DNA of 53,128 nucleotides from the NCBI GenBank assembly GCA_963169325.1, contig CAUJEY010000342.1, positions 1 to 53,128 on the forward strand, in the 5' to 3' direction. The notes below the pieces were generated by a model, which was given only the letters and a program-made list of their open reading frames with translations, ran no database searches and was not told the DNA's origin. A program made the position numbers and the translations under genes. Within the stretch, counting starts at the first letter, position 1. Every line of letters starts with the position of its first letter. The stretch is from Bacteroidota bacterium (GTDB lineage Bacteria; Bacteroidota; Bacteroidia; Chitinophagales; Saprospiraceae). Positions 1-53,128 of the stretch are shown piece after piece.

Positions 1-141
1 GTTCACTTTGCGCCGGATTTTTAATCCAAATTCAATCTGAAAAAAGTGTTCAGTTTGCTCCGGAAAAATGGCCGCTTTTGACCCTGAGTTTACTGTTCAC
101 TTTCACCGGCTATGGCTGTCCACTTTGCGCCGGATTATGCA
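1..141. mobile_element. Probable end of an IS21-like insertion sequence (multiple terminal repeats)
   Basis: Four spaced copies of a motif of the form GTTCACTTTGCGCCGGA lie at 1-18, 47-64, 94-110 and 117-141, with variants such as GTTCAGTTTGCTCCGGA. The last copy ends in CA at 141, after which the sequence changes character. IS21-family elements carry several repeated copies of their end motif and finish in TG...CA, so this is read as the inner part and outer end of such an element, whose transposase genes would lie to the left of the window. No transposase coding sequence is visible here, so the family call rests on repeat layout and memory of similar ends. Confidence 0.45.
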
Positions 142-302
142 TATTTATGCATCCAGAACAATTCAGGGTCCTGCCCGCGGGTCACGACGGGGTTCAGCGG
201 CAGTTCCGTGACGGACTTCCGGCTGACGGTTTCGTTACCGTCTTCCATGCCGGCCTCTTCTTTGGAGGGGATGAGGGGGCGGGTGGCTTTGTGTTTGTAG
301 GA

Positions 303-334
303 TTGCATGTGTTGACTAAAATTGTTTATTTTTG
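303..334 (+). promoter_or_regulatory. Bacteroidota-type promoter of the toxin-antitoxin pair
   Basis: A perfect TAnnTTTG element (TATTTTTG) lies at 327-334, with a TTG at 303-305 in the -33 position (spacer about 21). Transcription would start near 341, about 40 bases before the antitoxin ATG at 380. Confidence 0.5.
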
Positions 335-379
335 TGGCGTAATAATTCAAATCGTATTGATTACGAAAAAATCAGGTAT

Positions 380-619
380 ATGACACGTATCGTTCTGGAA
401 GTGCCGCAAGATAAAGATTTGGAGCTGCTACTCGCCTTGCTCGAGCGACTCAATATCCGTGTCATCCAGCGCACTTCCGAAAAAAAGAAACCTGCGCCCG
501 CAAAAGACGATCAGGCGTTTATCCTGAAAGGTCTTCCTGCCCGGGAGGATTTTGAGGGGTTTGTCCGGGATTTTGAAGAGAGCCGCAAAGACCGGCCGCT
601 TCCCGGTCGTGGTAATTGA
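380..619 (+). CDS. Small antitoxin-like protein, partner of the downstream PIN toxin
   Basis: This 79-residue protein starts MTRIVLEVP and is rich in charged residues. It has a short beta-strand-like N-terminus, a Lys-rich linker (EKKKPAPAKDD) and an acidic/basic helical tail (DFEGFVRDFEESRKDRP). The ATG at 380 is preferred over an in-frame upstream TTG because the promoter-like TAnnTTTG ends at 334. It sits 18 bp upstream of a PIN-domain ribonuclease, the usual antitoxin-toxin order. Antitoxins of this kind bind the operator with the N-terminal part and block the toxin with the C-terminal tail; that role is inferred from context. The sequence is too short and diverged to assign to a specific antitoxin family. 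Confidence 0.7.
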   Translation: MTRIVLEVPQDKDLELLLALLERLNIRVIQRTSEKKKPAPAKDDQAFILKGLPAREDFEGFVRDFEESRKDRPLPGRGN

Positions 620-637
620 TCCAAACGATACTCCCAC

Positions 638-1000
638 ATGAAACTCCTCGACAGCAATATCCTCATTTATGCTCCGCAACCGGCTTACGCGCACCTGCTG
701 CCACTGCTGGTTGATCCGGATTGCTTCGTATCGGAAATCACAAGGCTCGAAGTGCTCGGTTTTCATCGGCTGACCGCCATCGAAAAAACGTACTATGAAC
801 GTGTTTTTCTTCAGAAAACGGTTCTGCCTCTTACGAAAGAAATTATCGACCTCGCTATCCAATACCGGCAAGCCCGGAAAATGTCGATCGGCGATTCCAT
901 TCATGCGGCCACTGCCATCCTCCACAATCTGGAATTTCAGACCCGGAATGTATCTGACTTTTCACATATTTCCGGGCTGAGGGTTAATAATCCGGTGTAG
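638..1000 (+). CDS. PIN-domain toxin, VapC-type ribonuclease
   Basis: This 120-residue protein has the PIN fold signature. Acidic residues expected to bind Mg2+ are at D5 (LLDSN), E38 (TRLEVL), D86 (GDSIHAATA) and D107 (NVSDF), and all four are present. VapC toxins cut specific RNAs, often tRNAs, when the antitoxin is degraded. The length is normal for the family. The gene follows its putative antitoxin by 18 bp and should be co-transcribed from the promoter near 327. The pair lies between an insertion-sequence end and a putative defence operon on the opposite strand, a common setting for accessory toxin-antitoxin modules. Its RNA target cannot be told from sequence. Confidence 0.88.
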   Translation: MKLLDSNILIYAPQPAYAHLLPLLVDPDCFVSEITRLEVLGFHRLTAIEKTYYERVFLQKTVLPLTKEIIDLAIQYRQARKMSIGDSIHAATAILHNLEFQTRNVSDFSHISGLRVNNPV

Positions 1001-1053
1001 GGCTTTTGAGGTGGTAGTTGTTTGAGATGTGGTTTGTGTTATGATTGACTAAA

Positions 1054-1446
1054 TTAAGTTCTAATAATATTCATAACAATATGCTCTAAGTCTTTAAAAT
1101 TACAACATTTGTATATACCGTAACCTCTAGATTCATCTTCAAGCATATCTTTAGGGTGATTAGAACTGTAATACACCATGGGTAATCCGTCATGTAATGG
1201 ATCACTTTCTAGCGTTTGAACGATCTCTTCAATTACATCCTTCCCAATAATATCCCCATTCAAGTCTCTGTCAATTAAAATAAGATTTAAAGAATGGCTA
1301 TGAATTGATAGAATTTTTTTTAAGTTTTTATTATCGACCTCATGAATAAATGTTATATCATGATCTGGTAATTTTTGGCGGAGATTACGTACGAATTTTT
1401 CAGCACGTTGTTTGTCATCTTCAAAAATAAGAATTTGGAAATTCAT
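1054..1446 (-). CDS. Receiver-like (response regulator) domain protein
   Basis: This stand-alone 130-residue domain has the layout of a CheY-like receiver: an acidic pair after strand 1 (FEDD, D10-D11), a probable phosphoacceptor aspartate in LILIDRDL (D59), a Ser pair after strand 4 (VYYSSN) and a late Lys (IYKCCNF). There is no output domain, so it must act by binding a partner. Its ATG overlaps the TGA of the upstream GHKL gene by 4 bp, implying translational coupling. The obvious partner is the histidine-kinase-like C-terminal half of that gene. The sequence is strongly AT-rich, like the GHKL gene and unlike the helicase gene. It is diverged, so phosphorylation is inferred rather than seen. 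Confidence 0.75.
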   Translation of the reverse strand: MNFQILIFEDDKQRAEKFVRNLRQKLPDHDITFIHEVDNKNLKKILSIHSHSLNLILIDRDLNGDIIGKDVIEEIVQTLESDPLHDGLPMVYYSSNHPKDMLEDESRGYGIYKCCNFKDLEHIVMNIIRT

Positions 1447-3701
1447 TTGTTTAATTTTTTAAAAGTTAAAAGAAATTCAGCACCATCTGGAGAGTCCTGA
1501 TTAAGTTGGATTTTAGCATTAATCTTGGATAGTACTTCTTTCACGTGGTTCAATCCAATACCTGAGCCAGAAGTAGTTGTAAAACCAAAATCGAATATTT
1601 TATCCGCATTATCTTTTGAAATACCTATACCATCATCCTGAAAATGGACTAGAAGTGTATTAATGTCTTTTATTTCAAGAATAATATTAATTTTTTTGGA
1701 TCTAGCCTTCTCCGAATTATTAATAAGATTATCTATTACGATCATCAATTCAATAGGTCTAAATACAGTTTCAAAAGAATTATTTATATCATAAACAACA
1801 TTTATTGCCACTCCATTTGTTGTAAGTTTGGAAATATTTTCAACATAGTCAACTATGAATTTTATCAAATCAATTTTTTGCTCATTGGCATTAATTCGGG
1901 TATTTGCGCTAGTGGCAACTTTTGAAACAGTATAAATTTTTTGATTTTCTAAACGTATTTGCTCAAGTAATAGGCGCAATTCTTCAAGGTTGATAGTATC
2001 ACCTTTTAAAATTTTATGCAGTAAGTAGTCGACGTCAAGAGAAATATTGTTAGAAAAAACGCCAATATGGTGCATAAGACTAACAAGTTGTTTATCTGAC
2101 CTGATTGATTTTAAAAATATATTTTCCCTGTTTTTTTCAATTAATTCTTTTTCAATTTGTTGATTTGTTGATTCGGTTTCTTTTGCAAATTGAATAGTTT
2201 CCTCAATTTGTTGCTCAATTTTATTTAAATAACTTCTTAGTTCTAAGTTATCCTTTTCATTAGCGATTTCATGAATTCGGCGAAATAGATTTCGAGTATT
2301 ATTTATGTTAGAATCTGCCTCTTTTAGGATTTCAAATAATTGATCATTGAGCTTAACATCAATAATCTCATTATTATTAAATTCATTAGCCAAATATCTA
2401 AAAACATTAAGTGGATTGTTTTTTGCATTAGATAGGTATTCGAAATCAAATCCAAAACGAGTTACATTTTTTCGAAAGTTTTCTAACCGGACTAATGTCT
2501 TATTGATAAAAAAATCATATAGTTGATAGTATGATTCATTTTTTATCAGCCCATCACCTCTACTTGTGGTTTCTTTAAACTCAGAATTATCGCCAAAGAT
2601 TTCTATCCGGCCTATTAGGTCACGATTACCTACGTAGTCGCCAATTCTTTTTGATTGACGCACATCTAATCCGAATGGGTCAAGATCTGGCTCGCCATAT
2701 GGAAATACACGAAAACCATTTTTATAAACAAAAATATTTCCAAATTCTGCAGGTCTAACTCCCATTTTTCTTGAAAAATTAGCCTTTGCCGATTGGTTAA
2801 GGAAATATAACTCTATTATTAAATTGTGAATTTTAGGATAAATGTTGCGTTCTCGTATTTTATATATCCATACACCACTATCAGAAAGTTCTGTCTCTAT
2901 TTCCTTGCCATCTTCTGAAACAAATGAAGTTATTTTTGTCGTTTTTATATCAAGAAGACCCAAAATAGTATTAACAACAGGCCCATTGAGCCTACTTGCA
3001 GGATTAGCTTCGTTAGTGTCTTCTATAATAAAGTCTTTAGCTTCAATGTTAATTTTATATCTATTTTCATTTGTAGAATCAAATGGGTTAATTAATTTAG
3101 ATAATGATCTTTTCAAATCTAAAATATTCTTTCGGGTCCAAAACTCAGGGTTTCGCAAGTCACTTATCTCCAAAATGGTTCCATGCTTGGTATTATTTGG
3201 CATCTCATCTAAAAAATATTGATTAATTTCAATACTAGCAAACTCCTCATACTGGCTTTGCTCAAAAGCCTCCCAGTTTAATTCAACAACTATGGCTTTT
3301 TCATTATTATTTTCTTTTTTAGTTATTAAACGAAGCTTTTTCCCAAGTTTATCACATGAAAAACGACCTATTCCTTTGGCTCCAGCATAATACGGTTTAC
3401 GGTTTATATTTGAACGATAATTCTTGTCTTCAGTATTATCTTTTTTAGCAGAAAATGCGACAAAGAGCCATTTGGCCTCTATATCACTTAGGCTCATGCC
3501 TTTGCCATAATCTTCTATAATAATTCTTGCTTGACTTGAAAAAATATTTTGGAAAATAATATTAACCTCGGGAGAATAAGCATCAAATGAATTCTTAACC
3601 AATTCAAAAATAGCGATTTGCTCATTGGTGATTAGGTCCTTGCCAATTATATCTTTAAGCGCAGTCGATATGCGAAATTTTAACTTCTTCTGGCCTTCCA
3701 T
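1443..3701 (-). CDS. Double GHKL ATPase: N-terminal Hsp90/MORC-like ATPase plus C-terminal histidine-kinase-like ATPase
   Basis: This protein has about 752 residues from the ATG at 3701; an in-frame TTG at 3725 would add eight. The N-terminal half has an Hsp90/MutL/MORC-type GHKL site: N-box E33, N37 and D40 (FELVKNSFDA), G1 D64-x-G-x-G (DYGKGM) and a glycine lid GAKGIGR near 107-113. Coiled-coil-like sequence spans roughly 450-530. A phosphoacceptor-like MHHIG (H544/H545) follows, then a second GHKL module with N-box NLINN (661-662), G1 DDGIGI (D690) and G2 GSGIGL (712-717), typical of sensor kinases. No membrane segment is seen, so it is cytoplasmic. It lies 33 bp after the helicase gene and overlaps the receiver gene by 4 bp. 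Bacterial MORC-like ATPases are known from restriction-like operons. The combined function is inference: ATP-driven sensing that signals to the receiver. Confidence 0.8.
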   Translation of the reverse strand: MEGQKKLKFRISTALKDIIGKDLITNEQIAIFELVKNSFDAYSPEVNIIFQNIFSSQARIIIEDYGKGMSLSDIEAKWLFVAFSAKKDNTEDKNYRSNINRKPYYAGAKGIGRFSCDKLGKKLRLITKKENNNEKAIVVELNWEAFEQSQYEEFASIEINQYFLDEMPNNTKHGTILEISDLRNPEFWTRKNILDLKRSLSKLINPFDSTNENRYKINIEAKDFIIEDTNEANPASRLNGPVVNTILGLLDIKTTKITSFVSEDGKEIETELSDSGVWIYKIRERNIYPKIHNLIIELYFLNQSAKANFSRKMGVRPAEFGNIFVYKNGFRVFPYGEPDLDPFGLDVRQSKRIGDYVGNRDLIGRIEIFGDNSEFKETTSRGDGLIKNESYYQLYDFFINKTLVRLENFRKNVTRFGFDFEYLSNAKNNPLNVFRYLANEFNNNEIIDVKLNDQLFEILKEADSNINNTRNLFRRIHEIANEKDNLELRSYLNKIEQQIEETIQFAKETESTNQQIEKELIEKNRENIFLKSIRSDKQLVSLMHHIGVFSNNISLDVDYLLHKILKGDTINLEELRLLLEQIRLENQKIYTVSKVATSANTRINANEQKIDLIKFIVDYVENISKLTTNGVAINVVYDINNSFETVFRPIELMIVIDNLINNSEKARSKKINIILEIKDINTLLVHFQDDGIGISKDNADKIFDFGFTTTSGSGIGLNHVKEVLSKINAKIQLNQDSPDGAEFLLTFKKLNK

Positions 3702-3734
3702 TATGCTCGAATTATGTAGTGACAACTAGTAAAA

Positions 3735-6700
3735 TTATGCTATAGTTAGCATGATTGTATGTTTAACATCCCGCACATCCCCACTCACCTCCAAAAACCG
3801 CCACTCACACCCACGCAACTCCGGATACACTCCCGCCACTGCATTCACTGCGGGAACCCAATACGTCTCCGTGTACAGTTTCTTTTCCGTTTTGTACTGC
3901 TTGTTCGCCCCGGTGATCTCCAGGATCAGCATGAGGGTGCGGCCCTCCTTCGTCCGGCAGCGGATGATAAAGTCGGGTTTGTAATGCCGGTCTTTGCCGT
4001 CGGCGACGTAGGGTATTTGAAAATCGGAGTAGGCGTTTTTGAAGTACGACTGCACGTCGGGGAGTTCTTCGAGGGTTTTGGCGGCGATATGTTCCCAGAA
4101 GTTGGCGTCGGGGTTGGCGCTGGCAGTATCGGCCACTACCACGTTCACGTGGCTTTTGACGGTGTCATAGCAGGGTTTGGTGGTGAGGCCGTGGATGTAT
4201 TTGGTGCTGCCGAAGGGGTTGTAGTGGTTGAACACCGGCAGCACGCGCTCTTCGCCCCGGTTGCGGCGGCCCTGGCGGATACCTTCGTAGATATGGTCGC
4301 AGACGGATTTCTCTTCTTTGAGCAGCACGAGTTTTTTCCATTGCTCGTCGGTGTCGCCGCGCACCACCACTTTGTCGCGGTACCAGTCGGCCACGATGTT
4401 TTTCAGTTGGCCGAAGAGGTGGAATTGCCTGCCCGTTTCAAAGTCGTTGAAATAGTATCGGATCAAGTTGCTCGTAAGCCGGTAAAAGATTTCCTGTTCG
4501 CGGTGTTCGAGGGCGTCTTTCACCTGCATTTCGGCTTTATCGCCCGTGAAGGCGCTGCCGAGGATGGTGCGCAGGGGTATTTTCCAGGCTTCCACCTCAA
4601 AGTTTTGCAGGCCGGTAAAGTCGGCGTGGATGGTTTCGCCGTTGAGTTCGTATTTGTACCCGATGAGATTCGGAAAAACAATTTCGTGTTCCTGCTGGCG
4701 CTCGGGCAGGGCTTTCACGATAGTATGGTCCACAGGCGCCGGCGCTTCTGTGGCGCCGCCTTTGAATAATTTGAACGGCACACCTATAATATGCGCGTAT
4801 TCCGGCGGGAATTTGAGCACGAGGTGTTCGGGGTTGTACTTGTGCTCGTCTTTTTGCGCCACGGGTTTCCACACGGGTTTGCCGGCCACTTCGGTTTCGT
4901 GGTACAGGACGGGCACATATTGTTTGCGGCGCAGGGCGCGGCCGGCCACCTGTTCGCAGAGCAACTGGCTGCCGAAGGCGCGCAGGCCCATGATGTGGGT
5001 GACGGTGTTGGCGTCCCAGCCTTCGGTGAGCATGCTCACGCTGACCACGCAGCGGATGTGGCTACCCAGTTGGCCGCGTTTGCCCACGGTGTTCACCACT
5101 TCGCGCAGCATGTCGGCGTCGGTGAGGTTTTCCACGCTTTTGTCGAGGTGGCGCTGGCGGTAGTCGCGTTTGAAGGCTTCAATTTCCGGGGCGAATACCT
5201 TTTTGAAATCGTCGTTGATCTGGTTGGAGTTTTCGAGGGCGTCGGAATCGATCAGTAGCGTCGGCGGGCGGCGTTTGGCACGCCAGAGGCCGCCGTATTC
5301 TTCATAATTATTGAACAGGTCGCACTTGCCGGGCATGATGGCGGTTTCGCCGTTTTCCGTGGTGTATTCGTATCCGGCAATGTGTTTATACAGTTCCTTG
5401 CTGACGTTGGTGTTGTTGCACACGGCGATAAACACCGGCGGCTCGGAGAACATATCCGACCCGCGTTCGCCGGCTGCGCGCATCCCGGCTTCGTATTGTT
5501 TGTAGTGGTTGAAAAACTGGTCGAGGGCGGTTTGTACGATCATGGGGAGTTTGGGTGGCGCCTCGCCCAGCACTTTGCCTTCTTTTTTGGCTTCCGCCCG
5601 TTGTTTAACCGCGCCTTTTTTCGGCAACTCGTCTTTCACGTGCGCGTACAGGTCGCGCAGCACGGGCGTGAGTTCCTGGGTGTTGTCGAGTTCGGGCAGG
5701 AAGGGGATTTTCACCAGGCCGCTTTCGATGGCGTCGGTTAGTCCGAAATCGCTCACGATCCAGGGGAACAGCGTGTAGGGCGGGTAGCCGCTGCCGCTCA
5801 GGTAATACGGCGTAGCGCTGAGGTCGTACACGGCCCGCAGTTGGAACTGTTTGGCTATTTCGCGGATACCGGTGTACCAGACGGCGGCGCGTTCGTTTTC
5901 TTCTTTGGCGTTTTCATCGGCCGGCGTATCAGTTTTGACCTTTTCTTTTTCCCGGGGCAGGTAGCAGTGGTGCGCTTCGTCGTTGAGCACCAGCAGGCGG
6001 CTGCCTTTTTTGAAGTTTTTCAGCAGGCGTTTGATCACCTGCATCATTTCTTCTTTGCCTTCCTGTTTTTTGCCATCGGCGCCGAGTTTGCCGTCGAACA
6101 CGCTGCGTTTGTTGCCTTGCAGTGTCTTCGGTTCGAAGGCATGGTAATTGGTGATCACGAGCCGGGCATTCAACCCGTCCAGCAGCCGTTCAAAACGGGG
6201 CGGCACCAGGTCGCGTTCGCGGTAATAGTCCTTCGCTTTGTTTTTGTCGTGTGTGGTATTGTCCACAAACAGGACGCCGAGCCGGTCTTTGATGGTGATG
6301 CCGGGCGCTACGAGCAGAAAATAATCGCAGAAGCGGGTATCCTGCCGGTATTCCTGCCGGTTGAAATAGTGGTACAGGATAAGTGCGGCCATGACGACGG
6401 TTTTGCCTGTGCCGGTGGCCATTTTCGTACATATCCTTGGTAAGGGTGAATCGTCGCTGGTTTCCTGTGCCTCCTTCAGTTTATTCAGAATGTTGTTGCC
6501 CGCGTTGCTTTTGGAGGCGGCTTCGTTGAGCCAGATAGCCGTTTCGATGGCTTCGCGCTGGGCAAAAAACAGGCTGCGGGTGGCGTGGCGTTCGGGATTG
6601 AGAAACCAGTAGCGCAGCAGATCGCGGGTAGCACCGGTGGTATCGGGGTATTCGGCTTTGCGCCAGCGGCCCACTTCCTGGCGGAGCAAATTGATCAGGT

Positions 6701-6908
6701 GGGTGCCGTATTCGGTAGCAAATTCGTTGACTTCCAGCAGGCTACCTTGTTTCTGCCGCATCACCGGCATGGAATATCCGCCCAAATTCGGATCGAACAC
6801 CCGGCGGTCTTTCCGGATGTCCTCGTAATTGAGATTGCCCTGCAAATCGGTAGCGTAGTGCCAGCGCGGTTCGTGGTAAGGCGAATTCAGAATCGGATTA
6901 TTTTCCAT
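3735..6908 (-). CDS. Type III restriction-like DEAD/DEAH helicase with C-terminal nuclease-like domain
   Basis: This protein has about 1057 residues from the ATG at 6908; an upstream in-frame TTG at 6932 is less likely because homologues begin near NPILNSPY. It has superfamily II helicase motifs in order: AQREAIE, Walker A ATGTGKT (about 164-170), DEAH box LNDEAHH (310-313), DLSATP (364-366), LTEGWD and the arginine finger region CEQVAGRALRR. The C-terminal end has a PD-(D/E)xK-like core, KPDFIIR (D979) followed by LILEITG (E997). The lysine usually found two residues after that Glu is Thr999. The length and layout fit the Res subunit-like family of type III systems. No methyltransferase gene is beside it. 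It heads the operon with the GHKL and receiver genes. It probably translocates on or cuts DNA; the target signal is unknown. Confidence 0.85.
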   Translation of the reverse strand: MENNPILNSPYHEPRWHYATDLQGNLNYEDIRKDRRVFDPNLGGYSMPVMRQKQGSLLEVNEFATEYGTHLINLLRQEVGRWRKAEYPDTTGATRDLLRYWFLNPERHATRSLFFAQREAIETAIWLNEAASKSNAGNNILNKLKEAQETSDDSPLPRICTKMATGTGKTVVMAALILYHYFNRQEYRQDTRFCDYFLLVAPGITIKDRLGVLFVDNTTHDKNKAKDYYRERDLVPPRFERLLDGLNARLVITNYHAFEPKTLQGNKRSVFDGKLGADGKKQEGKEEMMQVIKRLLKNFKKGSRLLVLNDEAHHCYLPREKEKVKTDTPADENAKEENERAAVWYTGIREIAKQFQLRAVYDLSATPYYLSGSGYPPYTLFPWIVSDFGLTDAIESGLVKIPFLPELDNTQELTPVLRDLYAHVKDELPKKGAVKQRAEAKKEGKVLGEAPPKLPMIVQTALDQFFNHYKQYEAGMRAAGERGSDMFSEPPVFIAVCNNTNVSKELYKHIAGYEYTTENGETAIMPGKCDLFNNYEEYGGLWRAKRRPPTLLIDSDALENSNQINDDFKKVFAPEIEAFKRDYRQRHLDKSVENLTDADMLREVVNTVGKRGQLGSHIRCVVSVSMLTEGWDANTVTHIMGLRAFGSQLLCEQVAGRALRRKQYVPVLYHETEVAGKPVWKPVAQKDEHKYNPEHLVLKFPPEYAHIIGVPFKLFKGGATEAPAPVDHTIVKALPERQQEHEIVFPNLIGYKYELNGETIHADFTGLQNFEVEAWKIPLRTILGSAFTGDKAEMQVKDALEHREQEIFYRLTSNLIRYYFNDFETGRQFHLFGQLKNIVADWYRDKVVVRGDTDEQWKKLVLLKEEKSVCDHIYEGIRQGRRNRGEERVLPVFNHYNPFGSTKYIHGLTTKPCYDTVKSHVNVVVADTASANPDANFWEHIAAKTLEELPDVQSYFKNAYSDFQIPYVADGKDRHYKPDFIIRCRTKEGRTLMLILEITGANKQYKTEKKLYTETYWVPAVNAVAGVYPELRGCEWRFLEVSGDVRDVKHTIMLTIA

Positions 6909-7081
6909 TTCCTTTGGAGCAGGCGGTTTCAAAATGACGGCTTATGCACGTTTGAGCAGGCAATAATAGGTCATTCCGGCCAAGTGGCCAAATGGATGGA
7001 AACAAATACCGTACCTGAAATGGGTTAAGGGGCGTTTTTTGACGCGTGTGACGATATTCTGGCGGGATCGACACCTTATGT

Positions 7082-10000
7082 TTACCTAAACACCGTCACA
7101 TCCCCCCGGAAAATCACACTTTCCCCATCAATAAACCGCACCACGGCGTAGTACACATATACCCCGGGCGCTACTTCCTGCCCCTTGAACCTGCCATCCC
7201 AGCCCTGGCTCGAATCGTTTGGCTGAAATTCCGCTGCCACAAACATTTCCTCGCCCCAACGATCGTATATCCGGAATGATTCCACGGCCTCCACATCCGG
7301 CCCGCCGTACACCACCAGCCGGTCGTTCAGGGCGCTGCCCGGTTTGATGATATTGGGGATAAATATCTTCCGGGAACGGTCGACCAACACCAATACGCTG
7401 CTACTTGCGGTGCACCCGCTGGTATCCACCAGCTGGATACCCACCCGGCTGCTCTGCAAAGGTTTGAATTGCTGAATCAGGGTATCGGCATGCAGACTGT
7501 CCCATACCGGGTTCCAGGTCACCGACTGAAGGGCAGAAAACGGCGCCGTGATCTGGGCTTCCAAAAGCACCAAATCGCCCAAACCGGCTTGTATCGTCGG
7601 GCCCAAATCTACCGACAACAGCGGGGGCTGGTTCACCACTAAAGCGCCCGTGGTCCATTCGCAGCCGTTGGCATCCTGCAGGGTCACCGTGTAGGTACCC
7701 GGCGTCAAAGGAAAAAATACTGATTGCTGCGAAAACGGCCCGCCATCGAGTGAAAACAATACCGGCGGATGACTGCTCACGATGGAGTCTAAGGTAATCC
7801 GCCCGTTCCGGTCGCCGAAACACGCGACGGGTTGAACGGTGATCCGATTGGCTACGGGCGCCACATTGTCTATCGTTACGGTAACCGCATCCGTAGCGGT
7901 GCAACCGGCGGCATTCGTCACCAGCAAAGTATACGTCCCACCGTTGCCGGTACTGAATTGCGCCGAAGTGCCGACGGGATTTCCCTGCTGCGTCCAACTA
8001 TATGTCCCGGCGCCGGTGCCCGGGCCGCCCAGGGTCACTGTCACTTGATTGCAGGTGATCGTCTGGTCCGCACCGGCATCCGCCACCGGTAAAGCGTGCA
8101 AGATCACCGTCACGGTGGCGTTTTGGCTGATACAAGGCGCCGCGGCCTGCATGGTGTACCGGAACGTATACGTGCCCGCCGCTTGCCCGTTTGTTTGAAA
8201 AGTGCCGGCAGCCGCCTGAAACGCGCCGGACAGGGAAGGTTTTGTGGAAGTCTCCGTCCATTGCCCGCCCGGATCAGCGCCGGTGAGTAAGGTCGACAAT
8301 TGCACTAATTGGGCGGCGCCGACGCAATATTCCACCGGAGCGGCAGCCGTGCCGGCAATGACCGGCGTGTTCACGGTCACGGTCACAGACCCGCTCAAAG
8401 CTTGAACACAGGCCGGATTGATGCCGTCGGTTACCGAAACCAGGGAATACGTCGTCGTAACGGCCGGATTTACCGGCCAATTCACCGGCTGTGGTCCGGG
8501 GATCGACAGGGTTGCCGGTGTGCCCGATCCATCCGAATACGTGATGGTTAAGGGATAAGCGCCCGTGCCTGTAAACTGAAGCGCCGCACTGCCGCCCCGG
8601 CAAATGGTCGCATCGCCCGTCAGGGTTGCTGTGGGTAACGGTTTCCATTGCACCGGGACGCCGGAAGCAATATTGAGACAAGGATCATTGAAGTCGATCT
8701 GCCCGGCCTGTCCGTTGCCGGCTACTGCCGAAATGTAGTACGTGACCCCGGTTTGCAGGCCCGCGCCAAAAGAGAAAACCGGTTGATTGTTCGTGGCGTA
8801 AACGACGCCGGCCTGATTGTGCAGGATAAATTGCAGGCTGTCGTCCGCATCCAGGTTGGCATCGTTGTTCCAGACGCCGGTTGCCGGCTGATCGGCACAA
8901 AAAACGGCCGGGTTAGTCACCATTGTCCCGGCATCCGTGGTGCAGGGGCAAAAATGACTGCCGGTCACAGCAGGCGCCGCACAGCCGTTGTCATCCGTGA
9001 CCACCACGTTATACATGCTGTTGTTGGGCAACAGGGTTGAGGTAAAAACATTGCCCGCAAATGTGCCGGACACGCCCGACACCGTAAAGGGCGACGTACC
9101 GCCGTTGACCGTAAAGGTGAGTACAAACCCCGTGTTGGTGCCGTTGCAGGTATCCGTTATCCCGGAAATGAAGGGAACGTCATAAAAATCAACCGTCACG
9201 TCGGCCGACACTGCACAAATACTATTGGTCTCCGTCCAGCGAAATACATATTGGCCTGAAATATCCACCGTTACAGCACTGGCGGGGTCGTTTATATTGG
9301 TAAAACTGGCCATGCCCGGGCCGGACAGCTGCGACCAGGCGCCGGCGAAACCGGTGTCGGCTGCTGCCAGCGTAGTCGTGAGGCCACAAATAGCCGCCCC
9401 GACGCCCGCATCGGGATTGGGATTTTCATAAAAAACGACCGGCTGCCCTTGTGCCACCGAAAAACACGGGTCGGCCGGATCGGGCAGACCGTTCAGGTTA
9501 TTCCCGGCTATCAGCGACAGGTAGTAGGTCGTGCCGAAGTTCATGCCGGGCAGGTAGGTAAATATCCCGCTTTGATTTTGTGCCAAAACGGTACCCAACG
9601 TCGTACCCGAACCGGTGTGCAGCACAAAAGCCAGGGTATCGTTGGTATCCAGGTTTTGACCGCCCAGGCTGTTCGCCTGAACCGTGTCACCGGCACACGC
9701 CAAAATGGGAGTCAAATCCATCTGTCCGGCATTGGTGGCGCAGCTGCAATTGAAAGAACCCGTAATATCCGGCGATATGCAGCCGTTGGCGTCGGTGATG
9801 ACAAAACTGTAGGTCGTACCGCTAACGACCGGCGCTGATAAAAAGTTGGCCCCGGCCAATAGTGCGCCGTTAACCTGGTAAGGCGCCGTGCCGCCGTTTA
9901 CCGGAAAACTAACCGTATAGAACTGATTGGTACCGTCGCATTCGGAAAGGATGGCGCCGGCAGAAGGCGACTCCTGAAAAGTCAGTTGCACAGTATCCGA

Positions 10001-13000
10001 TCCGGTGCATCCGTTGCTTGTTACCGTATATGTGAGTGTGTAGGCGCCAAATATCGCGGCGGTGAGGCTCGTGGCGGGAACAAACGGATCGGCCAACGTG
10101 GCCATGCCGCCCGGGGGTAAACCCGTAAGCGACCACACGCCCGTACCGGTTCCCGGATTGCCGCTTACCGGCAGGGTCAATCCGCACCCGGCAACATCCG
10201 CACCCGCATCCGGCATGGGATTGTCGTAAAAAATCACCGGTTGCCCGGCCGCGACGGACAAACAGGGGTCGTTCAGATCGGGCAAGCCGTTCACATTGTT
10301 TCCCACCAGGTAAGAGATGTAGTAGGTTGTACCGTAGGTCATACCCGCGCCGAAGCCAAAGGTGCCGGTGCTGTTTTCGGCTAAAATAAGTCCGGCGGAA
10401 AAGCCGGGATCGGTATGTAAAATATACCCGCCGATGTCGTCGCCATCGAGTGTGCCACCCTGGTGCTGGGCCGTCAGGCTATCGCCGGGACATGCCGTCA
10501 GCAATTGGGTGTTCATTTGGCCGGCATTGGTTGTGCAGTTACAATCGACCAGGCCGCTGACCGCGGGCGACACACAGCCATTGGTGTCCGTCACCATAAA
10601 GGAATAGGGCTGCCCGCTTGCAATTGGCGCAGAAACAAACGTGTCGTTTACCACCACGCCGCCCGGAACGGCAAAGGGCGCAGTGCCGCCCAAAATCGGG
10701 AACACGACGGTGTAATTTTGATTGGTCGCGTCGCAGGTCGATCGCAGCAGACCAATCAGCGGCGAAGCATTAAACTGTACCTGCACGGAATCGGCGTCCG
10801 AACAAATGCCGTTGGAGGCCGTCCACAGAAAGGTATACACGCCGTTTTGGCTCACGGTAACCGAGGTGACCGTCGAATCGGCGTTGATGAAAACGGCCGT
10901 TCCCGGGCCGGAGCCCAGGGTCCACACGCCGGTACCCACGCTGATGGTAGATGAAAGCGTGATGGCAGTATCACACACCGCGCTGTCGACGCCGGCATTG
11001 GCGACCGGCACGGCAAAGACGATTACCGGAAAACAATCGGGTATTCCGGCGCCGCAGCCATTAGTGGCAGCCAGGCAGACGTCGCCTCCCGGAGCGGCCG
11101 ACCACGACACTTGCAGCACCGTGGAATCCTGTCCGGAAAGTATCGATGCGCCCGGTGGCACCGTCCAGGCGTACCCGGTGGCATTGGCCAGTGCCGGAAT
11201 CGTGTACGAGCCTGTGCTGCCGGCGCAAAGTGTGCTATCTCCGGCGATATCGGGCAACCCTGGCACGGCATTAACCTGTACCGACAAACATATACTTTGA
11301 CTGGTGTCGCAGGCATTCATGGCGACGACACAGAGGTTTTCCGACCCCGCAGTCCCCCACCCTACCGAAACGTTGGGCGTACCCTGACCCGAGAGGATCA
11401 TTGCCGGCGCCGAAACGGTCCAGAGGTATTGTGTAGCGCCGGCTACCGGCGTCACATTGTAGGCTGCGGTGTCGCCGGCACAGACGAATCCGGGGCCCTG
11501 CGGCGCAGTGGGATTGGCCAGTGTCGTCACGGAAACCGTTTGGCAAAGCGGCATACTGGTTCCGCAGGCATTTACCGCCGACACGCAAACAACGCCGCTG
11601 GTATCGTTCCAGGTGACGGTGATGGCGGAAGTGCCTTGTCCGGTATTGATGGTCACTCCCGGCGGCGCCGTCCAGGTATAGGAGATGATACCGGGATCGG
11701 GTGTCACCGAAAACGTTGCTGTTTGTCCGGGGCACAATATCGTATCGCCGGTCATGGCCGCGGGTGTATTGGGCAGGGTTTGACTTCCGGTTATCGTTAC
11801 GCTGACGGAATCGCAGCAAGTGATCATTCCCACCGTTTTACACACCCGCAGTTGGTAAGTACCGGCCGCGGTGATGGTGACGTTGAGGCCGGTAGTGGAA
11901 CCGGAAAAAGCGCCGCCATTGCTGGCCGTCCAGGCGTAACTGACCCCAGCGCCGAGGCTGGAGCCCGCGCCCGATAATGTTGCCGTCGGTTGTTGGCAGC
12001 TCAATTGGGGCAGCGGATTGGGACCGATGGCTGCAACCACGCTCATATTTACAAGGTTGAGGGTGACAATACTATCGCACCCTAGCGCATTGGTAAAAGT
12101 TTCCGTGTACTGGCCGGCGCCGCAAGCCCCGGCGAAACCCGGTGTGGTGGAGCAACCGCCGGGGCAAATAATTTCCACCACCGTTTTATAACTCGGTTGA
12201 TCAACCGTCAGGTTTAACGTGGCGGTATAGGGGCACCCGTTCTGGAAGAGCGTTTGGGTGTAAGTACCGGTTTGACAATAATCCTGATCGTGAAACGAAT
12301 AGCAGGACGGAGCGCATATCGTCTGAAATTCTTCTTCGTTGGGAGGAAGCGGCTTGATGACGACATTGACACAATTCGTCGTGATTTTTCCACAAAACGG
12401 CGGCGTTGATGAGTTGAGTTGTGTAGACAACTGGTTAATTGTCAACATACCGTTAGGCGCAGGAATATTCCCTTCCGTGGCTAACAGGTACGACATCCCG
12501 CAAACGGTATAATTGCCGGCCGGGTAACCGCTCAGGTCGGCGTCGGGCTCAAAACCCAGGATGATTCCACCGGCGCCGCCCACCACATACGTGTAGCCGT
12601 ACTCGCCCGGCGGCGGCGGCGTATTGGGAGGAGTGTACGTCGGCGGCAAATCGAGATCGAGCGAGGGATCGCCCTGGCAGGCCATCAGGTCGGCTTGCAG
12701 GAGGTTGCCGGCGTTGGGCGCACAGGAAAAACAATTGATCCCGCTGGGGTCGCAAAAGATAATTTCATAGTCGATCAGGTTGCCGACGTCGTTGGCCTGG
12801 CCATCCGTCACGGTCAGCGTCCAGGTGCCGTTTACAGGGCCCGTAAAATTCTGCAAACAGCCTGCAAAGGGATAATAACTTCCAAAATAGGCGTTATTCC
12901 CGCCCCAGGCTTGGTTGTTGTTCCAGGTGGGTGTAAAACCGGGGTCCGGGTTTACCGGATCGCCGCAGGGTAAAAACGTTACATCCCAGGTAGTCCCGGC

Positions 13001-13339
13001 GTTGCCGTTGCTCGTACAAAACTGCCCGATCGGCCCGACCAAAGTGACCACCTGCCCCGATGGAGAGGTCAGCGTAATAGAAATATCACAAATGGCCGTG
13101 TGGTCGAAATGCACGATCACGGCGCAAACACCCTGGCCGTTCTGGCCTAAAATGGGGTTGCTCGCGTTTTGCACATTGATAAAAAAAGGCCCTACGAACA
13201 GGTCCGGCATAAACTGCGGGCAGTTGGTACATTCGCAGCCGCCGCCCTGCGCCCGAAGGAGGGCCGGGCTGAGCAACAGACCGAAAAAAAAGCCGAGAAA
13301 TATTCGTTTCAGGGAAAGAACGGGTAGACAAACAGTCAT
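7082..13339 (-). CDS. Giant secreted protein: P-domain, Ig/PKD-like repeats, gliding-motility C-terminal (T9SS) domain
   Basis: This 2085-residue protein has a signal peptide (hydrophobic stretch after MTVCLPVLSLKR, cleaved near LLRAQG). A proprotein-convertase P-type domain spans about 45-200 (SITLTSPSGQ, GTWTLTVTD). Then come many Ig/PKD-like modules of 75-90 residues and three or four larger repeated units that open with TNAGQM-like sequence and run to NDPCLSVA and FYDNP. A SprB-like segment (VACFGDRNGRI) lies near 1850. The last about 95 residues (RKIFIPNIIKPGS, FRIYDRWGEEMF, GWDGRFKG, PGVYVYYAVV) form the gliding-motility-associated C-terminal domain, a type B sorting signal for the type IX secretion system. 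It is expected at the cell surface as an adhesin-like fibre. No promoter element was found directly upstream. Confidence 0.9.
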   Translation of the reverse strand: MTVCLPVLSLKRIFLGFFFGLLLSPALLRAQGGGCECTNCPQFMPDLFVGPFFINVQNASNPILGQNGQGVCAVIVHFDHTAICDISITLTSPSGQVVTLVGPIGQFCTSNGNAGTTWDVTFLPCGDPVNPDPGFTPTWNNNQAWGGNNAYFGSYYPFAGCLQNFTGPVNGTWTLTVTDGQANDVGNLIDYEIIFCDPSGINCFSCAPNAGNLLQADLMACQGDPSLDLDLPPTYTPPNTPPPPGEYGYTYVVGGAGGIILGFEPDADLSGYPAGNYTVCGMSYLLATEGNIPAPNGMLTINQLSTQLNSSTPPFCGKITTNCVNVVIKPLPPNEEEFQTICAPSCYSFHDQDYCQTGTYTQTLFQNGCPYTATLNLTVDQPSYKTVVEIICPGGCSTTPGFAGACGAGQYTETFTNALGCDSIVTLNLVNMSVVAAIGPNPLPQLSCQQPTATLSGAGSSLGAGVSYAWTASNGGAFSGSTTGLNVTITAAGTYQLRVCKTVGMITCCDSVSVTITGSQTLPNTPAAMTGDTILCPGQTATFSVTPDPGIISYTWTAPPGVTINTGQGTSAITVTWNDTSGVVCVSAVNACGTSMPLCQTVSVTTLANPTAPQGPGFVCAGDTAAYNVTPVAGATQYLWTVSAPAMILSGQGTPNVSVGWGTAGSENLCVVAMNACDTSQSICLSVQVNAVPGLPDIAGDSTLCAGSTGSYTIPALANATGYAWTVPPGASILSGQDSTVLQVSWSAAPGGDVCLAATNGCGAGIPDCFPVIVFAVPVANAGVDSAVCDTAITLSSTISVGTGVWTLGSGPGTAVFINADSTVTSVTVSQNGVYTFLWTASNGICSDADSVQVQFNASPLIGLLRSTCDATNQNYTVVFPILGGTAPFAVPGGVVVNDTFVSAPIASGQPYSFMVTDTNGCVSPAVSGLVDCNCTTNAGQMNTQLLTACPGDSLTAQHQGGTLDGDDIGGYILHTDPGFSAGLILAENSTGTFGFGAGMTYGTTYYISYLVGNNVNGLPDLNDPCLSVAAGQPVIFYDNPMPDAGADVAGCGLTLPVSGNPGTGTGVWSLTGLPPGGMATLADPFVPATSLTAAIFGAYTLTYTVTSNGCTGSDTVQLTFQESPSAGAILSECDGTNQFYTVSFPVNGGTAPYQVNGALLAGANFLSAPVVSGTTYSFVITDANGCISPDITGSFNCSCATNAGQMDLTPILACAGDTVQANSLGGQNLDTNDTLAFVLHTGSGTTLGTVLAQNQSGIFTYLPGMNFGTTYYLSLIAGNNLNGLPDPADPCFSVAQGQPVVFYENPNPDAGVGAAICGLTTTLAAADTGFAGAWSQLSGPGMASFTNINDPASAVTVDISGQYVFRWTETNSICAVSADVTVDFYDVPFISGITDTCNGTNTGFVLTFTVNGGTSPFTVSGVSGTFAGNVFTSTLLPNNSMYNVVVTDDNGCAAPAVTGSHFCPCTTDAGTMVTNPAVFCADQPATGVWNNDANLDADDSLQFILHNQAGVVYATNNQPVFSFGAGLQTGVTYYISAVAGNGQAGQIDFNDPCLNIASGVPVQWKPLPTATLTGDATICRGGSAALQFTGTGAYPLTITYSDGSGTPATLSIPGPQPVNWPVNPAVTTTYSLVSVTDGINPACVQALSGSVTVTVNTPVIAGTAAAPVEYCVGAAQLVQLSTLLTGADPGGQWTETSTKPSLSGAFQAAAGTFQTNGQAAGTYTFRYTMQAAAPCISQNATVTVILHALPVADAGADQTITCNQVTVTLGGPGTGAGTYSWTQQGNPVGTSAQFSTGNGGTYTLLVTNAAGCTATDAVTVTIDNVAPVANRITVQPVACFGDRNGRITLDSIVSSHPPVLFSLDGGPFSQQSVFFPLTPGTYTVTLQDANGCEWTTGALVVNQPPLLSVDLGPTIQAGLGDLVLLEAQITAPFSALQSVTWNPVWDSLHADTLIQQFKPLQSSRVGIQLVDTSGCTASSSVLVLVDRSRKIFIPNIIKPGSALNDRLVVYGGPDVEAVESFRIYDRWGEEMFVAAEFQPNDSSQGWDGRFKGQEVAPGVYVYYAVVRFIDGESVIFRGDVTVFR

Positions 13340-13394
13340 AATATGAATTGTCGGATGAACGGATTCGTGTATACAACGCGCATTACCGGAGGGA

Positions 13395-13495
13395 AGGAAC
13401 GGAGTTGTGGGTAAAATACCAAACCTTTAAGTTTGAAGTTTGAAGTTTGAAGTTTGAAGGAATGGAGTTGTAGGTAGGGTATCAAACCTTTGCGG
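13395..13495. repeat. Duplicated block with a GTTTGAA heptamer run
   Basis: Two imperfect copies of a block of about 33 bp (GGA[A]CGGAGTTGT...CAAACCTTT) lie at about 13396-13429 and 13460-13492. Four tandem copies of AGTTTGA lie between them. The array sits in the divergent gap between the giant protein gene and the thioredoxin gene. Its left-arm-only form resembles the folded arrays elsewhere in the window. Confidence 0.65.
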
Positions 13496-13584
13496 TAGGA
13501 CGGGGAGAAAGCACACCGCCGTTATTCCCACGATAAGTACTGTTTATTACCCGTAAAACACAAAAATGTGGGCGCAGCATTGCC

Positions 13585-13592
13585 TAATTTTG
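13585..13592 (+). promoter_or_regulatory. Promoter -7 element of the thioredoxin-TPR gene
   Basis: A perfect TAnnTTTG (TAATTTTG) lies 24 bp before the ATG at 13617. It predicts a leader of about 18 bases and decides the start in favour of 13617 over an in-frame ATG at 13566, which lies upstream of this promoter. Confidence 0.55.
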
Positions 13593-13616
13593 TCGGCTAA
13601 AATAACAACTCCCACG

Positions 13617-14399
13617 ATGGATTTTCAGAAAGAGGTGATCGAACGCAGCCATGAGTTACCGGTACTCGTTGATTTTTGGGCCGAATGGTGCGGCCCCTGC
13701 CGGATGCTGACGCCGGTACTGGAAGCGGTGGAACGCGAACAACAGGGGCGTTGGGCGCTGGTTAAGATCAACACAGAAGAACATCAGGACCTCGCGGCGC
13801 AATTCGGGATTCGCAGCATCCCCAATGTCAAAATGTTTTACCGGGGTAAGGTAGCCGATGAATTCACCGGGGCGCTGACCCGCCCAATGCTGGAGCGTTG
13901 GCTGGCAGAGCATTTACCCGATCCGGAAGCCGGAGCCCTGGAAGCCCTGCTGAGCCGGGCCGCCGGTTGGCCCGATGATACCATGATCGAACCTTTGGAA
14001 GCCTACGTTCTGGGGCATCCCGACCGCGTGGATGCCAAAATGGCCCTGGCCCGGTTTTCAATCCTGTCCAACCCGGCCGCGGCAAAAGCACTTGCTTCAG
14101 AGGTTCCGCCCGGGGGCAAATACGGAGAAACCGCGGCGGATATCCTGACACTGGTTGAATTGACCGGCTTTGCCGGCAATGGAGCGCCCACTGCACAAAC
14201 CCTGGCAAAAGCCCGCGAGGCCCTGCTGAACGCCTCCATCGAAACGGCGCTCCAACATCTGATCGACGCTGTGGCTACCGATAAAAATTATCAGGATGCC
14301 CTGCCGCGCCGCGCTACCGTGGCATTGCTCCGGCTGCTGGGCGAAGCAGATCCGCTTACACCGGTTTACCGGCGCAAATTTAGTATGGCGCTGTATTAA
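13617..14399 (+). CDS. Thioredoxin-fold protein with C-terminal TPR-like region (CnoX/YbbN-like)
   Basis: This 260-residue protein has an N-terminal thioredoxin domain (residues 1-105) with the redox motif WCGPC, the cis-Pro region IRSIPNVKMF and the usual DFWAEW strand. Residues 110-260 are helical and TPR-like, with small-residue repeats (AKMALARFSI, AREALLNASIETALQHLIDAV, DALPRRATVALLRLLGEADPLTPVYRRK). This is the architecture of CnoX/YbbN, a cytoplasmic holdase that hands clients to GroEL and DnaK and protects them from over-oxidation. There is no signal peptide, which fits. The CxxC is intact, so a true oxidoreductase role is possible, unlike E. coli CnoX, which lacks the second Cys. The gene is monocistronic and converges on the GH5 gene with a 4-bp overlap. 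Confidence 0.87.
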   Translation: MDFQKEVIERSHELPVLVDFWAEWCGPCRMLTPVLEAVEREQQGRWALVKINTEEHQDLAAQFGIRSIPNVKMFYRGKVADEFTGALTRPMLERWLAEHLPDPEAGALEALLSRAAGWPDDTMIEPLEAYVLGHPDRVDAKMALARFSILSNPAAAKALASEVPPGGKYGETAADILTLVELTGFAGNGAPTAQTLAKAREALLNASIETALQHLIDAVATDKNYQDALPRRATVALLRLLGEADPLTPVYRRKFSMALY

Positions 14400-15415
14400 T
14401 ACTTTTCTCCCTGCAACACCTTTTTAAAATACACCCCTTGTCGCGAAGGCGTAAACTTCCAGTCGGTAAACATATTCGGCGCCCACTGCGGATCAAACAC
14501 CCAGGCCACCCAGGAAATACCCTTTTCTGCGGTATAAGCCGTGATGGCGTCGCCGTAAGATTCGTCGCTGATGACGGGGATGTGCGCGCCCGGGTCTTCA
14601 GGGCCGCAAAAACCGATTTCCGTCAGGATCACCGGGTACTTTTCGGCCACGAAACCCCAATCGGCGGTCCAGGGCGCGGCCCAGGGCGCTTTCCGTTTTT
14701 GCGGATACGGGTGGCTGACGTAAGCAATACCTTCGGCGTCGATGGGTTCGGCTGCCACGGGGCTGAGGTCGTAGGCCCAATCGAAGCCGGCGACCAAGGG
14801 AATGGCCCGGCAATCGTGGGCCCGGATGATCGTAATGGTTTCCTCCATGATCGCCTTCCACTGCGCCCAGGTACAATTGCCCAACTGGCCGTTGTACACG
14901 GTCGGCTCGTTGAATAGTTCAAAAAAAGCCACGGCCGGCTCGTCTTTATAGTGTTTGGCCATAGTACGCCAAAACTCAAACGTTTCTTTTTGTGTGGTCT
15001 CGTACGTAGGCGCCTGGAACAATTCGGAACGCAGGTTGCCGATACTGTGCCAGTCGATAATGACGTACAAACCCAGTTCTTCGGCCCATTGTACACCCCG
15101 GTCGAGCAGTTGAATATAAGCGGTTTGTCCACGCCGGCGCCAGGCATCCGGGTGAACCGGAAACCGCACCATATTGGCGCCCCATTTTTTGATTTCTTCA
15201 AAATAGGCTTTATCCCAATGGCCCTCGCGTTCCAGTTTATCCGGATCGCTGCTGCTCACGCCGCGAAAAACCAGCGTATCGCCGTTTTCGGATACAAAAC
15301 TGTTGCCCTGTACGCTGATGCGCGGCATGGGGGCGGGGGATTGAGCGACGGCGTTGAGTGCCGTCAGCAAAGCCGGAAGGAGCAATACATAAAGAGGTAA
15401 ACGGTATTTTCTCAT
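14396..15415 (-). CDS. Secreted glycoside hydrolase family 5 endoglucanase-like enzyme
   Basis: This 339-residue protein has a signal peptide ending near NAVAQS. The GH5 (beta/alpha)8 barrel shows the clan GH-A landmarks: MVRFPVH (R84), IIDWHS (H123), the acid/base Glu in FELFNEP (E170), SHPYP (H235) and the nucleophile Glu in ILTEIGF (E266). The length matches a single catalytic domain with no carbohydrate-binding module and no obvious sorting tail, so it is probably periplasmic or released. It most likely cuts beta-1,4-glucan or a related beta-mannan; the substrate is not certain from sequence. It is a single gene, preceded by an intergenic region that contains a candidate noncoding RNA ending about 105 bp upstream of its start. 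Confidence 0.88.
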   Translation of the reverse strand: MRKYRLPLYVLLLPALLTALNAVAQSPAPMPRISVQGNSFVSENGDTLVFRGVSSSDPDKLEREGHWDKAYFEEIKKWGANMVRFPVHPDAWRRRGQTAYIQLLDRGVQWAEELGLYVIIDWHSIGNLRSELFQAPTYETTQKETFEFWRTMAKHYKDEPAVAFFELFNEPTVYNGQLGNCTWAQWKAIMEETITIIRAHDCRAIPLVAGFDWAYDLSPVAAEPIDAEGIAYVSHPYPQKRKAPWAAPWTADWGFVAEKYPVILTEIGFCGPEDPGAHIPVISDESYGDAITAYTAEKGISWVAWVFDPQWAPNMFTDWKFTPSRQGVYFKKVLQGEKY

Positions 15416-15482
15416 TGTATCAGGTTTAATTCATTGCAAAGGAAACACATTACAATGTAGTAAATGGCTCGGACAAGTGCCC

Positions 15483-15520
15483 CTTTTACATTTTGACTTT
15501 TACATTTTACATTTTGACTT
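15483..15520. repeat. TTTTACATTTTGACTT direct repeats
   Basis: Two copies of a TTTTACATTTTGACTT unit, with a partial TTTTACA copy between them, lie between the candidate RNA terminator and the GH5 gene. They are of the same general kind as the other locus-specific short repeats of the window. Confidence 0.6.
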
Positions 15521-15560
15521 AAAAAAAGAGCCCTCATCCAGCATTGCGCGGATAGAGGGC
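15521..15560 (-). terminator. Intrinsic terminator (minus strand)
   Basis: A 10-bp stem with one bulged A joins GCCCTC-ATCC (15530-15539) and GGAT-A-GAGGGC (15550-15560) around a 10-base loop. On the minus strand it is followed by CTC and seven T (15521-15527). It lies 350 bp behind the dynamin gene, too far to be a normal terminator of that gene, and fits the 3' end of the candidate RNA. Confidence 0.75.
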
Positions 15561-15777
15561 AATCCCAAAAACCGATTACATCTTTATGCGGACAGTTATT
15601 CCCATAAAGGAAATACCTGAGGCAACTCATTTAAAACCAGGGGAATACGCCTGGTCATATAGTGCTGGTTATGTTTTCAGAATACACGAACAGGTCAGGA
15701 ATGACCTGTTGACGCGGGAGAAAAGAAATCCGAAGTGTTCAGGGATTAAAAGTGTCGTTTAATACGACCAAATAATG
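15521..15777 (-). ncRNA. Candidate structured noncoding RNA of about 255 nt, family not recognised
   Basis: On the minus strand this interval has a full transcription-unit signature: a consensus promoter just upstream (15783-15812), a chain of hairpins and a terminal intrinsic terminator. In transcript order the stems are GTCGT/ACGAC (15754-15768), AATCC/GGATT (15727-15747), a perfect 9-bp stem AACAGGTCA/TGACCTGTT with a 4-base loop (15689-15710), ACCAGG/CCTGGT (15636-15655), CTTTATG/CATAAAG (15582-15609) and the terminator stem. No convincing reading frame occupies it. It has no CCA end or TpsiC-like arm, so it does not look like tmRNA or tRNA. A diverged 6S-like RNA is possible but not shown. 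It could also be a long regulatory leader of the GH5 gene, ended by attenuation. Confidence 0.6.
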
Positions 15778-15782
15778 TGCCA

Positions 15783-15812
15783 CAAAAGTAGTTCAATTAG
15801 CCGGGACACCAA
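15783..15812 (-). promoter_or_regulatory. Promoter of the candidate RNA
   Basis: Read on the minus strand, TTG (15812-15810) is followed by a 19-base spacer and TACTTTTG (15790-15783). This is a perfect TAnnTTTG with the expected -33/-7 spacing. Transcription should start near 15777. Confidence 0.65.
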
Positions 15813-15909
15813 TACCCATGCGGGGGTAAATGTTTAAATTATGACATGAAAATTACCCAAGTGCCGGCAAGTAGTACGCCCAATGGGGCATAGTGATTTT
15901 CAGGTTTAA

Positions 15910-17634
15910 TCAATTGATTTTCAATTGTTTTTCCAGTTCTTCAAAACGTTTTTCCAGCCCTGAAAACTGCTCTTCGAAGTGGGCAATTTGTTTTTCTTCG
16001 TTGGCTAAGAGCGCGTCTAAATCTGCGAAATTGTCGTTGATCCGGCTTTTTATTATGCGCACGTAAGTGATGAGTTTGTCGCGCAGGGTTTCTTCCATCA
16101 GGCCGCGGCCGCGGGCGATTTCTTCGAAATAGCCTTTGACGATTTTGCGGCGCTGAAGTCCGGCGGTGATGCCGGCGAACAGCAACCCGATGCTGGTGAG
16201 CACGCCGCCGGTGATATCGAACACCGCGGTCTTCGTGACGGCGGCGAGAATGAGGCCGACGACCGCCACGCCGCTGCCGGCGGCGATATTGGGCGAAATG
16301 GCGGCGTTTTCGGGGAAAAGCCGGGTGTCGGTAAAACTTTCGGAGCGCGAGATAAAACGGCCGAAGGCTTCCTGCAAATCTTTCAGTACTGTGGCCCGCT
16401 TGTCGGAGATGTCTTCAAAAATATAAGAATCGCTTTTAACGCCCGAGCCGGCGCTGTTGCGAATTTTCAGGTCGATCATTTTGGCCATCTGTTGCACGCT
16501 GTCGGCCAGGTCCACCACACCGTCGCTGAGTTTGGACCGGAGTTCGGCGTTCAGGTGGGTTTCCAGTTTTTTCGTCAGGTCGTTCAGCCAGTCTTTGATA
16601 GAGCCTTGTTTGCTGAAGATGCCCATGACCGAACGCCGCAGCATCGACGGGAAGGAGAGGCCGCCGTCTAATTCCCGGCCGATCTCTTTGGTGATGCGGT
16701 CGTAGCCGTTCAGCAGGTTTTCGATCAGGATACCGCTCTGGTGGTTCGTTTTGCCCTCCTGGTGGTCGAGCGTTTGGTGTACGTCGGCGCGGAAAGCCCG
16801 GTCGGCGCGAAATTGTTCCGTTCGGGCATCCAATCCCTCGCGGATGCGGGTTAAAATACCTTTAGAGGTGGTGAGGTTGTTTTGAAGTTTCATAGCCGCC
16901 CCGCGCCCGCCGGTGACGTGGGTACGCACGTAGTCGCGCACGGTGGAAAAACCGCTCTCGTCGAAGCGGCCCTCTTCTTCGGCTTTGGCGCTGGTGGCAA
17001 AAATAGCCGGTTCCTGCAGGCCTTTTTTATGGGCGTAATCGAACAACCCACGCTCGTTCACCGCTAAGTCTTCGGCGCTGAGCAGGTCTTTTTGTTGCAG
17101 GATAAAAATGATCTTCTTGTGCCAGTCGTGGTGGATAAAGTCGAAAAAATCCCAGGCCGACTGCCGGTAGGGGTTTTTGGCCTCAAACACGAAAATGACC
17201 AGGTCGCTGGCCGGGATAAATCCTTCGGTGATATCCTGGTGGCGTTCGACGATGGAGTTGGTGCCGGGCGTATCCACGATGGCGATGTCGCGCAGGATGT
17301 CGACCGGTAAAAATATTTTTTTCAAATAGGGGTTCACCACCACGGTTTCCGCCTGTTCGGCGTACAGAATTTGCTGGATGGTGTCGGTCATCGGTTGGGG
17401 AGCCACGGCGCAGACTTCGCGCCCGGCCTCCAGCAGGGCATTGACGAAGCTGCTTTTTCCGGCTTTTACCTCGCCGACGATGACGAACATGTAGGGTTCC
17501 GACATGCGGTTGCGCAGTTCGCCGACCGTGGCGGCGAGTTCTTTGTGGCCGATTTCCTGGGCCAGACGATGCAGGTCCTTGACGGCATCTTCCACCTGAA
17601 CGCGCAGGGCTTGGGTGTGTTGATTTATCATCAT
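15910..17634 (-). CDS. Bacterial dynamin-like GTPase
   Basis: This 574-residue protein has an N-terminal large-GTPase domain: P-loop GEVKAGKSS (54-62), a likely switch threonine in PMTDT, G3 DTPG (121-124) and a G4-like LQQKD (180-183) in place of the usual T/NKxD. Helical coiled-coil segments follow. Two hydrophobic segments near 455-490 (SGVAVVGLILAAV and GVLTSIGLLFAGITAGL) resemble a membrane paddle, and the C-terminus is a charged coiled coil (EEKQIAHFEEQFSGLEKRFEELEKQLK). Such proteins remodel or repair membranes; some act in stress or phage response. It is a single gene, and the predicted promoter leaves only a few bases of leader before the tandem ATG codons at 17634 and 17631. Candidate RNA sequence lies downstream on the same strand. 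Confidence 0.88.
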   Translation of the reverse strand: MMINQHTQALRVQVEDAVKDLHRLAQEIGHKELAATVGELRNRMSEPYMFVIVGEVKAGKSSFVNALLEAGREVCAVAPQPMTDTIQQILYAEQAETVVVNPYLKKIFLPVDILRDIAIVDTPGTNSIVERHQDITEGFIPASDLVIFVFEAKNPYRQSAWDFFDFIHHDWHKKIIFILQQKDLLSAEDLAVNERGLFDYAHKKGLQEPAIFATSAKAEEEGRFDESGFSTVRDYVRTHVTGGRGAAMKLQNNLTTSKGILTRIREGLDARTEQFRADRAFRADVHQTLDHQEGKTNHQSGILIENLLNGYDRITKEIGRELDGGLSFPSMLRRSVMGIFSKQGSIKDWLNDLTKKLETHLNAELRSKLSDGVVDLADSVQQMAKMIDLKIRNSAGSGVKSDSYIFEDISDKRATVLKDLQEAFGRFISRSESFTDTRLFPENAAISPNIAAGSGVAVVGLILAAVTKTAVFDITGGVLTSIGLLFAGITAGLQRRKIVKGYFEEIARGRGLMEETLRDKLITYVRIIKSRINDNFADLDALLANEEKQIAHFEEQFSGLEKRFEELEKQLKIN

Positions 17635-17645
17635 AATGCGTGGGA

Positions 17646-17653
17646 CAAAAGTA
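17646..17653 (-). promoter_or_regulatory. Promoter -7 element of the dynamin-like gene
   Basis: A perfect TAnnTTTG on the minus strand (TACTTTTG) lies 12 bp before the first ATG. The leader would be under 10 bases, so initiation may be almost leaderless or use the second ATG. Confidence 0.45.
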
Positions 17654-17758
17654 ACAAAATTGACAGAACAAGTTTACGCGCGACTTTTAAGCATCTGCAC
17701 CGCCCCCGTGTTGATGAGCATCGTAACCGATTTTTTAACAATACACCTTACCACCATT

Positions 17759-19036
17759 ATGAAAAAATCATCTGTTTTCTCTGTCCTCGGGCTATTATCA
17801 GCCGTTTTTTTCTTTGTTTTAATCGCCAACCCGCTACATGCGCAGGAAATGTACAAACCCAACGTCAAAGGAACCCTCCGCGAATTTACCTCCCGTATCC
17901 CGTTGAGCTCCAAATCGCAGAAGATCAAAGTGGAAGTAATCGACAACCTGGTTATTTATGAAGGGGATGTCATTCTGGGTTCTCTGGTCAGTTTTGAAGG
18001 CGACAATGCCGTGGCGGTCGACGGGGCTTCCTACCGTTGGCCCAACGCCACGATTCCCTACGTGATTTCTTCCGGCCATCCGAAAAAAACGGATATTGAA
18101 TGGGCTATTAATCATGTAAGCTCAAGTACCAACCTTTGCCTGGTACCGCGCACGACCCAAACCGACTACATTCAGTTTATCAGCGGCAGCGGCTGTGCCT
18201 CTTATGTAGGCAGACAAGGCGGCCGGCAGGACATTGTGATCGGCAGTTGTTCACAAGGCAGTATTGCGCATGAAATTCTTCACGCGGCGGGCCTTTGGCA
18301 CGAACAAAGCCGGGAAGACCGCGACAACTATATTACCATTAATTGGTCCAATATTCAGGACGGTAAATCGCATAATTTTAACAAACACGTTTCCGACGGA
18401 ACCGATATCGGCACTTACGACTATGGTTCTATCATGCACTATGGGAAAACGGCGTTTTCTAAAAATGGAAATAACACGATTGATATAAAAGTCCCACCGG
18501 GCACCGCTGCCACTACAATCGGGCAACGCAACGGCATGAGCTCGAAAGACAAGGCTGCTATCAATAATTTGTATAGTCCCGGCCCTTGTAAAGAAGATTG
18601 TATTTCATTTAACCCGAATAATGTTGTCGTTAAACAAAGCGGCACAAAGTGGCTGGTTGTAGATGGCAGCCATTCCATGTTTTCGGCGCCCAATAAAGCG
18701 GAGGCGGAAAAGATCGTCAAAATCATAAAAAAATACGGCTTGAATAAATCCTGTTATGTCGGTCGCCCCGATGCCTCCTTCCAGTATTTGTTAAAAGGTG
18801 CGGCATCCCCCGCCGGCGCTTTCACCGGAGAGGATTGTCTTGGGTTTACACCAAGTAAATTGGTAATCAAAAAAGAGGGCACCCAATACCTGCTGACCGA
18901 TGGCAGTTCCCGGATGTTTATGTTTCCCAATAAAACGGAAGCCGACCAGGCACTTGCCATGATCAAAAAATACGGTTTTACTAAAACCTGCTATGTGGGC
19001 CGTCCGGATGCTTCGCTTCAGTATATGCGGAAATAA
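17759..19036 (+). CDS. Secreted astacin-family (M12A) zinc metalloprotease with two C-terminal repeats
   Basis: This 425-residue protein starts MKKSSVFSVL with a signal peptide ending near LHAQE; the upstream in-frame extension from 17636 lacks secretion features. The astacin domain holds the zinc site HEILHAAGLWHE (H171, E172, H175, H181) and the Met-turn SIMHY (M226, Tyr ligand Y228). A propeptide-like region precedes it (about 30-95). The C-terminus has two near-identical repeats of about 65 residues, each running from DC[IL]xF through LVxDGS, an NKxEA helix and IKKYG to CYVGRPDAS, probably a binding module. The enzyme is expected in the periplasm or outside and should cut proteins or peptides. 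No type IX sorting tail is seen. A long folded repeat array begins directly behind the stop codon. Confidence 0.92.
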   Translation: MKKSSVFSVLGLLSAVFFFVLIANPLHAQEMYKPNVKGTLREFTSRIPLSSKSQKIKVEVIDNLVIYEGDVILGSLVSFEGDNAVAVDGASYRWPNATIPYVISSGHPKKTDIEWAINHVSSSTNLCLVPRTTQTDYIQFISGSGCASYVGRQGGRQDIVIGSCSQGSIAHEILHAAGLWHEQSREDRDNYITINWSNIQDGKSHNFNKHVSDGTDIGTYDYGSIMHYGKTAFSKNGNNTIDIKVPPGTAATTIGQRNGMSSKDKAAINNLYSPGPCKEDCISFNPNNVVVKQSGTKWLVVDGSHSMFSAPNKAEAEKIVKIIKKYGLNKSCYVGRPDASFQYLLKGAASPAGAFTGEDCLGFTPSKLVIKKEGTQYLLTDGSSRMFMFPNKTEADQALAMIKKYGFTKTCYVGRPDASLQYMRK

Positions 19037-19196
19037 TGGTTTGAAGGTTAGAGGGTTTGAAGGTTAGAGGGTTAGAAGGTTAGAGGGTTAGAGGGTTTGA
19101 AGGTTCCTGGTTTGAAGGTTTCTGGGGCCATTCAAAAACCAGAAATCTTCAAACCCTCAAACCTTCTAACCTTCTAACCCTCTAACCCTCTAACCA
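19037..19196. repeat. Self-complementary array of GGTTTGAAGGTTAGAGG-type units
   Basis: The left arm (19038-19129) is built from tandem TTTGAAGG and GTTAGAGG units. The right arm (19131-19195) is their reverse complement (CTTCAAACCC, CTCTAACC). The two arms can fold into a hairpin of more than 60 bp. It starts one base after the stop codon of the astacin gene and may act as a terminator. Confidence 0.85.
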
Positions 19197-19235
19197 GTAA
19201 CCTCGATAAACTGAATATTAGTCATTCTTAAATAT

Positions 19236-19772
19236 ATGATTATGTCATCCTTTATCAATTATATCTTTGCAGCGCTTGTGCTTCTATCCTTTGCCGCTTG
19301 CGCGGGCGCATCTCCACAACCATCGAAAGACATGAAACTTAAAATTCTGCACTATAAAGTGCCGTGTTCGGGGGAAGGGATTCAACTCTGTTATTTGGTT
19401 TCCAAAAACGGCGGAGAGCCGGAGTACTTTTATGACGAAATTGCGGGTTTCGACTATCAGTGGGGATATAATTATGAAATTACGGTGGAGCAGGTCGAAG
19501 TCAAACAACCTATGGCAGACGCTTCATCAGTCAGTTATCGTTTGAAAAAGCAATTAAGTAAAGAAAAGGCGCCTTCAGACGAGACGTTCCAGCTCCCGCT
19601 GACCGTGGATGACCAATCCGTCATAGAAACGGATAACGGAATCTGTACCTATCTGGGCGGTATCCCAATCAATACGGGCGATCTGTCCTGTTCCGATTTG
19701 GCGGGAGCCAGGTCGGCGGTTTTCCGGCATCAGGCGGATGAACTGGGCCTCGTATTGGTGGAGTTAAAGTGA
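19236..19772 (+). CDS. DUF4377 family lipoprotein
   Basis: This 178-residue protein has a signal peptide and lipobox LLSFAAC (Cys22), so it is lipidated in the envelope. The body has the hallmarks of the DUF4377 domain: ILHYKVPCSGEGIQLCYLV near the start, then EYFYDEIAGFDYQWGYNYEI and a strand rich in Val and Glu, followed by a SVSYRLKKQLSK segment. The domain is often found beside or fused to META/HslJ-like stress proteins; its molecular role is not known. The last about 60 residues carry two cysteines (CTYL, DLSC). A second in-frame ATG at 19242 is an equally possible start. The 3' end overlaps the convergent WbqC-like gene by 43 bp. Confidence 0.75.
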   Translation: MIMSSFINYIFAALVLLSFAACAGASPQPSKDMKLKILHYKVPCSGEGIQLCYLVSKNGGEPEYFYDEIAGFDYQWGYNYEITVEQVEVKQPMADASSVSYRLKKQLSKEKAPSDETFQLPLTVDDQSVIETDNGICTYLGGIPINTGDLSCSDLAGARSAVFRHQADELGLVLVELK

Positions 19773-20422
19773 TCTGCTAACGATTGCGACAATACCGCCG
19801 CGGATTGTTTACCACAGCAGAATAACAGATCGAGCGCCGACAGGTCGGGCAAAAAGCCGTGCCTTTCGGTAAAAACCTGCGCATAAGGAATGGGCTGGAA
19901 CCAGTGGGGTCGGATACTGGCTTTGGGAGAAATCTTATTCCGGAAATCGACGACCGGGGTGTCTGCCGGCGACGATATCTGGTCCGACCAGGTCTCTGTG
20001 AACCGGACATCACCGTTCCAGCCCGTTTTTTTGAATAAAAAATGCAGGAGTTCCAAATTGAAATCAAATAGAAAAGAATATCGTTTTTGATAAAAAGGCG
20101 CTAAATCTTCTGCATAATATTCAAAATACGGCGCATTGCCGTAGCCGGCCTGAATACTGCGCCAATGTACCTGTTGCCAGGGTTCTTCGTAGGCGATGCG
20201 CACATCCCGGATGGGCGTTTGCTGGTGTTTGCCTTTTTGCAGTGGGATGCTGAGCCGTTGGATACTGTTCGGGCCGGCAATATGACAACGGTTGCGGTAG
20301 CTGCCTTTTTGAAAACTTTCGCAGGCTTCCAGCCAGAGCACCGCACTTTGCCAGGCCGGCGCCATCCAGGATACCGGCGGGAGGTAGGGCAACTCCGCGA
20401 GGATATTGAATTGTGCATTCAT
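19730..20422 (-). CDS. WbqC-like family protein
   Basis: This 230-residue protein shows the WbqC family pattern: ELPYLPPVSWM near the N-terminus, then FQKGSYRNRCHIAGPN, LSIPLQKGKHQQTPIRDVRI, a QVHWRSIQAGYGNAPYFEYY block and an FLFDFNLELLHFL helix. Members are cytoplasmic proteins linked to polysaccharide or glycan synthesis clusters and to modification of small metabolites; the reaction is not established here. It is the last gene of a four-gene minus-strand operon. Its ATG overlaps the stop of the TraB-like gene by 4 bp, and its end overlaps the convergent DUF4377 gene. Family membership is clear; function in this operon is not. Confidence 0.85.
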   Translation of the reverse strand: MNAQFNILAELPYLPPVSWMAPAWQSAVLWLEACESFQKGSYRNRCHIAGPNSIQRLSIPLQKGKHQQTPIRDVRIAYEEPWQQVHWRSIQAGYGNAPYFEYYAEDLAPFYQKRYSFLFDFNLELLHFLFKKTGWNGDVRFTETWSDQISSPADTPVVDFRNKISPKASIRPHWFQPIPYAQVFTERHGFLPDLSALDLLFCCGKQSAAVLSQSLADHFNSTNTRPSSSA

Positions 20423-21231
20423 TCGGCGGGGGCAGGCAGGTTATCCGGTAAAATTGGCCGGACGGTAAATCCTTCTTTTTTCAGCAGGCGAAGCAGGCCT
20501 TTTTTGCCGGAAAGATGGCCGGCGCCGACGGCACAAAAAAGGCTTTCGTGTCGCGCAATTTCGGCAAAACGTTCGGCCATGATCGTATTGCGTTCATAAA
20601 GTAACAATTTGCGCATACCCTTGGCGTCTTTTTTCGCAGCCCGGTAGAGTTGTTGGATGTCGCCGGCCTGGTACCAGCGCAACATTTTTTTCAGCCGGCG
20701 TTTTTGGCGCGTGAAATTTTTCAGCAGCCAGGTCAGGTTTTTCAAGTGTTGATCCATGGAAATCCGTTTCAGGGTTTCCAGTTGTTCCCCAAACGTTTCC
20801 ACTCCGGTGGTTCTTTTCCCAAGTGCCCGGGCGTGTTCCCAAAGCGTCTCGTCAAGCGACAGGGCCGATTCTTCGGCCAACTGGGCATTGGTGAGTGCCA
20901 TCGTTACGGTCATCGGGTGCATAAAACGTACGACTTCTGCCGGTATCCCGATTTTTTTGCGGCAAAAAAATTCGAGGTTTTTCCAAACGCCGGGTTTGAG
21001 CAACCGGTCAAGCATGCCGCCCTGGGGTAATTGGAGCACCGAGGCTATGGCGCCGGGGTCGGTGTCTGAAAAGTCGAACTCCGTGGCGAATACAGAACAT
21101 TGTTGCAAACAAACGTCGGCCACGTCCAACCATTCGAACGCGCGTAAATCCCGAACGTGCATGGTGCCGAACAGGTAGGAGTCGGGGCCGCCATTTTCAG
21201 GCGTAATGATCCAAAGCAGGGAATTTTTCAT
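20419..21231 (-). CDS. TraB/GumN (Tiki-like) family protein
   Basis: This 270-residue protein has the conserved core of the TraB/GumN/Tiki superfamily: LLWIITP at the start, YLFGTMHVRD (with the GxxH motif), an acidic ATEFDF strand, GVETFGEQ in the middle, RNTIMAERF and a closing GAGHLSGKKGLLRLLKKEG. Tiki proteins are metal-dependent proteases related to the EreA/ChaN fold, and the GTMH and GAGH histidines correspond to the predicted metal site. No signal peptide is seen, so it is probably cytoplasmic. It sits in an operon between a membrane protein and the WbqC-like gene (16-bp gap upstream, 4-bp overlap downstream). The substrate is unknown. Confidence 0.87.
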   Translation of the reverse strand: MKNSLLWIITPENGGPDSYLFGTMHVRDLRAFEWLDVADVCLQQCSVFATEFDFSDTDPGAIASVLQLPQGGMLDRLLKPGVWKNLEFFCRKKIGIPAEVVRFMHPMTVTMALTNAQLAEESALSLDETLWEHARALGKRTTGVETFGEQLETLKRISMDQHLKNLTWLLKNFTRQKRRLKKMLRWYQAGDIQQLYRAAKKDAKGMRKLLLYERNTIMAERFAEIARHESLFCAVGAGHLSGKKGLLRLLKKEGFTVRPILPDNLPAPAE

Positions 21232-21247
21232 GAAAAGGTTGAATGGT

Positions 21248-22519
21248 TTATCTGGCGATTTGAGCGCAAGGGATGGTTTCCCATTTTTCTGCGGATTTAT
21301 CCCAACGGTTGACGGTCAGAAGCATAAGGCCGGATGTATCGCAATGAATAGATTTTTCGCAAAGATAACGGGCCGTTTGCAGAAAAGTGCGACGGCAGTT
21401 GTAAACCGGTACATGCAGTTCGTCGAAGGCCCAATCGTCCAATAGCAACTTTCGCCTGCCGTCAAAGCCATGCTTGTCCCATAACTGCTCCCATTCCACG
21501 GAAATATCCGCCATGCGGTTGCAATAAAAAGTCGCTTCCGTTTGGGTATTGCTGTACATTTTCCAGGAAAGGGGCTCGGGCCACAGGTGGAAGATGTTGA
21601 AAGCGGGCAGGAGCCAGGCGAGGGCGAGTAACCCCACCCCCAGCCCCTCCCCCAAAGGAGAGGGGGGCTTGATCGCGTTTCTGGGGGCCAGATTTCGTAA
21701 TATCAAGTCGTCTTTGATCAATACCGGCTCCAAATTACCCGCAATCAGGCCCCCCTCTCCTTTGGGGGAGAGCCTGTCCCGTACTTTAGTCGGGAGGATG
21801 GGGGTGGGGCCGAACAACACCCACACCATACCCCCCATCGCCACATTCCAGGGAATCACCACGGTATTCCAATCCAGCCCTAGCGGACTCAAGGCAACGA
21901 TAATAAATAAATGAAAAGCCGGTACGATCCACCGGAATGCCGGTCTCGAAACGCGCCACAACAAGCCGGGCGCGAACAACAATTCTACCAAAGCTACCCC
22001 ATACCCGGCTGCCGGCCATTGGCCCAGGGGTTTGGTCCAAAAAAAGGCTTCGCAAAACCAGGGGAAATTGTCTTCGGCAAAATATGGCGTCAGTTTATTG
22101 AACCCGCCCCAGGCATATACGGCGGCTAACAGCCAGCGCAAAGCGGTCTGGGTTCCGGCCTCTTTCCCGTGTGTATGAGCCAGCAGGAGCCCCCAAGCCA
22201 ACAGGTAAAAATACATCCAGGGTTGCAGGCGGTTCATGTCCTGTACAATCATCCACAAAAACCAAGCGGTAACCGCTGCCATCAACCACCGCCGTTGCGG
22301 CATCCAGAGCAGCAGCAGCGTAAACCCGACGGTCCCCCAGGCTTGTATGCCGGCCCAGATTTCGTTTTGTGGAAACGGTATGCCGAACGCCGGCAACAGC
22401 GGAAAAAGTACCCGGCTGCCCGGCTGCCACAGTGGCCAGGAAAGCGCCAGGTGTGCCAACAGGGCAAGGGCGATCAGGCGGGTGGTCGTGGAAAACTTCA
22501 TGCGCGCTCCGTTTGTCAT
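21248..22519 (-). CDS. Multi-pass membrane protein carrying an in-frame palindromic-repeat insertion
   Basis: This protein has about 423 residues from the ATG at 22519 (ATG at 22501 is also possible; a TTG at 22525 is less likely). It has 8-10 hydrophobic segments in the first 240 residues (LIALALLAHLALSWPLW, WGTVGFTLLLLWM, WMYFYLLAWGLLLAHTHG), resembling HTTM/DoxX-like membrane proteins of Bacteroidota, and a soluble C-terminal part with a conserved-looking SWKMYSNTQTEATFYCN. Between membrane segments lies a 60-residue stretch (TPILPTKVRDRLSPKGEGG...PPSPLGEGLGVG) encoded by an imperfect inverted repeat that looks foreign to the fold. The gene begins 2 bp after the SPOR-like gene stops and ends 16 bp before the TraB-like gene. 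Function is unknown. Confidence 0.7.
   Translation of the reverse strand: MTNGARMKFSTTTRLIALALLAHLALSWPLWQPGSRVLFPLLPAFGIPFPQNEIWAGIQAWGTVGFTLLLLWMPQRRWLMAAVTAWFLWMIVQDMNRLQPWMYFYLLAWGLLLAHTHGKEAGTQTALRWLLAAVYAWGGFNKLTPYFAEDNFPWFCEAFFWTKPLGQWPAAGYGVALVELLFAPGLLWRVSRPAFRWIVPAFHLFIIVALSPLGLDWNTVVIPWNVAMGGMVWVLFGPTPILPTKVRDRLSPKGEGGLIAGNLEPVLIKDDLILRNLAPRNAIKPPSPLGEGLGVGLLALAWLLPAFNIFHLWPEPLSWKMYSNTQTEATFYCNRMADISVEWEQLWDKHGFDGRRKLLLDDWAFDELHVPVYNCRRTFLQTARYLCEKSIHCDTSGLMLLTVNRWDKSAEKWETIPCAQIAR
21632..21810. repeat. Palindromic repeat pair inserted in frame in a coding sequence
   Basis: The left arm (21632-21673) contains CCCCCAAAGGAGAGGGGGG. The right arm (21744-21810) contains its complement CCCCCCTCTCCTTTGGGGG and ends GGGGGTGGGG, with an extra block of about 27 bp (around GTCCCGTACTTTAGTCGGG) that the left arm lacks. 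The 70-bp centre is unique sequence. The whole is read through without a stop, giving about 60 residues. Confidence 0.85.
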
Positions 22520-22521
22520 AT

Positions 22522-24054
22522 TCAATTCAAGCGCCGCACCATCAATTTCCCTTGCAACAGCCCGTACCGTTGCAACGCTTTTGTCAGCTGTTCCGCGCTG
22601 GTGCCGGCCGCGGTTTCGGTCGATACGGTGGCGCCCAACCGCACGATATAGCCCGATTGACCGTCGTCGCCCAGGCAGGCCCGGGGCATTACTTCGCTCT
22701 CCACTCCTTTCCGGCGCAGCGCGGCGGCGCGTTCGTCGGCAAAGTTTTTATTGGCAAAATAACTATCCTGAATGATCCAGCCTTTTTGACGGGCATAACG
22801 GCTGCAAGGGTCGGCAACGGCGGTTTTTTCAGGCCGGTCTTTTTCGGCAGGCGCTGTTTGAGGCGCCGGCGTTTCGGGTTCGTCGCCGGACAGGTTGATG
22901 GTCGGCGTTTCCTCTGCTGCCCCGCCGGACAAGTCGATGGTTTGAATATTTTCCTCCTCCGGCGCGGCAACGGGCTCCGGGTATTGTTTGGGAATACCCT
23001 GTGGATCGCGGGCTGTGGTCGTTTCACCTTCGTACAGGTATCCATACTTGTCTTCCGGGTTCGATTTTGGGAACGAAAGCACATCTTCCACGCGGTCTTC
23101 CCGCGAACGCAGCACCTGGTAGTTCAAGCCAACTATAACCATCAATGCCAGGGCAAGAACCCATTTTTGAACACTTTGCCCCTGCATATAGCGGTTGAAC
23201 ACGGTAGCGTCGCGGCCGGGGGATGGTTTGGATACTCCCCGTAGGCTTCTTTTCAGCGGGTCGAGCAGCAGGTATTGAACCGGGCGCCAGAGTTTGTTCC
23301 AGGCCGGGGTGAAAACACCGGGCATCACCGGCTTGTACCGGGAAAGTACCCCGACGTTTTGCGACATGCTTTGGTACCAATTTAGCCGGGTGACCCAATG
23401 TACCATACGGCGGTCTTTTCCGTACATGCCCAGCCGGGAAGGCGTGACCAGTACCCGCACCTGGCCTTGTTCGGGCACCAGTGCCAGCCCGAAACCGTTG
23501 TACACGCATTGATTTTTTAGTTCCAGCAAATAGGGGTCGGTAGGAGCGGGGAACACGTCTTCGCCCAGCGCCACCCATTGTTCGTCGGCATAGTATTGTT
23601 TAAACTGCTCTATCGCGTAGACATAGCGGTATTTCTTCCAATTGCGCATCATATAGTACCAGCCAAAAAAGCCGATCACTCCCATACCCAGTAGGAATCC
23701 GATGTTGCCGGCGCCTTGCAGGCTTTTCAGCCAGGCAAACCGCGTGGAATAAGCGACGGCATACGCAATAGTGGCCACCACGGCGCCGAATGCCACACAA
23801 TCCCACGTGAAATACACCGTATTGAGCAAATATTTTACCTCCCCGGCCTTATCCACCGACGTGGCTTCGTAGGTACAAACAAAAGGCGTCCCATCCTCTT
23901 TCCGGAAGGAAACCATCCCGTCGGCGACCAAACCGCCCGCGCTCACATTGTCCAGTTCCGTATGCACGGACTCCGGCCGGTACTCGAACCGGTATTTGTA
24001 AAACTCCTTTAAAAAAGGCAAAAAAGATACTTTGATTGCGTCTTCGGTTAGCAT
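22522..24054 (-). CDS. Membrane protein with C-terminal SPOR-like domain
   Basis: This 510-residue protein is not recognised as a named family. Two adjacent membrane segments lie near 85-105 (CVAFGAVVATIAYAVAY) and 118-138 (IGFLLGMGVIGFFGWYYMM), and a third near 310 (WVLALALMVIVGLNYQVL). The cytoplasmic N-terminus (FLPFLKEFYKYRFEY) and the middle region carry no motif I can name. After the third segment comes a Pro/Glu-rich linker with two TI[DN]LSG copies, then about 75 residues (KGWIIQDSYFANKNFADERAAALRRKG, SGYIVRLG) that look like a SPOR fold, which binds denuded peptidoglycan glycans. This suggests a cell-envelope role. It is the first gene of the four-gene operon; a folded repeat array precedes it. 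Confidence 0.65.
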   Translation of the reverse strand: MLTEDAIKVSFLPFLKEFYKYRFEYRPESVHTELDNVSAGGLVADGMVSFRKEDGTPFVCTYEATSVDKAGEVKYLLNTVYFTWDCVAFGAVVATIAYAVAYSTRFAWLKSLQGAGNIGFLLGMGVIGFFGWYYMMRNWKKYRYVYAIEQFKQYYADEQWVALGEDVFPAPTDPYLLELKNQCVYNGFGLALVPEQGQVRVLVTPSRLGMYGKDRRMVHWVTRLNWYQSMSQNVGVLSRYKPVMPGVFTPAWNKLWRPVQYLLLDPLKRSLRGVSKPSPGRDATVFNRYMQGQSVQKWVLALALMVIVGLNYQVLRSREDRVEDVLSFPKSNPEDKYGYLYEGETTTARDPQGIPKQYPEPVAAPEEENIQTIDLSGGAAEETPTINLSGDEPETPAPQTAPAEKDRPEKTAVADPCSRYARQKGWIIQDSYFANKNFADERAAALRRKGVESEVMPRACLGDDGQSGYIVRLGATVSTETAAGTSAEQLTKALQRYGLLQGKLMVRRLN

Positions 24055-24063
24055 AAAGGTAGC

Positions 24064-24233
24064 GGGTTTGGGGGTTTAGAGGTTTGGAGGTTTGGAGGTT
24101 TGGAGGTTTGGGGGTTTAGAGGTTTGGGGGTTTAGAGGTTTGGGTAATCGATAGGGTTTAACCTCAATGGTGGACGCCCCCTAAACGCCCAAACCTCTAA
24201 ACCCCCAAACCCTAAACCCTAAACCCCTAAACC
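24064..24233. repeat. Self-complementary array of GGTTTAGAGGTTTGGGG-type units
   Basis: The left arm (24064-24144) alternates GGTTTAGA and GGTTTGGAG/GGTTTGGGG. The right arm (24190-24233) is the reverse complement (CCAAACCTCTAAACCCCC, CCTAAACC). On the minus strand the array begins inside the end of the DUF6340 gene: its GGTTTAG unit supplies the last Val codon and the TAG stop. Confidence 0.85.
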
Positions 24234-25291
24234 TTCTTATTCATTTGATATTCCACCTTTTTGGCGTCGTTTTGCCGCTGGCGGATCACTTCAATATACG
24301 AACGGGCTTTTTTGTTGCCGTATTGGGTCCAGGCTTTTTCGGCCCATTCCAGGGCGATGTCGAGGTTGCCTTTTATTTCGGCTACCACGGCCATGTTGTA
24401 GGCGGCCCGGCCGGCGGCTTTGGGGTTATCTTTGGCAAATACTTCCACTTTTTTCCAGATTTCGGCGGCTTTATCCCAGTTGCCGCCCTGGGCGAAACGG
24501 GTGGCTTGTTCCATTTGGGTGCTGAAACCTTTCGCTTTCGGGTAATACTGGCGGTTCACGGTAATATACACCGGCGCGATACGCATGCCGTATTCTATAC
24601 CGACGTTGAAGGCGACCTTGCGGGTCACCGAAACCTGGGAGGGCAGTCCCGACACTGCATTACGTTCGCTGCTGCCGACGTGTTCGTTTTTCAGGAAATC
24701 TTCGGTGGTATATTCATCAAAAATCATCTTGCTGCGCGGGTCGTAGAAGCGCCAGCCGATGCGAACGCCCGTTCGCATTTCGGCAAGGTAATCGATGAGC
24801 GTGGTAGTGGTGCCGTCCTTGTTTTTCTTTTTGGATTGCCGCTGCCGGGTGGCGGTATTGTTGTCCGAGTCGAAGGATTCGATGGTCACCACAGCGTCGG
24901 CGGCGTAGTCGGCGCAGATGCGCTCCACCTCCGACCAGGGCAGGGGCGCAGGCAGGTTAACGCCGGCCTTGCTGCCGCTCATCTCGATACCCGTGCTGAT
25001 GACCCGGAAACGCGGCGTGCGTTCGAGGGCGTCGGTAAGGCCGCGCACCGCTTGTTGCCGGCTCTCGCGGTCCTGGCCGATAGCCTCGCCGGTGAAGAGG
25101 CCTTCCAGTACGTTGAGCCAGCCGTTGGAGGGTTTGCTGCGGTCTACCACGGCGATTTTGGCGATGTGGTCGGGCACTTTAAATTGGGCCGGTTGCAGCA
25201 CTGTCAGCTGAGTTGATTTCATACACCCTGACAGCAGGGCGGGTACGAGTAGACCGAATAAGGCTGTTTTCAGAAGAGATTTCGTTGGCAT
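24227..25291 (-). CDS. DUF6340-like lipoprotein with TPR-like C-terminus
   Basis: This 354-residue protein starts MPTKSLLKTALF with lipobox LLSGC (Cys22); an upstream in-frame extension to 25495 runs into the divergent lycopene cyclase gene and is rejected. The body begins with a strand-rich domain (KVPDHIAKIAVVDRSKPSN, GLTDALERTPRFRVISTG, ADAVVTIESFDSD) typical of DUF6340 envelope lipoproteins. It ends with two to three TPR-like helices (RFAQGGNWDKAAEIWKKV, AYNMAVVAEIKGNLDIALEW). Such proteins are exposed to the periplasm or outer membrane; the partner is not known. The gene is divergent from lycopene cyclase with a 66-bp gap. Its stop codon lies inside the folded repeat array. Confidence 0.8.
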   Translation of the reverse strand: MPTKSLLKTALFGLLVPALLSGCMKSTQLTVLQPAQFKVPDHIAKIAVVDRSKPSNGWLNVLEGLFTGEAIGQDRESRQQAVRGLTDALERTPRFRVISTGIEMSGSKAGVNLPAPLPWSEVERICADYAADAVVTIESFDSDNNTATRQRQSKKKNKDGTTTTLIDYLAEMRTGVRIGWRFYDPRSKMIFDEYTTEDFLKNEHVGSSERNAVSGLPSQVSVTRKVAFNVGIEYGMRIAPVYITVNRQYYPKAKGFSTQMEQATRFAQGGNWDKAAEIWKKVEVFAKDNPKAAGRAAYNMAVVAEIKGNLDIALEWAEKAWTQYGNKKARSYIEVIRQRQNDAKKVEYQMNKKV

Positions 25292-25357
25292 AAAAAAAAC
25301 TGATTTATTCTTGTCGTGTTTTAGACTTTCTATTGTTCGACCACAAACCATCGGCTC

Positions 25358-26635
25358 TTGTTGCAAACCCACTCCTACGATATCATCCTCGCCGGCGCCG
25401 GTCTTTCCGGCCTTACGCTGGCCCTGGAACTGGCCCGCCGGCCGGGTTTCAAAGATAAAAAAATATTGCTGCTCGACCGCGATACCAAACAGCAAAACGA
25501 CCGCACCTGGTGTTTCTGGGCTACCGACGCCGAGCCGCTGCCGCCGGTCGTATTCAAGTCCTGGGACCGTTGCCGTTTTTTTAGTTCCGGATTTGAAACC
25601 ATGATGGATATTTCGCCATTCCGTTACCGTATGGTGCGCGGCATCGACTTCTACCGATGGGCCGGGTCAGAACTGGCGCAATATCCGAATATTGACCGAT
25701 TACAGGCAACAATTCTGCGTATCGACGCCGGCGCCGGCGTGGTGTATACTGAGGCCGGCGCGTTCTCCGCGCCACTTATTTTCAACTCCGCTTTTACCAA
25801 AATTCCGGTTTTGCCTGCGGCAAATGAATTATATCCCAATCCGCCACTCTCTACCGAACCGTCCACCCCTGAACCGTCCACCGTCCACCTTCCACCGTCC
25901 ACCGTCGAACCGTCCACCGTCTACCGTCCACCGTCCACCGTGAGCTTGTTGCAACATTTTAAAGGCTGGATGATTGAAACGCCGGCGCCGGCCTTCGACC
26001 CCACTGCCGTGACCTTCATGGATTTTCGGATCGATCAGCATGGCGAAACACGTTTCGTATATGTGCTGCCGTTTTCCGAAACCCGGGCGTTGGTGGAGTT
26101 TACCGTTTTTTCGCCGGCCTTATTGCCCGAAGAAGCATACGCCGCGGCATTGAAAAACTATTTGGATAAGTATTTAAAGATCAGCGCATTTGAAATAGCG
26201 GAAGAGGAGTTCGGCGTCATTCCGATGACCGATTTTCCGTTTCCGGCTGCGCAGGATGGAGCATTGATAAATATTGGCACGGCGGGCGGTTTTGTGAAAG
26301 CTTCCAGCGGTTACGCCTTCAAACGCACGCAACGCAAAATCCGCGCATTTGTCGATGCCTGGGAGCGCAGCGGGCATCCCGACCCGGCGGTGTTGCGCTC
26401 GCCCTGGTTGTTTCGGGCTTTTGACAGCATATTTTTGAGGGTACTGGCCAACCGGAACGAGCTGGGCAGCATCATTTTTACCCACCTGTTCCAAAAACTT
26501 CCCGCTACATTGGTGCTGCGTTTTCTGGACGAGGATTCAACAATGATCGAAAATATTCGCCTGGTCAACGCGCCGCCGATGCGCCCGTTTTTAAAAGCTT
26601 TGTGGCAACAATTGCCCTTTTTACACCGACGCTGA
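25358..26635 (+). CDS. crtY: Lycopene beta-cyclase (CrtY type) with a repeat-encoded insert
   Basis: This 425-residue flavoprotein-like enzyme should close the ends of lycopene to beta-carotene in carotenoid synthesis. It has the dinucleotide fold LAGAGLSGLTLALELARR (about 11-28), the family motif DRTWCFW (about 49-55), and the late conserved block INIGTAGGFVKASSGYAF. The only plausible start is TTG (25358 or 25361), because the first internal ATG falls well after the dinucleotide motif; a near-match promoter (TATTCTTG) lies at 25306. Residues about 164-196 are a Pro/Ser/Thr-rich low-complexity stretch encoded by CCACCGT heptamers that normal CrtY proteins lack. The gene precedes coaE by 7 bp. 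Confidence 0.9.
   Translation: MLQTHSYDIILAGAGLSGLTLALELARRPGFKDKKILLLDRDTKQQNDRTWCFWATDAEPLPPVVFKSWDRCRFFSSGFETMMDISPFRYRMVRGIDFYRWAGSELAQYPNIDRLQATILRIDAGAGVVYTEAGAFSAPLIFNSAFTKIPVLPAANELYPNPPLSTEPSTPEPSTVHLPPSTVEPSTVYRPPSTVSLLQHFKGWMIETPAPAFDPTAVTFMDFRIDQHGETRFVYVLPFSETRALVEFTVFSPALLPEEAYAAALKNYLDKYLKISAFEIAEEEFGVIPMTDFPFPAAQDGALINIGTAGGFVKASSGYAFKRTQRKIRAFVDAWERSGHPDPAVLRSPWLFRAFDSIFLRVLANRNELGSIIFTHLFQKLPATLVLRFLDEDSTMIENIRLVNAPPMRPFLKALWQQLPFLHRR
25848..25943 (+). repeat. CCACCGT heptamer array inside lycopene cyclase
   Basis: About ten imperfect copies of the heptamer CCACCGT/CCGTCCA, some with an added GAA, fill this stretch. They are read in frame as alternating PPSTV, EPSTV and PEPST. 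The array is about 96 bp, a multiple of three, so the frame is kept. Confidence 0.88.
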
Positions 26636-26642
26636 ACCCGTT

Positions 26643-27263
26643 ATGCCGGATAAAATCAATACATCGAATTGCCTGCGCGTCGGAATCACCGGCGGCATCG
26701 GAAGCGGGAAAACAACCGTTTGCCACATCTTCGAAACGCTCGGCATACCGGTGTACGACGCCGACTACTGGGCCAAGTGGCTCATCACGAACGACCCGGA
26801 AGTGAAACAGGCGATCACCGGCCTCTTCGGCCCGGACGCCTACCTGCCCGACGGCGCTTACAACCGCGCGCTGGTGGCCGGCATCGTCTTCCGCGACCCG
26901 GAAAAACTGGCAGCCCTGAATGCCGCCGTACACCCGGCGGTGGAACGGCATGCCCGGACCTGGCACGAAGCACAGGCAAAACAAGGCCTGCCCTACACCC
27001 TCAAGGAAGCCGCCTTGCTGGTGGAAAACGGGAGTTATCAGCTGCTAGACCGGCTCATTGTCGTTACGGCGCCGGAAGACCTCCGCATCCGCCGGGTCAT
27101 GCAACGCGACGGGATATCCGAAGCAGCCGTGCGGGCCCGGATGAAGAACCAATTGCCGGAAGCAGAAAAAGTAGAGGTGGCTGATTTTGTGATTGTAAAT
27201 GACGGGGAGCGCTCGTTGGTGCAGCAGGTGTGGGCGGTGCATCGGGTGTGTGTTGGTCATTGA
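26643..27263 (+). CDS. coaE: Dephospho-CoA kinase
   Basis: This 206-residue protein carries out the last step of coenzyme A synthesis, phosphorylating the 3'-hydroxyl of dephospho-CoA with ATP. The P-loop GGIGSGKTT (17-25) is intact, followed by the family motif YDADYWAK (DAD) and a lid region with RRVMQRDGISEAAVRARMKNQLP. The length is normal. It begins 7 bp after lycopene cyclase and is probably co-transcribed with it, although the pathways are unrelated. The last codons (VGH and TGA) already belong to the GTCATTGATC-type array that follows, so the C-terminus has been shaped by the repeat. Confidence 0.96.
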   Translation: MPDKINTSNCLRVGITGGIGSGKTTVCHIFETLGIPVYDADYWAKWLITNDPEVKQAITGLFGPDAYLPDGAYNRALVAGIVFRDPEKLAALNAAVHPAVERHARTWHEAQAKQGLPYTLKEAALLVENGSYQLLDRLIVVTAPEDLRIRRVMQRDGISEAAVRARMKNQLPEAEKVEVADFVIVNDGERSLVQQVWAVHRVCVGH

Positions 27264-27384
27264 TCGTCATTGGGCGTCATTGATCGTCATTAAACGTCAT
27301 TAAACGTCAATAGGCGTCATTAGGCGTCATTGAACGTCATTAGGGCGCCTAATGGCGATCAATGACGTCTAATGACGCCTATTG
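27255..27384. repeat. Self-complementary array of TGATCGTCATT-type units
   Basis: About nine 10-11 bp units of the form CGTCATTRRR lie at 27255-27342, followed by the reverse complement (CTAATGGCGATCAATGACG, CTAATGACGCC) at 27348-27384. It starts within the last codons of coaE and lies between convergent genes. The same unit recurs at 52749. Confidence 0.87.
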
Positions 27385-27407
27385 AAGTATCGAACGATAC
27401 AAAAGGA

Positions 27408-27647
27408 TTATTCGCCTTTGTAGAGGAAACGCATATAGACCTTTTCCGGGGAATGTATCAGGATGGCATCCGGCGGGCAGCCCAGCGCTTCGGCGATTTG
27501 CCCGAACCGTTCAACGGTCAGGCCGATTTCTCCGGCTTCAATTTTACCATAAGCGCGTGGAGAAATGCAAAGTCGGTTAGCCATATCTTTCTGAGATAGG
27601 TTTTGGAGTTGGCGTAAACGCCGGATTTTTTGTGGCAGGTTATTCAT
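27408..27647 (-). CDS. XRE-family helix-turn-helix regulator
   Basis: This 79-residue protein is almost entirely one Cro/C1-type HTH domain: KIRRLRQLQNLSQKDMANRL (helices 1-2), CISPRAYGKIEAGEIGLTVERFGQIAEAL (recognition helix and after). A short tail ends in a basic stretch. It should bind DNA as a dimer. A perfect TAnnTTTG -7 element lies 54 bp upstream on the minus strand. It is a single gene, convergent with coaE across the repeat array and divergent from the secreted-protein gene, which is its most likely neighbour target, although nothing in the sequence proves this. Confidence 0.9.
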   Translation of the reverse strand: MNNLPQKIRRLRQLQNLSQKDMANRLCISPRAYGKIEAGEIGLTVERFGQIAEALGCPPDAILIHSPEKVYMRFLYKGE

Positions 27648-27700
27648 AAGGCAGGAGGATTATGGTAAATTGAAAAAAGAGGTAATATACAGACGAACAG

Positions 27701-27708
27701 CAAATATA
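27701..27708 (-). promoter_or_regulatory. Promoter -7 element of the XRE gene
   Basis: CAAATATA on the plus strand reads TATATTTG on the minus strand, a perfect TAnnTTTG. It predicts a leader of about 45 bases for the regulator gene. Confidence 0.5.
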
Positions 27709-27723
27709 ACCTTTTTTGGTAAT

Positions 27724-27807
27724 CCGGTTCCATGATATACCTCAAAAGTTCCACTCCATACCGAAATACTTCTACACCCCACCTGAATAGTTCCGCGATG
27801 GAACCGG
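27724..27807. repeat. Inverted repeat CCGGTTCCAT/ATGGAACCGG enclosing 21-bp imperfect direct repeats
   Basis: A perfect 10-bp inverted repeat (27724-27733 and 27798-27807) bounds a 64-base interior holding three degenerate 21-bp units (on the minus strand GTAGAAGTATTTCGGTATGGA and relatives). It lies in the divergent gap between the XRE gene and the secreted-protein gene and could be a regulator target or another decayed array. Confidence 0.6.
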
Positions 27808-27913
27808 GAGCAATCAAAAACAGGCCGTATCTTGCGTACGCAATGCGCGTTGCTGTTGATCCCCGAAAAATTCTCTTTTCACCCAATATTTTCACGTCCC
27901 AATCATTCGATTT

Positions 27914-30900
27914 ATGAAAAATGTAACTATGTTGTTATGGGGGGGGCTTTTCTCCTTTTTCAACAACTGACTGCTCAATCTCCCTGTGATTTTACCTGGT
28001 CACAACCAAACGGTACAAATATTCAGTTTCAAAACACGTATACCGGCCAGGATATAATTTATGAAAAATGGTCATTCGGCAATGGCAATTTTGAATACGA
28101 TGTTTCCAGCCCGTTACATACTTATATGTTTTTCTGTTTTTATCCTTACGATCCAAGAACCTTTCTGGTGAAGCATTGGGTAACGATATTAGTGGAAGGA
28201 AATCCGGTAACAGACTCTTGTTTTCAGGAGGTAACCGTAAATTGCGACCTTGGCTCCAGCTGTACGGAGCGTTATTTTTACTATGAAGTACATGGTTGTA
28301 TGGTGGAATTTAATTCAACGTTTGATAACGGAATCCCCGGAGTTGACATAACCTGGAACTTTGGCGACGGATCGCCACTTTTTTACGGCGATTCGCCGAC
28401 ACACTCATACGCGCAGCCGGGTGTCTATTTAGTGACCCAGGACTATGTGGCGTACGGCATATCCGGCACCTGCTCCCGTTGGATAACGGTAGGGTGCTGT
28501 TGTGATAAAATCAGCAATTTCGACACTGATCTGACTTTGGAATGTGCCGCTTTACGTTTGAACGCCGGAACGCTTTGCGAACAATCAGGCAGATATAGTA
28601 GTTGGACACTTCAGGTTGGCAATCAAACGCCGGTTCCATTTGACGGCTTTGATATCGATTGCCACCAGTTAACCAATTATTCCACTTATACTCAGGGTCC
28701 GCCGACTTTAACGCACCGGGTATGGTGCGACAGTGTAGAGGTGGTTGTATCTAAAGCATTGACGCCACCGGTCGAAGGAATATTTATCGGCAGGGAAAAA
28801 GATTGCGACAACCCCGATTGCCAGCCGCCGACAACTAATATCAGTGATTATATTACTCCGGCCGGCGTCTTACCAGCCTTTTCTCTGGCCGGCGATCAAT
28901 CCAACTTCAATGTTTATGTATCAGGTATCATAAATTTTAACCAAGATTATATATTCAGAAACGGCATTAACCTATTTATGGGTGCGGCAGCCGGATTTGA
29001 TGTGCCGGGGAGTCCGTCAGTGACGACGCTGGAGTTTGCCCAGGGGGTAAGTGTCACTGGTACCTGTTGCCTTTGGCGGGGCATCTACGTGTACCGTCGG
29101 GGCGTCTTCCGCTCACAGTGCAATACTGCCACCGCGGTAACGAATCGTATTCAGGATGCTATGTACGCTGTTCGGGCGTTCAATGTCGGCGGTTTTCAAC
29201 CGCTGATTGCCTTGCGACAAACCATTTTTCATAACAACCTCATTTCTCTACGCGGAACCGATGGCGCTTTCCGGCTCCAGGGTAGCATTTCACCGCCCAT
29301 ACCGACACCTTATTTTGAGCGCAACCAGTTTACCAGTCAGGCGCCCTTGCATTGTATCGGCTGCCTGGAACAGTCGGAAGATATTCTGCCTTCACTTGGG
29401 TTGGCTTACAGTACGGATCGCTCACTTGCCGGTATCTGGCTGCAGGGAAATACAGGCGCCAACGCGCTCACCAATATGACCATATTTCCCTCGAATCCGG
29501 GTCTGAACAATACTTTCGACAACTTAGCCATCGGTGTGGAGGCACGCGAACTCAACCTGGAGATGAAGGACTGCGCCACCTTTCGGAATATCACCAATAC
29601 TTCGCCTTACGGCTTCGGCAGAGGCATTAATTATCGGGATATTACCGGCAACTTCAGCCTCACCGTACAGGGCCTGGTAACTAATGGCACGACCCAGATA
29701 AACGGCGATGCCTTTGACAATTGCACCATCGGCGTCCGGGCCGAAGGCCGGGCCCTGTCCCCTGCTACCGTAAATATCGACGACTGCAGAATGGTAAACA
29801 TGCAATCCGGGATATACTTAGACGGGTTTTTAGGCAATATTAAGGGAATTGCCCGGCACAACGACATCACATCTTCCAGTCTCGGTATCGGATTGTTCGA
29901 CGCTTTCGCCAACGGGACGCGACAATACAGGATCACCAACAATATCCTGAATACCGGCGCGTCAGGACGCAGTATTGCCGTGTACGGCGCCGGCCTGAGC
30001 AATGCCGCTTCGGTGGAAGTAGACCACAACCTGTGTACCGATGCCGGCGCGCTGGGCATACTGGCCAATACACATAAAAACGTCTATATCCATGATAACG
30101 ATATCACGGTTAACGGCGCCCTCGACGGTATATATGCCCTGAACGGACAATACGAAATCGAATGCAACAATATCAGCGGTAGTGCGGATTATGGTATCAA
30201 TGTGTGGAACTCGGCCATCCGCAACGACCTGTCGTTCAATACCGTGGACGGCGTAACGGAAGGTGTGTACTTCGAACTGGACTGCCCCGGCCAGGATTTT
30301 ATCGAGTGCAATACCGTGCAAAACACTTCGGGCGCAGGTCTGCATTACAACGACGCCTACACCGGTGCACAGTACAACACCGGCAACAGTTGGATCAGCA
30401 CAGCGGGGGCTACGTTTGATCCGGGAGTATATTTACCAATTCAATCGCAATTTGACGTCCCGGATCAGACACCTTGGAAACCGGTACCGGTTGATCCCCT
30501 GGTTGGCTGGTTTTTTCCAGACATTACCATACTACCTCCCAGTTGTCAGCAGGTATGCCAACCGGGTCCTTTACCGCCTGGAGGCGGGGAGGGTAACCAG
30601 TTCGATACCGGCATCGCGGGCGGCGGCCTTCCTGGCGAGGACAAGGATCAATGGCGGCGCGAGCGTTACCTCCTGTACAAACTGGCCGAGTACCCCGAAC
30701 TGGCTCCCGCAAGCAGCGCTATGGCGGCTTTCCAGGGCGCCAATGCAACGAACATAGTGGGCCGATTGACCCAAATCGGGCTGCAAACCGTAGGGTTGTT
30801 CAGCGTTCCGGTCTCGGAAGGGGCTATGCTGTCGAACAATAAAACTCAGTTGGAAAATTTATCGGCGCAGGTAAAGGCCATCGATGAAATGCTGGACGAG

Positions 30901-31569
30901 TCGCTGCCGGCAACAGAATATGAAAGCCTGGTTGCCCAACGTGAAGCCCTGAGCGGTGAAATCGCCGCACTCGTAGCGCAAAGCAACACCCTGCTTGCCC
31001 AATTGCAGGCGGCCCGGAGCACGGCGGCAGATATACTGCTGAGCGAACTTGGCGTCGTCGCTGCTGCGCAGATTTTTGAACAAAATGAAAAGGACGTGTT
31101 GGGTATCTACCTGCAAAGTATAGCTAAAGGCCATGAACCGAATGCCACACAATTAGGCATCCTGAAAGCCATAGGCGCCCAGTGCCCACGTGAAGGCGGC
31201 CCGGCAGCGGTGCTTATGGCGGCCAATTTGTACGAAGGTATTACCGGGGAGACGCTGGAACGGGATGATTGCAGCGGAGTAGAAGCTCGGAATCAGTGGG
31301 ATCAGACTATAATTTCAGCAATGGATAGTTTGAAGGTGACGGTTTTTCCCAATCCTGCAAGCGGCTTACTTGTACTAAATATAGTAAACGGTCAACCGCC
31401 TTTTACGATTCGTTTAATTGACGTACTCGGTCGGGTGGCCCGACAGCAGGAGTTTTTTGTTGAAAATCCGGTACTCGACACACAGATATTTACAAATGGC
31501 GTATATCGCTTGCAAGTACTTGACGCTACCGGGGCTCAAAGTATCCATACTTTTATCGTGAAACACTAA
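27914..31569 (+). CDS. Secreted PKD/beta-helix protein with T9SS type A tail; signal peptide split off by a G8 tract
   Basis: From the ATG at 27914 the frame reads MKNVTMLLWGG, then leaves the main frame after eight G (27939-27946) and stops within 20 codons. One more G would give a normal signal peptide (...GGAFLLFQQLTAQ) joined to the 1,200-residue body. The body has PKD-like modules (ITWNFGDGSP), a Cys-rich region, a right-handed beta-helix-like region (about 380-880; NITSSSLGIGLFD, VYIHDNDITVNGALDGIYALNG), a coiled coil (SNNKTQLENLSAQVKAIDEM) and a C-terminal sorting domain (TVFPNPASGLL, GVYRLQVLD). It should be exported and anchored by the type IX system. In-frame starts at 27832 or 27937 give poor signal peptides. 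It is either phase-variable or a sequencing error. Confidence 0.75.
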
Positions 31570-31585
31570 TTTTTCAACTCTTATC

Positions 31586-31619
31586 GGCAGGGTGAGCGCG
31601 CAATTGCGTTTACCCTGCC
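31586..31619. terminator. Intergenic hairpin between two secreted-protein genes
   Basis: A 14-bp stem with two G-T wobbles joins GGCAGGGTGAGCGC and GCGTTTACCCTGCC around a 6-base loop. It begins 16 bp after the stop of the preceding gene and ends 11 bp before the next start. There is no strong T-run, so it may slow transcription or stabilise the upstream message rather than terminate. Confidence 0.5.
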
Positions 31620-31629
31620 ATGCTTATTT

Positions 31630-33165
31630 ATGAAAATTATAAATCTATCAATATTCGTCGTTATTGCACCATTACTATTACCAGCGCAAAAACATGATAA
31701 CACCTGGTTGTATGGAAAAAAAAACGAAAACTCTTTGGTTAAAATAACTAAAATAGATTTTTCCAGCGGGGCGCCTACATTTATACCTACAGAATTTGAG
31801 GGCACATTCATTGCGTTCAGCGGTTCTATGAGTGATGATGACGGTGAACTATTATTTTATACAAATAATTGTCATATTTATGATGCATCGGGCAAAATAA
31901 TGCTAAATGGCGATACACTCAACAGCCCCCCTACAAGTTATTGGATGGATTTCTGTACCGGTTTCAATCCTTCATTCAGGCAAGCGCATGCGGCATTTGC
32001 ACTTCCTCAACCTGAATCTGGTCATAAATATTACCTTTTTCACATTAATGCCGGGCGCTGGGACGAACCACCATCAATAATTGGATTAAATTATAGTGTT
32101 ATTGATATGGACACTCCGGATCATTTAGGAAAAGTAGTAACAAAGGATCAAAATCTACTCTATAATGGTTTATACGAAGTTGCAGCCGCCGTGCGGCATG
32201 GCAATGGTCGCGATTGGTGGATCGTAGCGCCAAATGCCAAAACTTCAAGTCCGATTCTTTATCGCTTTTTATTAACCCCCAACGGCATTCAAGGACCTTT
32301 CGAACAGCAAAATGTTTTTCAGGTCATTGATTCCGCTTTTTATGGAGGAGCACAGATTCTGCTTTTTACTCCTGACGGTTCCAAACTAATTCAGTATCAT
32401 TATTATTACGGCTTCATCGTGTACGACTTCGATCGATGTACAGGTTTGATCAGCAACCCGGTCAAGGTATTATCGCCGGTAAAGTACCAATATTGGGAGG
32501 GACTGGACTTCGAAATTTCGCCTAACAGCCGTTTTGTGTATATAATTGCTGGAGGGCAAAAAAAGATCATTCAATACGACCTGCAAGCGCCGGATATCGC
32601 GCTGTCAGGCGATACCGTGGCGGTGTACGACGGGTTCGAATATAACCAAAATCCGCTTGCATTTGGCTGGATGGAACGAGGCCCGGATGGGAAAATTTAT
32701 GTCATTCCGGGCTGTTGTTTCAGTATGCATGTCATTGAGCAGCCTGATCTGAAGGGTGCGGCTTGCGATGTCCGTCAACATTCTATCGATTTGCCCACCT
32801 GGATATACGGCTCGTTGCCCTACATGCCCAACTACCGTCTCTACGACCTGCCTGGCAGCTCATGCGATACGCTGGGCATCGACGCGCCCTCGGTAGCGGC
32901 GAAAGAACCGCCCGACCCGAATCTTCGGATATACCCCAACCCCGCCGCCGGCGAAGTGCGGGTAGCCTTCAAAGCCGGGGCGCCGCCGGGCGCGCGGGTG
33001 TCGCTGGCAGATGTGGCGGGCCGGGTGCTGTCGGTAGAGCCGGTACCGGCCGGCGCGGAGCAGCAGGTGTTGTCGTTGGATAAATACCCCGGAGGTATGT
33101 ATTTTGTGCGGGTAGAAGCGGCGGGGCGGATGCTGCGGGTGGAAAAACTGAGTGTGATAAAATGA
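31630..33165 (+). CDS. Secreted beta-propeller-like protein with T9SS type A sorting domain
   Basis: This 511-residue protein has a short signal peptide (MKIINLSIFVVIAPLLLPAQ). The body has repeating strands typical of a propeller: NTWLYGKKNENSL, GELLFYTNNCHIYDASG, HKYYLFHINAGR, ILLFTPDGSKLIQYHYY, RFVYIIAGGQKKIIQYDL, GPDGKIYVIPGC. This arrangement is common in Saprospiria surface proteins. The last about 85 residues (LRIYPNPAAGEVRVAF, ADVAGRVLSVEPV, GGMYFVRVEAAGR) form the type A sorting domain. It follows the beta-helix protein on the same strand after a hairpin and may be co-transcribed. The C-terminal third is more GC-rich than the first two thirds, which suggests that the tail was exchanged separately. 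The ligand is unknown. Confidence 0.85.
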   Translation: MKIINLSIFVVIAPLLLPAQKHDNTWLYGKKNENSLVKITKIDFSSGAPTFIPTEFEGTFIAFSGSMSDDDGELLFYTNNCHIYDASGKIMLNGDTLNSPPTSYWMDFCTGFNPSFRQAHAAFALPQPESGHKYYLFHINAGRWDEPPSIIGLNYSVIDMDTPDHLGKVVTKDQNLLYNGLYEVAAAVRHGNGRDWWIVAPNAKTSSPILYRFLLTPNGIQGPFEQQNVFQVIDSAFYGGAQILLFTPDGSKLIQYHYYYGFIVYDFDRCTGLISNPVKVLSPVKYQYWEGLDFEISPNSRFVYIIAGGQKKIIQYDLQAPDIALSGDTVAVYDGFEYNQNPLAFGWMERGPDGKIYVIPGCCFSMHVIEQPDLKGAACDVRQHSIDLPTWIYGSLPYMPNYRLYDLPGSSCDTLGIDAPSVAAKEPPDPNLRIYPNPAAGEVRVAFKAGAPPGARVSLADVAGRVLSVEPVPAGAEQQVLSLDKYPGGMYFVRVEAAGRMLRVEKLSVIK

Positions 33166-33182
33166 TATTAAGCATCGTGTCG

Positions 33183-34490
33183 TCACTCCTCCTCCGCCTC
33201 TTCCACCAACTCCGCGGGTAGCCGCTTACTCGCTTTCGCCCCCAACTCCCGGATTTTTTCCGCCCTGCCCACCAGGGTATCGCCGGGCCGGGTACCGTTC
33301 ACGAGTTTGAGCATGGCATCGTCGTAGGCGGTGCGGGCGCCGTCGAGCCGGGCGCCGATGCTGCGGAGGTCTTCCACGAAGCCGACAAACTTGTCGTACA
33401 TAAGTCCGCTTTGCCGGGCGATTTCCTGCACGGAGCGGGTTTGTTTTTCCTGTTTCCAGAGGTAAGCCACGGTGCGCATGGTGGCGATGAGGCTACTGGT
33501 GGTTACGAGTACGATATTCCGCTCCAGGGCGTCGGTGAACAGTTTGGGGTCTGCCTGTGATGCCACGGTCAGGGCGCCTTCGAGGGGAATAAACAGCAGC
33601 AGGTAATCGGGCGTATTGATCTGATAGAGCATCTGATAGTTTTTGCCGCTCAATTCCTGCACGTGGTTGCGGATGCTGCCGATGTGGGCGCGCAGGTGTT
33701 GCTCGCGGCGTGTGGGGTCGTCTTCGTTGAAGTAGCGCTCGAAGGCGGTAAGCGACACTTTGGCATCGATGATCAGTTGTTTGTTTTCGGGCAGTTGAAT
33801 GATAAAATCGGGGCGTTTAGCGGCGCCGGTTTCGTCGCGCAGGGTGGTTTGAGTGATAAAGTGCGCGCCTTTTTGCAGGCCGGCTTTTTCGAGCAGCACT
33901 TCGAGTTGCGATTCGCCCCAGTCGCCCTGAACTTTGCTCTGGCCTTTGAGGGCGGAAACCAGGTTGTTCGCGTCGCGGCTGAGTTGCTGGTTGAGGTCGC
34001 GTAGTTGTTCGATCTCTTTTTTCAGGCTCGATTTTTCGCGCGTTTCCTCTATGAATTTCCGGTCGATACTCTGCTCGAACTCATTGATTTTTTCGCGCAG
34101 CGGGGCGAGGGTGCGTTGCAGGTGTTGGGTGTTTTGTTCCGTAAAACGTTGCGATTTTTCTTCCAGCAGGCGGTTGGCTAGGTTTTCAAATTCTGTTTTA
34201 AAACGCGTGTGCAATTGCTCCGATTCCCCGCGCTGCGATTGCAGGGTTTCCTGCAAATGCAGGATCGTTTGGTCGCGCCCGGCTACCTGGGCGAGCGTAT
34301 TGCGCAGTTCCTGCTCCTTGGCGGCCAGTTCCACGCGCAGCATTTCATTTTGGGCGACGATGGTGTTGTACAGTTCTTTCGGCACGGAAGAGCCTGCCGG
34401 CGTCGTACCGTCCGTTTGCCGGCGTAAAACCACCAGTATGATCAGAACCAGGGCGATAGCGCCTATAAAAATCAGGTAAATGGTATCCAT
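33183..34490 (-). CDS. rmuC: DNA recombination protein RmuC
   Basis: This 435-residue protein has an N-terminal membrane anchor (YLIFIGAIALVLIILVVL), a long coiled coil (about 35-170) and the RmuC core: GQSKVQGDWGESQLEVLLE, RPDFIIQLPENKQLIIDAKVSLTAFERY (the nuclease-like D...DAK motif), and NTPDYLLLFIPLEGAL. RmuC limits inversions and rearrangements at short inverted repeats in E. coli, which is notable in a window so rich in inverted repeats. The ATG at 34490 is chosen because a perfect promoter element (34519-34526) leaves a 20-25 base leader, and the upstream in-frame codons precede that promoter. It is a single gene, convergent with the propeller protein gene. Confidence 0.94.
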   Translation of the reverse strand: MDTIYLIFIGAIALVLIILVVLRRQTDGTTPAGSSVPKELYNTIVAQNEMLRVELAAKEQELRNTLAQVAGRDQTILHLQETLQSQRGESEQLHTRFKTEFENLANRLLEEKSQRFTEQNTQHLQRTLAPLREKINEFEQSIDRKFIEETREKSSLKKEIEQLRDLNQQLSRDANNLVSALKGQSKVQGDWGESQLEVLLEKAGLQKGAHFITQTTLRDETGAAKRPDFIIQLPENKQLIIDAKVSLTAFERYFNEDDPTRREQHLRAHIGSIRNHVQELSGKNYQMLYQINTPDYLLLFIPLEGALTVASQADPKLFTDALERNIVLVTTSSLIATMRTVAYLWKQEKQTRSVQEIARQSGLMYDKFVGFVEDLRSIGARLDGARTAYDDAMLKLVNGTRPGDTLVGRAEKIRELGAKASKRLPAELVEEAEEE

Positions 34491-34518
34491 AAGCGGGAGC
34501 ATTTTGACTGCATGGATA

Positions 34519-34526
34519 CAAAGGTA
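34519..34526 (-). promoter_or_regulatory. Promoter -7 element of rmuC
   Basis: CAAAGGTA on the plus strand reads TACCTTTG on the minus strand, a perfect TAnnTTTG 29 bp before the ATG at 34490. It rules out the longer in-frame start at 34571. Confidence 0.6.
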
Positions 34527-34696
34527 GGGTTTTTTGAGACATTTTGTTTTGATTTCAAAATATTGAAACAAAAAAAATGATTTGGAAGTTTGAATTGTAT
34601 TTTACTTTTACCACCTTAAGCAAAATACCACTGTTGGTGGCAATTTTACCGAACCGACCTTAACTAAGAGAACTGACAAAATATTTCAACAAAAAA

Positions 34697-35413
34697 ATGA
34701 ACTGTAAAAACTGTAATAACGAAGTGACTCAAAACTATTGTCCAAAATGCGGGCAACCCGCAAGACTTAAAAGAATTGACGGACATTACATTCTTCACGA
34801 AATAGAACACATTCTTCATTTTGAACGTGGAATTTTATATACAATCAGAGAACTTATAACAAATCCGGGACAAAACATAAGAAATTATCTTTCAGAAAAC
34901 AGAACCCGACTTGTTAAACCAATCATTTTTATAATTGTAACTTCTTTGATTTATTCACTTGTAAATCACTTTTTTCATATTGAGGACGGTTATGTAAAAT
35001 TTGGCGAAAGCACTAAATCAACAACAGGCGCTATCTTCAAGTGGGTTCAAGACAATTATGGTTATTCAAATATTATAATGGGAATTTTTATTGCTATTTG
35101 GACAAAGATATTTTTTAGAAAGTATGGTTACAATTTTTTTGAAATCTTAATCTTACTTTGTTTTTTAATGGGAATAGGAATGCTGATTTTTGCATTGTTT
35201 GCATTAGTTCAAGGGTTGACAAAAATTGACTTGATGCAAATTGCAGGTATTTTAGGCATTGCTTATTGTAGTTGGGCAATCGGACATTTTTTTGACAAAA
35301 AGAAACCTGTAAATTTTTTAAAAGCATTTGCGTCTTATATGTTAGGAATGATTACAAGTGTGCTATTTGCTTTGCTTTTGGGAACATTAATTGACTTAAT
35401 AATAAAAAATTAA
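34697..35413 (+). CDS. DUF3667 family protein: zinc ribbon plus membrane segments
   Basis: This 238-residue protein has an N-terminal zinc ribbon with two CxxC pairs (CKNCNNEV...YCPKCGQPAR), followed by the conserved block IDGHYILHEIEHILHFERGILYTIRELITNPGQ and then four to five membrane segments (IIFIIVTSLIYSLVNHFF, ILILLCFLMGIGMLIFALFAL, ILGIAYCSWAIGHFF, MLGMITSVLFALLLGTLIDL). This is the DUF3667 layout common in Bacteroidota; its function is not established. The gene is strongly AT-rich compared with rmuC, suggesting recent acquisition together with the two genes that follow. No clear TAnnTTTG was found upstream. Confidence 0.85.
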   Translation: MNCKNCNNEVTQNYCPKCGQPARLKRIDGHYILHEIEHILHFERGILYTIRELITNPGQNIRNYLSENRTRLVKPIIFIIVTSLIYSLVNHFFHIEDGYVKFGESTKSTTGAIFKWVQDNYGYSNIIMGIFIAIWTKIFFRKYGYNFFEILILLCFLMGIGMLIFALFALVQGLTKIDLMQIAGILGIAYCSWAIGHFFDKKKPVNFLKAFASYMLGMITSVLFALLLGTLIDLIIKN

Positions 35414-35534
35414 AATATTATCGATGACTGTTTGAAACCGTCTGGATGAGTGGTTGACAAAGGGAGTTATTACGCAACCGGGGCTAATGAGGAGAGGTGA
35501 GGACAAGCCGGAGTTGTTGGCAATTAATGAAAAA

Positions 35535-35981
35535 ATGATAGAGCATCTTAATAAGTCTTGGAATTGGATAGGAGTTAATGCCGAAGAAATTATTCAGACG
35601 AATGATTTCGGCAATATTATTTTTAAAACAAATAAGGGAGATTACTGGCGAATTTGTCCTGAAGAATTGAGTTGTGGAAAGATTGCCAATGATGAATCGG
35701 AACTTAATCAAAGAATGAATGACAAAGAATTTGTAGAAGATTGGAAAATGGAAAGTCTTGTCAATTTAGCCAAATCTGAATTTGGTGAATTAGCAGAGAC
35801 AGAAAAGTATTGTTTCATAATTCCCGCTGTCATTGGAGGAGCCTATTCAAAAGAAAATTTAGGAAAGATCAATTTCAAAGAATTAATAGCAAGCAGCGGA
35901 GATTTGGCATTTCAAATAAAAGACTTGCCGAACGGACAAGAAGTAATATTAAGAGTTATAAATGCACCCAACAAGGGGTAA
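35535..35981 (+). CDS. Tdi1-like (DUF1851) immunity-type protein
   Basis: This 148-residue protein starts at the ATG at 35535 (MIEHLNKSWNW); an in-frame ATG at 35487 is possible, and a TTG at 35454 is unlikely. The sequence has the DUF1851 pattern: WNWIGVNAEEIIQTNDFGNIIFKTNKGDYWRICPEEL, then KEFVEDW and the C-terminal GGAYSKENLGKINFKELIASSGDLAFQIKDLPNG. This domain forms the C-terminal half of Tdi1, the immunity protein against the type VI effector Tde1, and is widespread as a small stand-alone protein. No cognate toxin is adjacent, so it is an orphan here. It is AT-rich like its DUF3667 neighbour. The 120 bp before it hold no recognisable feature. Confidence 0.78.
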   Translation: MIEHLNKSWNWIGVNAEEIIQTNDFGNIIFKTNKGDYWRICPEELSCGKIANDESELNQRMNDKEFVEDWKMESLVNLAKSEFGELAETEKYCFIIPAVIGGAYSKENLGKINFKELIASSGDLAFQIKDLPNGQEVILRVINAPNKG

Positions 35982-36049
35982 CTTCCGCCCCGACAGGAGT
36001 ACACCAAGGCTAATTTGGATGCGCTATTTGTTTTTTTGGGTAATACCCG

Positions 36050-36057
36050 TATTTTTG
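36050..36057 (+). promoter_or_regulatory. Promoter -7 element of the Rpn-type gene
   Basis: A perfect TAnnTTTG (TATTTTTG) lies 18 bp before GTG 36075. It predicts a leader of about 10 bases and argues against the longer in-frame TTG start at 36015. Confidence 0.5.
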
Positions 36058-36074
36058 TTACAAATTGTTTCAAA

Positions 36075-36962
36075 GTGGCAAAAAAACTGATTCGATTCGA
36101 TTGGGCAATGAAGCGGTTGCTTCGCCATAAGGCCAACTTCGACATCCTGGAGGGCTTTCTCTCAGAGCTGCTCTATGAGGATTTCAAGATAAAGCAAATC
36201 CTTGAAAGTGAGGGGAATAAGGAAACCGAGGACGACAAGTTTAACCGGGTAGATATTCTCGTGGAGAATAAGAAAGGTGAGTTGGTGATTGTAGAAATCC
36301 AAAACACCCGCGAGGCCGACTACTTCCAGCGGATGCTTTACGGGACTGCCAAGGTTATCGTGGAACATATCGCTGAGGGACAGCCATATTCCCAAGTAAA
36401 AAAGGTGTACTCCGTGAACATAGTTTACTTTGACCTTGGTCAGGGAGATGACTACGTTTATCATGGAACAACCACTTTTGTCGGCATTCACAGCAACCAC
36501 GAACTGGAACTGTCGGAAAAGCAGAAAGAACTTTTCAAGAAGTCATCAGTATCGGACTTATATCCAGAGTATTATGTGATAAAAACAAATCGATTCAATG
36601 AAGTCGCCAAGGATACCTTGGACGAGTGGATATACTTTCTGAAAACGGCGGAAATCAAGGATGAATTCACGGCAAAAGGCTTGAAGTCTGCGAGCCGCAA
36701 ACTCGACATTTTGAAATTAAACCCTGCTGATCGTAAGGAATATGACCGATATATGGAAGCGCAGCGGAGTGACGCCAGTTTTGTGGAGACGGTAAAACTG
36801 GAAATAACGTCGGCGGTAAATGATGCCTTGAAAAACAATAAAGCAGAAATTGCTGAAAACGCATTGCGGAAAGGAGCAACCATTGCGTTCGCTGCCGAAA
36901 TCACCGGGCTGTCGATTCGAGAAGTCCAGGAAATTGCTGCCAAACTTGGTTTGGATAAATAA
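36075..36962 (+). CDS. Rpn family recombination-promoting nuclease / PD-(D/E)xK transposase-like protein
   Basis: This 295-residue protein starts at GTG (VAKKLIRFDWAMKRLLRHKANFDILEGFLSELL, the standard family opening). The nuclease core shows RVDILVEN followed by ELVIVEIQN, a PD-(D/E)xK variant with Gln at the usual Lys position, as is common in this family. Conserved RMLYGTAKVI and VYSVNIVYFDLGQ follow. The C-terminal ENALRKGATIAFAAEITGLSIREVQEIAAKLG is a short HTH-like helix pair. Rpn proteins cut DNA and raise RecA-independent recombination in E. coli, and some belong to phage defence. The gene follows the orphan immunity gene by about 90 bp but has its own promoter element. Its base composition is intermediate. 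Confidence 0.87.
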   Translation: MAKKLIRFDWAMKRLLRHKANFDILEGFLSELLYEDFKIKQILESEGNKETEDDKFNRVDILVENKKGELVIVEIQNTREADYFQRMLYGTAKVIVEHIAEGQPYSQVKKVYSVNIVYFDLGQGDDYVYHGTTTFVGIHSNHELELSEKQKELFKKSSVSDLYPEYYVIKTNRFNEVAKDTLDEWIYFLKTAEIKDEFTAKGLKSASRKLDILKLNPADRKEYDRYMEAQRSDASFVETVKLEITSAVNDALKNNKAEIAENALRKGATIAFAAEITGLSIREVQEIAAKLGLDK

Positions 36963-37070
36963 AAAATCGCCCAACTTTCGCTAGTGCCGCGTCCTGTGCC
37001 TATAGCGTACCACCATGGTGAATAGAATTTACACCAAAGTAGGCCGCAGCCCAAACCACTTCCCCCGCGC

Positions 37071-37110
37071 AAAAAAAATTGAGCCATCCCGGCAATCCGG
37101 AATGGCTCAA
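37071..37110 (-). terminator. Intrinsic terminator of the second giant surface-protein gene
   Basis: A hairpin TTGAGCCAT-CCGG/CCGG-ATGGCTCAA (37079-37110, 14 pairs with one mismatch, 4-base loop CAAT) is followed on the minus strand by eight T (37071-37078). It lies 25 bp behind the stop codon at 37135. Confidence 0.9.
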
Positions 37111-37134
37111 CATACAAACGTTCTATAAAAACAA

Positions 37135-40100
37135 TTACCGTGACAATGTCACATCCCCGTTAAACACCTCTGTCACGCCGTCTATAAATTCCACTTCGAT
37201 CATCCAGGCAAAAACGCCGGGCGTCATCAGTTGCCCGCGCAAATTACCGTCCCAGCCGATACCCGGCTCGTTCGGCCCGAATTCCGGCGCAGAATACACC
37301 AGTTCGCCCCAGCGGCCGAACACCTGGAAGGTTTTGATGGATCGCACGGTCCCGGGTTTGGCAAATACGGTGAACAGGTCATTGATGCCGTCGCCGTTGG
37401 GCGAGAAGATATTGGGCAAATACAGGTGCCGGCGCCGGTCCACGATCACGGAAACCTTATCATCATCGCGGCAGCCGTTCGTGCCGATTACACTGATCGA
37501 ATAGGTGGTGCTGATGAGCGGCGCCACCGTCTGGGTCAGGCATTCCGGACATTCGGACAACGAATCGAGCGGCGTCCAGATGATGGAAGCCAAACTGTCC
37601 AGGGGCACGTTCACCACGGCCTGAAGGGTAGCGTTGTCGCCCAGCGATATTTTGATATTGTCGCCCAGTTCCACGATCAATTGCGGCGGCGCATTGACCA
37701 GGATCGTTTCCGACGTTTCACAGCCGTTGGCATCTTTCGCCGTTACGGTGTATGATCCGGCCTCCAGTCCGTTGAAGGTACTGTTGCCCTGGAAGGGCTC
37801 ATTGTTCAGCGAATACCGGTAATCCGGCGCGCCACCGCTCACCGCAGCGATAACCGTTCCGAGTTTTTGGCCGAAACAATTCGGATTATTCACGGTAAAG
37901 GACATTTGCAGGGGCTGCGGCTCGTTGAGCGTGACGCTTCCTGCGGCCGTGCAGTTGTTCGCATCGGTCACGGTGACGGAATAAGTACCCGCAGCAAGGT
38001 TGCCGATTTGTGCCGTTGCACCGCCGGTCGACCAGATAAAACTAAAGGGCTGCTTGCCGCCGGTGGCAGAAGCCAGCGCGCTGCCGTCCGAAGCGCCGGC
38101 GCAACTGACGTCAAAACCGCTGAAATTGGCGTTGACCTTGGTGGTCAAAACCGGCGGGGTGAGTTGTACGATGGTCGCTTGCAGGGTGGTCGAAAAGCCC
38201 GTGGAGGCGGTGACCACTACGGTGTAGTTGCCTGCCGGCAGCCCCGGGATGGTTTGGGTGGGGCCGGTAGTTGTGATACTGCCGGTCGTCACGGTTGTCG
38301 GGCCCGACAATACGGTGTAGGTATATGGCGGTATGCCCAGGGTGGCAGCGACGGTTAAGGAACCGGTATTCGATCCGCAGGGAATATTCGATCCGGTCAG
38401 GGTAGCCGTTACGCTGCAAGCTTCAATCGGGCGCAAGGTTGTGATCGACGTAACGATACTGTCACAGCCGTACTGATTGACGAGGGTCACCGAGGTGCTG
38501 CCCACCTGTACGGGATCGCAACTGGTAAAATTCAGGGTGGTTGCGCTACCCGGAAGCAGCGTTACCGTTTCGGTGACGATACTGTCGCAGCCGAACTGGT
38601 TGGTCAGCGGATACGTAAATACGCCGGCCGCCGTGGGATCGCAGGTCGTTGATTGAATAGCGGTCTGATTGCTGGGCAACAGGCTCACCGTGGTAACGAT
38701 GGTGCTGTCGCAGCCGGCCGTCGTGATCAACGTTTTTGGGAAAATACCCGCCGAGGCCGGCACGCAGGTAGTGGCCGTGAGGAACGTGGTGTCGAGTTGG
38801 AAAAAACTGACGGTGGTCGACACGATGCTGTCGCAACCGGCCTGATCGCTCAGGGTTTGCAGGAAAGTGCCCACCTGGGCGGGGTTGCAGCTCTGGCCGG
38901 TGCGGTAGGTGGTGTCGTTGGGCACCAGCGTAATAATGGTCGTTACCGTACTGTCGCAACCGAATTGGTTACTCAGGTTTTGCACAAACGTGCCCACGTT
39001 GGCGGGGTTACAGTCGGTGCCGGTCAGTTGGGTGGTACTGCTGGGCAACAGGGTCACCGTCGTAGTCACCGTGCTGTCGCAACCGAATTGGTTGATCAGA
39101 TTTTGCGTAAACGTACCCACATTGGCCGGGTCGCAATCCTGTTCGGATACCTGTGTGGTATTGCTGGGCAACAAGCTGATCGTGGTAATAACGATGCTGT
39201 CGCAGCCCTGGAAATTGCTCAGGTCCTGGATAAAAGTACCCACGTTTGCCGGGTCGCAATCCTGCCCGCTCAGCAGCGTCGTATCGCTGAGCAGGAACGT
39301 CACCGTGGTGGCGAGTATGCTGTCGCAACCGCCGGACGTGACGAGCGTTTGATAAAACGTTCCGGTGGCTGCCGGATAGCAGGAAGTACCGGTCAGGTAG
39401 GTCGTGTCGAGCGGAACAAAGGTAATGGTCGTAATCACGAGGCTATCGCAGCCGTCGACGCCGAACAGGTTTTGGTAAAACACCCCGGCGGCGCTCAAAT
39501 TACAGGTAGTTGAACCGAGTGCTGTGGTGTCGGATTCTAAGTAGGTAACGGTAGTCGTCACCGTGCTGTCGCAGCCGAATTGGTTCGTCAGGTTTTGAAC
39601 AAAAACGCCCACGCTGGACGGATCGCAGGTGGTATTGAAAATCACCGTCGTGTCGGTAGGCAGTAAAGTTATAATGGTGGTCACGGTGCTGTCGCAGCCG
39701 GCCAGGTTGCTGAGGTTTTGCACGAATGTGCCGGCGACGGACGGGTCGCAGGTGGTTTGTTGGATCAAAACGGTGTTCGTGGCATTTACAGTCAGGGTGC
39801 TGGTAATGACGCTGTCGCAACCGTGAATGGTGTTGAGCGTATCGAAATACACCCCTGAAACGCCTTGCAAGGCGCCACCGAGCAGCATGGTTTCGCCTTG
39901 GCAAATCTGGAACGCCTGGCTGGTTTGTTCAAGCGGCCAAACGGCTACGGTTACGCTGTCGGCAAGTACGGAGGAGCAAGTAGGCGTGCCGTTGTCGCCG
40001 ATGCCGAGCAGGCTGTATGTAGTGTTCTGTGTCGGACTGACTGTGACGGAATGTCCGTTGGAAATACCGTTCAGGACAAAATTTTGAACGCCGTCCGTCC

Positions 40101-42174
40101 AGGTTACATCGAATGGCGCCGTACCGGTAAGGGCAAAATTCAGGCTGACCGATTCGCCGGTGCAAATTTCGGGCGTGCCGTTCAGGTCGGCCGAAGGCGC
40201 AGGTTTTACATGCACGCTGCGGCAAACCGGGCCGGCTGTGCCGCACAAATTTTGGGCGCTGACACAAACCTGCCCGGAAACGGCATTGCTGAACAGGACG
40301 GACACGCTGTCCTCCGTGCCGGTTAGGACGGCGCCGGCCGGTACGGTCCAGGTGTAATTGGCTCCGGCCTGCTGGTTTGTAAAATGGTATAAATACGACC
40401 CGCCGTTGCTGCAAACTGTATCGGGGCCGGCGAGTTCCGGTGCGATCGGCTGCGGGTTGACGGTGATGGGCAGGCAGGCCGGGAAAGAAGGGCCGCAATT
40501 ATTGTTTGCAGTGACGCACAGTTGGCCGCCCGTGGTGTTATTCCAAACGATTTGAACCGTATTGGGATTTATCTGGGTAAAGGGTACATTGTTCGGGGTC
40601 GTCCAGTTAAAAGAGGTGGGCAGGGGCGGCGCTCCGGGCGTTACGGTGTAGGAAAGGGTGTCGCCCGCGCAAAGCGTTTGGGTGCCGGCAATTTGTGGCA
40701 ATGGCGGTACGGCGGTATTGGGTATTACGGTGACGCATGTCGTATCGTAACAATACACGCCGCCGCGTCCATGTGTCAGGATCAGGCAGTAGTCGCCGGG
40801 TTTGTTTACCTGTACGGTTGCCTGGTTGCTTTGGCCGACTATTCCCGGGCCGCTCCAGGTATACAGGGTAATGCCGCCTGTAGCATTATTCAGGTTGGAG
40901 CCGGAGCCGTTGAGCGTTATAGTGGAGTTGGCGCCGCAGCCCAGTACGGGTGGCGGAGCGATTACGGCTTCGGGTTCCAGGATGGCCAGGTTGATGTTTA
41001 CGATACTGTCGCAGCCCAGGTACCCGGTGCAGGTTTGTGAATAAATACCGGAAGTATTAAACGAATTATCACAAACCTGGTATTCAGCGGGTCCGCACAA
41101 ATTGACCAGGGTCAGCGGAGAATTATACGTTGGCACCAGGGTGATTTTACAGTTGACCGTACTGTCGCAGCCCTGATAGGAGGTCAGGACAACGGGGAAA
41201 GTGCCGGGAGCGAAAAAGTCCTCGCCGGCGCAGGAGGCGGTACCGTTCTGACAAATCAGGTGGGTTTCGGTAGTCGTAATTTTAGGGATAAGGGTTACGA
41301 CGCAATTGATTACGCTGTCGCAGCCCGTAAAAGAGGTTAGTGTTACCGGGAATGTTCCTGCTTTATTAAAGACCCTCCCGCCGCAGGTTACCGTTTTGCC
41401 GAAACACAAATCGACATTTTCCGTTACCTCGGTATCTTCTCCGACGAGTATATCAAGGCAATCTTCCGGGGCAGTCGGACAGTTGGCATTTTGCGCGCAC
41501 ACTTGCGCAGGGCCGGTTTGCTGCCAGTTCACCGTGACCGAAGCGCTGGTTGCACTGCCTACGATGACGCCGGCGCCGGGCGGATTAATCGTCCAGTTGG
41601 AGACGGCGGCGGTGTTATAAGTGCCGTTGGGCGAAGAGGGAATACAAACAGAACCCGGGCCTGCGATTACATTCGGCACGGATCCATTGATGGCATAATC
41701 ACACAAGGCGCCTCCGCTGCCGTCGATACAGATATAATACACCTGGCCCGGAATCAGATTGGTGGCCACCAATGTTTGGGTAGAGCCCGTAGGGATATTA
41801 CCCAGGCACGCCGATACAAAGGTAAAATCGACGCAATCCTGCGTACCCAAAACGGCCGCCTGAATACCGTTGCCGGATGCGCACCCGAAACAGGAAATGT
41901 CGAAGGTGGCCATGGCAGCATCGGCCGTGAAGGCGAAAAAATGGTTGTTGTGAATGGCAGAGCACCAGTAGGGCGGAAATGAAACAGGCGGGTCGGGGGT
42001 AGTGGCGCCGTAGTAACAATCCAGTGCCGCCGGGTTCGGCAAAATACAGGCATCCATGGCATTTACCGACGGTGCAGGGATGACACAAGGATTTGTGTTG
42101 CATTGCCCGTAAGTATTCGAATGGTATGATAAACACAACAGAAGTGTAAAAAAGAGCGTAAAATTTAGCCTCAT
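37135..42174 (-). CDS. Giant repeat adhesin-like protein with gliding-motility C-terminal (T9SS) domain
   Basis: This 1679-residue protein has a signal peptide (LFFTLLLCLSYHSNTYGQ). Residues 25-175 are Cys-rich (DFTFVSACLGNIPTGSTQ, GQVYYICIDGSGG). Then come GCDS-containing modules and Ig/PKD-like domains (about 175-790), eleven tandem 41-residue repeats (about 802-1254), Ig-like sequence, and two SprB-like repeats (VSCAGASDGSALASATGG and NCFGQKLGTVIAAVSGG). The C-terminal about 100 residues (RRHLYLPNIFSPNGDGINDLF, FGRWGELVYS, GIGWDGNLRGQ, VFAWMIEVEF) are the gliding-motility-associated domain, a type B signal for type IX secretion. It is expected as a surface fibre for adhesion or gliding. 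A strong intrinsic terminator follows. Confidence 0.92.
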   Translation of the reverse strand: MRLNFTLFFTLLLCLSYHSNTYGQCNTNPCVIPAPSVNAMDACILPNPAALDCYYGATTPDPPVSFPPYWCSAIHNNHFFAFTADAAMATFDISCFGCASGNGIQAAVLGTQDCVDFTFVSACLGNIPTGSTQTLVATNLIPGQVYYICIDGSGGALCDYAINGSVPNVIAGPGSVCIPSSPNGTYNTAAVSNWTINPPGAGVIVGSATSASVTVNWQQTGPAQVCAQNANCPTAPEDCLDILVGEDTEVTENVDLCFGKTVTCGGRVFNKAGTFPVTLTSFTGCDSVINCVVTLIPKITTTETHLICQNGTASCAGEDFFAPGTFPVVLTSYQGCDSTVNCKITLVPTYNSPLTLVNLCGPAEYQVCDNSFNTSGIYSQTCTGYLGCDSIVNINLAILEPEAVIAPPPVLGCGANSTITLNGSGSNLNNATGGITLYTWSGPGIVGQSNQATVQVNKPGDYCLILTHGRGGVYCYDTTCVTVIPNTAVPPLPQIAGTQTLCAGDTLSYTVTPGAPPLPTSFNWTTPNNVPFTQINPNTVQIVWNNTTGGQLCVTANNNCGPSFPACLPITVNPQPIAPELAGPDTVCSNGGSYLYHFTNQQAGANYTWTVPAGAVLTGTEDSVSVLFSNAVSGQVCVSAQNLCGTAGPVCRSVHVKPAPSADLNGTPEICTGESVSLNFALTGTAPFDVTWTDGVQNFVLNGISNGHSVTVSPTQNTTYSLLGIGDNGTPTCSSVLADSVTVAVWPLEQTSQAFQICQGETMLLGGALQGVSGVYFDTLNTIHGCDSVITSTLTVNATNTVLIQQTTCDPSVAGTFVQNLSNLAGCDSTVTTIITLLPTDTTVIFNTTCDPSSVGVFVQNLTNQFGCDSTVTTTVTYLESDTTALGSTTCNLSAAGVFYQNLFGVDGCDSLVITTITFVPLDTTYLTGTSCYPAATGTFYQTLVTSGGCDSILATTVTFLLSDTTLLSGQDCDPANVGTFIQDLSNFQGCDSIVITTISLLPSNTTQVSEQDCDPANVGTFTQNLINQFGCDSTVTTTVTLLPSSTTQLTGTDCNPANVGTFVQNLSNQFGCDSTVTTIITLVPNDTTYRTGQSCNPAQVGTFLQTLSDQAGCDSIVSTTVSFFQLDTTFLTATTCVPASAGIFPKTLITTAGCDSTIVTTVSLLPSNQTAIQSTTCDPTAAGVFTYPLTNQFGCDSIVTETVTLLPGSATTLNFTSCDPVQVGSTSVTLVNQYGCDSIVTSITTLRPIEACSVTATLTGSNIPCGSNTGSLTVAATLGIPPYTYTVLSGPTTVTTGSITTTGPTQTIPGLPAGNYTVVVTASTGFSTTLQATIVQLTPPVLTTKVNANFSGFDVSCAGASDGSALASATGGKQPFSFIWSTGGATAQIGNLAAGTYSVTVTDANNCTAAGSVTLNEPQPLQMSFTVNNPNCFGQKLGTVIAAVSGGAPDYRYSLNNEPFQGNSTFNGLEAGSYTVTAKDANGCETSETILVNAPPQLIVELGDNIKISLGDNATLQAVVNVPLDSLASIIWTPLDSLSECPECLTQTVAPLISTTYSISVIGTNGCRDDDKVSVIVDRRRHLYLPNIFSPNGDGINDLFTVFAKPGTVRSIKTFQVFGRWGELVYSAPEFGPNEPGIGWDGNLRGQLMTPGVFAWMIEVEFIDGVTEVFNGDVTLSR
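38414..39770 (-). repeat. Eleven tandem 123-bp coding repeats
   Basis: Each unit encodes about 41 residues with the pattern TTCDPxxVGTFxQNLxNQFGCDSTVTT...LPxDTT (key residues: the first Cys, GTF, NL, GCDS). Copies in the middle (5-7) are closest to each other, and outer copies are more diverged. This suggests growth by unequal exchange from the centre. Each unit has two Cys, probably one disulphide per module. Confidence 0.9.
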
Positions 42175-42299
42175 TAGAATTATATTTAATAAGATAAGGA
42201 TGTTTTGTGCAATAGCGATATGTGAATAATGCAGCGCCGAAGATACGCCAAATTATATCCGGCGAAATGGGTTTGTGAAAATTGCCGGCTGATTGCGCT

Positions 42300-42332
42300 A
42301 TTCACCGGTTTATGTCAAGTTACCCGGTGAAT
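42300..42332. repeat. Inverted repeat ATTCACCGG/CCGGTGAAT
   Basis: A perfect 9-bp inverted repeat with a 15-base loop lies 44 bp before the interrupted small gene. There is no T-run on either side. It could be an operator or a leftover repeat. Confidence 0.5.
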
Positions 42333-42375
42333 AAACCAGGAATCACTTTCCGCCGGTATAAAACAAAACAAGACC

Positions 42376-42495
42376 ATGAAACAACTCATTCTGCTGCCCC
42401 TGCTTTCACTTTTAATTTTAGGCGCCGGAAGCGCTCAATCCCCGAACTTCGGTGAAGGGAAGGGGGCAGGGCAAACGCATGAATGCCACGGGTGA
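42376..42495 (+). pseudogene. Start of a small secreted-protein gene interrupted by a palindromic element
   Basis: The ATG at 42376 opens MKQLILLPLLSLLILGAGSAQS, a good signal peptide, but the frame runs into the MITE-like block at 42467 and stops at 42495 after 39 codons. Joining the sequence across the two 12-bp flanking repeats lengthens the frame only to about 44 codons, so the remainder may have been lost as well. No promoter element was found. The original function cannot be told. Confidence 0.5.
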
Positions 42496-42705
42496 CCTCG
42501 GAGAGGTCACCCGTTTGTAGAAATGGTGTGAATAATTACTATTTCCGACCTCGGAGAGGTCGAACGTTTGTAGAAGCCAAGCAAAAATCACACGTTCGAC
42601 CTCTCCGAGGTCGTGAAACTTCATAAAACCGCTTGCTTCTACAAACGTTTGACCTCTCCGAGGTCACCTGTAGCATTCATGCGTCTGCCCTGAGGGAAGG
42701 GGGCA
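42457..42705. mobile_element. MITE-like palindromic element with 12-bp direct flanks
   Basis: Terminal inverted repeats of 22 bp (42467-42488 and 42671-42692, two mismatches, core GGGCA[A/G]ACGCATGAATGC) are bounded by identical direct repeats GGGAAGGGGGCA (42457-42468 and 42694-42705). Inside are four copies of the palindrome GACCTCNNNGAGGTC: two as CTCGGAGAG and two inverted as CTCTCCGAG. The last pair is separated by GCTTGCTTCTACAAACGT-like sequence matching the left half. No coding capacity is present. The layout is that of a non-autonomous element or a compound palindrome insertion. Confidence 0.7.
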
Positions 42706-42749
42706 TCCAGCACAGGAATAATCTTCGTCCTGGAGAGCCGAAATTAGAT

Positions 42750-42757
42750 TAGGTTTG
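42750..42757 (+). promoter_or_regulatory. Promoter -7 element of the lipoprotein gene at 42780, with overlapping inverted repeat
   Basis: A perfect TAnnTTTG (TAGGTTTG) lies 22 bp before the ATG. An inverted repeat TTAGGTT (42749-42755) / AACCTAA (42767-42773) overlaps the -7 element and the predicted start point, so it could be an operator. Confidence 0.55.
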
Positions 42758-42779
42758 TCTTCATCTAACCTAAAAATAT

Positions 42780-43436
42780 ATGCGCTTACACACCCTTCAA
42801 TTGCTGCTCTTCTCTCTTATACTGGTGTCTTGCGCCCGCACGACGGTAGTTTCCGGCAGAATTACCAATATACGCACCGGCAATCCGGTCGTCGGTATGC
42901 CCGTAACCTTGAATGTATACAATGGGAATGAGCCACGTGACTCTTCTAATCCGAAAAAAGTAGGCGACACGTCTACCAAAACTGGCTCCAATGGCGAGTA
43001 TGCCTTGGAGTATACCGACGTGGGTATTGATGCGGTAGGTTTATTTTTAGACAACGGGGAGATTTGCTATTCCTATTTCGGTGCCGTTCGGAGCGATAAG
43101 GTCAAAACGAATGGAAGTAGCGAAGTCAATATTCAAATCGACTCTATTGATGGCAAACTCCAATTGATTTTACAAAACTTATCGGGTCAGTCCGATAAAC
43201 TTTATCTGCGGGTCGACTGCGACGCAACGGGTGAAAAAGGTTATGCCTGTTGCAGTATTAATTTCAACAACACCATCCCTGCCGGGCAATCGGATACGGT
43301 GACATTCCGTATTTCCGCCGGCCGGTTTGTGCCGGTGTATTGGGGAGAAACTATCTTTACGGGCTGGAATGCGCCGCGGGTGGACTCCGTGTTTTGTCCA
43401 CGGAATCAGACCACGCCCATGGTAATTTCTTTTTGA
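42780..43436 (+). CDS. Lipoprotein with carboxypeptidase-regulatory (CnaB/Ig)-like domain
   Basis: This 218-residue protein has a signal peptide and lipobox LILVSC (Cys18). Residues about 22-115 look like a carboxypeptidase-regulatory-like beta-sandwich: VSGRITNIRTGNPVVGMPVTLNVYN, then TKTGSNGEYALEYTDVG, the usual 'added detail' turn of this fold. The second half (about 116-218) is another strand-rich region with a Cys pair (YACCSIN) that I do not recognise. It should be anchored in the outer membrane and act as a structural or binding module. It has its own promoter element 22 bp upstream and precedes the glycosyltransferase gene by 37 bp. The precise role is unknown. Confidence 0.65.
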   Translation: MRLHTLQLLLFSLILVSCARTTVVSGRITNIRTGNPVVGMPVTLNVYNGNEPRDSSNPKKVGDTSTKTGSNGEYALEYTDVGIDAVGLFLDNGEICYSYFGAVRSDKVKTNGSSEVNIQIDSIDGKLQLILQNLSGQSDKLYLRVDCDATGEKGYACCSINFNNTIPAGQSDTVTFRISAGRFVPVYWGETIFTGWNAPRVDSVFCPRNQTTPMVISF

Positions 43437-43473
43437 AAAAAGCGCAACTGAATCACGGCGGATTTTTTAAAAT

Positions 43474-44985
43474 ATGGAACAGCCAGTCCTTGGAATAACT
43501 CTTTTAATCATTTGTAGCACAGTTTGTTACTTGTCCTGGCATCAGTTCCGGAATGGGCGGTATTTCACCGCCTTAGCCCTGCTGACGGGGTGCGGCATCC
43601 TGCTCCGTTTGTTTGTGTCAGCCGAATTTTTCCTGCATGCCTGGGACGAACGATACCACGCCCTCGTAGCCAAAAACCTGATCCAACACCCCTTGCTGCC
43701 CACGTTGTATGATAACCCGGATTTGCCCCACAACTACCGGGAATGGTCCGCAAGCCACGTATGGCTCCACAAACAGCCGCTGCCGCTTTGGGCGATGGCA
43801 TGGAGTATGTTTTTATTCGGCGTCAATGAAATGGCACTGCGCCTGCCCGCTGTTTTACTCACAACCATCGGCATCGGCCTGACCTACCAAATTGGTTATC
43901 TGCTGTTTAGCCGGAAAGTCGGTTTTATCGCAGCATTTCTTTATACTATCCACGGCTTGATTCTGGAAGCGACCGGCGGGCGTGTGGCGACCGATCACAT
44001 TGATGTCTTTTTTCTCTTTTGGGTAGAATTGGCTGTTTTTTTTGCCATCAAATTTGCCTACGAAAAAAAACAAGGGTTCAATGTCTTGTGCGGGCTCAGT
44101 ATCGGTGCGGCTATTCTGTCCAAATGGTTGCCGGCCCTGGTGGTGCTGCCGATATGGCTTTTGCTGGTGTACGGCTCCAAAAAATACACCCTGAAAGAAA
44201 TCGGATGGCATTTCGGCATTTTGTGTGCTACTGTAATCCTCGTCGTCCTGCCCTGGCAATGGTATATTTACCACACTTTTCCAACAGAAGCGCATTGGGA
44301 AAACGGTTTCAACTGGCGACATATCACTGAAGTCCTGGAAGGGCACAGCGGGCCGTTTTATTATCATTTTGATAGAATGCGTATTGTTTACGGGGAACTG
44401 ATTTATATTCCGGTCGCCTGGTTTTTCTGGAAAACATTTAAATCAGGGCGTCATTATAAAAGATGGGCGCCGGCTATTTGGGTACTCCTTCCTTTTTTGT
44501 TTTTTTCTTTTGTTAAAACAAAAATGCAGGGCTACACGCTCTTTACCGCGCCGGCGCTGTTTATCATTACCGCTGTTTTCTGGCAATACCTGTATACCTA
44601 CCGGCATCGATTCAAATACAAAATACCGGTTTGGTTGACGCTGTTTCTATTGATCGCTCTGCCGGTCCGGTATGCGGTGGAACGGCTGAAACCGTTTCAA
44701 CACATCGCCGGACGACCTGCCTGGGTTGCCGAATTGAAGCGCTTGGAGGAGGCGCATCAAAACCGGCCGGTCGTGCTTTTTAACGTCGATTATCCGATAG
44801 AAGCCATGTTTTATGCCGATCTTACGGCGTATTCGGGCATTCCGGATACTGCTTTAGCGAACAGGCTGATCGGGAAAGGTTACGCCGTGCTGGTTAATGA
44901 TAAAGGCGATTTGGGCGGGAAATTGAATGGAATAAACGGTGTGGAAATAATAAAACTGACCAACCATCAAAACAAGATACAATGA
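43474..44985 (+). CDS. ArnT/PMT-like (GT39/GT83-type) membrane glycosyltransferase
   Basis: This 503-residue integral membrane protein has about 11-12 hydrophobic segments. The first periplasmic loop carries the catalytic-type acidic pair HAWDERYHALVAKN (D58, E59) characteristic of the GT-C fold, followed by LHKQPLPLWAMAWSMFLFGVNEMALRLP, a signature shared with ArnT and protein mannosyltransferases. It should transfer a sugar from a polyprenyl-phosphate donor to a lipid or protein on the outer side of the inner membrane; the acceptor is not known. Its stop codon overlaps the start of the next gene by 4 bp (ATGA), so it is translationally coupled to the lipoprotein glycosidase, which suggests a shared glycan. 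Confidence 0.85.
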   Translation: MEQPVLGITLLIICSTVCYLSWHQFRNGRYFTALALLTGCGILLRLFVSAEFFLHAWDERYHALVAKNLIQHPLLPTLYDNPDLPHNYREWSASHVWLHKQPLPLWAMAWSMFLFGVNEMALRLPAVLLTTIGIGLTYQIGYLLFSRKVGFIAAFLYTIHGLILEATGGRVATDHIDVFFLFWVELAVFFAIKFAYEKKQGFNVLCGLSIGAAILSKWLPALVVLPIWLLLVYGSKKYTLKEIGWHFGILCATVILVVLPWQWYIYHTFPTEAHWENGFNWRHITEVLEGHSGPFYYHFDRMRIVYGELIYIPVAWFFWKTFKSGRHYKRWAPAIWVLLPFLFFSFVKTKMQGYTLFTAPALFIITAVFWQYLYTYRHRFKYKIPVWLTLFLLIALPVRYAVERLKPFQHIAGRPAWVAELKRLEEAHQNRPVVLFNVDYPIEAMFYADLTAYSGIPDTALANRLIGKGYAVLVNDKGDLGGKLNGINGVEIIKLTNHQNKIQ

Positions 44986-47639
44986 AAGACATTCTGCCGC
45001 TGATCTTTTTTGCTTTGCTCTTCTCTTGCCAGCCCCCCAAACGGGATAATATGCTCTATCAATCTGAAGCCTTTTCGGTTTACGCCGACAGTGTGGTACA
45101 GGGCAATAACAAAGCCACCGTTCTATCGCCCGATCAAATCAGGTCGAATTATAAAAGTCCTGCCAGCGAAACTTACTCGCGGCTGATCACCTTCAAGTTC
45201 AGCATCAACGAAAAAGACAACGAACTCGCGCCCGGCAACGACCACTGGCTGATCGTCGGCGACGAACACGAGTCGCCCGTCGTCACCTTCGGGGCGCCGC
45301 CCGACCCAAGACCCGATAACCCCGGGACTTTCCTGCCGGTCAATTACGACTACACCTTCCGGGTGGATATGTCGCCGGTGCTCCGGCAATTTGAAGAAAA
45401 AGGCTACTACGAAGCATTCGACGGAAGCCGGGTAGCCAAAGCAGATTTTAAGGGCTTCTTTATCGCCGGCGGCGCTGAACCGCTGAGTTGGGATTTTGTG
45501 AACCTCGCCAATAAGGGATTGGAACTGGAAGACCCCGACGGCGACAAAATCTTTACCCTGACGGTAAAACTCAACCCCTACAACGCCGAAGAAAACCGGG
45601 ACAAGGAATGGAAACGCAGCCTCGACCTGTCCAAAAAGCCGAAATATCAGTCCGAACAGCCCATTGTGGACGTGCTGTTCAACCTGTCCCTGGAGGAAGC
45701 CCTGAAAAATATCGAGCCCGACAGCACTTTCCGCACCGGCGCCAAATGGGGCGGCGTCTGGACCCGCGACATCAGTTACAGCATCTTTTTGGCCTTCGCT
45801 TATCACGAACCCGAAATTGCCAAAATCAGCCTGATGAAAAAGGTCAAACGCGGCCGTATCATCCAGGATACCGGCTCCGGCGGCGCCTGGCCCGTTTCTT
45901 CCGACCGCACCACCTGGGCGCTGGCCGCCTGGGAAATCTACAAAACTACCGGCGACCTGGATTGGCTCAAAACCGCCTATTCCATTATCAAAAATTCGGT
46001 GGAAGACGACTACAAGGTCATCCGCTCTGCCCAAACCGGCATGTATTCGGGCGAATCGTCTTTCCTCGACTGGCGCGAACAAACCTACCCCAAATGGATG
46101 TCCAATATGGATATTTATGTTTCTCAAAATTTGGGCACCAATGTCGTGCATTACCGCACGCATATTATCCTGGCCGAAATGGCAAATATATTGGGCGAGC
46201 CGGGCGAAATCTATCGCGCGCGGGCGGACAGTATCAAACAGGGGATCAACAAATACCTCTGGATGGCGGATAAAGGCTACTACGGGCAGTACTTGTACGG
46301 CCGGCAACACCTGAATTTATCGCCGCGTTTTGAGGCGTTGGGGGAGGCGCTGGCTGTGCTGTTCGATGTAGCCGACGCGAACCAGGCGCAATCTATTTTC
46401 GAAAAATCGCCCGTTACCGCGTACGGTGTGACTTGTATTTACCCACAGATACCGGGCATACCGCCTTATCACAACAACGGCATTTGGCCCTTCGTGCAGT
46501 CTTATTGGAATCTGGCTGCCGCCAAAACCGGCAATGAGCAAGCGCTCGTACACGGCCTGGCCGCTATCTACCGGGCAGGCGGTTTATTTTTGACCAACTA
46601 CGAGAATTTTGTGGCGCAAACCGGCGACTTCCAGGGCACGGAGATTAATTCCGACCGCATGTTGTGGAGCATGGCGGGCAACCTCGCCATGGTACACCGG
46701 GTGTTCATGGGGATGCAATTCGAGGCGGACGGGCTGCGCTTTGCACCGGTTATCCCGAAGGTATATTCCGGCAAAAAAAACCTGTCGAATTTCAAATACC
46801 GCGAGGCCGTGCTGAACATTTCCGTAAACGGTACCGGAAATAAAATTGCTTCCATTAAAATGGATGGAAAGCCCCTGAAAGATGCCTTCCTGCCGGCCGA
46901 TGTTACAGGCGCCCATACTATAGAAATAGAGATGGACAATGGAGATTTCAATAAACGTAACATCAATTTGGTGGCGAACCATTTTTCCCTGCCCAATCCG
47001 CAATTTACCGGCACTAGCTCGAAACTCAAATGGAAACCCGTCGAAGGCGCTGCCGAATACATAATTTACCGAAACGGCATAGTAGCCGGAAAGACAAAAT
47101 CTACGGAATACCCGCTGGCCGGCACTGCCGGCGCGGAGTATAAAGTCAGCGCTGTCGACCAACAGGGCTTCGAATCTTTCACCAACGAGCCGGTATTCGA
47201 AGTGGACGATACCGCCGTCCGGATAATAGAAATGGAGGATTTTGCGGGCAAGGCCGCATTGCCTTACGTCAACTATTCGGGCAAGGGTTTTGTTGAAATT
47301 TCCACGACTAAAAACAAAGTCATCGACCTGAAAGCGACCGTTGAAACCGCCGGCGATTATGTGATAGACGTCCGCTATTCCAACGGCAGCGGCCCCTGGA
47401 ATACCGATAATAAATGCGCCCTGCGCAGTCTATACACCAACGGCCAATACACCGGCGTCCTCGTTTTTCCGCAACGCGGCACGGACGAATGGTCGGATTG
47501 GGGCCGTTCCAATAGTTATGTCGTGCGATTGAATGCGGGCAGTAATAGCCTGAGATTAGTACTGGAGGAATGGAATATTAATATGAATGTGGAGGTGAAT
47601 AGAGCAATGCTGGATTATGTGCGATTGATAAAACTGTAA
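44982..47639 (+). CDS. Large lipoprotein glycosidase: (alpha/alpha)6-barrel, Fn3-like and C-terminal CBM-like domains
   Basis: This 885-residue protein has a lipobox in LLFSC (Cys16). Residues about 30-230 are strand-rich. An (alpha/alpha)6-toroid domain (about 235-620) carries the debranching-enzyme-like TGAKWGGVWTRDISYS and GAWPVSSDRTTWALAAWEIY, then FLDWREQTYP, PGIPPYHNNGIWPFVQSYW and TGDFQGTEINSDRMLWSMAG. A fibronectin-III-like domain follows (about 665-735; KLKWKPVEGAAEYIIYRNG), then a carbohydrate-binding-like sandwich (about 740-885; IIEMEDFAG, YVIDVRYSNGSGPWNTDN). It resembles GH63/GH133-type proteins annotated as glycogen debranching. As an outer-membrane lipoprotein it should act on external or periplasmic alpha-glycans. 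It is coupled to the GT gene and followed 7 bp later by an MFS transporter, forming a small glycan-use unit. Confidence 0.82.
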   Translation: MKDILPLIFFALLFSCQPPKRDNMLYQSEAFSVYADSVVQGNNKATVLSPDQIRSNYKSPASETYSRLITFKFSINEKDNELAPGNDHWLIVGDEHESPVVTFGAPPDPRPDNPGTFLPVNYDYTFRVDMSPVLRQFEEKGYYEAFDGSRVAKADFKGFFIAGGAEPLSWDFVNLANKGLELEDPDGDKIFTLTVKLNPYNAEENRDKEWKRSLDLSKKPKYQSEQPIVDVLFNLSLEEALKNIEPDSTFRTGAKWGGVWTRDISYSIFLAFAYHEPEIAKISLMKKVKRGRIIQDTGSGGAWPVSSDRTTWALAAWEIYKTTGDLDWLKTAYSIIKNSVEDDYKVIRSAQTGMYSGESSFLDWREQTYPKWMSNMDIYVSQNLGTNVVHYRTHIILAEMANILGEPGEIYRARADSIKQGINKYLWMADKGYYGQYLYGRQHLNLSPRFEALGEALAVLFDVADANQAQSIFEKSPVTAYGVTCIYPQIPGIPPYHNNGIWPFVQSYWNLAAAKTGNEQALVHGLAAIYRAGGLFLTNYENFVAQTGDFQGTEINSDRMLWSMAGNLAMVHRVFMGMQFEADGLRFAPVIPKVYSGKKNLSNFKYREAVLNISVNGTGNKIASIKMDGKPLKDAFLPADVTGAHTIEIEMDNGDFNKRNINLVANHFSLPNPQFTGTSSKLKWKPVEGAAEYIIYRNGIVAGKTKSTEYPLAGTAGAEYKVSAVDQQGFESFTNEPVFEVDDTAVRIIEMEDFAGKAALPYVNYSGKGFVEISTTKNKVIDLKATVETAGDYVIDVRYSNGSGPWNTDNKCALRSLYTNGQYTGVLVFPQRGTDEWSDWGRSNSYVVRLNAGSNSLRLVLEEWNINMNVEVNRAMLDYVRLIKL

Positions 47640-47646
47640 GCAACCC

Positions 47647-48804
47647 TTGAAATATATCACACGTACCGTCTGGACCTTATCCCTCATCAGCCTGTTTACC
47701 GATACGGCAAGCGAGATGTTGTACCCCATCATGCCGATCTATTTAAAAACGATTGGTTTTTCCATCGTACTGATCGGCGTACTGGAAGGCGTCGCAGAGG
47801 CCACGGCAGGTTTGAGCAAAGGTTATTTCGGCAAACTTTCGGATCATTCGGGCAAACGGGCGCCGTTTGTTCAAATCGGTTATGCCTTCAGTGCCATTTC
47901 AAAGCCCCTGATGGCGGTGTTTGTTTTCCCGCTTTGGGTTTTCTTTGTCCGCACCATCGACCGGCTGGGAAAAGGAGTCCGCACCGGCGCCAGAGACGCG
48001 ATGTTGTCGGATGAGGCAACGCCGGAAACCAAAGGCAAGATTTTCGGCTTTCACCGTTCCATGGATACGTTGGGCGCCGTATTGGGGCCCTTGTTGGCAT
48101 TGCTGTATTTATATTTTTATCCGCAGGACTATAAGACGTTGTTTTTTATAGCCTTTATTCCCGGGGTGCTTGCCGTATCGGCCTCGTTTTTTCTGAAAGA
48201 CAAACACGTCGTTTCGACGCCGGCAATAAAAAACGTATCTTTTTTTTCGTTTTTGAATTATTGGAAAGACGCGCCCCCCAATTATCGCAGGGTGGTAGCC
48301 GGGCTTTTGGCATTTACCTTGTTCAACAGTTCAGATGTGTTTCTTTTATTAAAAGCTAAACAAGCGGGACTTGACGATACGGCCGTCATCGGAATTTATA
48401 TTTTTTACAACCTTGTGTTTGCTGTATCGGCCTTTCCGCTGGGTATTTTAGCGGACAAAATCGGTCTGAAGCGTATGTTTACGATCGGGCTTGTCATTTT
48501 TGCCGTCGTGTACCTGGGTATGAGTGTCAGCGCCGGGCTGTATGCCTTCATCGGACTGTTTTTCCTCTATGGAATCTATGCCGCCGCTACGGAAGGTATT
48601 TCAAAAGCGTGGATCAGCAATATCACCGATAAAAAAGATACCGCGACGGCAATCGGTACCTATTCCGGCTTTCAAAGCATTTGTACCATGTTGGCGAGCT
48701 CACTGGCGGGATTGATTTGGTATCAGTTTGGGGCGGGCACAACGTTTCTGGTGACAGGGATTATGGCGGTTATTATCGTTGTTTATTTTGAATTTTTAGT
48801 TTGA
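47647..48804 (+). CDS. MFS transporter
   Basis: This 385-residue membrane protein has about 12 hydrophobic segments. The first loop carries LFTDTASEMLYPIMPIYLKTIGFS, and the loop between segments 2 and 3 has GKLSDHSGKRAPF, a version of the MFS signature GxxxDRxGR; VRTIDRLGKGVRTGARDAMLSDE follows. The start is TTG at 47647, because the next in-frame ATG falls within the first membrane segment. It is 7 bp behind the glycosidase gene and so is probably part of the same operon, which may mean it takes up the released sugar, although this subgroup is often an exporter. The substrate cannot be told from sequence. A long hairpin separates it from the convergent helicase gene. Confidence 0.85.
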   Translation: MKYITRTVWTLSLISLFTDTASEMLYPIMPIYLKTIGFSIVLIGVLEGVAEATAGLSKGYFGKLSDHSGKRAPFVQIGYAFSAISKPLMAVFVFPLWVFFVRTIDRLGKGVRTGARDAMLSDEATPETKGKIFGFHRSMDTLGAVLGPLLALLYLYFYPQDYKTLFFIAFIPGVLAVSASFFLKDKHVVSTPAIKNVSFFSFLNYWKDAPPNYRRVVAGLLAFTLFNSSDVFLLLKAKQAGLDDTAVIGIYIFYNLVFAVSAFPLGILADKIGLKRMFTIGLVIFAVVYLGMSVSAGLYAFIGLFFLYGIYAAATEGISKAWISNITDKKDTATAIGTYSGFQSICTMLASSLAGLIWYQFGAGTTFLVTGIMAVIIVVYFEFLV

Positions 48805-48840
48805 GTATTTAAATCCAAACTACTTGACATTTTCAATATT

Positions 48841-48919
48841 AACACATAGGCACATAGATCACATAGGTTTTCAACGTTTGAAAATCAAAAAACTATGTGC
48901 CCTATGTGCCTATGTGTTT
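48841..48919. terminator. Bidirectional terminator-like hairpin of CACATAGG-type repeats
   Basis: The left arm AACACATAGGCACATAGATC...CACATAGG (48841-48867) and the right arm CTATGTGCCCTATGTG...TATGTGTTTT (48893-48920) are reverse complements built from CACATAGG units. A loop of about 25 bases separates them. The hairpin lies between the MFS and helicase genes, which converge, and its right end runs into TTTT. Confidence 0.8.
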
Positions 48920-48945
48920 TAAAATGCCCAGCAGTGTGGTAGAGA

Positions 48946-50178
48946 TCACTTCTTCTTCCCCTTCCGCCACTTTTCCGCCTCTTGAATTTCCGACATCACA
49001 TCTTTCCATTTATCCGTCACATCTTCGGTCAGGCGCAGCGTTTCGGCGTATTCATTTTTATCAATTTCCATGACCACGATACGTTTGGTCAGGTAGGTTT
49101 CGATTTCGGCGAGCATGGGTTTTTCTTCCGGGCTGCAGAAGGAAAATGCCTGGCCTTTATTGGTGCCGCGGCCGGTGCGGCCCACACGGTGTACGTAGTT
49201 TTCGGCCACGTCGGGCAGGTCGTAGTTGATCACGTAGTCCACATTTGGAATATCGATGCCGCGGGCGCTGACGTCAGTGGCAACCAAGACCTTCAACGTG
49301 CCTTCCCGGAAGCGGCCGAGCACCTCCTGGCGATCTTGTTGCTCTTTGTCGCCGTGTATCGTTTGCGTTTCGATGCCTACGCGCTCCATGGCTTTTAACA
49401 CCCGTTCGGCGCGCACTTTGGTGCGCACAAACACGAGGATTTTACTGTCCGGGTGTTCATTGATAAAGCGTTCGAGGAAGAACCGTTTGTCGTCCATTTC
49501 AATAAATGTGACGGCGTGTTCGATGTTTTTGGCCACAGGGTCTTTGGGCGACAACTGGATACGGAAGGCCTTATTGACCAGCGAGTAGGCGAGTTTTTTG
49601 ATAGTCTCGTTAATCGTAGCCGAGAAAAACAATGTCTGCCGCTGTTTGGGCAGGAATTTGATCAGGTCGCGGATGTCTTTGATAAAGCCCAGGGCGAGCA
49701 TCTGATCGGCCTCGTCGAGCACCAGGATTTCCACCTTTTCCAGTTTAATATGTCCCTGGCTCACGAGGTCGAACATGCGTCCCGGGGTAGTCACCAAAAT
49801 GTCGATGCCTTGTTCCAGCCGGGCAATCTGCGGGCCCTGTTCCACGCCGCCGAACACGCAAAAGGTCTTGACGCGGGTATGTTGACCGATTTGGTGGAAT
49901 ACGCCTGTGATTTGCAGGGCCAGTTCGCGCGTGGGCACCATCACCACACACTTGATACCGGCATGTCGCGCCGATTTTTTGCGATCATGCAACAGGTGTA
50001 TCACCGGGATCGCGAAAGCAGCCGTTTTGCCGGTGCCGGTTTGGGCGATGGCCAGCACGTCCTCGCCTTTCAGGATAGGGGTGATCGATTTGAACTGGAT
50101 GTCAGTCGGGCGTTTGAAGCCCAGTTCCTGCAGGTTTTTTTTTATTTCCGGTGCAATATGGTAGTCGTCGAAGCGCAT
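48946..50178 (-). CDS. DEAD-box RNA helicase
   Basis: This 410-residue protein has all DEAD-box motifs: FKRPTDIQ (Q motif, Q28), AQTGTGKT (45-52), VPTRELALQI, TTPGRM, LVLDEADQML, FFSATIN, FVRTKVRAERV, TDVSARGIDIPNVDYVINYDLP and YVHRVGRTGRG. It unwinds short RNA duplexes with ATP, in ribosome assembly or RNA decay. The C-terminal tail is short and basic (EIQEAEKWRKGKKK), as in RhlE-like cytoplasmic helicases. A perfect promoter element 21 bp upstream supports the ATG at 50178. It is a single gene, convergent with the MFS transporter across a long hairpin. Which RhlE/CsdA subgroup it belongs to is not certain. Confidence 0.95.
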   Translation of the reverse strand: MRFDDYHIAPEIKKNLQELGFKRPTDIQFKSITPILKGEDVLAIAQTGTGKTAAFAIPVIHLLHDRKKSARHAGIKCVVMVPTRELALQITGVFHQIGQHTRVKTFCVFGGVEQGPQIARLEQGIDILVTTPGRMFDLVSQGHIKLEKVEILVLDEADQMLALGFIKDIRDLIKFLPKQRQTLFFSATINETIKKLAYSLVNKAFRIQLSPKDPVAKNIEHAVTFIEMDDKRFFLERFINEHPDSKILVFVRTKVRAERVLKAMERVGIETQTIHGDKEQQDRQEVLGRFREGTLKVLVATDVSARGIDIPNVDYVINYDLPDVAENYVHRVGRTGRGTNKGQAFSFCSPEEKPMLAEIETYLTKRIVVMEIDKNEYAETLRLTEDVTDKWKDVMSEIQEAEKWRKGKKK

Positions 50179-50198
50179 AATTTCGGTGTGATGAAGTA

Positions 50199-50206
50199 CA
50201 AAGGTA
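50199..50206 (-). promoter_or_regulatory. Promoter -7 element of the DEAD-box gene
   Basis: CAAAGGTA on the plus strand reads TACCTTTG on the minus strand, a perfect TAnnTTTG. It lies 21 bp before the ATG and implies a leader of about 14 bases. Confidence 0.55.
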
Positions 50207-50239
50207 CGCTGCCGGGTTCAATCGGCGTGCAGATTCGAT

Positions 50240-50449
50240 CTATCGCACAACAATGCGCTTTCCTTGAAAAATGACCACATCCCCCGCCCGCAGTTTTTTT
50301 CGCTTTTGTGTTTCCACCACATCATTCACCCGGACTTCGCCGGAGGTGATCCGGATATTGGCTTCGCCGCCCGTGCCGACGAGGTGTGTGACTTTCAGCA
50401 GGTCGTTCAGCGCGATAAAATCATGCCCTTTTAATTCGAATTCAATCAT
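50240..50449 (-). CDS. Small S4-domain RNA-binding protein (YbcJ-like)
   Basis: This 69-residue protein consists of one S4 RNA-binding domain: FIALNDLLKVTHLVGTGGEANIRITSGEVRVNDVVETQKRKKLRAGDVV, with the GxVxVN turn and the Arg/Lys-rich loop expected for RNA contact. It resembles E. coli YbcJ, a stand-alone S4 protein thought to act on structured RNA. It lies between the DEAD-box gene and a small phosphatase gene, with its ATG overlapping the phosphatase stop by 4 bp, so it is the second gene of a two-gene operon. Confidence 0.9.
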   Translation of the reverse strand: MIEFELKGHDFIALNDLLKVTHLVGTGGEANIRITSGEVRVNDVVETQKRKKLRAGDVVIFQGKRIVVR

Positions 50450-50874
50450 CTTGAAAAGTATAAATCTATTTCATTTTTAATGGCGGGAAGTATCAGCGCC
50501 GGTTGCTCAAACTGAATATCGGGAAAATGCCAAAATCTGACTTGTTCCAGCCGATGTGGAAAATCGCGCAGTATCATCGGTCGATGCTCCGTTTCATCGA
50601 GCGCAACCGTTTCTGTCGCTTGTTCAAAATCACATTCCTGTAATTGAACGGGGTAATTGTCGATACCGGGGATGGGAATTTCCAGTTCGCGCAAATAATT
50701 GATGGTAAAAACAGAAATAGGGCCTTTATTCCGGCCCGCCGCAGACTGTATCCCACGTGAAAATGCCCGGAGCGGTAGTTCGAGTTGGGTCGCCCGGTGG
50801 TTAAAATAAATCTCTGCAAAACGGCTTCGGTAAAAATTGCCCGTACAGAGGAATAATACAAGGTGGTTTTTCAT
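50446..50874 (-). CDS. Low-molecular-weight protein tyrosine phosphatase / arsenate-reductase-like protein
   Basis: This 142-residue protein starts at the ATG at 50874; an in-frame extension to 51165 would run back into the divergent gene. The N-terminal loop LFLCTGNFYRSRFAE carries the CX5R signature (C10, R16) of the LMW-PTP fold, and a later acidic stretch (ALDETEHRP) can supply the general acid Asp. The N-terminal GNFYRS is close to the family GNxxRSxxAE. It should remove phosphate from protein tyrosines or small molecules, or act as a reductase of the same fold; these cannot be separated from sequence alone. It overlaps the S4 gene by 4 bp. Confidence 0.85.
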   Translation of the reverse strand: MKNHLVLFLCTGNFYRSRFAEIYFNHRATQLELPLRAFSRGIQSAAGRNKGPISVFTINYLRELEIPIPGIDNYPVQLQECDFEQATETVALDETEHRPMILRDFPHRLEQVRFWHFPDIQFEQPALILPAIKNEIDLYFSR

Positions 50875-50911
50875 GCTAATCCAGTAAGTTCGCCGGTGAA
50901 TTTTAACGCTT

Positions 50912-52762
50912 ATGTCCAAACAAAAGCCAAATATCCGAAAAACAAGCGCAATGAAAGCGCCCGTGTCCACCGCGACGCCCGGCCCGGTGTCTGAAACCTT
51001 TCCGCTTTGGTGGCTGGCGGCGTTGCTCCTGCTCACCGGGGCCGTGTTCTGGCCCATGTTGCAGCACGGGTTTACCAATTGGGACGACGAACCGTATGTA
51101 CTCACCAACGAGTTGCTGCGCGGTCCCGACTGGGCGGGTATTTTTTCCAAACCGGTGGTCTCCAACTACCACCCGTTGACGGTGCTCAGCCTGGCCCTGA
51201 ACTACCAGGTGTCCAAACTGGAGCCGTTCTCTTATTTGCTGCTCAACTGGGCCCTGCACCTCGCCAACACCGGCCTGGTCTTTTATTTCGTGTGGCTGAT
51301 TTCCGGGCGGGTGCGCTGGGTGGCTTTGTTTACGGCCCTGGTGTTTGCCCTGCACCCGATGCACGTGGAATCGGTGGCCTGGGTGTCGGAGCGCAAGGAT
51401 TTGTTGTACACCCTGTTTTATGTGCTTGCGTTGATTCGCTACTGGCAGTACCTGGAAAAGGGCCGAAAAAGCGATTATTGGGCCACTGCCGGCTTTTTTA
51501 TCCTGTCGTTGTTGTCCAAGCCGGCAGCCGTGGCGCTGCCGCTGTCGCTGCTGCTGCTGGACTACTGGCGGGGACAGGATTGGAAATCGGGCAAGGTATG
51601 GCTGGAGAAAATCCCGTTTGTGATGTTGTCGCTGCTGTTCGGCATTTTGACCGTCCTGATCCAGTCTGAAAAAGCGCTGGTTTCCTTAGAGAAATACAGT
51701 CTGGTGGACCGGTTTTTCTTCGGCTGCTATGGCTTGGTGACGTATCTGGTGCGCTTTTTTGTGCCGGCGCCTTTGTCGGCGTTTCATCCGTACCCTAATC
51801 CGGGAGAGCTGGGTTGGGAAATCCAGGCAGCGCCGCTCGTTTTATTGGGCTTGTCGGGGCTGGTGTGGTATTTTCGTAAAAACAAGTCGCTCGTATTCGG
51901 CGCGTTGTTTTATGCAGCCAACATCCTGCTTGTGGTGCAATTTATCGCTATCGGCAATGCGTTGCTGGCGGAACGGTATACCTACGTGCCGTATATCGGC
52001 GTGGCTTTTGCCCTGGCTATGCTGGTGGTACAAAAGCCGAATCTGCCGGTGGCAAACGCGCTGCGTTGGGGACTGGCCGGGTTGGTGGTTCTGGTGTTCG
52101 GATTGATGACCCGGCAGCGCGTGGGCGTATGGGAAAACAGCGAGACGCTTTGGACCGATGCCCTGAAAACGTTTCCCGACGCCCCGATTCCCCGGGCCAA
52201 CCGGGCCAATTATCGCTATTTCCAGGCTATGTTGCCGGCCAATGCCCAAAACTACACCACCCTGATAGATGGCGCGCTGACCGATTGTAACATCGCCCTG
52301 GCCGGCAATCCCAATCATTTTGCCTCTCTGGATATACGGAGCATTATCTACCTGCGGGCCGGCAAACCCGATTCAGCGCTGGCAGACGCCAACCTGATGG
52401 TACTGCTAAAACCGGATGACAAGAAAGGATACGTGATTCGCGGCAGCGCGTACGAGCATTTGCGACAATACGAGGAAGCGCTGACGGAATATAACCATGT
52501 GCTGAATATCGACCCGAATGATGCCGAGGCGCTGAACGGGCGGGGGACCGTATTGTTCAACGGCAAGAAACAGTACCGGGAGGCGCTGGCGGATTTTGAA
52601 AAGGCGATCGCGATGAAGCCGGAAGGCCGGTTTTATCTCAACCGCTCCCGCTGCCACTTCATGCTGGGCGATTTGCCGAAGGCGCGCGAAGACGCGCAAA
52701 CGGCGCAGCGGCTGGGTACGGTGGTGGGTAAGGATTATTGGGAGTTGGTAAATCGTCAATAA
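50912..52762 (+). CDS. TMTC-like membrane glycosyltransferase with C-terminal TPR repeats
   Basis: This 616-residue protein has about 9-10 membrane segments in residues 30-420 and a C-terminal TPR solenoid (about 470-600). The first outer loop has FTNWDDEPYVLTNELLRGP with the acidic pair typical of GT-C enzymes, then SNYHPLTVLSLALNYQVSKLEPFSYLLLNWALHLANT and LHPMHVESVAWVSERKDLLYTLFY, hallmark blocks shared with TMTC O-mannosyltransferases. TPR units include YEHLRQYEEALTEYNHVLNIDPNDAEALNGRG. It should transfer a sugar to proteins on the outer side of the inner membrane. The gene is divergent from the phosphatase with a 37-bp gap. Its last codons (NRQ and TAA) are part of a CGTCATT-type array. 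Confidence 0.88.
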   Translation: MSKQKPNIRKTSAMKAPVSTATPGPVSETFPLWWLAALLLLTGAVFWPMLQHGFTNWDDEPYVLTNELLRGPDWAGIFSKPVVSNYHPLTVLSLALNYQVSKLEPFSYLLLNWALHLANTGLVFYFVWLISGRVRWVALFTALVFALHPMHVESVAWVSERKDLLYTLFYVLALIRYWQYLEKGRKSDYWATAGFFILSLLSKPAAVALPLSLLLLDYWRGQDWKSGKVWLEKIPFVMLSLLFGILTVLIQSEKALVSLEKYSLVDRFFFGCYGLVTYLVRFFVPAPLSAFHPYPNPGELGWEIQAAPLVLLGLSGLVWYFRKNKSLVFGALFYAANILLVVQFIAIGNALLAERYTYVPYIGVAFALAMLVVQKPNLPVANALRWGLAGLVVLVFGLMTRQRVGVWENSETLWTDALKTFPDAPIPRANRANYRYFQAMLPANAQNYTTLIDGALTDCNIALAGNPNHFASLDIRSIIYLRAGKPDSALADANLMVLLKPDDKKGYVIRGSAYEHLRQYEEALTEYNHVLNIDPNDAEALNGRGTVLFNGKKQYREALADFEKAIAMKPEGRFYLNRSRCHFMLGDLPKAREDAQTAQRLGTVVGKDYWELVNRQ

Positions 52763-52790
52763 TCGTCATTGATCGTCATTATTCGTCATT
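52749..52790. repeat. CGTCATTGAT-type direct repeats at the end of the TMTC-like gene
   Basis: Four units of CGTCAATAAT/CGTCATTGAT/CGTCATTATT span the end of the preceding coding sequence, supplying its last two residues and the TAA stop. The unit is the same as in the array behind coaE at 27255. Here there is no complementary arm. Confidence 0.75.
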
Positions 52791-52818
52791 GCTTGGAGTG
52801 CAAGCAGTTTTACTGAAC

Positions 52819-53128
52819 TGGTAGGGTAACTGGTTCGTATATCCGCAAAATCCCTTTACCGCAGAGCCTCGGCTTCGCATAAAACGCGAACCAACCCTCC
52901 CCCCCCCTTTTCTCCCCCCCCCGCGTTTGTCATCTTGTAAATACCCGTCCGCACGACGGGGGGGATTTTATATATGGGAAAGCCCCCCTAGAGCGGGCGG
53001 GTCTTTACAAGATGACAATCGCGGGGGGGGGAGCAACGGGGGGGGGCGGGTTGGTTCCCGTTTTATGCGAAGCCGAGGCTAGGCGGTACAGGGATTTTGC
53101 CGATATACGAACCAGATACCCTACCAGG
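52819..53128. repeat. Foldback element: near-perfect inverted repeat with arms of about 145 bp
   Basis: The left arm (52819 to about 52964) begins CTGGTAGGGTAACTGG and contains CTCGGCTTCGCATAAAACG, then long C-runs, then TGTCATCTTGTAAA. The right arm (about 52985-53128) is its reverse complement with roughly ten differences and ends in CCTACCAG at 53127; the last base of the window lies just outside the match. Runs of 7-9 G or C lie in both arms. No reading frame of note is present. It fits a MITE/foldback element or a very large terminator. Confidence 0.85.

Follow-up and report, generated by a model that had tools for sequence, protein, structure and literature searches.

Between the genes of a dynamin-like GTPase and a GH5 cellulase, a genome of the Saprospiraceae contains an unannotated interval, and the question that it raises is whether this interval is a gene in its own right and, if so, of which kind. 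The interval belongs to a stretch of 53,128 nucleotides that was analysed as a whole and is referred to as the window. It is very probably a real and hitherto undescribed small RNA gene. At the level of sequence comparison, it forms a conserved independent unit, its 3' end is a conserved module and this module is common to the ends of genes coding for type IX secretion cargo. How the RNA would act is less certain, and several readings are weighed below.

Organisation of the locus

The predicted gene occupies the minus strand from a 5' end near 15777, placed there from the promoter, to position 15521. Its putative promoter (15783-15812) combines a TTG at 15812-15810, a 19-base spacer and TACTTTTG at 15790-15783, all of which were found on recheck as the initial annotation had described them. 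At the opposite end, the intrinsic terminator (15521-15560) consists of a 10-bp stem, GCCCTC-U-AUCC / GGAU-GAGGGC at 15560-15530, followed by TC and then by seven T at 15527-15521. The stem and the T run had also been pointed out earlier; the stem was seen to carry one bulged U. RNA polymerase would start at this Bacteroidota-type promoter near 15777 and stop at the terminator near 15521, as sequence and conservation suggest. Both neighbouring genes lie on the minus strand, the dynamin-like GTPase upstream (15910-17634; PF00350 and PF01926) and the GH5 cellulase downstream and outside the RNA unit (14396-15415; PF00150). With a predicted promoter and terminator of its own outside operons, the unit is built as a stand-alone small RNA gene.

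The RNA measures about 255 bases between the promoter and the end of the terminator. From 5' to 3', always on the minus strand, it contains a short hairpin GTCGT/ACGAC (15754-15768), a 5' box TTTTAATCCC (15742-15751), the perfect 9-bp stem with a 4-base loop already noticed in the initial annotation (15689-15710), a hairpin CTTTATG/CATAAAG (15582-15609), a linker ATAAAGATGT (15578-15587) and a 3' box of 16 bases, AATCGGTTTTTGGGAT (15562-15577), that precedes the terminator. Short reading frames occur in the RNA, none of which was seen by eye to be kept between relatives.

The sequence between 15515 and 15782 (268 bases) folds at -77.5 kcal/mol against a mean of -60.5 for its shuffles (sd 4.64), which corresponds to a z of -3.66; 1 of 200 shuffles folded equally well. 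For the RNA body alone (15600-15776), z was -2.97 and was equalled by 0 of 200 shuffles. The assignment of the gene draws on this fold together with the related units of the genus. The five internal inverted repeats initially reported were only partly recovered. Between 15380 and 15900, a search for arms of at least 7 bases separated by at most 60 bases returned five pairs, of which only three are inside the RNA. The number depends on the threshold, because shorter repeats such as GTCGT/ACGAC at 15768-15754 exist.

No Rfam family reached its gathering score anywhere in the window. At a permissive threshold (E up to 10), the region 15400-15920 matched one microRNA model only, below its cut-off. 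Nineteen related loci (14 from the genera g83 and g51 and five from the window's genus) gave five Rfam matches, all of them below the cut-offs.

Immediately past the terminator, TTTTACATTTTGAC is present twice (window 15484-15518). Related stretches of 23-34 bases are scattered at many sites of the same genome, some of them as facing pairs about 100 bases apart, an arrangement that resembles a dispersed intergenic repeat.

Recurring architecture within the genus

A BLAST search of the region against 60 genomes, the window's own included, returned matches in 27 of 36 genus mates and in 0 of 23 genomes of other families. In the genus mates the matches covered the 3' end only, about bases 236-312 of a query of 331, and included 3'-UTR copies. 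Allowing up to three mismatches, the 25-base 3' signature TAAAGANGTAATCGGTTTTTGGGAT was found in 27 of 42 genus genomes, among them the window's own, and the reversed control gave 0 matches. It was single-copy in 25 genomes, with two matches in G025 and three in G032, some at contig ends. A housekeeping RNA, offered as one option by the initial annotation, is unsupported because the signature was not found in the other 15 of the 42 genomes.

Upstream of the signature, several further elements recur. The -7 box TAnnTTTG is present at 22 of 27 stand-alone genus loci when 270 bases are searched per locus (shuffle mean 4.06, maximum 9), while no enrichment was observed before the 3'-UTR copies (10 of 64, redundant copies included, vs a shuffle mean of 8.7). 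A TTG located 17-21 bases ahead of the -7 box was seen at only 5 of 27 loci (shuffle mean 0.58, maximum 4), and the upstream promoter element is therefore weakly conserved. The 5' box, written as [TA]TAATCC[CT], occurs near the start of the long genus RNAs: 14 of 18 have it within their first 90 bases (shuffle mean 0.17, maximum 2). This pattern was picked post hoc from the same sequences. The stretch from -66 to -6 before the 3' box folds as a hairpin with a mean z of -2.32, 15 of 18 genus RNAs being below -1, and windows further upstream gave means of -0.11, -0.04 and -1.01. The window's own hairpin at this place is weak (z -0.8).

The genus-wide architecture comprises the -7 box, the 5' box, the hairpin and a block made of linker, 3' box and terminator, the body in between being variable. 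The distance from promoter to box ranges from 43 to 366 bases in the 23 genus RNAs with a promoter. The stems fared unequally in alignments examined by eye: the terminator recurs, as does the hairpin ahead of the 3' box, and most of the middle diverges, including the strong 9-bp stem of the window, which recurs in no aligned relative. RNAalifold suggested a pairing between AAUCCC of the 5' box and GGGAU in a group of 8 RNAs and not in the joint alignment of 17; the pairing also appears in several single folds. It was rejected, as it involves only 5 pairs with duplex energies at chance.

The genomic surroundings vary. The dynamin protein was matched at 14 of 30 genus loci, the window's included. 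Among neighbouring frames of at least 100 codons, called mechanically, a downstream frame was seen at 27 of the 30 loci, on the opposite strand in 20 cases and on the same strand in seven, the window being one of the seven. At five loci with a downstream frame (L193, L194, L203, L205 and L207) the nearest upstream frame is divergent as well, so that neither neighbour's transcript would yield the RNA in sense. A sixth divergent call, at L210, was taken as an artefact because the dynamin protein matches there. The initial proposal of a stand-alone RNA of an unfamiliar family is thus backed by the promoter, the terminator, neighbours that are often on the opposite strand and the Rfam search, in which no match reached a gathering score.

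The 3' module in the Saprospiraceae and behind cargo genes

The succession of hairpin, linker, AATCGGTTTTTGGGAT and terminator constitutes a 3' module that recurs across the family, a feature beyond the reach of the initial annotation. The 3' box, with at most one mismatch, was found in 159 of the 199 genomes compared from the family, spread over 95 of 112 genera. These matches were called from the box sequence alone and may include chance ones; the reversed box mostly gave 0 matches and never more than 2 per strand. When named genomes were scanned for exact matches, at least 118 stretches were returned, many in Saprospiraceae records and others in unrelated coding sequence. The cultured relative Neolewinella agarilytica carries one copy (L112). 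Among the matches listed, a lenient criterion for a terminator was satisfied by 79 of 118, and at least three of these 79 (L092, L116 and L134) look like chance matches in coding sequence. A phage origin was also considered and rejected: the box plus NGCC had 0 exact matches among viral contigs.

For a covariance model of box and terminator, 39 modules of equal length were considered; 35 were used, and the four that formed fewer than 9 of 11 pairs were set aside. An earlier alignment of 26 modules had been discarded, its gaps blurring the right arm of the stem. In a sample of 296 genomes of the phylum, searched with stricter filters, five of the six family genomes listed had a score above 40 bits and none of the remaining 290 did. 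The best score among the latter was 37.8 bits, and most outside matches, at 25-31 bits, resemble ordinary terminators. Contig C200 of the window's genome holds a match of 40.1 bits without the box, and 40 bits is therefore not a clean border.

In these 35 modules, pre-selected for good pairing, 99.7% of the cells of the terminator stem are paired and 7 of 11 pairs have changed on both sides, a number reached by 5 of 500 shuffles. Cells changed on both sides amount to 64 against 14.3 in shuffles (0 of 500). One U-G wobble pair is invariant in 35 of 35 aligned modules, the window's own stem having U-A at this position. In 145 of 154 distinct modules, 1-3 bases separate the box from a CCTC downstream. 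Since the wobble is fixed and CCTC conserved, the terminator stem is held in sequence besides shape.

Many copies are found at the 3' ends of genes. Among 146 distinct modules, 96 fall outside the stand-alone class. An upstream reading frame lies within reach of 61 of them, and for 19 of the 96 fewer than 250 bases are available upstream within the locus. Por_Secre_tail was identified in 45 of the 61 frames, FlgD_ig in 7, CHU_C in 1 and PorP/SprF in 1. Some families may overlap in these tallies, and three or more of the frames are the wrong ones. The box is identical, not complementary, between the small RNA and the message 3' ends. The genome of the window itself has four module copies behind type IX cargo tails, with a coding end visible for three and the fourth (L028) seen in an alternate frame only. 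These four are near-identical, follow repeated cargo-gene tails and in three cases lie close to contig ends. One more copy follows the end of a gene read by eye as PorP/SprF-like. As judged from sequence, the RNA is part of a multicopy Saprospiraceae family that comprises stand-alone genes and 3' ends of type IX cargo genes; having both intergenic and 3'-UTR members, this family is reminiscent of FopS/GibS.

Some copies (L038, L070, L104 and others) show a second conserved block, GGCGATTGGATTGTATGTGATTCAC, shortly upstream of the box. Read by eye, it often stands right behind a TAA, some hundred bases past the ends of PorP/SprF-looking genes. At L047/L265 (G707:C360) and L057, three box-terminator copies are arranged head to tail about 89-98 bases apart and look like a tandem duplication of a small RNA. 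Similar triplets of one-mismatch boxes occur in G136:C46 and G225:C65.

Units with plausible promoters of their own were seen in the genera g83, g49 and g51. A looser form of the signature (up to two mismatches) is present in 73 of 398 family genomes, which does not prove stand-alone units because many two-mismatch matches are of the 3'-UTR type; some closer matches lie directly behind cargo genes, e.g. L245 and L250. In g83 (L252-L262 and L265), the promoter was found 352-416 bases ahead of the box in the 12 RNAs taken. By eye, the g83 RNA lies between a relative of cysteine synthase and a TerC-like gene at L042, L054 and L141, upstream of the TerC-like gene at all three loci viewed. Within this long RNA, AACCAATT/AACCGATT segments are repeated; a frame of about 10 codons, seen by eye, also recurs and overlaps a possible hairpin.

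Mode of action and rival readings

The mechanism favoured here places the working part of the RNA in its 3' module, where the hairpin and linker lead to the box AAUCGGUUUUUGGGAU set against the terminator hairpin; the conservation of these parts is described above. The box would act in trans, most likely by serving as a seed that pairs with mRNAs. That the RNA is a stand-alone member of a multicopy Saprospiraceae family whose box works in this FopS-like manner is a proposition for which the chances seem evenly balanced. A protein site is its main rival. Base pairing is ranked first for two reasons, one being that sequence complementary to the box tends to occur nearby. In g83, almost the entire box has its complement within the RNA itself in 12 of 12 cases (mean z -2.73, range -1.19 to -4.19), the 12 being close relatives and non-independent. 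ACCG is enriched upstream of 3'-UTR copies (22 of 62; shuffle mean 7.1, maximum 12), 11 patterns having been tried for each of two classes. In g83, folding back onto the upstream complementary segment might switch the seed off. As a general rule, fold-back of the 3' box was rejected: it is supported in g83 and not in the window's genus, where complementarity to the box inside the RNA was no better than chance (mean z +0.49, 23 RNAs).

A second reason for this ranking is that FopS, the nearest described system of the phylum, has a conserved stretch before its terminator and represses SusC-type mRNAs. The FopS/GibS small RNAs of Bacteroides are described as multicopy, with intergenic and 3'-UTR members, and as conserved within one bacterial family; the conserved stretch of FopS precedes an intrinsic terminator (PMC11697453). 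The likeness extends to the phylum, the multicopy state, both types of members, the position of the conserved stretch and conservation within a family. The differences are that the window's RNA and the 19 related loci had no Rfam match at gathering score, that the Saprospiraceae box abuts the terminator and is preceded by a body of some 45 to 400 bases and that the 3' ends of secretion-cargo genes form the larger class in Saprospiraceae. An RRM protein is moreover not always found alongside the Saprospiraceae RNA. A chaperone protein may assist the box in the manner of the FopS small RNAs of Bacteroides. An RRM protein of the RbpB kind (RRM_1) was identified in three of six genomes and not found in G007, G029 and G011, which carry the RNA; its co-occurrence with the RNA is thus not consistent.

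The Hfq-type 3' modules of enteric small RNAs also have their working part at the 3' end by the terminator and are common to small RNAs and mRNA 3' ends. The Saprospiraceae module differs from them by a specific 16-base box present in few copies per genome.

When long exact or near-exact complements of the box were sought as targets, none conserved near a gene start was seen among the matches listed. Nine distinct exact 13-base matches outside the modules were viewed, again among the matches listed and in a set leaving out G000 and part of G035, and all lie in long open frames. One of them is common to G007, G009 and G022 and another apparently to G009 and G011.

A protein site is possible, if rather unlikely. 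A sequence-specific protein would then recognise the box and terminator stem at the 3' ends of type IX cargo messages and would be titrated by the stand-alone RNA as a decoy. A decoy would account for a box that is the same on the small RNA and on the message ends instead of complementary, and for a lower stem kept in sequence, with its CCTC and its U-G wobble. It is weakened by the window's stem, which has U-A instead of the U-G of the 35 aligned modules, and by the three RNA-carrying genomes in which the candidate RRM protein was not found.

The module could also be a mere efficient terminator, spread by recombination with cargo-gene ends, and the 200 bases upstream of it functionless. The divergent middle of the RNA is in keeping with this idea, as are the near-identical copies behind the repeated cargo tails of the window's genome, three of them close to contig ends. 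It is nevertheless improbable, given that termination needs no 16-base box ahead of the stem and that 95 of 112 genera have this box. Nor does a terminator alone agree with the recurring hairpin in front of the box, or with a -7 box whose enrichment is seen at stand-alone loci and is missing ahead of the 3'-UTR copies.

A divergent 6S RNA is highly improbable. The models of 6S RNA (RF00013) and 6S-Flavo (RF01685) had no match in eight genus genomes (G000, G007, G009, G011, G019, G022, G029 and G034), a weak negative because the models also miss most control genomes, RF00013 being detected in only five of 14 and RF01685 above its cut-off in 0 of 14. In these eight genomes 6S RNA is accordingly missing or unrecognised, subject to the same weak controls, which favours this reading only slightly. 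The RNA resembles 6S in being stand-alone and about 100-260 nt long and differs from it by the lack of a model match and of a rod-like fold: no rod with a central bubble was seen by eye in the predicted folds of the window's copy and of 22 genus RNAs. The same 3' module moreover terminates cargo genes, and the signature was not found in 15 of the 42 genus genomes, both of which speak against 6S RNA.

The alternative put forward initially, a GH5 leader that contains an attenuator, is hardly tenable. In the window, GH5 starts on the same strand 106 bases beyond the terminator, so that read-through there is compatible with the sequence. Among the loci compared, with flanks of about 1.5 kb, those that have GH5 beside the RNA all come from the window's genome; the next gene is mostly on the opposite strand, and the idea fails on the absence of conserved linkage to a same-strand downstream gene.

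The RNA appears to be new to the literature. In open-access publications, no paper pairing Saprospirales with noncoding RNA was found, and the one listed for Saprospiraceae and small RNAs is a lake community survey. Titles and opening lines of abstracts of the listed open-access papers on type IX secretion and small RNAs mention no such system, and the main text of two surveys of noncoding RNAs in bacterial genomes contains neither Saprospir- nor Bacteroidetes/Bacteroidota. The broader open-access literature, among the partial records listed, has nothing on the present RNA, the FopS paper aside. The family itself is abundant in wastewater plants, according to one article (PMC9304909).

Starting from the favoured stand-alone small RNA, a more speculative step, which we consider rather doubtful, is a Saprospiraceae RNA circuit in which the module of the small RNA competes with the identical 3' modules of cargo mRNAs for a shared partner. 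If this were true, one small RNA would tune the fate of the messages of type IX secreted proteins via their 3' ends. A model of box and terminator can be used to annotate the many unannotated copies. Overall, a box common to a stand-alone RNA and to cargo-gene ends provides a testable handle on post-transcriptional control of type IX secretion, and may offer another on what replaces Hfq-type systems in the Saprospiraceae.
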